A stretch of 39,191 nucleotides of DNA from a virus. The stretch is from the IMG/VR virus record IMGVR_UViG_3300000227_000014, positions 1 to 39,191 of that record; one strand, 5' to 3'. Both the position numbers and the translations under genes were made by a program. The notes under the pieces are model-generated. The model ran no database searches. It saw only the letters and a program-made list of their open reading frames with translations, and was not told where the DNA came from. Positions 1-39,191 of the stretch are shown piece after piece (the stretch's first letter is position 1; each line of letters starts with the position of its first letter).

Positions 1-24
1 TAAGGTAGATCCCAATCATCTACC
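1..24 (+). other. Possible stop codon of the wrapped-around initiator gene, plus a hairpin
   Basis: Bases 1-3 are TAA, in frame with the gene that runs off the right end if the window is circular. Bases 4-10 (GGTAGAT) and 18-24 (ATCTACC) form a perfect 7-bp stem with a 7-nt loop. No T-run follows, so this is not a standard terminator. The circular reading is inference. Confidence 0.4.
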
Positions 25-103
25 CCGCGCAAAGTGTAAGGCCGGCCAGATCAGCGTAAGATTGCCGATTTTTTCCCCGCAATTAAACAGGAGGTAAAAG
101 AAA

Positions 104-412
104 ATGGGAAAATGGGCCAACGTCACAAGTCAGTTGGAGATAATTCTGACTGACAGAATGCGCCATGAGCTGGCGCTCTGCAGCAATGCAGAGCGCCTAA
201 AATTACGCGTAAAACATTCAGGTTATTACGACCCCGGCAACCCCTATGCTTGCAACGACACAGCAGTCCCGCCTGAATGGGACTGCGAAGTGCAGGCACT
301 TGAAGGCGAAATACTAGCTGAAGATGACGGCGAAACGCCGCTATCTTCAGCACAAATAGCCGCCATCCTTGATGGCGGAGAGACGCTAGAGGCGATTTAT
401 TATGAATTGTGA
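104..412 (+). CDS. Hypothetical early phage protein, 102 aa
   Basis: I do not recognise the family. The ATG is preceded by a good ribosome binding site (AGGAGGT, 8 nt upstream). The product is acidic, mostly in its second half (EDDGE near residues 73-77), with no membrane segment, signal peptide or obvious Zn motif. It lies on the + strand in the early region, upstream of the tRNA. Short genes of this type next to replication genes are usual in siphoviruses, but no function can be inferred. Confidence 0.75.
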   Translation: MGKWANVTSQLEIILTDRMRHELALCSNAERLKLRVKHSGYYDPGNPYACNDTAVPPEWDCEVQALEGEILAEDDGETPLSSAQIAAILDGGETLEAIYYEL

Positions 413-506
413 TCTATGCGTCTAAGCTTCAATCCCCGAGAATGGGGAACGGTCGGTCTGACCTATGCGTCTAAGAAGCAGTGACAGCCGGGAAAGACCG
501 GCGCCT
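413..506 (+). other. Structured non-coding leader before the tRNA
   Basis: No gene is seen here. The stretch holds a 13-bp direct repeat CTATGCGTCTAAG (414-426 and 463-475) and three hairpins: TCCCC/GGGGA (433-448), GGTC/GACC near 451-463, and GCCGG/CCGGC (487-502, loop GAAAGA). It ends at the first base of the tRNA. It could be a processed leader or a decayed RNA gene; nothing identifies it further. Confidence 0.35.
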
Positions 507-589
507 GCATGAGTAGCCAAGTGGTTAAAGGCTCCAGACTGTAAATCTGGCGGCGAAAGCCTACGAAAGTTCAAATCTTTCCTCATGCA
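507..589 (+). tRNA. tRNA-Tyr (anticodon GTA), class II
   Basis: The cloverleaf can be folded by eye. The acceptor stem is GCATGAG (507-513) with CTCATGC (582-588), seven Watson-Crick pairs, discriminator A589. The D stem is GCC/GGC. The anticodon stem CCAGA/TCTGG encloses loop CTGTAAA, so the anticodon is GUA. A long variable arm (GGC-GAAA-GCC) is as expected for bacterial tRNA-Tyr. The T arm is GAAAG-TTCAAAT-CTTTC. CCA is not encoded (the next bases are CCG). The last 8 bases of the 3' segment, ATGCACCG, are repeated in tandem (585-600). Confidence 0.93.
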
Positions 590-650
590 CCGATGCACCG
601 ACCTAGCAACGTTGAATAATATGCAACAGGAATATGAAAGGGGTAAGAAA

Positions 651-848
651 ATGGAAATCAGAATTAATGAACAACAAGGGAAATTGTATGCCGGCGCCCT
701 GCCGAAGGGCGCTAAGATTATCGGTACTGTTGCGCGCAACAGTACCGATAAGGGAGCATTGGTTAAGCTCCCCAACGGGAAATTTGTACAAATCAACGCG
801 GGGGTTATACGAACCCTGCCGTTGCACGAGATTGGAATACCAGAATAA
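651..848 (+). CDS. Small hypothetical protein, 65 aa, containing a 34-bp palindrome
   Basis: The start at 651 is chosen because AAAGGGGTAAG lies just upstream; a longer frame beginning at 585 would overlap the tRNA 3' end. The C-terminal half (GALVKLPNGKFVQINAG, then VIRTLP) resembles a short conserved phage segment I have seen in unnamed proteins. No catalytic or membrane features are visible. The coding sequence contains a 7-bp-stem hairpin (694-712) followed five bases later by a perfect 34-bp palindrome (718-751), so its mRNA must be strongly folded. Function unknown. Confidence 0.7.
   Translation: MEIRINEQQGKLYAGALPKGAKIIGTVARNSTDKGALVKLPNGKFVQINAGVIRTLPLHEIGIPE
694..712 (+). repeat. 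7-bp-stem hairpin inside the 65-aa gene
   Basis: GCGCCCT (694-700), loop GCCGA, AGGGCGC (706-712). It lies five bases before the 34-bp palindrome, giving tandem stem-loops in the coding mRNA. Confidence 0.7.
718..751. repeat. Perfect 34-bp palindrome in a coding region
   Basis: The left arm TTATCGGTACTGTTGCG is followed with no spacer by its exact reverse complement; the centre is between 734 and 735. Because of the symmetry both strands encode the same IGTVARNSTD peptide. It could form an RNA hairpin or a DNA cruciform, or bind a dimeric protein. Confidence 0.95.
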
Positions 849-850
849 CC

Positions 851-878
851 CGGGCTGATGCCCGCAACTATGCTTTTT
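851..878 (+). terminator. Weak terminator-like hairpin
   Basis: CGGGC-TGAT-GCCCG (851-864) starts two bases after the stop of the 65-aa gene, and a T6 run lies eight bases further on (873-878). The stem is short and the T-run is offset, so termination would be partial at best. Confidence 0.3.
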
Positions 879-904
879 TCAAAAAAAAGAAAGGCGGTGA
901 AATA

Positions 905-1345
905 ATGCAGAAGTACACTGTTCTTAATAAAGGCGTGGAAACGCCTTTTGTGGGTAAAATTCTTGCCACAACCGACACGAAAAAGACCGATAATTGTCCG
1001 GTATGGACAGAGTTTGAGATTTATTTACGCGATGATAATACTTATGTGGTGAATGTACTGCGTAAATACATTTCAGGCGAAAGCAACGGCAGATCGTTCT
1101 TTTGCAGCGACCTTTACGCAGTGCAAAATTGCCTCGGGCACCCAATTTATCGTAGAGTGGCTTTCCGCGCGCAAATGTGTTACAACTTCGCTCGCAAGGC
1201 GCTTATAGCTGATGGAGTCATACAGGCACACGAATACCCGCTGACACTTGACGCAGAAGACAGGCCGGCCATGATTACACCAGAGCAGAAGCGTGATTTA
1301 ACCGAGATTTACGATGAAGATGATGAGTTTGATTTTACCGAATAA
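905..1345 (+). CDS. Hypothetical early phage protein, 146 aa
   Basis: I do not recognise the family. A ribosome binding site (AAGGCGGTG) precedes the ATG. The protein is soluble, contains several Cys residues without clear metal spacing, and ends in a very acidic tail (EIYDEDDEFDFTE). It sits directly upstream of the exonuclease gene, 14 bases from it, so it is probably co-transcribed with the recombination module. An acidic-tailed small protein there could be an accessory or DNA-mimic factor, but that is only a guess. Confidence 0.75.
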   Translation: MQKYTVLNKGVETPFVGKILATTDTKKTDNCPVWTEFEIYLRDDNTYVVNVLRKYISGESNGRSFFCSDLYAVQNCLGHPIYRRVAFRAQMCYNFARKALIADGVIQAHEYPLTLDAEDRPAMITPEQKRDLTEIYDEDDEFDFTE

Positions 1346-1359
1346 AAAAGAGGTGCTAA

Positions 1360-2154
1360 GTGATTCAGAAAATGAGTGATAATGAGTATTTCGCCCATAA
1401 AGGCATTAGCCAAACCTTCCTCAAGGCGTTCAGGCGTTCGCCGGCTCATGCTTTGTGGCAGCTAAAACACCCGCAAGAGCCAAGTTACGCAATGCAGGTC
1501 GGCACTTGCCTGCACGCGCTAATACTGGAGAGCAAGCGGGTGTTTGTTGCTTTACCAGAGAGCGCAAAGGGCAATAGTGCTGCTGCGAAAGCTGTTAAGA
1601 CTGAGTTTTATCTTGAACATGCGGGCAAAATCATACTTTCAGCCGAAGACGCAGCCAAGGTTGAGAGTATGGCCGAAAGTGTGTTGAACCACTCCGGAGC
1701 GCGTGCAATCCTTGATTTAGCCGGAGAATCGGAACTGCCGATATTCTGGAGCGAAAACGGGCTGGAAATGAAAGGGAAGATTGATCGCGTCAATCCACTT
1801 GGAGTGATTGATATAAAGACCACAAAAGACGCAAGGTTGAGCGAGTTTGCCAAGTCTGTTTATAACTATGGCTATCACGTTCAGGCGGCGCATTACTTGG
1901 CAGGGGCAGCGGCTAACGGGCTTCCCGCTGATGATTTTATTATTATTGCAGTCGAAAACGAAGCACCATACTGCACCGCACTACGCAAAATCGACCACGT
2001 ATCAATCATGGAAGGAGAACAAGAAAGGCAAGAGTTAATAGCGAAATATAAGCAATGTGTGGAAACAAATCACTGGCCGGGTTATAATGACGAAATCGAA
2101 ACCGTGTCAATACCAAAATGGGGTTTTAAACATATCATAAACGAGGAGTATTAA
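1360..2154 (+). CDS. RecE-like PD-(D/E)XK exonuclease, 264 aa
   Basis: Probable exodeoxyribonuclease VIII-type 5'-3' nuclease making 3' single-stranded tails for phage recombination. Motifs in order: GTCLH (residues 48-52), a glutamate before IFW (about 125), KIDRV with D142, DIKTT with D151 and K153 (the D-x-K core), and QAAHY (175-179). This is the usual order in RecE C-terminal/PDDEXK-like phage nucleases (DUF3799 type). The start is GTG at 1360, with AGAGGTG at ideal spacing; the next ATG (1372) is too far from that site. It is followed after one base by the putative annealing protein and then SSB, a typical exonuclease-annealase-SSB set. Confidence 0.85.
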   Translation: MIQKMSDNEYFAHKGISQTFLKAFRRSPAHALWQLKHPQEPSYAMQVGTCLHALILESKRVFVALPESAKGNSAAAKAVKTEFYLEHAGKIILSAEDAAKVESMAESVLNHSGARAILDLAGESELPIFWSENGLEMKGKIDRVNPLGVIDIKTTKDARLSEFAKSVYNYGYHVQAAHYLAGAAANGLPADDFIIIAVENEAPYCTALRKIDHVSIMEGEQERQELIAKYKQCVETNHWPGYNDEIETVSIPKWGFKHIINEEY

Positions 2155-2155
2155 A

Positions 2156-3103
2156 ATGGAAGAAAATAAACAGATGACTACCAACGGCACTGAACTGGCC
2201 GCAACCGCTTCGGCAGCGATGGCAAAGGCTGAGATTGAATCGGCTTATATCATGGCAATGCGCAAGCCGCGCTCATGGGCTGACGTGAGAGCTAAGATTA
2301 TTGCGGCATGTGAGCGCCCCGTATTCGCGATGAAGGCCGAATACGCAAAGCCGATGGGGAAAGACAAAATCAGCGGGCCGTCTATTCGCTTTGCCGAAAC
2401 CGTCATACAGGCGGCAGGCAATATCAAAACGTCTGCAACCGTGATTTATGATGACGAGAATATCAGAAAAGTGCATGTGCAGGTTATTGATCTTGAAAAT
2501 AACATCAGCTATGGCAAAGAAATCACGTTGCAGAAAACCGTTGAACGCTCATACTTGAAACAGGGGCAAGAGCCGCTTTCTACGCGCCTGAACAGTTACG
2601 GCAAAATGGTTTATATCGTGCCCGCGACCGAAGATGAACTACTAGTTAAGCAGGCAGCACAGGAAAGCAAAATCATCAGAACTTGCGGCCTTCGCATGAT
2701 TCCGCAGGACATCGTAGATGAGGCTATGGAAGTTGCACGCAATACCCGCCGGAAGAACATTGACCCGAAAGCTGAAACAAACAAGATTCTTGATGCTTTT
2801 GCAAAAATCGGCGTTAAACCTTCTGACATTTCGAGCTACCTGAAAAAACCGATTGAGCAGATTGTGGCCGCTGACATTGATGATTTGCGGCAGATTTATA
2901 CCGCGCTAAAAGACGGCGAGGCGCGTTGGTCTGACTTTTTGGAAGATGCTACCATCGTTGATGGTAGCATCAAAGAAGATGCAAACGCAAAACTTGCAAG
3001 ATTGATAAAAGAATCTGATGCAAAAAAGCTGGTTGATAAGCCTGCCGAGACAGCTGACGCAGACCCGAAGGCCGCCGAAATATCGGAAAAGAAAGGAAAA
3101 TAA
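2156..3103 (+). CDS. Putative single-strand annealing/recombination protein, 315 aa
   Basis: Belongs to a conserved phage family marked by GPSIRFAE (about residues 74-81) and by KTVER and RLNSYG segments. I know the family only as hypothetical phage proteins lying beside exonucleases. The gene begins one base after the exonuclease stop and is followed by SSB, so a RecT/Erf-like annealing role is the best contextual guess; I cannot show the fold. The C-terminus is charged and low-complexity (Ala/Lys/Glu), like a flexible tail. A 12-bp-arm inverted repeat with a 3-nt loop lies in the coding region (2945-2971). Confidence 0.6.
   Translation: MEENKQMTTNGTELAATASAAMAKAEIESAYIMAMRKPRSWADVRAKIIAACERPVFAMKAEYAKPMGKDKISGPSIRFAETVIQAAGNIKTSATVIYDDENIRKVHVQVIDLENNISYGKEITLQKTVERSYLKQGQEPLSTRLNSYGKMVYIVPATEDELLVKQAAQESKIIRTCGLRMIPQDIVDEAMEVARNTRRKNIDPKAETNKILDAFAKIGVKPSDISSYLKKPIEQIVAADIDDLRQIYTALKDGEARWSDFLEDATIVDGSIKEDANAKLARLIKESDAKKLVDKPAETADADPKAAEISEKKGK
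2945..2971. repeat. 12-bp-arm inverted repeat inside a gene
   Basis: GATGCTACCATC (2945-2956), loop GTT, GATGGTAGCATC (2960-2971); the arms are perfectly complementary. It encodes DATIVDGSI in the putative annealing protein. No T-run follows, so it is not a terminator. Confidence 0.85.
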
Positions 3104-3107
3104 GCAA

Positions 3108-3350
3108 ATGCGGGGTAGGCTTGCCCCGCTTATTTACACCATGAGAAAAATCGAACAGGACATTCTGAACATACTAAGAGACGACTGCTACATGACCCGC
3201 AAGGTGATTATGAAGCGCACCGGCAGAAGCAAAACGCCAGTTTATGATGCTATTGCGTCGCTATTGGACGCCGATTTGATCGATGAAACTCGCGTGGTTA
3301 CGCTTGATAGCAACCGAATTGAGAAAGCGTATATGAAGATAATCCAATGA
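3108..3350 (+). CDS. Small winged-helix DNA-binding protein, 80 aa
   Basis: The C-terminal 65 residues read as a helix-turn-helix/winged-helix: MRKIEQDILNIL, then MTRKVIMKRTGRSKTPVY as turn and recognition helix, then AIASLLDADLI and a short beta wing. Start 3108 is preferred because AAGGAAA lies about ten bases upstream, overlapping the previous gene's end; ATG 3141 has no ribosome site. It sits between the putative annealing protein and SSB. A local regulator is likely; the target is unknown. Confidence 0.65.
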   Translation: MRGRLAPLIYTMRKIEQDILNILRDDCYMTRKVIMKRTGRSKTPVYDAIASLLDADLIDETRVVTLDSNRIEKAYMKIIQ

Positions 3351-3377
3351 ATAGCAAGAAAAAGATGAGGGTAATAA

Positions 3378-3749
3378 ATGAATAAAATAATAGTAACGGG
3401 CTGCCTTGGCAGAGATGCAGAATTGAAAGTTTTGCCAAGCGGCAAAAACGTCCTTGAATTTTCGATCGCCGTAAACAGCGGATCCGGCGACAATAGAAAG
3501 CCTTCCTGGTGGAAGGCGAAGCTGTTCGGCGATAGGGCCGCGAAACTTGTAAAACACTTTGTAAAAGGCACAAAACTGATGATCGAAGGCGTGCCGGAAT
3601 TGCGCGAGTACGAAGCCAAAGACGGCAGCAAGAGAATCAGCCCCGAAATTTTCATGGGCGATTTTGAATTTATTGGCGGCAAGGGGTCCGAATCGAGTCC
3701 TGTCGCGCCCGCTGATGTCGGGGCAGATGATTCGAGTGTGCCGTTCTGA
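3378..3749 (+). CDS. ssb: Single-stranded DNA-binding protein (SSB), 123 aa
   Basis: OB-fold SSB. The N-terminus (MNKIIVTGCLGRDAEL), the mid-sequence FSIAVN and the WWKAKLFGDRAAKL strand match bacterial and phage SSBs, and the protein ends in an acidic tip DDSSVPF comparable to the DDIPF tail that recruits partner proteins. The C-terminal linker is short, giving a protein smaller than host SSBs, as usual for phages. The ribosome site is GAGGG upstream of the ATG. It completes an exonuclease, putative annealase and SSB recombination set and would also coat replication intermediates. Confidence 0.93.
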   Translation: MNKIIVTGCLGRDAELKVLPSGKNVLEFSIAVNSGSGDNRKPSWWKAKLFGDRAAKLVKHFVKGTKLMIEGVPELREYEAKDGSKRISPEIFMGDFEFIGGKGSESSPVAPADVGADDSSVPF

Positions 3750-3752
3750 TTT

Positions 3753-3959
3753 ATGCAACGCAACCGCAGAGGCAGACCACAAAAGGGCAGTAAACGCCGC
3801 CGCATTTATGTTTGTGACACTGCCTTAATCAACCGCTCAATAATGCCGGACGAGGCTCTTGCAATGGTGCAAGGGCTGCCCGGCAGTTTATGGGCTAATG
3901 CAATTCCACGGCAAAAACGGCAAAGAAGCGGTATTCGAAAGGTCGATAACGAATTGTGA
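3753..3959 (+). CDS. Basic hypothetical protein, 68 aa
   Basis: Begins three bases after the SSB stop and ends in a GTGA overlap with the next gene, so translation is coupled to both neighbours. Very basic N-terminus (RRGRPQKGSKRRR), suggesting nucleic-acid binding. The middle (MPDEALAMVQGLPGSLW) is like a short helical segment. No known family recognised. Confidence 0.6.
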   Translation: MQRNRRGRPQKGSKRRRIYVCDTALINRSIMPDEALAMVQGLPGSLWANAIPRQKRQRSGIRKVDNEL

Positions 3960-4372
3960 GTAAATACAAAAACGGCAAAGTTGTCATCGACGGTATCAAG
4001 TTCGATTCGGGCGCAGAGGGAGAGCGATACAAGATTCTGAAGGCCAAAGAAAAAGCAGGATTAATTAAAAATCTTGAGTTACAGAAAACATACCCATTAC
4101 TTGTAAACGGCCTGAAAATATGCGATTACCGCGCTGATTTTGTTTATGAAGTTGGCGGCAAAACGGTTGTTGAGGATGTTAAAGGGCAACTGCATGATGT
4201 TTTCAAGCTGAAATACAAGCTGATGTATGCCTGTCATGGTATTATTTTGCTGATTACAAAAGCGCTTTATCGGACGATGAACAAAGTAAAGTATATCGTG
4301 GGCTTTGAGCAGAACAGTGACGGGCTTGTGCTGCCGAAAACGCCGAAAGCAAAGGGGAAAAAGGGGAAATGA
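3956..4372 (+). CDS. DUF1064 family nuclease-like protein, 138 aa
   Basis: Matches the DUF1064 pattern: FDSGAEGERYKIL near the N-terminus, LELQKTYPLLVNG, then YRADFVY and VVEDVKG, giving a D...ED-x-K arrangement typical of PD-(D/E)XK endonucleases. The family is common in phage replication regions and is thought to be a Holliday-junction or structure-specific nuclease, though that is unproven to my knowledge. Start GTG 3956 overlaps the upstream stop (GTGA), and the stop overlaps the next ATG (ATGA), so this is a tight operon. The C-terminal tail is lysine-rich. Confidence 0.8.
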   Translation: MSKYKNGKVVIDGIKFDSGAEGERYKILKAKEKAGLIKNLELQKTYPLLVNGLKICDYRADFVYEVGGKTVVEDVKGQLHDVFKLKYKLMYACHGIILLITKALYRTMNKVKYIVGFEQNSDGLVLPKTPKAKGKKGK

Positions 4373-4548
4373 AAAAGCAAAAACTGCAACCGATTGATTA
4401 TTACCGCATTTCAGAGCTACAAAAGCGCCGTGTTGCCCTTTGGAAACATGCGCATACTTTACCGGATAGCGACCCGAAAAAAGCTGAAATTATAGAAGCG
4501 GCGCAAAAAATATACGACGGTCTTGTGAAAATAGGCTTTGCGCCATGA
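4369..4548 (+). CDS. Small hypothetical protein, 59 aa
   Basis: The ATG overlaps the DUF1064 stop (ATGA) and its own TGA overlaps the next ATG in the same way, so it is translationally coupled on both sides. The translation begins MKKQKLQPIDYYRISELQKR and is mostly helical and charged, ending KIYDGLVKIGFAP. No family recognised. The double ATGA coupling makes it convincing as a gene despite its size. Confidence 0.65.
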   Translation: MKKQKLQPIDYYRISELQKRRVALWKHAHTLPDSDPKKAEIIEAAQKIYDGLVKIGFAP

Positions 4549-4922
4549 ATCATACTGCTGACGCGGTAAAGAACCATAAAAGCTGGATAACAAATAAAGA
4601 GTTTTTTGAACGCACCTTGAGTGATTACCGCGCCAAGTTTAACGGTGAAAAAGACGATTGTATCATCATTTTTGCCGATAAACGCACTGGCAATTTTAAT
4701 TACTCATCGAATACAGCTGAGGATAAGAATCTAACGCCGTTTGAGCTGACAGGCATACTTGAAGTAGTGAAACATGCGACCATCTCAGATGCTTATGTGG
4801 TTAATCTTTCTTGTCGTGACCCGAGCAAGATCCACAAGCTCCTTGTAGATCTTCAAAACGCTTTACGGCGGCCAATCTTTCAAGCTCAAAGAATATTGCG
4901 CCATCTTCAGGGTGCCGCTTAA
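4545..4922 (+). CDS. Hypothetical protein, 125 aa, overlapping an antisense gene
   Basis: Starts in an ATGA overlap with the 59-aa gene. The first 80 residues (FADKRTGNFNYSSNTAEDKN, then LTPFELTGILEVV) look like a genuine protein, with an alpha/beta character. The last 40 residues lie antisense to the end of the - strand membrane-protein gene (4801-4922) and look less natural. The simplest reading is a gene whose original 3' end was replaced when the - strand gene was inserted. Function unknown. Confidence 0.55.
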   Translation: MNHTADAVKNHKSWITNKEFFERTLSDYRAKFNGEKDDCIIIFADKRTGNFNYSSNTAEDKNLTPFELTGILEVVKHATISDAYVVNLSCRDPSKIHKLLVDLQNALRRPIFQAQRILRHLQGAA

Positions 4923-5175
4923 TGTGAATATCGGTTAGCTTGTTTGCTCGGGCTTCTGTCAGCAAATACCGATCAAGAAACAGTTCTCGCATGCTTGTTT
5001 CGTGCTTTTGTGTTTTTCTAGTCTGAAAAAATGCCCATATTGAGAAGATAAACACACACACAAGCATAATCGTAAGCCCGATGACGATGATTTTTTCTGG
5101 TGTTGCAAGTAGCATGAATGACGCGGCAATGCTACTGAGGATTTTGACAAGGATTCCGATATTCAAATCTTTCAC
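4801..5175 (-). CDS. Two-helix membrane protein (moron-like), 124 aa
   Basis: The only - strand gene inside the + strand early operon. It has two hydrophobic segments (IGILVKILSSIAASFMLLA and IIVIGLTIMLVCVFIFSIWAF) with a short turn, then a charged cytoplasmic-type tail ending GHDKKD. I chose GTG at 5175, which has GGAG eight bases upstream; the longer frame to 5250 would run through a candidate promoter. Single autonomous membrane-protein genes of this kind are often superinfection-exclusion or lysogeny-conversion proteins, which is inference here. Its 3' end overlaps the convergent + gene by 122 bases. Confidence 0.7.
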   Translation of the reverse strand: MKDLNIGILVKILSSIAASFMLLATPEKIIVIGLTIMLVCVFIFSIWAFFQTRKTQKHETSMRELFLDRYLLTEARANKLTDIHIKRHPEDGAIFFELERLAAVKRFEDLQGACGSCSGHDKKD

Positions 5176-5207
5176 GCTCTGCGCTCCAAATAGGGTATAG
5201 TTTGAGT

Positions 5208-5237
5208 ATATCACAAAAACTTTTTTATTCCAAACAA
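5208..5237 (-). promoter_or_regulatory. Candidate promoter of the - strand membrane gene
   Basis: On the - strand, TTGTTT (5237-5232), 18-nt A/T-rich spacer, TGATAT (5213-5208). Transcription would start near 5200, upstream of the GGAG/GTG start at 5175. Only a partial match to sigma-70 consensus. Confidence 0.4.
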
Positions 5238-5269
5238 TTATCGCTTGCATCAGAAATCAGATTGTGTTA

Positions 5270-5284
5270 TCCATAAGTTATGGA
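5270..5284. promoter_or_regulatory. 15-bp palindrome upstream of the 103-aa gene, possible operator
   Basis: TCCATAA-G-TTATGGA is a perfect 7-bp inverted repeat between the divergent - strand gene and the gene at 5310. A weak + strand TTGCAT/TATCCA pair (17-nt spacer) overlaps it. Operator function is inference. Confidence 0.35.
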
Positions 5285-5309
5285 ACGAAACTTAAAAAGA
5301 GGTGTTATT

Positions 5310-5621
5310 ATGAATAACGGGCAGATAGTCAGCTACAAATGTCAGTGGCTTGTGCTCTACAAAGCAGCAGGCAACTTCTTGTTGCTTGATTTCGCAAGCT
5401 ACATGGAAATCTACAACAACGCCTGGACGGCTGAAGACGTGCTGGCAAATGATCGCTTTCTGGCCAATAGTATTGGTGTGATTGGTGCGATCACACCAAG
5501 CCTTGAGGATTCTCTGGGCGGTTTTGCTCATAAGAAAGACATTATCGCCACAGATCAGCGAATCGCCACAGATCAGCGAGTAGAGGAAAAGACCTATGAC
5601 AGGGGGGGGTATTGTGGATAA
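5310..5621 (+). CDS. Hypothetical protein, 103 aa, with hexapeptide duplication and poly-G 3' end
   Basis: Start 5310 has AAAGAGGTG at good spacing; the in-frame ATG at 5280 lacks one. No family recognised. The C-terminal part carries a perfect 18-bp tandem duplication (5544-5579) encoding IATDQR twice, and the gene body contains a 10-bp-arm inverted repeat (5473-5499). Its last codons pass through a G8 tract (5602-5609) and overlap the first 26 bases of thyX in another frame. Loss of one G would fuse it to ThyX. Confidence 0.6.
   Translation: MNNGQIVSYKCQWLVLYKAAGNFLLLDFASYMEIYNNAWTAEDVLANDRFLANSIGVIGAITPSLEDSLGGFAHKKDIIATDQRIATDQRVEEKTYDRGGYCG
5473..5499. repeat. 10-bp-arm inverted repeat inside a gene
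   Basis: TTGGTGTGAT (5473-5482), 7-nt loop, ATCACACCAA (5490-5499), arms perfectly complementary, within the 103-aa gene. Confidence 0.8.
5544..5579 (+). repeat. 18-bp perfect tandem repeat
   Basis: Two copies of ATCGCCACAGATCAGCGA back to back (5544-5561, 5562-5579), in frame, duplicating IATDQR. A clean recent slippage or duplication product. Confidence 0.95.
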
Positions 5622-6246
5622 AATTATTGTCGTTTTAAATCATGTCACTCCTGAATTTGTGGTCAATGAAGCTGTTGGCATGCCCTACGACACGCAGCCA
5701 AGTAGCGAGCTGACTAGCAAGGTTATCGGCATAAAAAAGCACCTTTCTTGCGCCGAGCACATCATTATGAACTGGCACGTTGTCGGGGCGAGTCGTCTTG
5801 AGTTGCAAGAGCACATGCGGCATAGAATGGCAAGCCCTACCGTGAAAAGCACCAGATACACGATTGATAAAGACTTTTTGCGTGATTATGCGCTGAATAC
5901 CGAAGATTTGTTTGTTACACCTGATTTAAAGAATCTGCCAGTCGAACAGGCCGCAATACTTAACGCGCATTTATCATTCAGCGCCGTTTCTGCAATCAGA
6001 GCCATTAAAGAGTGCAAGCATGCGAAAATACCCAACGATTATATCAAGTATCTCTTGCCAGAAAGCCTGAGAACTAGCTTTTCGTGGACAATCAATCTAC
6101 GTTCGTTTATCAATTTTCTTAAACTAAGAACCGATAAACATGCACACTTTGAGATTAGGCACGTCGCAAATGAAATGCGGCGCAAGATTAGCGAGAGTTT
6201 GGCTGCGAAGTATGTTGATGAGCTTCTTAATCAGATGGGATTGTAA
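5596..6246 (+). CDS. thyX: Flavin-dependent thymidylate synthase ThyX, 216 aa
   Basis: Makes dTMP from dUMP using FAD, NADPH and methylenetetrahydrofolate. The ThyX signature RHRMAS is at residues 75-80, followed by STRY (85-88), i.e. the RHRxxS...SxRY motif. Further family features are TINLRSFINFLKLR (165-178) and a terminal EIR (186-188). The length is normal for ThyX. The start may be ATG 5596 (GAGG nine bases upstream) or GTG 5614, which would use the G8 tract as ribosome site; both are in frame. It is the last + strand gene before the bidirectional terminator. With the dNTP-hydrolysing fusion at 28.8 kb it suggests the phage adjusts the host deoxynucleotide pool. Confidence 0.95.
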   Translation: MTGGGIVDKIIVVLNHVTPEFVVNEAVGMPYDTQPSSELTSKVIGIKKHLSCAEHIIMNWHVVGASRLELQEHMRHRMASPTVKSTRYTIDKDFLRDYALNTEDLFVTPDLKNLPVEQAAILNAHLSFSAVSAIRAIKECKHAKIPNDYIKYLLPESLRTSFSWTINLRSFINFLKLRTDKHAHFEIRHVANEMRRKISESLAAKYVDELLNQMGL

Positions 6247-6300
6247 ATAAACGCCCACCACAAATCTGAACATACAATCGCAAATCGCGAATAGCAAAAA

Positions 6301-6328
6301 GCCGGGGCATAACAACCCCGGCCTTTAT
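6301..6328. terminator. Bidirectional rho-independent terminator
   Basis: GCCGGGG (6301-6307), 8-nt loop, CCCCGGC (6316-6322), with AAAAA upstream and CTTTATTTT downstream. It lies between thyX (+) and the convergent lysis genes (-) and can serve both directions. Confidence 0.9.
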
Positions 6329-6339
6329 TTTGCCTGCAA

Positions 6340-6747
6340 TTATCGCCTAATTGCTATCAACCCGCCGATAATCAGCGTATATAGAATATCTTTCGCCTTA
6401 TTTCTGCGTTTTAACCTTTTTAATGATTTCTTCGCACTGTTCAATGATTCTGACTGCATCAGCAGTTTCTTTCGCTGATCGTTCAATGCCAGTATAAATG
6501 TGTTCGATTCGCCTTTTGTTAGTTCCAATTCCTTTTGTGACGCTGCCAATTCTTGCGCTGTGACTTGCAAGCCCTGTTTGTAGCTCTCGAGTTTCTGACA
6601 CAAGTTGATTGTTAAGTTTTTCAAATTGTTTAAATTCGCGGTCAAGCTGGCTATCTGCGCCTTTGTAATAGTGTATGATTCCAAGGCAAACAATGACGAC
6701 GAACAAAATACCAACGACAATGCCAAGCAAACTGATCTTAATTTCAT
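6340..6747 (-). CDS. Spanin-like lysis protein: signal peptide, coiled coil, C-terminal hydrophobic segment, 135 aa
   Basis: N-terminal export signal (MKLRSVCLALSLVFCSSSLFA; Cys15 could be an atypical lipobox, otherwise cleavage after Phe-Ala), then SYTITKAQIASL and a long coiled coil, then a short hydrophobic stretch (DILYTLIIGGLIAI) and a basic end. The YTIT-plus-coiled-coil layout recurs in phage lysis regions of Gram-negative hosts. Signal at one end and membrane segment at the other is the plan of a unimolecular spanin. It starts four bases after the 117-aa frame and overlaps it almost completely. Confidence 0.7.
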   Translation of the reverse strand: MKLRSVCLALSLVFCSSSLFALESYTITKAQIASLTANLNNLKNLTINLCQKLESYKQGLQVTAQELAASQKELELTKGESNTFILALNDQRKKLLMQSESLNSAKKSLKRLKRRNKAKDILYTLIIGGLIAIRR

Positions 6748-6751
6748 TCAC
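6398..6751 (-). CDS. Rz-like inner-membrane spanin candidate, 117 aa, overlapping frame
   Basis: Begins with GTG at 6751, with AGAGGTG directly upstream, in a different frame from the 135-aa protein. The N-terminus is a single transmembrane helix (ISLLGIVVGILFVVIVCLGI) followed by a charged, helical periplasmic domain rich in Glu/Arg/Lys and ending VKTQK. This is the classic i-spanin (Rz) topology. Both overlapping frames look like real membrane-targeted proteins and share one ribosome site. One could still be chance; conservation at synonymous sites would decide. Confidence 0.55.
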   Translation of the reverse strand: MNEIKISLLGIVVGILFVVIVCLGIIHYYKGADSQLDREFKQFEKLNNQLVSETRELQTGLASHSARIGSVTKGIGTNKRRIEHIYTGIERSAKETADAVRIIEQCEEIIKKVKTQK

Positions 6752-7043
6752 TTTTCACCTCTGCGTTTGCGTTTGCGTTTGCGTTTGTTGCCACGATTGC
6801 CGATGCAACGCCCGCGTAAGAACGCGCGTTTAGCCACTTATCGACAACGCGCATGCTTGAGCTAGAAGCCGCTGAAAGAATGGCAAACAACTCATAATTG
6901 AATTTATCAGGGTTGTTGATGCAAGTCCAGACAGAAATAAATATGAATAGGCCGTAACCGATGAACGACAGCAGTTTTGTGCTGCTGAGGATCCCGTCAT
7001 TACCAAGAAACATGCCAAAAATTGATTTCAAAAACACTCGCAT
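6744..7043 (-). CDS. Holin-like small membrane protein, 99 aa
   Basis: The N-terminal half has a hydrophobic helix (LLSFIGYGLFIFISVWTCI) after NDGILSSTKL, and a weaker second one (YELFAILSAASSSSMRVV). The NDG-x-(L/P)SSTR/K start is common in phage holin-like proteins placed beside lysis genes. The C-terminus carries four exact copies of a hexanucleotide (6763-6786), giving Asn-Ala repeats. The AAGGAGT ribosome site is upstream, and the stop overlaps the start of the spanin frames. Holin function is inferred from size, helices and position. Confidence 0.6.
   Translation of the reverse strand: MRVFLKSIFGMFLGNDGILSSTKLLSFIGYGLFIFISVWTCINNPDKFNYELFAILSAASSSSMRVVDKWLNARSYAGVASAIVATNANANANAEVKSE
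6763..6786. repeat. Four-copy hexanucleotide repeat
   Basis: Four tandem GCGTTT units on the + strand (AAACGC on the coding strand) encode the Asn-Ala tail of the holin-like protein. Copy-number change would alter length without a frameshift. Confidence 0.95.
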
Positions 7044-7057
7044 ATTATTGAAACTCC

Positions 7058-7276
7058 TTATAGATTAAATTTACGGTAGCAGTGCCCGCAAGCATGCCAA
7101 CCATCGCCGAGATCAAACAGCTCTGCATTTTCTACCTTGCAGCTTTCATTCCCGCAATACCATGCGCCGTTTTCGGCCTTAAAGGGCTTTGTAAAATACT
7201 TCGGCATTGGCGGTTCTGCTTCACATATTCGTTGCAGTTTTTCATCTTTGCGCTGTTCCTTCTTTTTGTGGCTCAA
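7058..7276 (-). CDS. Small zinc-ribbon-like protein, 72 aa
   Basis: The C-terminal half has two cysteine pairs, CGNESC and CGHC, about 20 residues apart, with a His nearby (WHACGHC), fitting a treble-clef or zinc-ribbon site. The N-terminus is basic and charged (SHKKKEQRKDEK). No ATG is available; I chose TTG 7276, seven bases from AAAGGGG, over TTG 7282, which abuts it. It lies between the DUF5675 and holin-like genes. Function unknown. Confidence 0.55.
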   Translation of the reverse strand: MSHKKKEQRKDEKLQRICEAEPPMPKYFTKPFKAENGAWYCGNESCKVENAELFDLGDGWHACGHCYRKFNL

Positions 7277-7314
7277 GATCAAGCCCCTTTCGGTCTAATT
7301 TTAAAGCCATGCTA

Positions 7315-7755
7315 TCATTTTACGCCGATTATTTCAAGCTGAAAGCCTTCGGGGGCAAGTCTGAGTAGTGCGTCCATTTTGATTCTACTTGCTGAAATAT
7401 CAAGTATTCCATCTTTGTTGATATCTACAAAGGCCGAGCCAACCAAGATGCAGCCAACAGAATCGGGGTGCCCAGTCTTTGGGTTTTTGCTGCCGATATA
7501 GTTGCCGGCATGGAATAACACCCACTCACGCGGCGAAGTGCCCTCAATGATGAAATGATTGCCGTATTTTGCAGACTTGCGCGGCTTTACATTGTAAATG
7601 CCTGCCGGTATGCAGCTTTTGCCGATTGCATCGTTTAACCACGGCGGTTCTAGCGTCACAAATTCCAACTGTTTTTCGTGGCCGTTAAACAGCATTGCGC
7701 GGCCTTGAGTCTGCTTCCCGTTGTCGCGTAATCGTTTGATAATTAGCTTTTTCAC
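7315..7755 (-). CDS. DUF5675 family protein, possible lysis-cassette enzyme, 146 aa
   Basis: Family signature SCIPAGIYNV near residues 65-74, then LFHAGNYIGS, HPDSVGCILVG and a C-terminal LEIIGVK. The His-Ala-Gly-Asn and Gly-Cys pairing recalls the catalytic HxxG/SxGC of YkuD-type L,D-transpeptidases, so an action on peptidoglycan is plausible though unproven. Start GTG 7755 is supported by AAAGGA seven bases upstream; the longer frame to 7830 would read through a terminator hairpin. It heads the lysis set, and I see no other endolysin candidate in the window. Confidence 0.7.
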   Translation of the reverse strand: MKKLIIKRLRDNGKQTQGRAMLFNGHEKQLEFVTLEPPWLNDAIGKSCIPAGIYNVKPRKSAKYGNHFIIEGTSPREWVLFHAGNYIGSKNPKTGHPDSVGCILVGSAFVDINKDGILDISASRIKMDALLRLAPEGFQLEIIGVK

Positions 7756-7777
7756 AGCAATTCCTTTCTTATGCCCA

Positions 7778-7797
7778 AAAAGCCGCATTGCTGCGGC
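7778..7797 (-). terminator. Terminator hairpin, - strand
   Basis: On the - strand, GCCGCA-GCAA-TGCGGC (7797-7782) followed by TTTTT. It ends the tail-fibre unit before the DUF5675 gene. Confidence 0.75.
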
Positions 7798-7823
7798 AAA
7801 GCTGGAGATATTAAAGAGAAAAA

Positions 7824-7967
7824 CTAACACATTTGTTCGATCTTAGCAATTAATTCGTCGCGCTGATATTCTGTGATTTTACCCGCCTCGTAAAGTTTTT
7901 CTATCTTTTCTGCAAGCCCGGTTGTTTCGCGTGCATTTATGGCGGCTTCTAATACCTTGTAAAGCAT
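7824..7967 (-). CDS. Small tail-fibre-associated protein, 47 aa (XkdX-like size)
   Basis: Starts at ATG 7967, just beyond the stop of the 82-aa gene, with GGGG a few bases upstream (shared with that gene's last codons). The sequence is helical and charged (EKIEKLYEAGKITEYQR, then DELIAKIEQMC). Small proteins with a 'x-x-YxxGKIT..Q' pattern follow tail-fibre genes in many phages (XkdX group); the match is loose. Likely co-translated with the preceding gene. Confidence 0.6.
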   Translation of the reverse strand: MLYKVLEAAINARETTGLAEKIEKLYEAGKITEYQRDELIAKIEQMC

Positions 7968-7969
7968 GA

Positions 7970-8218
7970 TTATACCCCGCTTTCCGCGTCTATTAACGCA
8001 CATTCAAGGTCGATGATTCTTTTCGCCATTTGCAGCTTTTCCCATTCATCGCGGGAATATAGCCGCACGTCATAACGATAGACGGTTGATGTTTCGCCCG
8101 TCATTTCGTCAATTCGCTCTGATTCCACCACGTTTTCGTTAACATAAACGGTAGTTGGAGAGCTAGTATCGTCGATTGGTAATGGCATTGAGCCGGATTC
8201 AGATTTGAACATTTTCAT
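7970..8218 (-). CDS. Hypothetical tail-fibre-associated protein, 82 aa
   Basis: Follows the lectin-like tail gene. The sequence contains TVYRYDVRLYSRDEWEKLQ, a pattern I associate with small proteins encoded after tail fibres, together with the XkdX-like protein. It has AAGGAG upstream of the ATG. No membrane or catalytic features. Possibly a chaperone or small fibre subunit; this is contextual only. Confidence 0.65.
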   Translation of the reverse strand: MKMFKSESGSMPLPIDDTSSPTTVYVNENVVESERIDEMTGETSTVYRYDVRLYSRDEWEKLQMAKRIIDLECALIDAESGV

Positions 8219-8254
8219 TTTCCAGGTAACTCCTTTAAGTATGTCGATTGCTTG

Positions 8255-8266
8255 CCGCTTACGCGG
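8255..8266. repeat. Small GC hairpin downstream of the variable region
   Basis: CCGC-TTAC-GCGG on the + strand (loop GTAA on the - strand), about 30 bases after the lectin-like gene stop. DGR targets often carry a GC-rich hairpin just after the variable region; this stem is only 4 bp, so the assignment is weak. Confidence 0.25.
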
Positions 8267-8295
8267 TGTGAGAGCTGGCCGCCCTCAAACACCCG

Positions 8296-9570
8296 CTAAA
8301 CGGCATATTTAAGAAAGGAGAGCGAAGCACCAATGGACGAACCCGCACCGCCCGCAGTGGACAGACTGCACGCCCACGACCCACAACCACCAGCAAAAAC
8401 GCGGCTGCCACCGACAAGGGCCACATTAAACGCGCCTGCGGCCGGAGTTGCATAATATAGGCTATCGGCGAAATGAGTAGAGTCGCTGCCACCTGCGGTT
8501 GTAGGCAGAAATCCTGCATCAGTGAGAGTTCCAGCCGTGATATATTGCCCGCTAGTGCCGGTCGGGGTAATGCCCGTGTCGGTATATCCTACGCCAGTCA
8601 GCGAGTATGGCGGCGTTGCTTTGACCAGTATATGCGCAGCATCGTTGTAGAGCAGTCCTGATAATCGTTTCCAGTAGTTGCCCCAAAAATGCTCGATAAA
8701 AAATACCTTCACGGCTGCGTCAGTAGCATCATCGCCCCAAAAGCGGCCCTTATTTTTCAGCGCGCCCGGCGCAATATACGCAGATGAATTGCTATTGCCC
8801 TGCCCGTAAACAGCCTGGAAATTAGTCGATTTGCAAATTAGAGCGAGTAAATACGTGATAAAATCCCGCTGAGATTTGTAATTGATGTGCCAACCAGCGC
8901 CGTTGGCTTCTGCGTAGGTAATTTCGGTTGCGGCTGTCTGACTTGCCATCATCGCGCCCGCCGCGATTGATCTCAGCTTTGAGTTTACGTTAGAGCCCTC
9001 AAACATTGCGTAATACATCTTGTCGGCAATCTGACCAGTTGCGTCTTTGAACGCGTTCGCGTGGTAATTTTCGTCATATTGCACGTTTGAAAAGATAATA
9101 TACTGATACGTTGCGTCCTCGTAGGTTCGCAGCCATAGCCGCTTAAACTCAGCCATGGCGTTACCACCGTATGCCGTATTAGAGACATCGGATGCAGTCA
9201 CGCCGTCGAGTTTTTTGGTTTGATCGTCTCTGTGCAGCTCGTAGTCTACCGTGCCATTGTAAAGCAGCATGACAGGCCGGTTAACGGCATCACAAAATGG
9301 TTTCCAGTCGCCATACTCAAACTCGCCACTCGTATAGTTCATCGCAGCGGGAGTCATGCCAACCGCGTCATAGAGGTAGGTTACGCGGGTATCGGGGTTA
9401 GAATCGGCCTTCTCAATTCTTATACCCCATCGCTTCGTTAATGCGCCGCGAATAATATTCGCGTATTCATCGAATTTCACGCCAGTCATGTTCTGCTGCA
9501 TTGAAAGCGCGTCTTTAATATCGTTTTTAATCGCGATATTTTGAGTGAGCATTGCGGAAAAAGTTGTCAT
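8296..9570 (-). CDS. Tail protein with C-type-lectin-like, DGR-type variable C-terminus, 424 aa
   Basis: The N-terminal 250 residues form a phage-specific shaft or attachment domain (MTTFSAMLTQNIAIKNDIKD start). The last ~60 residues (AGAFNVALVGGSRVF, CGSWACSLS, IGASLSFLKYAV) have the GGS...GAF...IGA(S/R)L layout of C-type-lectin-fold receptor-binding domains targeted by diversity-generating retroelements. From the GGC codon of GGS to the ATT of IGAS the coding strand has only about four adenines in ~78 bases, as expected of a region mutated at template adenines. Placed after J, it is the likely distal adhesin. No reverse transcriptase or template repeat is seen here. Confidence 0.75.
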   Translation of the reverse strand: MTTFSAMLTQNIAIKNDIKDALSMQQNMTGVKFDEYANIIRGALTKRWGIRIEKADSNPDTRVTYLYDAVGMTPAAMNYTSGEFEYGDWKPFCDAVNRPVMLLYNGTVDYELHRDDQTKKLDGVTASDVSNTAYGGNAMAEFKRLWLRTYEDATYQYIIFSNVQYDENYHANAFKDATGQIADKMYYAMFEGSNVNSKLRSIAAGAMMASQTAATEITYAEANGAGWHINYKSQRDFITYLLALICKSTNFQAVYGQGNSNSSAYIAPGALKNKGRFWGDDATDAAVKVFFIEHFWGNYWKRLSGLLYNDAAHILVKATPPYSLTGVGYTDTGITPTGTSGQYITAGTLTDAGFLPTTAGGSDSTHFADSLYYATPAAGAFNVALVGGSRVFAGGCGSWACSLSTAGGAGSSIGASLSFLKYAV

Positions 9571-9606
9571 ATCGTTTTACCCCCATGAATTGCAAGGTTA
9601 TAGGTC

Positions 9607-9635
9607 ATAATAGCATTAATGCTATTTAATACCAA
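9607..9635 (-). promoter_or_regulatory. Promoter with embedded palindrome upstream of the lectin-like gene
   Basis: On the - strand: TTGGTA (9635-9630), 17-nt spacer, TATTAT (9612-9607). A perfect 18-bp palindrome AATAGCATTAATGCTATT (9609-9626) covers most of the spacer and part of the -10, the position of a repressor site. It allows separate expression of the tail adhesin. Confidence 0.5.
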
Positions 9636-9645
9636 TTTTATGTGA

Positions 9646-12600
9646 TTATTTTTCATTTCTTTTGTTCTTTTCTAGATATTCGATTCTTCTTACAAGTTCA
9701 GAGTTGTCAGCCAGTAATTTTTGGCAGACCATGACCAATGCCGACACGGTTTTTGTTAAATCTCTGCCGTCTTCGACATATTCTGTGCCATCGATGTTTT
9801 TTTGTAAAATACTTTTTTTTGCCTTTTTACTTAGTCTCTTATAATCTACTTTGCCATTGATAGGCTGCATGGTGTTGATTATTTCAAGCGCTTCTTCCAA
9901 GCTTTCGGGCATTTCTGTGCGATCGGTGAATGACAGAGCACTACAGTCGTTGCCGATATATACATTGGCATTAGTATAAAAGGCATAATAACTTAATGTT
10001 GCAAGATTGATATGTAGTGGTGCTTCGTAGTATGTTGCGCCAGATGTCGGGCGAAATAGCATTTGGTCTGTATAAGTTATGCCATCAATTTTTTCGATCC
10101 TTTTAGATTCAAGCTTGTCCTGATTAAGCAAAATACTGAAGCTGCCGTTATTGCTAGAATTTCTAAAATAACCATACTCACAACCGATATCGCCAGTTGT
10201 AGCGTTAAGTCTGACTTTGCCACCATAGCCGCCACCGCTAGCGCCTGAAACGAATATCTCGGACACGTCCACAGAGAAACCACCAATAGTGCCGCTAGTT
10301 GAATGGATTGCCCCGTCATGTCCAACTGAAAATGGCGCACTCTCAGGCGTAGTGCTGCCAGCCCAGAAAGCCTTCTTCGATGGATCCGTGCTGATTCCGA
10401 TAGCTGTTGTGCTTGCGCCCGCTGTTAAATCGGTAGTTGCAAGCGCAAAGCCTGCAATATTACCGCTAGTCGCATTAACGGTGCCCGCAACGGTCAGCAC
10501 GTTTGTCGCAGAGTTCCACGTTAAGCCATGATCGCCGGTAGTGCCCGCTAATGCAAAGTTACCGTTAGCGTCCATGTAGGTTTTCCAATCAGAGCCATTG
10601 TGATAACCCAAGTAGTTCGCGCCAACAAACAGCCCCGCGCTAGTTGGTGCTACTGTCGACTTCGGTATAACTGCCGTTGTCACACGATTGTTTATATCGA
10701 GTGTGCTATCGACTCGCAAAGCCACTGAACCTGCCGTATCTTGTGCCAAGTCTGCAATTATTTTTGATTTTGCGGCGATTGCGTTTAATAGCGCGGTTCT
10801 AGCGTCGTAATAGGCTTTCCACGCGTTCCGGAACGTAGAACCGGTTATGTCAGTGGTTACGCCAATATTTGCGTCGGCAATCCATGACGGTATGCCCGTA
10901 GTCCACGTTGAGCCTGCGTTTAAGTATGTTGCAAGAGCCAGAAAAGCTGCGACATAAGCACTATTGAGCGCCAGAATATCAGGCGTAGGCGGCACTGTGA
11001 TTATTTCGCTATCAATAACCTGCTTTACAAGACTATAATATTCAGCTTCTTCGGCTGAAAATGCCGCGTAAGTTTGCGCGGCAAATGCCGGTTCCGCGTT
11101 GGATTCATCAAGAAGCGTGTTCAATTTCGTCCAACATTCCGCCCAATAAGCATCAGAAGCTGTTTCGTTGAAGCTGCTTTCTGCAATTCCTATTGTAAAG
11201 CCAGCAATACTCATAGCATGAGTGCTGTTCACTGGCTGTTCTGCAGCGATAATATCCCATTCTTTGCGAGCTGCTTGTTTTTCAGATGGCACAAATTTAT
11301 TGTCTGCTGCGATATTGGCAAGCAGATTATTTGCTGTCGCCGCGTTATTTAGCGCCGTAGTTGCGGTAGATTGTGCGGTCGCGGCATTAGAAACGGCAGT
11401 ATTAGCCGTTCCTTGTGCTGCATCTGCCAAGTCTTTGGCCTTTGCAGCAATCGCGTTGAGCAAAATAGTTCTCGTATCGTAATATGCTTTCCAAGTGCTG
11501 CGAAAGGTTGTTCCCACGATGTTGGTAGTAGTGCTTAAATTGGCATCAGCAATCCAGCTAGGAATGCCGCTTGACCAAACCGAACCTGCATTAAGATAAT
11601 TGGCAAGCGCTTGAAATGCGTTATTATAGTTAGTGTTTTCGGTTGTAATGCCAAAAACGGTTGCCTGTGCGTTATTCTCGCCCTTTTCCGCAGCGATAAT
11701 ATCCCATTCTTTGCGAGCTGCTTGTTTTTCAGACGGCACAAATTTATTGTCTGCTGCGATATCGGCAAGCAGATTATTTGCTGTCGCCGCGTTATTTAGC
11801 GCCGTAGTTGCGGTAGATTGTGCGGTCGCGGCATTGGCAAGAGCGTTTGCGGCATTATCGCGAACGGTTGCCGCTGCCGTGCCAGCGACCTTGGCGGTAT
11901 CAGCAGAAGTATGCGTGCTAGTAACGTCTGCGCCAGCCTCAATGCCGGCTAATTTATCGCCTTCTGTCGAGTTGATGCCAGCGAGATTAGTCGGCTTGTC
12001 GGTAAGATTGCCATAGCCAGAACCAGAAAGAATTGAAATAGCGCCAGCAATAGTGAGAACGCCCGTGTTTGCATTCCAACTTAATCCGTGTGTGCCGCCG
12101 CCGATTAAGGCAAAGTTGCCGGAATTATCCATATAGGTGCGCCACGCGCTGCCACTATGATAGCCTAGATAGTTTGATCCAAGAAACAGCCCTGCACTGG
12201 CAGGAGTAACAGCAGTTGTGGGTATAACAGCGGTTACGAGCCGGTTGCTTGAGTCTAAGCCGCTATATGCTCTGCCTGCGCCCGTTTTTTCGTTGGCGGT
12301 AGTTTTTTTATAAATCGCGCCGTCACTAATACCATCAAGATTGTCTGCGCTAACAACCGCGCCAGCATCGCAGAAATTAGTAATTCCAGAACCTTCTGAA
12401 ATTTGAATAGCCCCATTAAGCCGCAATCTGCCACTGGTTGAGTCGTAAATCAGATATTCGCCGGTCGGATTGCCGATTGCAATACCGTAAATATCATCAT
12501 TAATCGTGCCCCAACCGTTCAAGTTGCCGATTCTAAGCCTAATATCAGTGCCGTTCCACGGTTCGCCTGAGTGCGTATAAACGTCCATCAACGGCGCTTG

Positions 12601-15600
12601 TCCGTCTAACAAAATACCGCCGCTGCCGGGTATGCCGTAATTTACAATAGCTTGCCCTGCTGTGATTACAAAAGGTTCGCCACTTTCTCCAGTAACCGAC
12701 AGAATATTACCGGTTATTGCTGAAATTCTGCCCCAGTAATCGCTTGTCAATCCATCTTTAACGCGGATAATATCACCAACCTTGAATTGGTCAGCGTTTT
12801 CGGTTTCTATCGCAGTTTCGTTGTCACTCAAATACGGCTCGAAAATCGGCGGGTTATCTATTGCCCTTGCAACTTCATCAAAGTAGCCATTTTCAAGCGT
12901 TTCAAACGTCGCAAAAGTCATAATTGGAATTGCCGGGGTTGCGGTTGTTAAGTCAAGCAAATCCATCAACTGAGCCCAACAAGCCGTTAAATAAGCGTCT
13001 TTTGTTGCATCGTTGTAATCATCTTCTAAGATTGCACAAGTAAACTGATTAAAGCCCATTGCAACGCCTAATTCGTTGTAGTAGGCTAATTCTGCCGCGT
13101 AATATTCGGCGTAATCGGCAAAGGTAGCGGTTGAGTATGTGTAACTTGCGCCCAAAAGTTCATTTAATTTATTGAAACATTCTTCAAGATAAGCATTTGC
13201 AGCAGCATTTAAAAAGTCGACATAGCTGTAATCGGTTACAACTCCGGCAGGGCGTATCATTGTTCTGCCGCCGACAACGCTTATTTCATCTTTCTCGAAA
13301 ACCGCCGTTTTAACCGCGCCACGCGCTCGAATATTGTTAAACTCTGCATTGCCGTCTTGGTTGATTTTCCAGCCTTTATTACCTGAAACGAAATCAAGGG
13401 TCTGCAACACCCCGGTAGAATCTAGCTTTATGTTGCTTGATTGTAGATATGTTGAGAAGATTTCCCAGCCACCAATATGACCTGCGGCAGCAGTTAAAAG
13501 ACCGGCGAACTCAGGGTCGCCAGATGTGGGTACAAAAACTTTGCGAACGCCTTTCTCCCACATTTCAATCCCGTCGCCAGTGAATTTAACGCCGTCTACG
13601 GCTACGCCTACGTCTTGCGCGGTTCGGAAATCCTTTGCGACGATCTGATCGGCGGTAATGTCGTTAGATTGAATTTGCCGCGGGAAAACTGGCGAGCTAT
13701 AGGCAGACCATGCAGACGCAACGCCATTCATATCAACTGCGCGGGCTGAGTATTCGTATGCCTCGCCAAATACCAAATCATCATAGGCTTTATCAAAATA
13801 AATGCGCGTTGTAATTCTTTCGTTCATTACTGTAGCAACTTGCGTGCTATAAACGCGCCGTCTAAGCTCCCAATGGGAAAAACCGCGTTTTAAATCGCCT
13901 GCAATATTAACCTGGATCCCTATGGGAATGCTGATTGTCGTTACAGTTGGCACATTCTGAGTTTCGCCGGTTGAATTTGCAGACGTTGCATTTATCGACC
14001 AATTATCGTTGGTATCACGTGCTTTTACGCGGAAAGTCAGTGTTGCGGTTGTCTGATCTTCATATTTGTAGGTTGTGCCTGCAGTTCTGCCAACAAAATC
14101 AGCATCATCCCAACCTGTGCCGCCCATGCGGATTTCGTAATAATTTATATCAATGTCCGAAACAGGCGACCAGTTCAGCAATACACCGTATTTCTCGATT
14201 ACGGCGGTAAAGCCGGTGACATCTTCTGGCTCTTTATCTTTGCCTAGTAAGGCCTGACTTGCAAGCGTAGTCCATGCGCTTCTGAAAGCGCCGCTTGTGT
14301 CTTGCGCTCGAACGCGGAAATTGTAAGTGCCGGGAACGATATTCAAAATATCAATGCTGGGAAATTGCGTGATGTTAGGCTCTATTGTGCGCCATTCTTC
14401 GCCAGCTAGCTGATACTGAACCTCAAACCAATCAGCACGCGGGTCATTAGGGCGAGTCCAAGAAAGATTTACGCATGCGAGTATTGCAGAGCCGGTTTGC
14501 TTAAGAAACTCCGAAATAGCAAGGCCGGTTGGTGCCGGCAGTGGGCCTGACGGGAAAGCGGTAAAATCGGCTTCGGCAAAGTTTAACCCAGTTTCGATTG
14601 AATTATATTTGTTCGGGTCGTAAAGCATAGCCGTGACCTGATAAATATGCGGTTCATCTTCCGAAATGCTGATAACGCGCCATTGTCTAGGCTCTACGGT
14701 GCCTTTTTTTAGCAACCATGAGGCACCAGCGCGCGGTATGGTTGTAAGTTTTGCACTATCAACCGTTATTTCATCGGTGTTGGTGTTAGCAAGCACAGCC
14801 ACGTCGAGAGCCAATATCGTGCCATCGGCAAGGGTTAGCTGAAGCTCTGAGGTATCGCCCGCAACGCGGGTAACGGCGCGGTCGAGCTTGATTGTGTGCG
14901 TGGCGGGGCTGCCGTTATCAATTACGTCAACGATAAGCCCGAAAAGCTGCTCCCCGCTGTAATTAGGGTCTGCAATGTTGATAACATCGCCGGGCCGCAG
15001 GCTGAAATGGTCGAAGCCGGCTTTATAGGTGACAGTATCAGGAGCGTCATTATCAGAAACAATCGCCCATTTGCCCCATCTGCGAGCTAATCCGCGTGAA
15101 GTGCATCCGAAAGCGTTAATATCAACAGGTCTATAACCATACTTGCGGATTGCTTCTGTGTCTTCGTAAAGCTCGACATTCAGCTTGTAACCATCGTCTG
15201 GGTTATTCCAACTAACGCGGGCAACGGTATGACGAGCCTTTCTACTTGCGCCCTGATAAGTAAAAGTGCCGTCGATAACATTTGCCGGGCCAACGTTTAA
15301 CACCGGGTCAGATGGCATATCGGCAACCGGCGTAATCATGCCGCCTGAGTGATAAAGCATGCCGCGAAAAGCCGAAGCAATCGCCGTTAAAAGCTCGTAA
15401 GCCTCTGACTGTGAATTGATAACGCATGAACAAGTATAACGTGGCTCTTGCTCACCGTTTGGTGCATCTACAAGCTCATCACAATATTGCGCAATAGCAT
15501 AAAGCGCATATTTATCAATCTGAGTAGCGTCGATGTTGTCACCGAGTCCGTAACGCTTGTTTGTCAGCAAATCGTAGAAAATCCAAGCCGGGTTGTCTGT

Positions 15601-16791
15601 CCAATCAGTTTTGAACGTGCCATTCCAAAGGCCGGTATAGGTGCGCTCGTAGGGGTCGTAATTCGTCGGAATCTTTACAAGCAAGCCCATGTAATCGTAG
15701 GAGCGATTAGGAATATTGCCGCCGAAAGACTCTGCATCAATCGACAGCCGCACGCCATCGATATTAGGCCATGAAAAGCGATTGTCAATAATTTCGGTAT
15801 AAGAAAACCAGTACAAATCGTCTTGAATGTTTGCGGCGACGTTATCATCGCTTATTCTGACAACTTTAACATCCCACGGTGCGCCGCCGTCAGGCAGGTT
15901 TACAAGGTAGCTTGCGTCATAGGCTGAAACGGTTTTGCCTTGAATTTCAAGCGCTTTTTCGACGAATTGCCTTGCGCTTGTGCCGGTTATGCCTTTATTA
16001 GAAACCACTCTAGCCTGATAAATGCCGGGCACAAGGTTGGTAACGCTGCGAGTAAATGTTTGTTGACCGAGTCGATTATTATAATAGCCGCGCTTATCGG
16101 CAGAAGGCGTTGATTTAGGAATTGTTACGCTGCCGAACGTTATCCAATCGCCCCAAATGCCGCCAATTTTTTGGCGGTATTGAAAAGCGCCGGTAATTGC
16201 GGCAGAAGCAGTGCCGCCGGGGTAGGTAGCCGTAACCTCAATGCCGGTCGCGCCGTCATCGGTTTCACTGTTATAGGCCGGAAGGCTCTCCCATTGGCTG
16301 CCTGCGCTGACAGGGGCATAAACCCCGCCATTAGGCTTAACGTAAATATTAAATCTGATTGTGCCGCCGGTTATATCGCCGGTCGTTGTATTGGTGGTTG
16401 TCAACGCCGGAACACGCATGGTAATGCGCAGAGCATCAAGGCTTGCATTAGTAATTGTGCGCGTAACCGACCCATCGCCGCTACCGCTGCCTTCAGGGTT
16501 GTTTTTTGTGACTTTGGTTGCAACCGAAACTTCGTTTTCAGAAGCCGGGAAAATGCCGGGGTAGATGGGTTTTGTCGAGCCAGTCGGAACAGTGACGGGA
16601 AGCTCTTGCAGATCGCGGCTTACGTCAAAATTAGGGAAATTATACGTGCCGTCCTCGTTCTGCACTGGCGTTTCATCAAGATAAATACTCTTTGCGCCAT
16701 TAAACAAGCCCTTTGTTGGGCCTTGTGAAACAATATCGATGATATTAAATTTCGCTCTTGAGCGTAGCGTATTTGGCGCTTCCGTAGGCAT
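9646..16791 (-). CDS. J: Tail tip attachment (host specificity) protein J, 2381 aa
   Basis: Central tail-tip protein and receptor-recognition platform. The N-terminus (RSRAKFNIIDIVSQGPTKGL) and first ~740 residues match the lambda J baseplate-hub region. Fibronectin-III-like domains follow at roughly 750-850, 857-940 and 945-1035, then a J-type segment (SNDITADQIVAKDF). The C-terminal half is a repetitive fibre with duplicated modules: SAGLFxGxNYLGYHxGS...TYMD units near residues 1530 and 2050, and a ~150-residue unit around 1650-1900 whose DNA copies are nearly identical (11243-11388, 11690-11835). The C-terminus is acidic/basic coiled coil (PESLEEALEIINTMQ ... RRIEYLEKNKRNEK). About twice lambda J length. 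Large - strand size explains the many antisense frames. Confidence 0.95.
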   Translation of the reverse strand: MPTEAPNTLRSRAKFNIIDIVSQGPTKGLFNGAKSIYLDETPVQNEDGTYNFPNFDVSRDLQELPVTVPTGSTKPIYPGIFPASENEVSVATKVTKNNPEGSGSGDGSVTRTITNASLDALRITMRVPALTTTNTTTGDITGGTIRFNIYVKPNGGVYAPVSAGSQWESLPAYNSETDDGATGIEVTATYPGGTASAAITGAFQYRQKIGGIWGDWITFGSVTIPKSTPSADKRGYYNNRLGQQTFTRSVTNLVPGIYQARVVSNKGITGTSARQFVEKALEIQGKTVSAYDASYLVNLPDGGAPWDVKVVRISDDNVAANIQDDLYWFSYTEIIDNRFSWPNIDGVRLSIDAESFGGNIPNRSYDYMGLLVKIPTNYDPYERTYTGLWNGTFKTDWTDNPAWIFYDLLTNKRYGLGDNIDATQIDKYALYAIAQYCDELVDAPNGEQEPRYTCSCVINSQSEAYELLTAIASAFRGMLYHSGGMITPVADMPSDPVLNVGPANVIDGTFTYQGASRKARHTVARVSWNNPDDGYKLNVELYEDTEAIRKYGYRPVDINAFGCTSRGLARRWGKWAIVSDNDAPDTVTYKAGFDHFSLRPGDVINIADPNYSGEQLFGLIVDVIDNGSPATHTIKLDRAVTRVAGDTSELQLTLADGTILALDVAVLANTNTDEITVDSAKLTTIPRAGASWLLKKGTVEPRQWRVISISEDEPHIYQVTAMLYDPNKYNSIETGLNFAEADFTAFPSGPLPAPTGLAISEFLKQTGSAILACVNLSWTRPNDPRADWFEVQYQLAGEEWRTIEPNITQFPSIDILNIVPGTYNFRVRAQDTSGAFRSAWTTLASQALLGKDKEPEDVTGFTAVIEKYGVLLNWSPVSDIDINYYEIRMGGTGWDDADFVGRTAGTTYKYEDQTTATLTFRVKARDTNDNWSINATSANSTGETQNVPTVTTISIPIGIQVNIAGDLKRGFSHWELRRRVYSTQVATVMNERITTRIYFDKAYDDLVFGEAYEYSARAVDMNGVASAWSAYSSPVFPRQIQSNDITADQIVAKDFRTAQDVGVAVDGVKFTGDGIEMWEKGVRKVFVPTSGDPEFAGLLTAAAGHIGGWEIFSTYLQSSNIKLDSTGVLQTLDFVSGNKGWKINQDGNAEFNNIRARGAVKTAVFEKDEISVVGGRTMIRPAGVVTDYSYVDFLNAAANAYLEECFNKLNELLGASYTYSTATFADYAEYYAAELAYYNELGVAMGFNQFTCAILEDDYNDATKDAYLTACWAQLMDLLDLTTATPAIPIMTFATFETLENGYFDEVARAIDNPPIFEPYLSDNETAIETENADQFKVGDIIRVKDGLTSDYWGRISAITGNILSVTGESGEPFVITAGQAIVNYGIPGSGGILLDGQAPLMDVYTHSGEPWNGTDIRLRIGNLNGWGTINDDIYGIAIGNPTGEYLIYDSTSGRLRLNGAIQISEGSGITNFCDAGAVVSADNLDGISDGAIYKKTTANEKTGAGRAYSGLDSSNRLVTAVIPTTAVTPASAGLFLGSNYLGYHSGSAWRTYMDNSGNFALIGGGTHGLSWNANTGVLTIAGAISILSGSGYGNLTDKPTNLAGINSTEGDKLAGIEAGADVTSTHTSADTAKVAGTAAATVRDNAANALANAATAQSTATTALNNAATANNLLADIAADNKFVPSEKQAARKEWDIIAAEKGENNAQATVFGITTENTNYNNAFQALANYLNAGSVWSSGIPSWIADANLSTTTNIVGTTFRSTWKAYYDTRTILLNAIAAKAKDLADAAQGTANTAVSNAATAQSTATTALNNAATANNLLANIAADNKFVPSEKQAARKEWDIIAAEQPVNSTHAMSIAGFTIGIAESSFNETASDAYWAECWTKLNTLLDESNAEPAFAAQTYAAFSAEEAEYYSLVKQVIDSEIITVPPTPDILALNSAYVAAFLALATYLNAGSTWTTGIPSWIADANIGVTTDITGSTFRNAWKAYYDARTALLNAIAAKSKIIADLAQDTAGSVALRVDSTLDINNRVTTAVIPKSTVAPTSAGLFVGANYLGYHNGSDWKTYMDANGNFALAGTTGDHGLTWNSATNVLTVAGTVNATSGNIAGFALATTDLTAGASTTAIGISTDPSKKAFWAGSTTPESAPFSVGHDGAIHSTSGTIGGFSVDVSEIFVSGASGGGYGGKVRLNATTGDIGCEYGYFRNSSNNGSFSILLNQDKLESKRIEKIDGITYTDQMLFRPTSGATYYEAPLHINLATLSYYAFYTNANVYIGNDCSALSFTDRTEMPESLEEALEIINTMQPINGKVDYKRLSKKAKKSILQKNIDGTEYVEDGRDLTKTVSALVMVCQKLLADNSELVRRIEYLEKNKRNEK
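11243..11388. repeat. J internal direct repeat, copy 2
   Basis: 146 bp nearly identical to 11690-11835 (offset 447). It encodes the AATANNLLA(D/N)IAADNK and PSEKQAARKEWDIIAAE segment of J. Confidence 0.9.
11690..11835. repeat. J internal direct repeat, copy 1
   Basis: Partner of 11243-11388; near-identical over 146 bp, inside a larger, more diverged duplication of about 450 bp in the J fibre region. Confidence 0.9.
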
Positions 16792-16806
16792 TTTGTCAAT
16801 CTCCCG

Positions 16807-17406
16807 TTAGATGTTTACAGTATCCATGCCTTGAGCAACAACCTGAGAACCGCATCGGATTCGGCCATACACTAATGGTATCACGTTTCCCTGTTCTGTC
16901 GTATTTGTTGCACCCTGGAAAACAAAAGAAGGTCGTCTATCGGCAGGCTCCATGCTAGACATGCTGAAGGTCGGTGTTTTGGCGTTCATTTTCGCAAGAC
17001 CGCCGAGGGAGAGCACCGCGCCGATCAGCTTCAACTTCCCCGTGGTTGTGCCAAGAAAGCCTGCCAATCCCGCACCAACACCGGTAAACGCAAGACCTAC
17101 CAGCACAATGCCGGTTATCAACTGCCCTAATCCTTTTTTACCGCCTGAGCCTGCAATAATCGGGATAAAGTGAACTTCGTCGCTTGCAATGTTCATCTGC
17201 ACTGTCTGTTCATCAAGATACCAACCGCGCCGCAATTCGCCTTTGATGATCTTGTAATCATAGCTTTCAAACTTTTTTTGAAAACCTTTAACCATTAAGC
17301 AAAGAGCGCGAATAGCTTCAAGCGGCGTATTGATTGCCAATTCGATACAATTCCCGAACTGTTCACCAAGAGCGCCGTGTAAATATACTTTTCTTACTGC
17401 TTCCAT
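16807..17406 (-). CDS. I: Tail assembly protein I-like, 199 aa
   Basis: Matches lambda I-type tail assembly proteins: ubiquitin-like N-terminus (VRKVYLHGALGEQFG ... TPLEAIRALC), a central glycine-rich hydrophobic stretch (GLGQLITGIVLVGLAF, GAGLAGFLG) and a C-terminus ending in GNVIPLVYGRIRCGSQVVAQ. It lies directly upstream of J and downstream of K, the canonical order. It is needed for tail-tip assembly and is not usually found in the finished virion. Confidence 0.9.
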   Translation of the reverse strand: MEAVRKVYLHGALGEQFGNCIELAINTPLEAIRALCLMVKGFQKKFESYDYKIIKGELRRGWYLDEQTVQMNIASDEVHFIPIIAGSGGKKGLGQLITGIVLVGLAFTGVGAGLAGFLGTTTGKLKLIGAVLSLGGLAKMNAKTPTFSMSSMEPADRRPSFVFQGATNTTEQGNVIPLVYGRIRCGSQVVAQGMDTVNI

Positions 17407-17416
17407 GTGTTTACCC

Positions 17417-18184
17417 TTAAACTAATTTTGGCGGCCGTGGCGGGCCGTTTCCTGCGAATTGTTCATACCTTAAACATACATTCATTGTCCGAAACCACCT
17501 ATTTAAATCTGCTCGACATGATAATCTTTCTGCGAGATGGTGAATGATCTCTTGTTCATTGAGAACAACCGCGCCGTGATTGATAATGCCGCGACCGCAA
17601 ACAGAGCCAAGAATAACATCACCCGGTTTAAGCATTTTTGGCGTTATTAGCCGAAAATGCGCATAACTGTAATTATCAAGGTAAATATTTTGCCCCTTGT
17701 CGATAAAATGCTTGTCGCGGGGAAAGTCAGGCAAATTTATGTCATACCAAAGTTTATAAGCGTCGCGAATCAAAGAAAAGCAGTCCATCGAGCCTGAACG
17801 GTATTCGCGGCCTATCAATGGCGGGATAACATCGCTGCCCCACGAAAAAAAATCAACTGGATTGCCGGTAGAATCAAGAACCGCAACACACCACGGCATA
17901 GCGGTTGATTGCTGAAAGTGCATGTCAGCGATAGATGGGCTTTTTTCGCCGTTGGTATGCGAGTGAAACAGGGCGATAATATCATCGCGATTCGCCGTCA
18001 CCTGAAAATATTCTTTCATGCAGAAATTTTCGTTCGGCTCGGGGTCGATATTTGTGCATGGGAAATAGCCGATTGAGCGCGTAAACACGCCGCAAGCCTC
18101 TTTCGGGAACTCACGCCTCGCATGTTCTAATGCTTTTTCGATATCTTTTTGCTGCAAATCTTTCGGTTGTCGAGGACAATTCAT
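17417..18184 (-). CDS. K: Tail assembly protein K-like: JAMM peptidase + NlpC/P60 domain, 255 aa
   Basis: Two-domain tail-tip protein. The N-terminal JAMM/MPN domain has E29 (PKEACG), H74 and H76 (HSH), S84 and D87 (SxxD), a complete JAMM metal site. The C-terminal NlpC/P60 domain has C135 (DCFSLIR), H203 (NHGAVV) and His215/216, giving a Cys-His cell-wall hydrolase. Both catalytic sets are intact. Start ATG 18184 is chosen because AAAGG lies nine bases upstream; the longer frame would overlap gene L. It probably cleaves peptidoglycan during DNA entry and acts in tail assembly. Confidence 0.93.
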   Translation of the reverse strand: MNCPRQPKDLQQKDIEKALEHARREFPKEACGVFTRSIGYFPCTNIDPEPNENFCMKEYFQVTANRDDIIALFHSHTNGEKSPSIADMHFQQSTAMPWCVAVLDSTGNPVDFFSWGSDVIPPLIGREYRSGSMDCFSLIRDAYKLWYDINLPDFPRDKHFIDKGQNIYLDNYSYAHFRLITPKMLKPGDVILGSVCGRGIINHGAVVLNEQEIIHHLAERLSCRADLNRWFRTMNVCLRYEQFAGNGPPRPPKLV

Positions 18185-18201
18185 GCAAAAGAACCTTTCT
18201 T

Positions 18202-18927
18202 TTATCGTCTGTAAGCTGTAATTCCGGGGAAAGCAAGAAACGGTAAAACTGCGGTATCGCCAAATCGGCGCTTGCACTCTGACAATCGCTTGCCGCATTT
18301 GTCTGCGGCCATTGTAACTACATTGCCGTCTACATCAAAATAACCAGTGCCGTCATAAGGGCAACCACCGTCAGCGGGCAAAATATACTCAAAGCTAACC
18401 GGGCTTGTCGCGCCGTTATAGCGTCTGTATTTTAGCTGACACATATCTTTGAGGAATAGCATTTTCGGTATCATTACGCCTTCTTGGTCTAGTACACTTG
18501 ACAACGACCATTCAACGACATTTTTATTGAATTGTGTTTTTTGTTCAAAAAAATAAATCTCATCTGGAAAGCGTTCGAGCGGATCCGCGTCGGGCTGACC
18601 GTCGAGAAAGCGCGAGAATGTTTTAATCCGCGTGATTTTGCCGCCAATGAAGTCACCATAAGCAAGCATGGCCGCTTTAATGCCGTCAGTCGGGAATATT
18701 CGCAGCGTTGGCGTCGGTATCGCGCCTCTGCCGTTCCACGCAAACCCCTCAATCTCGATTGCAACGGGCGTGTAAATTTCGCCGTCAAAGGTGATAGCAG
18801 TTGCCGCGTGTGCAGCATTAGCCCAACGAGTGACGCCGCCACCCAACATCGTTAAATCGACAACGTAAAGCTCGACCAGATTGCCCGGTGAAAACTCTTG
18901 GACTGCGCTTTCAATCGTGTTAGTCAT
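18202..18927 (-). CDS. L: Minor tail protein L-like, 241 aa, four-cysteine C-terminus
   Basis: Homologous to lambda gpL by order and sequence (N-terminal FSPGNLVELYVVDLT, central FNKNVVEWSLSS). Four cysteines in the C-terminal domain (C163, C189, C211, C218) correspond to the set that holds an iron-sulfur cluster in lambda gpL. The tail tip would therefore carry a redox-sensitive metal centre. It lies between the NrdD-like gene and K. Confidence 0.92.
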   Translation of the reverse strand: MTNTIESAVQEFSPGNLVELYVVDLTMLGGGVTRWANAAHAATAITFDGEIYTPVAIEIEGFAWNGRGAIPTPTLRIFPTDGIKAAMLAYGDFIGGKITRIKTFSRFLDGQPDADPLERFPDEIYFFEQKTQFNKNVVEWSLSSVLDQEGVMIPKMLFLKDMCQLKYRRYNGATSPVSFEYILPADGGCPYDGTGYFDVDGNVVTMAADKCGKRLSECKRRFGDTAVLPFLAFPGITAYRR

Positions 18928-18934
18928 GGATTAA

Positions 18935-19216
18935 TCAGCTTTCTGTCACGGCCTTAATGCTTTCGACGTTTGGTAATACGCGCTCTGCGTATTCGGCTTT
19001 CTTACCTGCGTTAAACTGCGACACAGGGCGAAAGTAACCCATAACACGCGTCCAGACTTCGCATTTTTGGCGGTTAATCCAGCCTTTATCAATCAGGGCG
19101 CCCATAACATTGTCGTCAAGCTGAATCTCGCCCGATAAAACCGCCAATACAAACTCTTTTGGCGGCTTTTGATCTTTTTTAATCGCCTCGAAAATCATTT
19201 CGTTGATTTCGTTCAT
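18935..19216 (-). CDS. Small NrdD C-terminus-like protein in the tail operon, 93 aa
   Basis: The C-terminal half, CEVWTRVMGYFRPVSQFNAG followed by KKAEYAER, resembles the C-terminal glycyl-radical tail region of anaerobic ribonucleotide reductase (RV-x-GY-x-RP...N-x-GK...E-x-x-R). The N-terminal half is an unrelated helical segment. It is far too short to be a reductase and has no Zn cysteines. Such fragments occur in tail gene clusters of some lambda-like phages; their role is unknown. It lies between M and L. Confidence 0.65.
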   Translation of the reverse strand: MNEINEMIFEAIKKDQKPPKEFVLAVLSGEIQLDDNVMGALIDKGWINRQKCEVWTRVMGYFRPVSQFNAGKKAEYAERVLPNVESIKAVTES

Positions 19217-19234
19217 GCTTATCCCCGATCCCCT

Positions 19235-19585
19235 TTATAAGTCGTAAACTAATTCAAAGGTCGCGCTACAGCCCTTCAGATTGCCATTTTGCCACGTTTC
19301 GGAATACTCTTCACAGATAAATTTCTGAGAAGTGGATTCACCCGGAAGCGTGTAGTTAAATGCAATGTAACCGGCCTGACCATCTAAAAAGCTTATAATA
19401 GCATTGATTTCAGATACTTCCAAATTATTCCACGACAAAAAATACTTCTTTTCTTTGGTGTTTATGCCATCTCCAGCGCGTTGTTTGTAGCCGTCGCCGA
19501 AGTTAGATTTTAAGATTCGGAATTTGTTAGAGCCGGAAAGCCCCACGTCGGGAGCAGTCGCAGGCAAGAAAGTATTAAGCGGCAT
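19235..19585 (-). CDS. M: Minor tail protein M-like, 116 aa
   Basis: Phage minor tail protein M family: FRILKSNFGDGYKQRAGDGI near residues 22-41, a central LSWNNL and the C-terminal GCSATFELVYDL are characteristic. The length is normal for M. Its start overlaps the end of the tape measure gene. It joins the tape measure to the tail-tip complex. Confidence 0.92.
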   Translation of the reverse strand: MPLNTFLPATAPDVGLSGSNKFRILKSNFGDGYKQRAGDGINTKEKKYFLSWNNLEVSEINAIISFLDGQAGYIAFNYTLPGESTSQKFICEEYSETWQNGNLKGCSATFELVYDL

Positions 19586-22277
19586 TTAAAACACCTCCCG
19601 GTCGTTTCTCGCGCATAATAACGGCAACAACGGTATCGTCGATTGCTTGTCTAACTGCGGCAGATACGCGCTTGCCAGCATCTTCGTTTTGCTCTTTGGT
19701 GCCGCCTGTTACGTTAATATTGATTGAGGTATTTATAACAGTGCCAGAACCGACGGCTTTAACGCCAAGATCACCATTGCTTGTGCGTGTTAATGGCATG
19801 ATAGCCTCTGCGCCTGCTTCACCCATCAAACCAACGCCGCCGCGCATTGGGAACATAGTAGGAGAGTTCACAACGCCGCCGCTTGCGAAGGCGGTAACGC
19901 CGCCTGCCGAGAATGCTGCGCCTTTTGCAAACTTCATGCTTGCGAACATGCCGCCAAGCAAACTATCGAGAGCTTTGTTGACAAGCATATCCTGCACGCG
20001 GTTAGCAAGGTTGTTGAGAGCATCACCTAAGTTTTTGCTGTTCATTATTGCATCTTTGAATGCGTAAGTTAGCTGATTATTCCACTGCTTTTGAGATTCT
20101 ACTGACTTCTGAGCCGATTCGGTTAATTGCTTGTTTGCGTTCTGCTGTTCTTTCGTAAGAGTTACAAGCTGCCTAACTTCGTCTTGCTGCTGCTGAGTGG
20201 CATAAATATCGAGCTTTTTCTGTTCATTCAGAATTGCCATTTCAAGATTCACCTTGCTTAAATCGCCGCCGTATTCCTTGATTAGCGAGTTTCTGAGCAA
20301 TTCCTGCTCGTATGACTCATACAAATTCGATACAAGCTCAATATTTTTGAGATTATATTTTTCAAACTCCTGCGATGTGCTTGCAACCGCTTCGCTAACT
20401 CCCCAAAACGCCTTTTCTTGCTTTTCAATTTCTGGTGTAGCGGCAGCACTCCCGCCTGTTGAGGCAATCGGCGCAACCAAAGGCGCTCTAGGTATGGCTG
20501 GTGCCTGCGTTACATTGCCCGTCATCATACCCATTGCGGCAAGCCCTATTTGCCTTGCAAGATCTACGTTTTGCTGATACGCGCGGCTAGTAGTGATTTT
20601 CTTAACCACTAGCTCGTCTTCTTTTTTCTTCAAATCTTCGACCATTGCAAGCTCTTTCTGAAGCTGCGCTAATTGGTCTTCTTTAATCCGTTTTTGGGCA
20701 AGCATTGCCTGATTTTGTAGCAAATAACCGCTACCAATACCTGCAATTTCGTCTTGTATTCTTGCAATATCACCAATAATTTCGTCGGTAGATCGCATTT
20801 GAGCGCGTCGCATTTGCAGCGAGGCTATTGCAGATCTTCTTGCGGCTTCTCCAGTGGCGCCCGCCATGTCTAACAAAGCATCTTCTTGCTTGCGCGTGTA
20901 TTTTTCAAGTTCGATTATTTCCATGCGCATTTTGAAAAGATAGCCCAGAGCGCCGAGAACAGCCCCGCCGATAAGTACTACCGCTGCATTAAATGCGGTT
21001 ACGGCAGTAGTAGCGGCAACAACGGCATCAGCTAAACCATAAAACCAAAGAGCGGCTTTCAACGTGATAATGCCCGCGACCGTTGCGCCAACCGCAATCA
21101 AAACGTCGTTAAGTAGTGCAGACTGTTCTTTATTTTTTGTAGCACCTTCAACCATTTTGTTGAGCCATTCAGCCCATTGCGTGCCGGTTTGAATCAGGTC
21201 GCGTAATGCCCCTACAACGCCAGCGGAACCAAGCACCATTGCAGTTTCAGACAATTCGCCAGTCAGCTTTTCCCAATCGCCTGCAATATTATCTAGTTTG
21301 ATTTCTGCGATACGCTTCGATGTACCGGTTGCTTCATTGGCAACCACAATCATTTTCTCAAAAGCCGGGATACTGCCGGTTAATGCAAGAACCGCGTTAA
21401 CGCCTTCAGCGCCGAATATCTCAGCGGCACGAGTAGCATCTAACCCTGCATCTGCAAACTTGCGCATGATGTTTTGAAATGAATCAAATTGTGGATTCAC
21501 TTCTTTTACCTTCAAGCCCATGTCTAAAATGGCCTTCTGTGCTTCTTTCGACGGGCTTAAAAGCGATATTAACACACTTCTGTAATTCCTACCCGCTTGA
21601 CCACCTGCAAGACCATTCTGAGCAAGCACGGACATGGCAGCAGCGGTTTCTTGCAAAGATATGCCGAGATTTCTAGAAATAGGGCCAGCGTATTTCATAG
21701 CCTCGCCAAGCCCTGAAACGTCAGTGGTTGATGCTGTAGAGATGGCTGCAAGCACATCGGCTGCCTCCGCAACGTCTTTTGCTTCAAGACCAAAGCCAGC
21801 CATGATGTTTGCAGTAATCTTTGAAGCCTCTGCCATGCCGATAGAAGCAGCAGCAGCAAGATCAAGGGTAGCTGGCAGCGCTTCTATGATGTTATTAACA
21901 TTGAAACCTGCCTTACCAAGTTCGGCTGCAGCATCGGCAACCTGCCCGGCGGAGAATACAGTAGAAGCGCCTAATTCGCGGGTAACAACGCTTAACTTTG
22001 CCATTTCATCGGCGGTTGCGTTGGTCATGGCTTGGGCGTTTGATAACGCCTGCGTATACGTGGTAATTTCACGAACGGCAAGGCCAGCGGCGGCAACGGC
22101 AAATACTTTTAACATTAGCGCGGCTTGCTCGACTTGCTGCCGCAATTTTGCATTAGCTTGAGCCGCTTTTTGTGCGGCAGCAGACACCTTGTCGGTAGCT
22201 CCTGCAAACTGATTAGCGCCCGCTTGCGCTCCGCTTGCATCAATTCCAACGCCTAGATACGCTTCATAGGATGTCAT
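19575..22277 (-). CDS. Tail tape measure protein, 900 aa
   Basis: The N-terminal TP901-type core is clear (TYTQALSNAQAMTNATADEM, VTRELGASTVFSAGQVADAA, ISTASTTDVSGLGEAM). A hydrophobic region lies in the middle (TVAGIITLKAALWFYG, VLIGGAVLGALGYLFKM), then long coiled coil, then the usual C-terminal RGGVGLMGEAGAEAIMPLTR. It sets tail length and travels into the host envelope. 900 residues would correspond to a tail of roughly 130 nm by the standard length rule. It is preceded by the G/GT chaperone pair, as in lambda. Confidence 0.95.
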   Translation of the reverse strand: MTSYEAYLGVGIDASGAQAGANQFAGATDKVSAAAQKAAQANAKLRQQVEQAALMLKVFAVAAAGLAVREITTYTQALSNAQAMTNATADEMAKLSVVTRELGASTVFSAGQVADAAAELGKAGFNVNNIIEALPATLDLAAAASIGMAEASKITANIMAGFGLEAKDVAEAADVLAAISTASTTDVSGLGEAMKYAGPISRNLGISLQETAAAMSVLAQNGLAGGQAGRNYRSVLISLLSPSKEAQKAILDMGLKVKEVNPQFDSFQNIMRKFADAGLDATRAAEIFGAEGVNAVLALTGSIPAFEKMIVVANEATGTSKRIAEIKLDNIAGDWEKLTGELSETAMVLGSAGVVGALRDLIQTGTQWAEWLNKMVEGATKNKEQSALLNDVLIAVGATVAGIITLKAALWFYGLADAVVAATTAVTAFNAAVVLIGGAVLGALGYLFKMRMEIIELEKYTRKQEDALLDMAGATGEAARRSAIASLQMRRAQMRSTDEIIGDIARIQDEIAGIGSGYLLQNQAMLAQKRIKEDQLAQLQKELAMVEDLKKKEDELVVKKITTSRAYQQNVDLARQIGLAAMGMMTGNVTQAPAIPRAPLVAPIASTGGSAAATPEIEKQEKAFWGVSEAVASTSQEFEKYNLKNIELVSNLYESYEQELLRNSLIKEYGGDLSKVNLEMAILNEQKKLDIYATQQQQDEVRQLVTLTKEQQNANKQLTESAQKSVESQKQWNNQLTYAFKDAIMNSKNLGDALNNLANRVQDMLVNKALDSLLGGMFASMKFAKGAAFSAGGVTAFASGGVVNSPTMFPMRGGVGLMGEAGAEAIMPLTRTSNGDLGVKAVGSGTVINTSININVTGGTKEQNEDAGKRVSAAVRQAIDDTVVAVIMREKRPGGVLNAA

Positions 22278-22308
22278 AATCTGCCGCCTTTCGATTCAAA
22301 CACAAATA

Positions 22309-22334
22309 GGGGAGCCTATTTTTTTAGCTTCCCC
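22309..22334 (-). terminator. Weak hairpin over the GT stop
   Basis: GGGGAAGC...GCTCCCC (one bulge) around the TAG of the GT frame, followed on the - strand by TATTTGTG. It may reduce readthrough into the tape measure gene. Confidence 0.3.
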
Positions 22335-23061
22335 ATTCGTTCTTCACGCTTTCTTTTTTCTTCTTTATATTCTATCATTTCCTGGTTCAATCCGGTAATT
22401 ATTTTTACCAAAAATGCGCGAATTAGCGGGTCTGCTAGTCCAAAAAATTCACAATATGCTTTTATTTCACTAATCGGTATGCAGTCACATGCATTCCTGC
22501 TACCGCTTAACTCTTGATAAGCGTTCCAAGCAAAGTCTAAGCACTCAGGCAGTTCTGGAGCTTTGGCAAGAACCTTATGAACAATTCCTTTTTCTTCAGA
22601 TTCTTCAACAAGGCTATCCCATTGCTCGGAGTAATTTAATCGGTATCGGTAGAACTCACGGGCTTTTTTTCGAGATCTGCGTCCTCGGTATCTTGGAAAT
22701 TCTGCAATTCGGTTGCGGCAGCAAAAACATCCGCGAAAAAGTCAGGCATTTCGTTTGCAAATTCGATGAACTTTTCTTTCGTGAATGGGATTGTTTCGCC
22801 GTTAATTGAAACATTGCGCCAGTCCACGATTATATGTTTTGCAAACAGATTTACGTTAATCTGCCGCAATACGTCCATGTCCATTGTGTTCATCGCAATT
22901 TGCTTTGAAAAAGGTTTAAGCATTTTCATTTGTTCAGCGGCAAACTCTTTATTGGACTGCCCTGCACGTTTTACCTTAACTTCAATGCCGCCGCCAATAG
23001 GAACCCATGCGCCTTCTGATTCTTTTGCCTTGTTCACGCCGAAAAGTTTACGAATGTCCAT
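22316..23061 (-). CDS. Tail assembly chaperone G-T frameshift fusion, 248 aa
   Basis: Produced by -1 ribosomal frameshifting at A AAA AAG (- strand 22669-22663) near the end of G. After slipping, translation continues GCC CGT GAG TTC TAC and runs 115 further codons to TAG at 22316. The T part (AREFYRYRLNYSEQWDSLVE ... EMIEYKEEKRKREERMGKLK) has no start codon of its own and is protein-like. Size, order (tube, G, GT, tape measure) and slippery site match lambda G/GT, where the fusion loads tube subunits on the tape measure. Confidence 0.88.
22636..23061 (-). CDS. Tail assembly chaperone G, 141 aa
   Basis: Zero-frame product of the chaperone pair. The N-terminus (MDIRKLFGVNKAKESEGAWV) and central FSKQIAMNTMDMDVLRQI and FAKHIIVDWRNV are typical of phage tail-assembly chaperones. 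The slippery heptamer lies at codons 131-133 (GAA AAA AAG), after which the zero frame ends in eight codons (PVSSTDTD). It sits between the tube protein and the tape measure gene. Confidence 0.88.
   Translation of the reverse strand: MDIRKLFGVNKAKESEGAWVPIGGGIEVKVKRAGQSNKEFAAEQMKMLKPFSKQIAMNTMDMDVLRQINVNLFAKHIIVDWRNVSINGETIPFTKEKFIEFANEMPDFFADVFAAATELQNFQDTEDADLEKKPVSSTDTD
22663..22669 (-). promoter_or_regulatory. Programmed -1 frameshift slippery site A AAA AAG
   Basis: Within a run of seven A residues on the - strand; the zero frame is GAA AAA AAG. This is the same heptamer used in E. coli dnaX. It links G to the open T frame. Confidence 0.88.
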
Positions 23062-23092
23062 ACTTCCCCCGTCGTTAATTGATTTTGATAAT

Positions 23093-23117
23093 GCGGCGAG
23101 GCTATTAACCCCGCCGC
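23093..23117 (-). terminator. Strong hairpin after the tail tube gene
   Basis: 9-bp stem GCGGCGGGG/CCTCGCCGC (one G-U) with a 7-nt loop, between the tube gene stop and G. There is no clear U-tract, so it may be an mRNA-stability or attenuator element that keeps tube expression above G. Confidence 0.5.
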
Positions 23118-23126
23118 CAGCATTGA

Positions 23127-24056
23127 TTAGGCTATGTTGCGCTCGATCTTGATAGTGCCGCCGAGAGTATTGTCATAATGCGCTGACCAAGTGATATTGA
23201 GCATTACATCGTCATCGTTGTTCGGTGAAAAGTGGTCTGCATCTGTGATTTTTACGTTTGGCAGAGTGATGGTGTATTTCTCTCCAGAGGTTTTGCCAAG
23301 AGTTACGGCAAGATCGCCAGCAGTGCCAGCGAGGAACAAATCCATCATTGCTTTTGTTTCGAAATAGAAACTTGCAGAACCAGTCACAGTGCAGCGCCCA
23401 GCAGAAACACGCACTAGGTCACGGCTACCGGCTACCGAACGACCGGCGAGACCATTGTTTACATTGATAGTCATGCTCATCAGCTTCGGCAGTGGTGATA
23501 TCCAAGCATCGACGAGCGTAAAGGCATTAGCGCTATCAAAAATTTCAGTTGTGCCTGCATCAGTTACAGTGCCGGTTGCAGCAGTGCCGATAACTCCACC
23601 CTTGCCTACAAAAGTAAACGCAACAGTTATTTTTTCTTTTGCAGCAATGTTAATGGTCATGGTATCGGCAACCATGCCTTTGTAAAGCTCATAAACAGCG
23701 GCCAAACCGTTGCCAGCCTGCTTTTTCTGCAAAGTAAACGATTTCTGCGTGACACCGTTTACGATTGAATTGTTGGGCGCGCCTGACCAAGTGCTATACA
23801 GCACAGATTCAATAAAATCATCAAATGTGCCATAGCTCAATTCGCCGTCGATACCGCCGGAAGCGTCACCGCCGACAAGAATGGTGTCAGGCACGTTTCT
23901 GTCTGGCCTGATTTCGTCTGATACAACACTTTCGTTAGTGATTTTTAGGCTTTCGCCAGTCATGCGGATAGCCCGAAAAACGGGTGACGGTGATGTAGGG
24001 GTTACGCCCCACGCAGCCTCAGCAACATAGCTGAGTTCAGTTTGTGAACTGTTCAT
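23127..24056 (-). CDS. Major tail tube protein, 309 aa
   Basis: Phage tail-tube family (Phage_tube_2-like): N-terminus TELSYVAEAAWGVTPTSP, then RMTGESLKITNESVVSDEIR, GGIDGELSYGTFDDFIES, and a C-terminal Ig-like beta-rich part (LPNVKITDADHFSPNNDDDV). These motifs recur in tube proteins. Its place before the G/GT pair is canonical. It polymerises into the tail tube. Confidence 0.9.
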   Translation of the reverse strand: MNSSQTELSYVAEAAWGVTPTSPSPVFRAIRMTGESLKITNESVVSDEIRPDRNVPDTILVGGDASGGIDGELSYGTFDDFIESVLYSTWSGAPNNSIVNGVTQKSFTLQKKQAGNGLAAVYELYKGMVADTMTINIAAKEKITVAFTFVGKGGVIGTAATGTVTDAGTTEIFDSANAFTLVDAWISPLPKLMSMTINVNNGLAGRSVAGSRDLVRVSAGRCTVTGSASFYFETKAMMDLFLAGTAGDLAVTLGKTSGEKYTITLPNVKITDADHFSPNNDDDVMLNITWSAHYDNTLGGTIKIERNIA

Positions 24057-24068
24057 ACAAAACTCCTT

Positions 24069-24515
24069 CTACAGTAAGCTATCGCGCTCAAACGGGCAAA
24101 AACAGTTAATCTGATAATACCCGTCTTCGGTGTTACCTATTACAACACAATAAGGCGTTTTAAATCGAATATTGTCGCTAGTTAAATTACGAAAAATTGC
24201 ACAAAATTTATCGGCTAATGCGCGGGCTGGTAGCTCGCCCTGATTTTGTGGCGTAAAAACCTTAACGCTCAAAATATTCAGGTGACGGTGAATGTTTGTA
24301 ATGCCGCCAATGCTAACTTGTTCAGCTGTGCCGTTCATGACAAAAAATCTGATATGCGCAATCTTATTGCCGCTACCATCAACTGGCACGGCAGAGCTGA
24401 TACCCGGCCACAAAATAGGGGTGATTGCGGCAAGCGGGCTGCCATCTTTCCAACTGTTAACTAGAATCGTGGCAATGTTTGAAAATTCTGCTGAATATGT
24501 TTGCGCGGTTGTCAT
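24069..24515 (-). CDS. Tail terminator-like protein (DUF4128/gpU position), 148 aa
   Basis: An alpha/beta protein with TYSAEFSNIATILVNSW at the N-terminus and FCPFERDSLL at the end, in the position of the tail terminator between the gp10-like protein and tube protein. The sequence pattern resembles DUF4128 tail proteins. It would cap the tail tube and dock it to the head. Family assignment is moderate; position is strong. Its start overlaps the upstream gene's stop. Confidence 0.7.
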   Translation of the reverse strand: MTTAQTYSAEFSNIATILVNSWKDGSPLAAITPILWPGISSAVPVDGSGNKIAHIRFFVMNGTAEQVSIGGITNIHRHLNILSVKVFTPQNQGELPARALADKFCAIFRNLTSDNIRFKTPYCVVIGNTEDGYYQINCFCPFERDSLL

Positions 24516-24991
24516 AATTTACCTTGCCCGTGGATCCTTACAAAATCTTTTTTGGCGGAGTTCAGCCAAGTCTTAACTTCGTTAATGCTAATCTGAACCA
24601 TTCCAGCAGGCGCTTTAACGCTAGAATGACCATCAAATTCAATTCGCAATACATACGGCATTGCATTGTTAATCCAGATAACCTGCCCAACATTAATATC
24701 AGACATTTGAGCAACCGCAGCCTGAAACAATCCGCGCTCTGCCGCTGTTAAATCTGCATCATCAGCGGCATCAGTTGTTCTGTTTGCAGGCACGGTATCT
24801 TGTGCGCCGATGCTAATTGTCCAAGAGCCGCGCAGAGTGCCCTTATCAACAGGAGTTTTCCGCAGGATTCGTCGATAAAGCTCTAACGCAAGCCATTTTT
24901 GGAAAGCAACAAAAGTTTCGGGTAGAATTTTATTCTGAAATTGCTTTAAATCTGCGATAAACCCATTTAACTGTTTTCCTTTTTTGGGCAT
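24512..24991 (-). CDS. HK97 gp10-like tail completion protein, 159 aa
   Basis: The segment LALELYRRILRKTPVDKGTLRGSW is diagnostic of HK97 gp10-type proteins, followed by an insertion (AADDADLTAAE) and NAMPYVLRIEFDGHSS. I chose ATG 24991 (AGGTG upstream), whose codon overlaps the TGA of the previous gene. It acts at the head-tail junction. Confidence 0.85.
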   Translation of the reverse strand: MPKKGKQLNGFIADLKQFQNKILPETFVAFQKWLALELYRRILRKTPVDKGTLRGSWTISIGAQDTVPANRTTDAADDADLTAAERGLFQAAVAQMSDINVGQVIWINNAMPYVLRIEFDGHSSVKAPAGMVQISINEVKTWLNSAKKDFVRIHGQGKL

Positions 24992-24992
24992 A

Positions 24993-25352
24993 TCAACGCA
25001 CCTGAGCCGTGAACGTAGCACCGGCAGGGTCTTTGCGTACTGGCGATACTATCAAATAGCGCCTTGTGTCGCCTACACGCTGAACTTGATCATCAACGGC
25101 AGGCGAAATGCTGACAGAGTCGGCCAAAAACACGATTTTATGATCTTCTGCCTTTATCTTTTCGCCGTCGATTTCATGGTATTTAAACTGCGTGATAATT
25201 GCCTTGCAAGGGTATTGCGCTTCGGTAACGGTAGGGTTTTCCCATGGGTTAGTAGGTGCCGTGGTTGTGCTTCTGATTATCGTAAAGTCGTAAAACAAGA
25301 ACGGCAAAGCATCGCCGATAATCTTTTTCATCCCGCCGTCTAGTAATCCCAT
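24993..25352 (-). CDS. Head-closure/connector protein, 119 aa
   Basis: A beta-rich protein with SISPAVDDQVQRVGDTRRYL and PCKAIITQFKYHEIDGEKI, typical of head-tail connector or stopper proteins that follow the adaptor. The family is assigned mainly by order: capsid, cement, adaptor, connector, gp10-like, terminator, tube. Its stop overlaps the next start. Confidence 0.7.
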   Translation of the reverse strand: MGLLDGGMKKIIGDALPFLFYDFTIIRSTTTAPTNPWENPTVTEAQYPCKAIITQFKYHEIDGEKIKAEDHKIVFLADSVSISPAVDDQVQRVGDTRRYLIVSPVRKDPAGATFTAQVR

Positions 25353-25355
25353 GTC

Positions 25356-25892
25356 TTAACCTAACAGCATCTCACAAGAGTCGATGTTACTTGCAGATGT
25401 GCCGGTAACAAGATTAGCAAGAAGGCCGTCGATAGCGGTGAAAGTGGTAGTAGAATTTGCACCATCCATATATTCAACCTCAACGGTATCGGCCTTAACT
25501 CGCTTGATTTCGCCGCCCCTATCAAGATCGGGAGTCATGCTATTGGCACTTATAAGCTCTCTCAATGCGGCTTCACACACTGCTTTTTGCAGGGCAGTAG
25601 GTATCAGGTCGTCATCAAGTTCTATGCCGTTTACATCAACACCCTGACGCGGCCACTCAAGCTCTTGCGTGCCATATTTGGTTGGAGTGCCTTTCCACTT
25701 GTTCTTGTAAATCGAATCCACCGCCTGAGTCGCGCGGATAATTGCGTATTGCTGATTTGACTCAGAACCTGCCGCCCATGCGCTATTACCGCGCAGAGCA
25801 TGATAAGCGAGTGCGTAATCGTATGTCACATAGCTATTAGCATTGGCAACGATTGAGCCGTCTTCAACTATCAAAATATCGGGCGAAGGCAT
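25356..25892 (-). CDS. Head-tail adaptor (DnaT-like/gp6 type), 178 aa
   Basis: N-terminus EDGSIVANANSYVTYDYALA, then SNQQYAIIRATQAVDSIYKN, KYGTQELEWPRQGVDVNGIE and a C-terminal helix region match the family labelled 'putative DnaT-like ssDNA binding protein', which in phages is the adaptor binding the portal. It follows the capsid and a small head gene. The name DnaT-like is historical; no replication role is implied. Confidence 0.85.
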   Translation of the reverse strand: MPSPDILIVEDGSIVANANSYVTYDYALAYHALRGNSAWAAGSESNQQYAIIRATQAVDSIYKNKWKGTPTKYGTQELEWPRQGVDVNGIELDDDLIPTALQKAVCEAALRELISANSMTPDLDRGGEIKRVKADTVEVEYMDGANSTTTFTAIDGLLANLVTGTSASNIDSCEMLLG

Positions 25893-25923
25893 TAGCGGAT
25901 CCTTTCAAACAGCAGTTTAACGC

Positions 25924-26238
25924 TTAATCTTCAAACTTAGCGAGCTTGCGAGAACGGGCAGAAATTGGCTTTTCTTCGATAGCTGGTGCCGGTTCTGCCT
26001 TAACTTCGGCAGGCTTCTCGGTTTCTGGCACAATTACAGCATCTTCGGCCTTTGCCTGCTCTTTGGCAACAGGTGAAATAGACCACAAATGCGGGAATTT
26101 TCGGACATAATCAATAGCGTCAATGGTGTGAACGTCAACACTTGAGCCGTCGAGCTTGTTATAAACACGGGTATAACCGTTCAGCAATTTCAATGACGCA
26201 TTGGTTATAACGGGTTTTTCTTCATTAACTACTTTCAT
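25924..26238 (-). CDS. Hypothetical head-region protein, 104 aa
   Basis: The N-terminal half is compact (LKLLNGYTRVYNKLDGSSVD ... IDAIDYVRKFPHLWS). The second half is a Glu/Pro/Ala-rich, probably disordered tail (EKPAEVKAEPAPAIEEKP) ending in a basic RSRKLAKFED. It lies between the cement-like and adaptor genes. No family recognised; a capsid accessory protein is possible. Confidence 0.65.
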   Translation of the reverse strand: MKVVNEEKPVITNASLKLLNGYTRVYNKLDGSSVDVHTIDAIDYVRKFPHLWSISPVAKEQAKAEDAVIVPETEKPAEVKAEPAPAIEEKPISARSRKLAKFED

Positions 26239-26262
26239 TTTTCCCCCAAATAATCGTTAAAA

Positions 26263-26286
26263 GGCAGGGGAATTGCTTCCCCCGCC
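26263..26286 (-). terminator. Terminator hairpin after the cement-like gene
   Basis: - strand GGCGGGGGAA-GCAA-TTCCCCTGCC (10 bp, one G-U, GNRA loop) followed by TTTTAAC. Partial termination here would step down expression from abundant head proteins. Confidence 0.75.
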
Positions 26287-26294
26287 GTCATTGG

Positions 26295-26738
26295 TTAGGC
26301 CGGGACGAGATAAGCGGTATAGGTCAGAGAGCTGACCGGAGAGGTTACGGCAATAGTTGCATAGCTGCGAACATAGCGTTTTGCAACGTTGTTGTGAACG
26401 TTGGTAAACGGAAGTTCGTAGCGCCCGGCACCCTGATCTACGCCGCCGGGGAGCTGTCCAGCGTCGCCAAGTTCAAGAGCTGCAAGAGTAACAATGTCAG
26501 CGGCGAAGTTGTCATCAGAACCCTGAATGGTGATAACTGATTTTGCACCAGGGCCGGTGCTTACAGCAGCAACATCGACGATTGCCTTGGCTTGCATGGC
26601 ACTGACAGCATCGCCAAGATCGAGAACCTTAGCAGCATCAGCAACTACACCGGCAGCAGACGCGGTGATAGCGGGTGTGTTGGGCTTATGAAGAACGGTA
26701 GCGGCATCATAGGTGCCGAGATTAATTCTTGCGCTCAT
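26295..26738 (-). CDS. Probable capsid cement/decoration protein, 147 aa
   Basis: Immediately downstream of the major capsid gene in transcription order. Begins MSARINLGTYDAATVLHK and has ITIQGSDDNFAADIVTLAAL and GRYELPFTNVHNNVAKRYVR, a pattern I associate with Bbp16-type cement proteins. Flanked by terminator-like hairpins on both sides, consistent with its own expression level. The role is inferred from family resemblance and position. Confidence 0.65.
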   Translation of the reverse strand: MSARINLGTYDAATVLHKPNTPAITASAAGVVADAAKVLDLGDAVSAMQAKAIVDVAAVSTGPGAKSVITIQGSDDNFAADIVTLAALELGDAGQLPGGVDQGAGRYELPFTNVHNNVAKRYVRSYATIAVTSPVSSLTYTAYLVPA

Positions 26739-26762
26739 TTAAAAATCTCCTGAGATTAAAGT

Positions 26763-26796
26763 AAAAAGCGGGCAGGGCGATTAAGCCCCGCCCCGG
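26763..26796 (-). terminator. GC-rich terminator after the major capsid gene
   Basis: The - strand reads CCGGGGCGGGGC, loop, GCCCTGCCCGC, TTTTT, just after the capsid stop codon. Confidence 0.8.
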
Positions 26797-26800
26797 TAAG

Positions 26801-27739
26801 TTACGCAGTGACGGCACCGTCGATGATGTCACGCAGACGAGCAGCAGCGCGCCCATGAAGCAGACAGAAAGAGGCATACCACTGAACGCGGGTTCTGTAG
26901 AGCGGTGCAGCTTCGATTAGGCCGAGGTCAGTTACCTGCATGCCGCCAGCTCCCTGAATACCAGTAAGCATACCGGGCATGAGAGATACAACGTAAATGC
27001 TAGTTGAGGCGGTAGAAGTGCCAACGGAAGAGGTCTCAGTGAAAGTAAGAACGGTGTCTTTACCAGAAGCGTCGGCAATTTCCACAACCGGAATACCGTT
27101 ATAATGCATGACAGAAGCGCCGAACTGGTCAAGACCCATCTGAATGTTACTGGAGACAGAGCTAGAACGTGCAGCAGCAGACAGACGGCGTTTCATGGCC
27201 TTGCTCAAAAAAATATGAGTCGGGTTGGCAACTGCGTCGATAGCTTCATCGAGTTTGGCGAGTGAAAGAGCCGCAGGCGAGCCAGATGAGTTACTGATAA
27301 CCTGATCTCCGGTCAGACGATTCTGAAGCCCATCAGGTTCAGCTGGATTCGTAGCGTTGTCGCCCTTGAAAAACGCACGCTGGAAATCCTGAGTGATAGC
27401 TTTGATTTTCATTGCTTCATGAACGCTGCGGGCTTCTTCGCCCATAGTATCAATGATAAAGCTGTCAACGTCTACTTCACCACCAGCAATGCGGAGTGGT
27501 TCGACGATAGGATTGATAACGCCAGTAGAAGCGGTGAAAGATTCATTTACGCCACGGAAGGCAACTGCTGGCAGAGAGCCTTCCTGAGCATAGTTGAGAG
27601 CGCCTCCGTTAATGTCAATAAAAGGCAGGTAGCGCATAACGTTGTTGGATTCGCCAAACATCTGAACAATCGCACCACGAACATCTTCACCATTGTTGAT
27701 GTAAAGTTTTGCGGCTTCGATAAGAGTCATAGCAGCCAT
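26801..27739 (-). CDS. Major capsid protein (HK97 fold), 312 aa
   Basis: N-terminal TLIEAAKLYINNGEDVRGAI, then MRYLPFIDINGGALNYAQEG, an EPLRIAGGEVDVDSFI segment and QDFQRAFFKGD are typical of HK97-type capsid proteins without a protease-processed delta domain. The C-terminus (TDLGLIEAAPLYRTRVQWYA) is the usual P/A-domain end. A separate scaffold gene lies upstream, fitting a capsid lacking a fused delta domain. Forms the icosahedral shell. Confidence 0.93.
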   Translation of the reverse strand: MAAMTLIEAAKLYINNGEDVRGAIVQMFGESNNVMRYLPFIDINGGALNYAQEGSLPAVAFRGVNESFTASTGVINPIVEPLRIAGGEVDVDSFIIDTMGEEARSVHEAMKIKAITQDFQRAFFKGDNATNPAEPDGLQNRLTGDQVISNSSGSPAALSLAKLDEAIDAVANPTHIFLSKAMKRRLSAAARSSSVSSNIQMGLDQFGASVMHYNGIPVVEIADASGKDTVLTFTETSSVGTSTASTSIYVVSLMPGMLTGIQGAGGMQVTDLGLIEAAPLYRTRVQWYASFCLLHGRAAARLRDIIDGAVTA

Positions 27740-27777
27740 TTTAAAAACTCCTTTGAAAATTTTACGTTAAATGACGA

Positions 27778-28578
27778 TTAGTTTCCACGTATCGCCGCGA
27801 GCTTGCGGGCAGCATTCAGCCGTTCCGCAGGTGACGTGTTTTTGTCGGCGAGCTTCAGACCTTCAGGTGTATTGGCGATTCCACGCCCGCCTGAGATCAT
27901 GCCGCCGCCGGGGTTCTGTTTGATCTTGAGGATTGCGTCCTTGTGCGGGTATTTCTTAATCATGAGTTCAAGAGCTTCTTCAAAATCAGCAACCTCGGTC
28001 AATTTCTTTTCACTCAACATCGGGCTTCCGTCCTCACCGAGTGCAATTACCTTGTCATCTTCGGTTACCTTGAACCGATGGCCAAAAACCGCTTCAATCA
28101 TATCAGGCGGCACGGCTACATTAGCTTTGATGAACGCGCTATTCAGGAAGTGATTCCTGATTGTATTTTTTGTCAGGCGCGATTCAAGATCTTGCGCCTT
28201 TTCGCTGACCGCTTTCAGCTTGTTTTCGTAACTCTGAATAGTTTCATTCAGGCGCCTGTCTGCAACCATCTGAAATTCGGCTTTCAGTTTGTCAAGTTCG
28301 CCTGCCTTAGCCATGTCAACCTGTTTCAGCTTCTCAACTGCATCAAGGTTTGCTTTCGCTGTTTCTGGATCCAAACCTTCAAATTGTTTTAATGCGGCTT
28401 CGGCTTCCTTGTATTTAAGCCTCCACTGCTTGTTTTCTTCGCTCAAAGTATGATATTTGTTAAATACCTCGTTTGCATCCAGCGGCAGTTCGGTGCCTTT
28501 TTCTTCGTCCACGAACACCGGCTTGCCGTCTTTAACTACGGCGTTCCCATCAGCAGTAAGTTTTAGTTTAAAAGCCAT
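27778..28578 (-). CDS. Capsid scaffolding-like protein, 266 aa
   Basis: A charged, largely coiled-coil protein upstream of the capsid gene: HTLSEENKQWRLKYKEAEAA, LNETIQSYENKLKAVSEKAQ, then a conserved FGHRFKVTEDDKVIAL and NPGGGMISGGRG motif, ending with RLNAARKLAAIRG. Size, composition and location match phage scaffold proteins (DUF6651-like). It guides prohead assembly and then leaves. It is the first gene of the transcript starting at the nested operator. Confidence 0.82.
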   Translation of the reverse strand: MAFKLKLTADGNAVVKDGKPVFVDEEKGTELPLDANEVFNKYHTLSEENKQWRLKYKEAEAALKQFEGLDPETAKANLDAVEKLKQVDMAKAGELDKLKAEFQMVADRRLNETIQSYENKLKAVSEKAQDLESRLTKNTIRNHFLNSAFIKANVAVPPDMIEAVFGHRFKVTEDDKVIALGEDGSPMLSEKKLTEVADFEEALELMIKKYPHKDAILKIKQNPGGGMISGGRGIANTPEGLKLADKNTSPAERLNAARKLAAIRGN

Positions 28579-28789
28579 GATCTTCCGATCTCCTGTTTTT
28601 TCGAGTTTTCCAACTCGGATTTTATGTGGTTATTTTACCGCAAAAATTTGCGGTAAATTTACCACATGTTTCTTTCTACCACTTAATCGGAATCGTGTCA
28701 AGTCTACGGTGTGAAATATATTTTAATTTGTGCTTGCAATTCTGATTTGATTGCGTTAATTTGATGATAAATAAAAAACGGAGGTCTGA
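28579..28789. promoter_or_regulatory. Divergent regulatory region between scaffold (-) and dNTPase fusion (+)
   Basis: 211 bp without a gene. It holds a nested 44-bp inverted repeat (28624-28667), a CGAGTT-TTCC-AACTCG hairpin (28602-28617) in the scaffold leader, and weak promoter-like boxes both ways: - strand TTTTTG/TAAAAT, + strand TTGCAA/TAATTT. The + gene has GGAGG just before its ATG. Confidence 0.6.
28624..28667. promoter_or_regulatory. 44-bp nested inverted repeat (operator)
   Basis: Outer arms ATGTGGT/ACCACAT enclose inner arms TTTACCGCAAA/TTTGCGGTAAA; only three mismatched pairs in 22. Its GGTAAATTTACCACA (28652-28666) and TTGCGGTA (28648-28655) recur upstream of the methyltransferase gene (38127-38141, 38144-38151). 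Confidence 0.8.
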
Positions 28790-29614
28790 ATGATGCAAAA
28801 TACCGACCCGAAACATGGCGGCCTTCGCTACAATGAAGGCAAGTTGCGCTATGACCTGATTTGCCCTGAGCAGTTAAAAGGGCTTGCAAGCGTCTATACA
28901 TACGGCGCAAAGAAATATTTGCCGCACAACTGGTCAAGAGGACAGGCATACTCAACAATCTTAGCCAGTCTGAAACGCCACATTGCCGCCTTTGAAGCGG
29001 GCGAAGATTACGACGCAGAAAGCGACTGCCATCACATGGCTCACGCAATGTGGAATTGTGGCGCGTTGATTAGCTTCGCCAAGTTCTATCCACAAGGCGA
29101 TGATCGCCGTCACTCGTGGCAGAGAATCCCGCGCATTGGCCTCGATATAGACGGAACTATTTGCGCATGGGTTCAAGCCTATTGTGCCCGATACAACCTG
29201 TCAATTCCACATTGCTGGAACTTCGACCGCCATTTTGCCGAAAGAATGGCCGAACTGAAAGAAGATAAAGGCTTCTGGATAAACCTTGAGCCGCTAATCA
29301 AAGCTGAGCAACTGCCCTTTGAACCCGCCGCTTACATTACAAACCGCACAATACCGAATGAATGGACGCAGGAATGGCTTGATTTGCATGGTTTCCCAGT
29401 TGCTCCAACAATTACCGTTGCAAGTGACTCTGAGAAGGCCGAGCATATCACAAAGTTAGGGCTAGACTGGTTCTGCGATGACAGGTTTGAGACGTTCACA
29501 GAACTCAACAAGCGCGGTATATGCTGCTTCTTGATGGACGCAAAGCATAATCAGCGATATAATGTTGGCTCCAAGCGTATCATATCGCTGGTCGAGCTGA
29601 AGGAAAGATGGTAA
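28790..29614 (+). CDS. Fused dNTP diphosphohydrolase - HAD 5'-deoxynucleotidase, 274 aa
   Basis: Two enzymes in one chain. Residues 1-100 match the dATP/dGTP diphosphohydrolase N-terminal family: GGLRYNEGKLRYDLICPEQL, YGAKKYLPHNW, and E77-x-x-C-H-H-x-x-H, an all-alpha MazG-like metal site. Residues 110-274 are a HAD phosphatase of the 5'(3')-deoxyribonucleotidase type, with D119-I-D121-G-T, T184 in YITNR, K216 and the D230-D231 acid pair. Together they could turn a dNTP into dNMP and then nucleoside. It has GGAGG five bases from ATG. It lies alone on the + strand within late genes, pointing to separate timing. Confidence 0.85.
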   Translation: MMQNTDPKHGGLRYNEGKLRYDLICPEQLKGLASVYTYGAKKYLPHNWSRGQAYSTILASLKRHIAAFEAGEDYDAESDCHHMAHAMWNCGALISFAKFYPQGDDRRHSWQRIPRIGLDIDGTICAWVQAYCARYNLSIPHCWNFDRHFAERMAELKEDKGFWINLEPLIKAEQLPFEPAAYITNRTIPNEWTQEWLDLHGFPVAPTITVASDSEKAEHITKLGLDWFCDDRFETFTELNKRGICCFLMDAKHNQRYNVGSKRIISLVELKERW

Positions 29615-29616
29615 GA

Positions 29617-29853
29617 ATGAAAAAACTAGCACTAATCGGATTGATCTTGCTAACAGGCTGTCAGAACCCTATCGGCAGCGCAATCGACAAAGAAAGCGAT
29701 AAAACACGCGCTGAAATGCTGTTGGAAATAGAAATAGCCAAGCAGCAGATCGCAGAGGGAACAAAGCGGCAGCTTGCAAGCGCAACGATTGAGATTAACG
29801 ACACCATTATCAATGCGATCAACTATTTGACGATGGTAGGTTTATACCGATGA
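29617..29853 (+). CDS. Small lipoprotein, 78 aa
   Basis: MKKLALIGLILLTGC is a clean lipoprotein signal with lipobox LTGC, followed by a Glu/Lys-rich helix (SDKTRAEMLLEIEIAKQQIA). ATG 29608, three codons upstream and overlapping the previous stop, is an alternative start; the 29617 start gives the more usual signal. It could be an outer-membrane lipoprotein for exclusion, or an o-spanin-like factor, but it is far from the lysis cassette. Confidence 0.75.
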   Translation: MKKLALIGLILLTGCQNPIGSAIDKESDKTRAEMLLEIEIAKQQIAEGTKRQLASATIEINDTIINAINYLTMVGLYR

Positions 29854-29884
29854 ATTTTGCGTTGGCTGCAAAGGTCATGAAATT

Positions 29885-30004
29885 ATGCTAACATTTATCG
29901 GCTTTTTACTTTGTATCGGATTAATTGCGGCATTTTACACGGTCGTCGAAATTTGTGGCGATCATGTTGATGATTTTATTAAGGGGAAACTTAAAAGAAA
30001 ATGA
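29885..30004 (+). CDS. Tiny single-helix membrane protein, 39 aa
   Basis: One transmembrane helix (MLTFIGFLLCIGLIAAFYTV) and a short tail with acidic then basic residues (ending KGKLKRK). The TGA overlaps the next gene's ATG (ATGA). AAAGG lies about ten bases upstream. A membrane peptide directly after a lipoprotein gene suggests the two may work together. Confidence 0.5.
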   Translation: MLTFIGFLLCIGLIAAFYTVVEICGDHVDDFIKGKLKRK

Positions 30005-30207
30005 CAAATGAAGAACTTCTAGCAACCGCCGAAGTTGCACTCTTCAAGGCCAGTAGACAAAAACAAGATGCCGTAGACCTGCAACGGGCTATCAATACGC
30101 TCAGTCATTGCGTCAGAAACAATCTAATCGACAGCATAGACTTTGCGCGGGCTGTATTGCTGACCGAAATTGAAGAATTGCAATTTCTTTCACATAAAAC
30201 TACCTAA
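30001..30207 (+). CDS. Hypothetical helical protein, 68 aa
   Basis: Starts in an ATGA overlap with the 39-aa gene. Mostly helical (EELLATAEVALFKASRQKQD, AINTLSHCVRNNLIDSIDFA), no known motif. The last 18 bases overlap the end of the convergent - strand glycosyltransferase-like gene and no terminator lies between, so opposing transcripts meet here. Confidence 0.6.
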   Translation: MTNEELLATAEVALFKASRQKQDAVDLQRAINTLSHCVRNNLIDSIDFARAVLLTEIEELQFLSHKTT

Positions 30208-31167
30208 TAATTCCTTAGTCCAGCCCGATTGAGAATACACACGGCCTTTCAGCTTGTCAATGTGTCTCTCCCATCCGGCACGATACGGTAAAATCTTGTA
30301 ATGCAGTTCACTGCCCCAAAAATAAGGCGTATCAGTCATTGGCACGCCGCATAAAATCACTTCTTCAAATCCTTCTTCAAATGCGCATTTAACCGCGAAC
30401 AAGCCACTCATACCACCCCAATCGCTAGAACCTCTATCCATGCCTTTCGGTGTCTGGTTCTGCGAATTATAGCCGATTGATTTAAAATCCATGTTGTAAC
30501 CAGCTGCTTTGCGTAAAGGAACCCACTCATGCCAACATTCGGGATGCAAAGTTACCCAATAGTCGGCGTGAATGGGATATTTAAAGCCCGTGTGGTTTAC
30601 AACAAAGATTGCAGCGCCGTCTTTCATGTTGCCGATGCTATCAAGGTCAGATTGTAGCGTAGATGCAGAACCTAGCACTATTGCACGTTTTGTGTGGCGG
30701 TAATTGGATTTCACCCAGTCGAGTCGCAAACAATCTTTCTGCCACGGTTTTTCCGGCCCGGCGAAACAAATTATTTTTGCATCAATCGACGGCATGTGCT
30801 TGTAATTAAATTCATACCCATAAAACGAATACGCGCCATCTACGCACGATATATGCCCTGAGTTAACAACTTTACTCACCGCGTCGGTTATATCGCCAAG
30901 AAACACCGTTTCCGGCTCAAGGATAAGGGTTATATGATTTACGGTAGAGTGTAATTGTTTGAGATAATCCAGAACGTCATCGCCGCCACTACGCAGAGAA
31001 ATTGCAGTAATGTCATCGCCCAAGCCCTCCCGATTATCAGTCATGTAAATCAGCTTATACTTGCCTTTATAGTTTCTGCGCAAGCAATCAGCCAAGATAT
31101 TCACGTGCTCTGACTTTGTTTCAGGCTGTGCGACAACTACAAAGAATACTTCACGATTTTGGCACAT
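30190..31167 (-). CDS. Glycosyltransferase-like + MptE/DUF115-like protein, 325 aa
   Basis: The N-terminal ~150 residues look like a GT-A glycosyltransferase of the phage type: LTETVFLGDI-type strand (here ILEPETVFLGDI in place of the usual DxD) and KIICFAGPEKPWQ. The C-terminal ~170 residues resemble DUF115/MptE-like domains: RAIVLGSASTLQSDLDSI, AIFVVNHTGFKYPIHADYWV, GGMSGLFAVKCAFEEGFEEV and LCGVPM. It overlaps the Mu-F-like head gene by 17 bp and so is in the head operon. It may glycosylate a virion protein or a host surface glycan; the apparent loss of DxD is a caution. Confidence 0.65.
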   Translation of the reverse strand: MCQNREVFFVVVAQPETKSEHVNILADCLRRNYKGKYKLIYMTDNREGLGDDITAISLRSGGDDVLDYLKQLHSTVNHITLILEPETVFLGDITDAVSKVVNSGHISCVDGAYSFYGYEFNYKHMPSIDAKIICFAGPEKPWQKDCLRLDWVKSNYRHTKRAIVLGSASTLQSDLDSIGNMKDGAAIFVVNHTGFKYPIHADYWVTLHPECWHEWVPLRKAAGYNMDFKSIGYNSQNQTPKGMDRGSSDWGGMSGLFAVKCAFEEGFEEVILCGVPMTDTPYFWGSELHYKILPYRAGWERHIDKLKGRVYSQSGWTKELLGSFM

Positions 31168-32326
31168 AAAACATCCCTTTTTCAGTCTTTTCGCGCAATG
31201 CTTGCAAACTCATGACCTGCCCTGTTTGCGGGTTAAGCATATCGGCTAAGGTCAGTTTGCCATCTGCGTATAACTTTTGTCTACCTTTTCCGAGAACTTC
31301 GATTTGTTCTGAAATAGGCCGAGATTTCATCCATTGGTCGAAAGTCACGGCAGTTGATATTTGCCCGTCGATGCTTGAACGCGTGCTTGATGGCATTGCT
31401 GACATACCAGGAACGCCGAGAATATCTTCTAGATCTTTTAAAATTGGCAGTAGAATCGAACGACAGCCCCAGTGACCGTTAGGAGGCTGTAAAAATGGCA
31501 ACGCCTTTGAACCGATAGGATTACCGTTTAAATCCCATTGAGCGCCATCATAAGCCCTACACAAAATAGTTGTGCGAGAATCCAATACAGAGCTATATTC
31601 CGTGCCCTTAATTACATCATCGTTAGCCCGATAAGCGTCTTGCCTTGCCTCGCTCATAACCGTTTGATAGCTAGTTCTAACGAGCGCCTCAGCATTGCGC
31701 CTTGCTTTCTTCAATAAACCCGGTTCATACGTTAAGCCTTCGATTACCTCATCAGTTACGCCGGGAACTCTGCCACGAACGCCCAACAACGACGGCTTTT
31801 GAGTGCCCATAACACGCGCTGACATTTGCTGCAAAGTTTCGCCTTTCGCCACGCCAACACGCATTACACGCTTAAACTCATCTTGCAATGATACAGCTTG
31901 CTTACTCCACCATTCAGCACTTGGCGCGCCTTCTATTAGCGTTTCGGTTACCAATTTCTCCAGCACTTCGCGCGAAACAACATAATCAAGCACATCGACT
32001 TTGAGAACTGCGTTGATAGCCTTTGCAGCAAATAAACCCTCTATTTCTGCGAGTGTAGCTAATTCGCTATGCAAAATGCCAACGATACCCTTATACTGGC
32101 TTTTAATCGTCTTATCGGCCATATTAAAAAGCTTGTTAAGTCGCTCTTGCTGATAAGCCGTTCTTGCAACACCTGTCGGGTCTGCATCTCTCAATTCGCG
32201 TTCAATTTCACGCATTAAATCCTCAAGTATGCGCGTGATATTCTTTGCGCTGGCGGTTTTGACCTTTTCCAAATCAAATGCACGCGCCATAAAAATATCT
32301 CTTAAAATATTAGCCGCGCTTGGCAT
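31151..32326 (-). CDS. Minor head protein, Mu gpF/SPP1 gp7-like, 391 aa
   Basis: The helical N-terminal region leads to the Mu-F-type domain: NAEALVRTSYQTVMSEARQD, GTEYSSVLDSRTTILCRAYD and a conserved PPNGHWGCRS (C and H residues), then a short C-terminal extension. It directly follows the portal gene (one-base overlap), the standard position. It is injected or packaged with the head and helps morphogenesis. Confidence 0.9.
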   Translation of the reverse strand: MPSAANILRDIFMARAFDLEKVKTASAKNITRILEDLMREIERELRDADPTGVARTAYQQERLNKLFNMADKTIKSQYKGIVGILHSELATLAEIEGLFAAKAINAVLKVDVLDYVVSREVLEKLVTETLIEGAPSAEWWSKQAVSLQDEFKRVMRVGVAKGETLQQMSARVMGTQKPSLLGVRGRVPGVTDEVIEGLTYEPGLLKKARRNAEALVRTSYQTVMSEARQDAYRANDDVIKGTEYSSVLDSRTTILCRAYDGAQWDLNGNPIGSKALPFLQPPNGHWGCRSILLPILKDLEDILGVPGMSAMPSSTRSSIDGQISTAVTFDQWMKSRPISEQIEVLGKGRQKLYADGKLTLADMLNPQTGQVMSLQALREKTEKGMFYVPKS

Positions 32327-33792
32327 TACACGCCCTCTGGATTATTCCGGTTTTCTTCTGCAAAAGCAACCTCTGACTCAATATCCAAGTCGTCTGATAC
32401 GGTGCCTCGCCGCTTCAACTCACCATAAAGCGTTTCCAATCTCATTTCACCGGCTGATTTAAGCTCCATCAGGGCTGCAATCTCTCTGACATCTGATTGC
32501 GACATGCTATAAAGCCCGTCTAGCTTGGCAACGTAGTTAGCCTGCCCGTTTTTGCTTGCGGTGCCGAGATACAGTTCGTAGAAATATAGGGCCATGTTTA
32601 CGGCATCAACAAAGTTATCTGCGGCTACCTTCAACTCACTGTTTGCGTCGATTGCATCAATTTCGGCCTCTGTTGCGGTATTCCGACTGCTTGATTTGTT
32701 GGCAGAATCGCTCATCAGCACTTTCAGACCGCAATAGCCAGCTTTAACGCGCAAATCTTCAAGGTTAAGCCTACCAGCTTCTAATGCCTTGCCTGAATGC
32801 TCGACGTATTTCAGACTGGCCTTATCGTCTTTAATCGCTATCATCTTGTTAGCGCCTACTGTGACTTCTTTGCCGTCTGAGCCGGTGAGAATCAACAACG
32901 GGAACTCTGCAAAGGCAATCGCATGTTCATGCGTGCTCTCGGCCTGGTAATACTGCACGTTGGTATAAGCAAGGTCTATCAGCGAGCTTGCGGCTTCAAA
33001 ATCTGCTTTTTTGTCGCCGGTGTAAATAGGCACAAGCGGCACAAGGCCAAGTGTGTTTTTTATCGGATAATTCGGCGCGATTGTGTATTCTGCAAATTCT
33101 GGGGTTTGTTTAGCTTGGCTGCTTGCGGTGACAACCGGGCGCTCATAAACGGCAATCTCTGTCTGAGTGACCACGCGAATGCGGGTTAGTTCTTGAGTCG
33201 CCTTGATCGACTCATTAAACCGGGTAACACGCTCAAGCATCTTCGCATAAATAATCTTACCATCTTCATTTATCTCAACATCCAGCACATCCTCGGCAGG
33301 CATATAAAGAATATAGGGTCGATAGCCGATAGCGTTCACCTGAGCCTGTGTTCTGATCTCGTTCAGGTCGAAGTCGGGCGCGTCAACGTAAATAAAGCCT
33401 AGACCCTTCGCCCAGGCGTCTTTAAACGATGTATTGCAGAACTTAGCAAAAGAATCGCCCTTTTTGTTTGCGTCGTTCTGCAATTCGACGATCTTATCTG
33501 ACAACTCAGACTTACCATCTGCCGCTTTAATCGTTATGGGTTTGTAGAAAACCTTCCCGGTCGCGAAATTAACTGCACGCTTGAAGAATGGCGCAAGAAC
33601 GGCTTTTTGCAGGCGTTTCGCATAGTTTTTCTGGCTTTCGTTTTCGTGACGTGGCAGATATACTTCGCCGTGTGCCCGCATTACGCCTGTGCCACCGAGT
33701 AAGGCGTTAATCATCTGCCATTCTCTGACTTGTCGTTTATAAGCAGACGAAACCGCCGCTGTAATTGTTTTCGGCATTATTCTAAAAGCCAT
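32326..33792 (-). CDS. Portal protein (DUF4055 type), 488 aa
   Basis: The N-terminal WQMINALLGGTGVMRAHGEV followed by YLPRHENESQKNYAKRL and LAPFFKRAVNFATGKVF is diagnostic of the DUF4055 portal family; later VPIYTGDKKADFEAASSLID and a helical crown region are as expected. It lies between TerL and the minor head protein. Forms the dodecameric DNA entry ring. Confidence 0.93.
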   Translation of the reverse strand: MAFRIMPKTITAAVSSAYKRQVREWQMINALLGGTGVMRAHGEVYLPRHENESQKNYAKRLQKAVLAPFFKRAVNFATGKVFYKPITIKAADGKSELSDKIVELQNDANKKGDSFAKFCNTSFKDAWAKGLGFIYVDAPDFDLNEIRTQAQVNAIGYRPYILYMPAEDVLDVEINEDGKIIYAKMLERVTRFNESIKATQELTRIRVVTQTEIAVYERPVVTASSQAKQTPEFAEYTIAPNYPIKNTLGLVPLVPIYTGDKKADFEAASSLIDLAYTNVQYYQAESTHEHAIAFAEFPLLILTGSDGKEVTVGANKMIAIKDDKASLKYVEHSGKALEAGRLNLEDLRVKAGYCGLKVLMSDSANKSSSRNTATEAEIDAIDANSELKVAADNFVDAVNMALYFYELYLGTASKNGQANYVAKLDGLYSMSQSDVREIAALMELKSAGEMRLETLYGELKRRGTVSDDLDIESEVAFAEENRNNPEGV

Positions 33793-33855
33793 GTTAGTTC
33801 TCCTGCAAAGGTTATTTCATTTTTAGAGTAGCATACTTTTGAGATTGTGCAAATT

Positions 33856-35877
33856 TTAAAGATCGTAAGTTTGCACAGAATTAGAGCTATCAACGGGGAA
33901 TTCTTCTGTAACATAGTAGCCAAGAGCCGCAGAATTAGAAACTAAACAACCATTTGCCAATAAAAAACAACCGTTTTCAACTGTCGGACAAAATGTTTGT
34001 ATTGTTTTGTGTGGCACGACGCTTATTACTTGCAATGATGCAAGACCGTTTGCAGAATTTTTGCGATTTGTGCGCAAGCGTTTTAAACAAAACTTGGCAA
34101 TAAGCGCACGCAACTTCGATATATAGTTCCTCTGAATTAACACTTTTTCATCTAGTAAAGCGGCATTCTTTGGAGCAATATTTGTTTGCAACATATTTAT
34201 TTGCTGAAAATTCTTTACCGCAAGTCGGGCAAGTTTTGATGTCTTGCGGAATGGTTGTCTTTCGTTATTATGAAATAACTCATTATACAAGAAATCCCCT
34301 TCAATGTCAATGGCCTTTTTCCAGCCAGAAAGCGTTAAAAACTCATGAGTTGGAGTGCAAATAATTTCTTCGCCGTTAGACAAAAGCACTTTTACTGTTG
34401 GCTTTATCCCAGTAGGCTTCCCACCGTTAATATAGTTGTGCATTTTCCCGTCGTAACCTTTGATTTTGCCAGAATCAGAAATGCTATCAAGTCGCTGAAT
34501 GCCACGATTAGTTTGCACCAAAGTATCGCCAGAAAAACATTCATGTCCAATCATCTTATTTTTCTTCTCGTCAATTTCTCCTGAGCCGCCTTCTAACAAC
34601 GAAAGCTGCTCCAAATCCTCTATCAACTTAGGAGCTGCAACGGCATCAACCATCATGCGACGAACGCCAGTAACCGAACAAAACCGGCTATTCATGGAGT
34701 TAATACGCTTTTTTATTGGCGGGTTTGCGCGTGGATATTTATAGCTAATTCTATTTGCAAACTCTGTATTTTTGAAGAAAGCCTTAATTAAATCCCAATC
34801 TGAGCCGCTTACCGCGCTCGCGGTCTTGTTGCCACCAGCGGCATCGCCATAGCATATTATTTCGCCTTTGTGGTGCTTCCAGTCGTTGTATAGGCGCTGA
34901 CACACGATTAAGGTGTTAGAATTTTGAGGGATCCATACTTCGCCGATAACTCCGGTGCCGATAACTGGCTGTTTAAGCCAAACACCGTTATGTAGCACTT
35001 CTTCAAACTGGCCGGGTAGTTGCTGCTCTTGGCAAACTACCGCGATACCAGGCGAGACGTTAAAATCGAAGCAAAATATCAGCGGCTTGCTGGGATTATG
35101 CCATAACTCGTGCTTATAATTTTCACGGGTAAAAGCATAATAAACGCGCCCCGTAAAGTTTTCGAAGCTGGCTTCAAATTCCTGAGCAAAAGAGCGGGAA
35201 TCCATTCTATCTTGGAATTTTTTCACCTCAATCGGACTCATTACCTCGGCGCTTTTCCAGGTGAAAAAATCCCATTCATCAGGAAACTTTAAAGAGTTTT
35301 TACTTATCTCGTAAAGGTATGCCAGCCCATTAGGAACGCCAGTATACATTGCCCATGCGCCACGGTCGATAAACATGGGGTCAATATGCTCTTCCCACGC
35401 GGAACGCTTAATATCGTCGACTTCATCCGCCAGAAGGCCGTCAATCGGCGCGCCTTCTATGCGTGCTGGGTTGTCTAATCCTGCGACAACGATAGTCGCC
35501 CCGTTTAGTAAATAAATTTCGTGCTTGCTTATGTTAGGTTTCCTTGCCATGAGCTGAGGCGGTATCATGGCTAAAAAATCACTCCAATACACATTGACAG
35601 ACTGCTTTTGAGTTGGGCAAGCTGCGATGTATCGCGGGTTGATAAAGTTAGAACCCTGCCATATGCGCTTTAAAAATTTGCGCTTTGCTCTTTCTGTTTT
35701 GCCTTCGATGAATCGTCTTTGCCCTTGCCGATTAAAGCAAGGGCATCAACGACCCGACCGCCTTCCAGCGGCCACCACCTCATAGCGTTTGTTCGAATTA
35801 GTAAAGCGTACTCCCTCTGGATTGTCAATCATGGGCCACAAACGGCGTTTCCATCGCGGTATTGATTGTTGTGTCAT
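33856..35877 (-). CDS. terL: Terminase large subunit, interrupted by a 51-nt P-loop insertion and by an intein
   Basis: Packaging ATPase/nuclease. From ATG 35877 the frame reads 42 codons to VVAAGRRSG, then meets CGT TGA inside a 51-nt insertion (35701-35751), and resumes in the same frame as KTERAKRKFLKRIW, restoring Walker A GRRSGKT if the insertion is skipped. Walker B is LLADEVDD. Nuclease residues include the Asp of FCFDFNV and of ICYGD. An intein (33934-34539) splits GHE/SAALGYY. Removing insertion and intein leaves about 454 residues, a normal TerL. The third nuclease acid, normally SDALGY, is Ala. The ribosome site is weak; TerS lies 16 bases upstream. Without a bypass mechanism this would be a broken gene. 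Confidence 0.9.
33934..34539 (-). other. Intein in TerL, 202 aa, no homing endonuclease domain visible
   Basis: Starts at Cys in CFSGDTLVQTNRGIQRLDSI (block A) and has block B IICTPTHEFLTLSGW with the TxxH residues. It ends with GCFLLANGCLVSN before Ser (blocks F/G, terminal Asn, +1 Ser). The usual penultimate His is Ser. The middle ~90 residues are basic (LRALIAKFCLKRLRTNRK) with no LAGLIDADG or HNH motif visible to me. It is inserted in the conserved terminase nuclease motif. The gene is open through it, so protein splicing is expected. Confidence 0.9.
35701..35751 (-). other. 51-nt insertion with stop codon and hairpin in the TerL Walker A motif (putative translational bypass element)
   Basis: Between GGT (last Gly of RRSG) and AAA (Lys of KT). 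The insertion reads CGT TGA, then stem TGCCCTTGC, 8-nt loop, GCAAGGGCA, ~17 nt more, and ends in GGC. Length is divisible by three, but UGA blocks simple reading. Take-off GGT and landing GGC can be read by one tRNA-Gly. This layout (matched Gly codons, early stop, immediate hairpin, ~50 nt) is like T4 gene 60. Confidence 0.75.
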
Positions 35878-35893
35878 TCTACTTATTTACCCA

Positions 35894-36382
35894 TTATAAA
35901 GCCTTTATAAATTCCGATAGAGTTTCTTTTATTTCTTCAATATTGTCAGCGCCAGATTCTTCTCTGAAATTTTTCCATAATTCTGGCTCTCGATTGGTAA
36001 GCCAAAATCTAATCGCATTCACATCTGGAACGATATGCCTTTTTACAATCTTTTTCTTAATTACCTGCTTACCCTTTTCATCTTTGCCTATTTCTTGAGT
36101 AACCTCGTCATATTCAAATCCAACGCACCTCTTATAAAGCGCATTCTCTACGATTATGTTTGCAGGCCGCTTGCCGCGCTTAATTGCCTCATAAAATTCA
36201 GCGTATTGCTTCTGATAGCGGTAGTATGCGTCTAAGCTAATGCCTAGATTCTTTGCAATATTCGCATCGGATAAGCCTCTACGGGCATAACCCTCTGCAA
36301 TATCGACGAATGACGGGTCGTATTTACTCTTAGCGCCCGCATTGCTTTTTCGCCCCTTCTCAGGCTTCTGCTTTCCAGCCAT
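35894..36382 (-). CDS. terS: Terminase small subunit, 162 aa
   Basis: Basic start (KQKPEKGRKSNAGAKSKYDP), then a helix-turn-helix (FVDIAEGYARRGLSDANIAK, NLGISLDAYYRYQKQYAEFY), RGKRPANIIVENALYKRCVG and a C-terminal helix. Typical of TerS proteins that recognise the pac or cos site. Directly upstream of TerL in the same transcript. Confidence 0.9.
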   Translation of the reverse strand: MAGKQKPEKGRKSNAGAKSKYDPSFVDIAEGYARRGLSDANIAKNLGISLDAYYRYQKQYAEFYEAIKRGKRPANIIVENALYKRCVGFEYDEVTQEIGKDEKGKQVIKKKIVKRHIVPDVNAIRFWLTNREPELWKNFREESGADNIEEIKETLSEFIKAL

Positions 36383-36398
36383 AACTACACCTTCCAGT

Positions 36399-36935
36399 TT
36401 ATTTTACGTGAGCCTCAAGCCCTTCAATGGCCGCCATTACAGCCGCTTTTATCTCTGCCTTTTGGCTCATATCGTCGATTATAATAATAATTTTATCATT
36501 CTGCTTAACGCCCTCTTGAGATTTTTCAGACCCATCATCAGGCGTCAAACCTTGCGCTTTCAGCAATTCCGCTTCCAAATCAAGGCCAAAATCCTTAAAC
36601 TCAACATCTGGCATTGCCGCACATTCCCGCATCAGCTTTTCAAGCTCCCATTCGGCAATAGAAGCGGTTGAATTGTCGATTAGCCTGAATTGTTGCGCCT
36701 GTTCTGGCGTTAAGTCACTTGCGACAATAACAGGCACTTCTTTCAGCTTCAACTGTTCTGCTGCCAATTTCCGAGTATGCCCCGCAAGGATTACGCCCTC
36801 AGAATCAACAATAATCGGGACTTTAAATCCATATGCCTTGATAGACTTTGCGACGGCTTTAACCGCCCCGTCGTTATTGCGCGGATTGTTTTCATATGGA
36901 CGAATGTCGCATATTTTTCGTATTTCAATCTGCAT
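36399..36935 (-). CDS. ParB/Srx-like nuclease-domain protein, 178 aa
   Basis: ParB N-terminal-type domain: ICDIRPYENNPRNNDGAVKA, KAYGFKVPIIVDSEG, ILAGHTRKLAAEQL (GHxR motif) and LIDNSTASIAEW. The C-terminal 60 residues are acidic then helical and specific to this protein. It overlaps the ParB-methyltransferase by 11 bases. In phages these domains accompany methyltransferases and terminases; role not established (DNA binding or CTP-dependent switch). Confidence 0.82.
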   Translation of the reverse strand: MQIEIRKICDIRPYENNPRNNDGAVKAVAKSIKAYGFKVPIIVDSEGVILAGHTRKLAAEQLKLKEVPVIVASDLTPEQAQQFRLIDNSTASIAEWELEKLMRECAAMPDVEFKDFGLDLEAELLKAQGLTPDDGSEKSQEGVKQNDKIIIIIDDMSQKAEIKAAVMAAIEGLEAHVK

Positions 36936-38112
36936 TTATCAATACCGCCTTTTGTCCAGTAAAGTCTTCCCAGCGTTTAACGATAACATCGCAATACTTC
37001 GGATCCAACTCCATTAGCCTTGCATATCGGCCATTTTGCTCTGCGGCCATTATAGTCGTTCCGCTCCCGCCAAAACTGTCCAATACAATGTCCGCTCCCT
37101 TAGTGTTGTTCAGCATTTGGTACCCAAACAACGCAACTGGCTTCATGGTTGGGTGCTCGCCATTTCTTGATGGCCGATCAAACTCTAGGATTGTTGTTTG
37201 CTTGCGATCAGAAGTCCAAAGATGACCTGCACCTTCTTTCCATCCATACAGGCACGGCTCATGCTGCCAATGATAGTCTTGTCGCCCCAGCACCATAGAG
37301 CTTTTCTTCCAAATCAAACACTGGCGAACCTTCCATCCAATGTCAAATGCGGCACCTCTAAAGGTGTAGCCCTCTGAGTCGGCGTGCCAGATATAAAAAA
37401 CAGCTCCGGGCTTCATTACGTTATCAGCGGCAGCGTAACACCTCTTCAAGAACTCTCTAAAGTCGCCATCGCTCATTGAGTCGTTCTGAATTGTCATTGC
37501 TTCCTTAGTCTTGCCCTCATACGCCACGTTATACGGCGGGTCGGTAAGCCACATATCGGCTTTATGCCCATCCATAAGTTTTTCGACCTGCGCCAAGTCA
37601 GTAGAATCCCCACACATAAGTCGATGATTACCAAGTTGCCAAATATCTCCAAGTTTTGTTATTGGCACTTTCGGCGGCTCAGGAACATCGTCAGGGTCAG
37701 TTAATCCTTCTTTGCTTTTGCCGCCAGTTATTGCGGCAAAATCGCCATCATCAAAACCAATAGCCGACAGATCAAAATCCTCTTCTTTTAATCCTTCAAG
37801 CAGCTCTTTTAGAACGTCATCATCCCACTCAGCAAGTTCAGAAGTGCGATTGTCGGCAATTCCAAATGCGGTTATATCGCTGCCTTTTAAATTCGTGCGA
37901 ACAATATCTATTTCTTCCCAGCCTAATTCTTTCGCGGCTTGCAACGTGCCATTTCCGGCAACGATTACATTTTCAAATGTAACCACAATCGGCTTTTGCT
38001 GTCCAAACTTTGCTAGACTTCCCTTGATGGAATCAAGGTTTTTTTTGCCATGCTTTCGCGCATTAGCGGGATCTAACACTAATGCGTTGATTGCTACTTT
38101 TTCAATTTTCAT
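36925..38112 (-). CDS. ParB-domain + DNA adenine/cytosine-N4 methyltransferase fusion, 395 aa
   Basis: The N-terminal ParB-like domain (residues 1-130; IVAGNGTLQAAKELG, FGIADNRTSELAEW) is fused to a methyltransferase (150-395). Catalytic DPPY at 191-194, followed later by the SAM-binding DSFGGSGTT at 345-353; the order DPPY then FxGxG is the beta class. No restriction endonuclease partner is seen, so it likely protects phage DNA from host restriction or marks packaging/replication sites. First gene of the late - strand transcript, with an operator-like promoter upstream. Confidence 0.92.
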   Translation of the reverse strand: MKIEKVAINALVLDPANARKHGKKNLDSIKGSLAKFGQQKPIVVTFENVIVAGNGTLQAAKELGWEEIDIVRTNLKGSDITAFGIADNRTSELAEWDDDVLKELLEGLKEEDFDLSAIGFDDGDFAAITGGKSKEGLTDPDDVPEPPKVPITKLGDIWQLGNHRLMCGDSTDLAQVEKLMDGHKADMWLTDPPYNVAYEGKTKEAMTIQNDSMSDGDFREFLKRCYAAADNVMKPGAVFYIWHADSEGYTFRGAAFDIGWKVRQCLIWKKSSMVLGRQDYHWQHEPCLYGWKEGAGHLWTSDRKQTTILEFDRPSRNGEHPTMKPVALFGYQMLNNTKGADIVLDSFGGSGTTIMAAEQNGRYARLMELDPKYCDVIVKRWEDFTGQKAVLINAD

Positions 38113-38126
38113 TGGTTTGTCCTTAG

Positions 38127-38159
38127 GGTAAATTTACCACACATTGCGGTATCGTGCAA
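38127..38159 (-). promoter_or_regulatory. Late promoter with operator upstream of the ParB-methyltransferase
   Basis: - strand TTGCAC (38159-38154), 17-nt spacer, TAAATT (38136-38131). The spacer and -10 are covered by GGTAAATTTACCACA and TTGCGGTA, the same elements as in the 28.6-kb nested repeat. Confidence 0.55.
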
Positions 38160-38238
38160 TTTATTTTTCTATTTGATTATAGTACAGAATATTGAAATCG
38201 TGGAATATCTGAAAAAACCGCCAAAGAAAACGGGGTTT

Positions 38239-38407
38239 TTAAGGAGATTGCAGAATCAATGATGGCAAATTTTGAATTGCGGGCTTCTTAAAGAAATTAA
38301 AGAAATAAATATAACAGATCAGATCAGAAGGTGAGGTCACCGTGGGTAGACGGTGACCCCACCGTGGGGTCAAAAAATATTACCAATACCCACGGTGACT
38401 CTACCAA
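38239..38407. repeat. 169-bp direct repeat, copy 1 (degenerate, non-coding)
   Basis: Matches 39022-39190 (offset 783) with three differences: T for C at 38289 and 38298, A for G at 38334. The first two convert CAA to TAA in the gene frame. The repeat cluster is unchanged. Confidence 0.97.
38336..38399. other. Origin-like repeat cluster, copy 1
   Basis: 13-bp inverted pair GTCACCGTGGGTA/TACCCACGGTGAC flanking a 19-bp palindrome TGACCCCAC-C-GTGGGGTCA and an A/T-rich stretch. Same as the cluster inside the initiator gene. Confidence 0.5.
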
Positions 38408-38497
38408 ATCGTGGAATAATTTGAAAATTTTAATTGACAAATGGTTGTGGTTGTGGTAGTGGTAGAGTTAAGCATCAATTTACGGAGGGTTAAATGA

Positions 38498-38692
38498 ATG
38501 AAAGACCTTAAAAAAATGCGCATTAAAGCAAAAATGACGCAGTTCGACTTAGCAAAGTCGATGAAAGTATCGGTGAATACAATCATCAAATGGGAAAACG
38601 AAGTTAGCAAACCGAGCGCTGAAAATTTAAACAAATTAAAAGAGTTGTTCGATCCCACCGATAAAATTTGTGACGACTGCATGGGAGAATGA
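38498..38692 (+). CDS. Xre-type HTH regulator, 64 aa
   Basis: A single Cro/CI-type helix-turn-helix: KMRIKAKMTQFDLAKSMKVS (helices 1-2), VNTIIKWENEVSKPSAENLN (recognition helix and helix 4). No oligomerisation domain; size is Cro-like. The C-terminus has a Cys pair (ICDDCMGE). GGAGGG ten bases upstream. The stop lies just before the initiator ATG. Likely binds the operators at 38.13 and 28.65 kb; that link is inference. Confidence 0.85.
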   Translation: MKDLKKMRIKAKMTQFDLAKSMKVSVNTIIKWENEVSKPSAENLNKLKELFDPTDKICDDCMGE

Positions 38693-38693
38693 C

Positions 38694-39191
38694 ATGCCGA
38701 AAAGAATGATTAATTCTGATATATGGTCAGATAAGATTTTTGAAGGGCTTGGCTACAAAGAAAAGCTGCTTTTTATCTATCTAATCACAAGCCCTTATAC
38801 TTCTCAAGCTGGCATAGGACAAGCTACGGATAGAAGAATTGCAGGCGATACTGGCCTAGATATAAAAGAAATACCTGATATCATGCTGAATCTTGATGGC
38901 TTAGTTGAGCGACAACAAGAATGGTTTTGGGTTAAAAACTTTCTTGTGCACCAAGGACAAAATCCAAGCTTTTGCATGTCAGCGATTAAATACGCCGAAA
39001 AAACGCCTTTCTCGGAAAAGGTTAAGGAGATTGCAGAATCAATGATGGCAAATTTTGAATTGCGGGCTTCTCAAAGAAATCAAAGAAATAAATATAACAG
39101 ATCAGATCAGAAGGTGGGGTCACCGTGGGTAGACGGTGACCCCACCGTGGGGTCAAAAAATATTACCAATACCCACGGTGACTCTACCAAT
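38694..39191 (+). CDS. Phage replication initiator-like protein, N-terminal part (166 codons to window end)
   Basis: The winged-helix N-terminal domain is of the phage O/replisome-organiser type: INSDIWSDKIFEGLGYKEKL, LFIYLITSPYTSQAGIG, then WFWVKNFLVHQGQNPSFC. After residue ~125 the sequence becomes polar and low-complexity, coding for the repeat cluster (39119-39182), as in lambda O where the origin lies within the gene. The frame is open at the window end and its last codon is complete. If the genome is circular the next codon is TAA (base 1), giving 166 aa, short for an initiator; otherwise the C-terminal domain is missing. Confidence 0.75.
   Translation, partial: MPKRMINSDIWSDKIFEGLGYKEKLLFIYLITSPYTSQAGIGQATDRRIAGDTGLDIKEIPDIMLNLDGLVERQQEWFWVKNFLVHQGQNPSFCMSAIKYAEKTPFSEKVKEIAESMMANFELRASQRNQRNKYNRSDQKVGSPWVDGDPTVGSKNITNTHGDSTN
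39022..39190. repeat. 169-bp direct repeat, copy 2 (coding)
   Basis: Partner of 38239-38407; lies in the initiator gene and ends one base before the window end. Confidence 0.97.
39119..39182. other. Origin-like repeat cluster inside the initiator gene, copy 2
   Basis: GTCACCGTGGGTA (39119-39131), TGACCCCAC-C-GTGGGGTCA (39137-39155), A/T-rich spacer, TACCCACGGTGAC (39170-39182). Four occurrences of a CACCGTGGG-like core in both orientations resemble initiator-binding iterons. Confidence 0.55.

Follow-up and report, generated by a model that had tools for sequence, protein, structure and literature searches.

How is one continuous terminase (TerL) obtained from a gene whose Walker A motif is divided by a 51-nt insert with a stop codon? 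The question is raised by terL on the minus strand of the viral DNA analyzed here (IMG/VR record IMGVR_UViG_3300000227_000014, positions 1 to 39,191; this whole stretch of 39,191 nt is referred to as the window). The gene opens with ATG at 35877, and its 5′ coding part of 42 codons (MTQQSIPRWKRRLWPMIDNPEGVRFTNSNKRYEVVAAGRRSG; 35752 to 35877), a reading frame conserved in the relatives L001 and L122 described below, ends with EVVAAGRRSG. Its last Gly codon, GGT (35754 to 35752), encodes the last residue ahead of the Walker A Lys and is followed by CGT (35751 to 35749) and an in-frame TGA (35748 to 35746). The conserved KTERAKRKF restarts in the same frame at AAA 35700, 51 nt past GGT, and the insert that parts GRRSG from KTERAKRK within Walker A closes with a second Gly codon, GGC (35703 to 35701), directly before this AAA. 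The 3′ coding part (33856 to 35700) contains Walker B, the nuclease motifs, and an in-frame intein. A sequence-only reading of the window had taken the insert for a bypass element, over which ribosomes hop from GGT to GGC to give full-length TerL; the coordinates, the stop codon, the stem, and the Gly codons on which it was built are correct on rereading of the sequence.

The same virus is found in a second record, DYKF01000004.1, with one mismatch over the shared stretch; this contig comes from a MAG whose title is Caldithrix sp., the host assignment being by binning only. A peptide-based scan of IMG/VR yielded L001, a 74-kb viral contig whose TerL is 65% identical to that of the window and whose insert of 52 nt, with a hairpin of the same kind, lies between GRRSG and KSERAKRK, the downstream frame being a different one. 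Scanning for coding DNA of GK[TS]ERAKRK, which matched 36 contigs, revealed a third lineage (L116/L122) with a TerL 54% identical to that of the window and 56% identical to that of L001 and with an insert of 55 nt at exactly the same codon boundary. In sum, the same Gly|Lys boundary is interrupted in three TerL lineages, by 51, 52, or 55 nt, with both coding flanks intact, and the L001 and L122 lineages come from metagenomes other than that of the window. The Walker A motif is uninterrupted in about 110 distinct other TerLs that we collected. The search for the same element in related terL genes, which the sequence-only reading had suggested, was therefore positive in L001 and L122, and an isolated assembly error, against which it had advised a check, is countered by the second record of the virus and by the two other lineages.

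Both parts of the gene bear the mark of selection on the protein. Among the three lineages, the 3′ part has pS values of 0.77 to 0.82 and pN values of 0.23 to 0.32, the last 33 codons ahead of the gap have a pS of 0.81 to 0.90 and a pN of 0.17 to 0.30, and the first 35 codons past the gap have a similar pattern. The first in-frame start codon (ATG, GTG, or TTG) after the gap is codon 37 in the window and codon 14 in both L001 and L122, and KxERAKRKF is conserved although it lies upstream of any of these. Since no usual start can reach this conserved stretch, the 5′ and 3′ parts must be joined into one TerL, and the gap splits a frame whose two parts are selected as one protein, as in a T4-type bypass gene. 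The element is very probably an RNA feature with a function, and TerL very probably a single protein made around it. The codons that open the 3′ part (AAA ACA/TCA GAA AGA GC; 35687 to 35700 in the window) are near-identical at the DNA level in the three carriers, in contrast to the saturated synonymous sites elsewhere, and are possibly part of the element.

The insert has a pronounced structure. In the window, 101 nt fold with a minimum free energy of −41.2 kcal/mol (z = −4.4; 0 of 200 shuffles were as good). The take-off hairpin (35711 to 35754), which matches the covariance model with 57.8 bits, has 19 paired positions, 17 of them paired in the window copy, and a 6-nt loop (35730 to 35735) that reads UUAAUC in the window, UUAAUU in L001, and UUGAUU in L122. 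It starts at GGT, and the putative take-off codon is located inside its 5′ arm in all three phages. The 9-bp stem straight after the UGA noticed in the sequence-only reading (TGCCCTTGC/GCAAGGGCA) is real and is the top of this longer hairpin. The three hairpins align gap-free over 44 nt with the loop consensus UURAUY, and standard pairs, read in the terL sense, occupy 97.3% of 75 cells compared to 41 to 48% in slid registers. Changes on both sides are seen in 10 of the 19 stem pairs, a covariation signal that comes from three lineages with few independent changes. The outer stem is almost wholly rewritten among the lineages, as is the top of the stem in L122, and the tops of the window and L001 hairpins are nearly identical. 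In the antisense reading, 74.7% of the cells are paired. The drop is due to several pairs that are G-U when read in the direction of terL, and it argues that the hairpin is selected as RNA of the coding strand. The 3′ flank, AUUCAUCGAAGG, has no U-run, as an intrinsic terminator would, and a repeated palindrome does not fit the single copy.

A second stem-loop (35756 to 35773 in the window), formed in the minimum free energy fold by the codons of AAGRR, stands just upstream of the take-off hairpin in all three phages. It is stabler than about 94% of synonymous recodings in the window (P of about 0.06), 99.4% in L001 (P of about 0.006), and 98% in L122 (P of about 0.02), a test of moderate strength in lineages that are not independent; 37 intact TerLs, used as a control, were spread nearly evenly. 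The borders of the insert, GG...AAGG, are conserved and are brought to within 7 to 10 nt by the stem; in the window, the unpaired linker CAUCGAA (35704 to 35710) runs into the conserved AAGG and, with it, into the GGC at 35701 to 35703, the putative landing codon.

Taken together, the 51-nt segment is probably a conserved, noncoding translational bypass element inside terL, across which ribosomes jump. Ribosomes would translate up to the GGU Gly of Walker A (codon 42), where the hairpin that starts at this codon would block normal decoding and peptidyl-tRNA(Gly) would release GGU. The upstream stem-loop might then re-form behind the ribosome, and the long hairpin, once formed, would absorb almost the whole gap and leave 7 to 10 nt to cross. 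The tRNA would re-pair at GGC in the conserved AAGGN, and decoding would restart at AAA to give an intact GRRSG-KTER and a full-length terminase. The bypass idea of the sequence-only reading is much strengthened by the relatives with the same element, its frame-independent length, the covarying stem, and the coding flanks under purifying selection; that the ribosome performs the jump, instead of the segment being removed from the mRNA, and each single step of the jump are what we infer from this evidence.

Across the lineages, the ribosome would leave at GGY and land at the GGN within AAGGN (GGY to GGM). The take-off/landing pair is GGT/GGC in the window and in L001, for which the same tRNA is expected, and GGC/GGA in L122, a wobble mismatch; the idea of matched Gly codons therefore stands in two of the three lineages. 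The supposed stop next to the take-off codon has fared less well, since it is a property of the window only, one codon later than in T4, and is absent from that place in the relatives. The codons right after take-off are CGU (window), CUA (L001), and CCG (L122), none of which is a stop, and the first zero-frame stop in L001 and L122 is found in the hairpin loop. Of all Leu codons, CUA is used least in L001, but neither CCG nor CGU is rare, so that no consistently rare codon directly follows take-off in the three lineages. Basic residues (KRR) are present about 30 residues upstream in the window and L001; they are also present in L007, which is devoid of the element, and KRR was therefore not used as evidence for a nascent-peptide stimulator like KKYK of T4.

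The main rival to bypassing is excision of the segment from the mRNA and rejoining of its ends, catalyzed by RNA enzymes of the host or the phage or by the RNA itself. Frame independence, the sense-strand hairpin, and the GG...AAGG borders, which the stem brings so close together, would be explained just as well by such a tiny intron-like element. However, no Rfam family fits (the matches are at chance level and far below the gathering score), inspection revealed no pairing between exons or between borders like that of archaeal bulge-helix-bulge structures, and RtcB and RNA_ligase gave no match in the records of the three phages or in the virus-bearing MAG, all of them incomplete. The bias toward a stable upstream stem-loop would also be left unexplained, and 51 to 55 nt is far below the size of any self-splicing intron known to us. 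We regard it as unlikely that the hairpin is a minimal RNA element of about 50 nt of a new kind, removed from the mRNA or skipped by the transcription machinery; it would then be an intron-like unit far smaller than known bacterial introns, placed at an intein hotspot. A continuous gene would also result if some members of the population lost the segment from their DNA, through programmed excision or phase switching, but there are no recombinase-type flanking repeats beyond GG, the G-U pairs favor selection on RNA over DNA, and all five records contain only the filled form, so that this route appears highly unlikely.

A further reading has TerL consist of two separate chains, a short N-terminal peptide that stops inside the hairpin and a second protein initiated downstream, with function regained by reassembly or in trans; functional split genes are on record in phages (PMC2988022), and AAGG resembles a Shine-Dalgarno motif ahead of the 3′ part. 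This is quite improbable, since codons ahead of the first in-frame starts (37, 14, and 14 codons in) are conserved at the protein level and the Walker A Lys would be lost. That the insert marks a decaying, nonfunctional terL or an assembly error might be suspected from the downstream intein with its frame-shifted remnant of a zinc-binding nuclease, but the occurrence in three lineages and in two records of the same virus, the compensatory changes in the stem, and the saturated synonymous change with a conserved protein leave it only a very slight probability, and the relatives refute it as a general explanation. Finally, the window insert contains one UGA and has a length divisible by three; if this UGA were read through or reassigned, with or without a frameshift, a Walker A with 17 extra residues might result. 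We give this almost no credence, because Walker A would be destroyed and because the frame differs in L001 and L122, where readthrough alone cannot join the parts; the earlier judgment that code reassignment is unlikely is thereby upheld, and readthrough is rejected with it.

To our knowledge, efficient long-gap bypassing has essentially one well-studied prokaryotic case, gene 60 of phage T4. If bypassing is what happens in terL, this would be another such case, with an unrelated element of almost equal size in an essential packaging motor. The gap of gene 60, whose own sequence we checked, is 50 nt including the landing GGA, compared to 51, 52, and 55 nt counted with the landing codon here, and take-off is from GGA at codon 46, compared to codons 42 (window), 41 (L001), and 52 (L122). 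Both jumps lead from Gly to Gly, although the landing codon is not always identical to the take-off codon in terL. T4 has its take-off codon within a hairpin of 10 bp with a UUCG loop, and the gap there includes a long unpaired 3′ stretch, whereas in terL the take-off codon lies in the hairpin of 19 paired positions with a 6-nt loop, which fills the gap. The take-off stem-loop of gene 60 is accompanied by a 5′ stem-loop thought to push the ribosome forward and by a stop after take-off (PMC5009743). The second stem-loop just upstream is shared by the present element; the stop, a UAG directly after take-off in T4, has no conserved counterpart. The Shine-Dalgarno motif of gene 60, which plays a minor role (PMC5009743), is positioned 6 nt upstream of the landing site, whereas the conserved AAGG of terL overlaps the landing codon. 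Both gaps are in a highly conserved enzyme motif, DADHDG of a DNA topoisomerase subunit in T4 and Walker A here; the genes are different, and no similarity was detected between the two elements with covariance models. The element most probably represents a second type of long-gap bypass element, one that deviates from the strict T4 type in the adjacent stop and the landing-site motif. A full-text literature search of limited scope returned no report of it.

Bypassing has been proposed for the terminase of Streptomyces phage phiHau3 (PMC5009743). Its terL gap, TTACTCCGGT, is located exactly between the Walker A Gly and Lys (KGWG^KDPLLA), at the same place as the present element, and leads from GGC to GGT. 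It has only 10 nt, begins with UUA, is followed by a second 10-nt gap, lacks a large hairpin, and belongs to a different TerL type; it is thought to be related to UUA decoding in the host. Being 10 nt without a large hairpin, it is a parallel and not a homologue. In the phiHau3 record, the two gaps (2614 to 2623 and 2924 to 2933) both start with TTA and have synonymous flanks, GGC...GGT and TCT...TCC. In the byp/mbe elements of Magnusiomyces mitochondria, nucleotide blocks in coding sequence are skipped in translation and imperfect codon matches are allowed (PMC5009743). There, 81 sites are found in one organelle with relaxed mitochondrial decoding; the present element is not scattered in many copies but has one copy at one site per genome. 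We suggest that gaps after Gly in highly conserved enzyme motifs (DADHDG of the topoisomerase and, twice, Walker A of the terminase) are a recurring type, which automated gene calling may hide as broken genes. The natural variants of the terL element, which share the fold but not the stem sequence, the loop, the codon after take-off, or the landing codon, would show which features are truly needed.

The history of the element can be read from the TerL tree (FastTree), which has the topology (L122,(window,(L001,L007))) with supports of 1.0, 0.98, and 0.99; L007, nested in a clade whose other members have the hairpin, is intein bearing. The likeness of the hairpins among carriers tracks that of the TerLs, the hairpin motif occurs once in the window (0 expected), and the window, the 74-kb L001 record, and the MAG have one copy each. 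Because of the single copy per genome and the agreement of hairpin and TerL tree, the element looks old and vertically inherited and not recently mobile. Most simply, it would date to the clade ancestor and have been lost in L007, perhaps upon intein homing with conversion of flanking DNA. The earlier view of a selfish insertion thus finds no support, although the site is an intein hotspot.

Searches for further hairpin copies in phages and in 198 genomes of the phylum of the MAG returned the known copy and two weak matches of about 29 bits, L169 and L168, the latter lying in A/T-rich sequence close to the end of its contig, where no terminase was seen beside it. A TerL search in 393 genomes of that phylum found the known contig only, the pattern AAGGN-K[TS]E-x-A-KR matched 44 stretches in viral contigs with TerL only in the known lineages, blastn against phage records gave no match, and the exact hairpin core did not occur in any other viral contig.

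Inteins in or next to the TerL Walker A were observed in five cases (L007, 1768 to 4239; L018, 278 to 2920; L101/L120; L209; and L231), which makes this motif an intein hotspot in several distantly related phages. They occupy the same spot as the present element, within or just after GRRSGK, but are long, in frame, and removed from the protein, whereas the element, which has 51 to 55 nt and shifts the frame in two lineages, is unable to code for a splicing domain. A decayed intein as the origin of the insert was rejected, since no splicing motifs fit into 51 nt and the stem covaries. The second break in the terL of the window (33934 to 34539, minus strand) is an in-frame intein (GHE^CFSGD...LVSN^SAALG); a zinc-finger/HNH-like stretch in its middle is readable only in another frame, with a stop, and probably represents a homing domain that has decayed while the splicing frame was preserved. 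The TerLs of three further contigs (L203, L219, and L232) have, near the match start, KGRRSGGTE or KGRRAGGTE in place of AGRRSGKTE; the Walker A Lys seems to have been shifted from the loop end to the loop start.

Between terS and terL of L001 (2020 to 4829) are queC, a queD-type (PTPS) gene, a radical SAM gene (queE-like), and folE, which suggests 7-deazaguanine DNA modification, together with a gene for a 244-amino-acid protein without a Pfam match. The window has nucleotide-related genes at 905 to 6246 and 28790 to 29614 (both plus strand), including those for SSB, a PD-(D/E)XK nuclease, and a dATP/dGTP diphosphohydrolase, as well as a ThyX-type thymidylate synthase at 5596 to 6246 (plus strand) and a tRNA-Tyr at 507 to 591.
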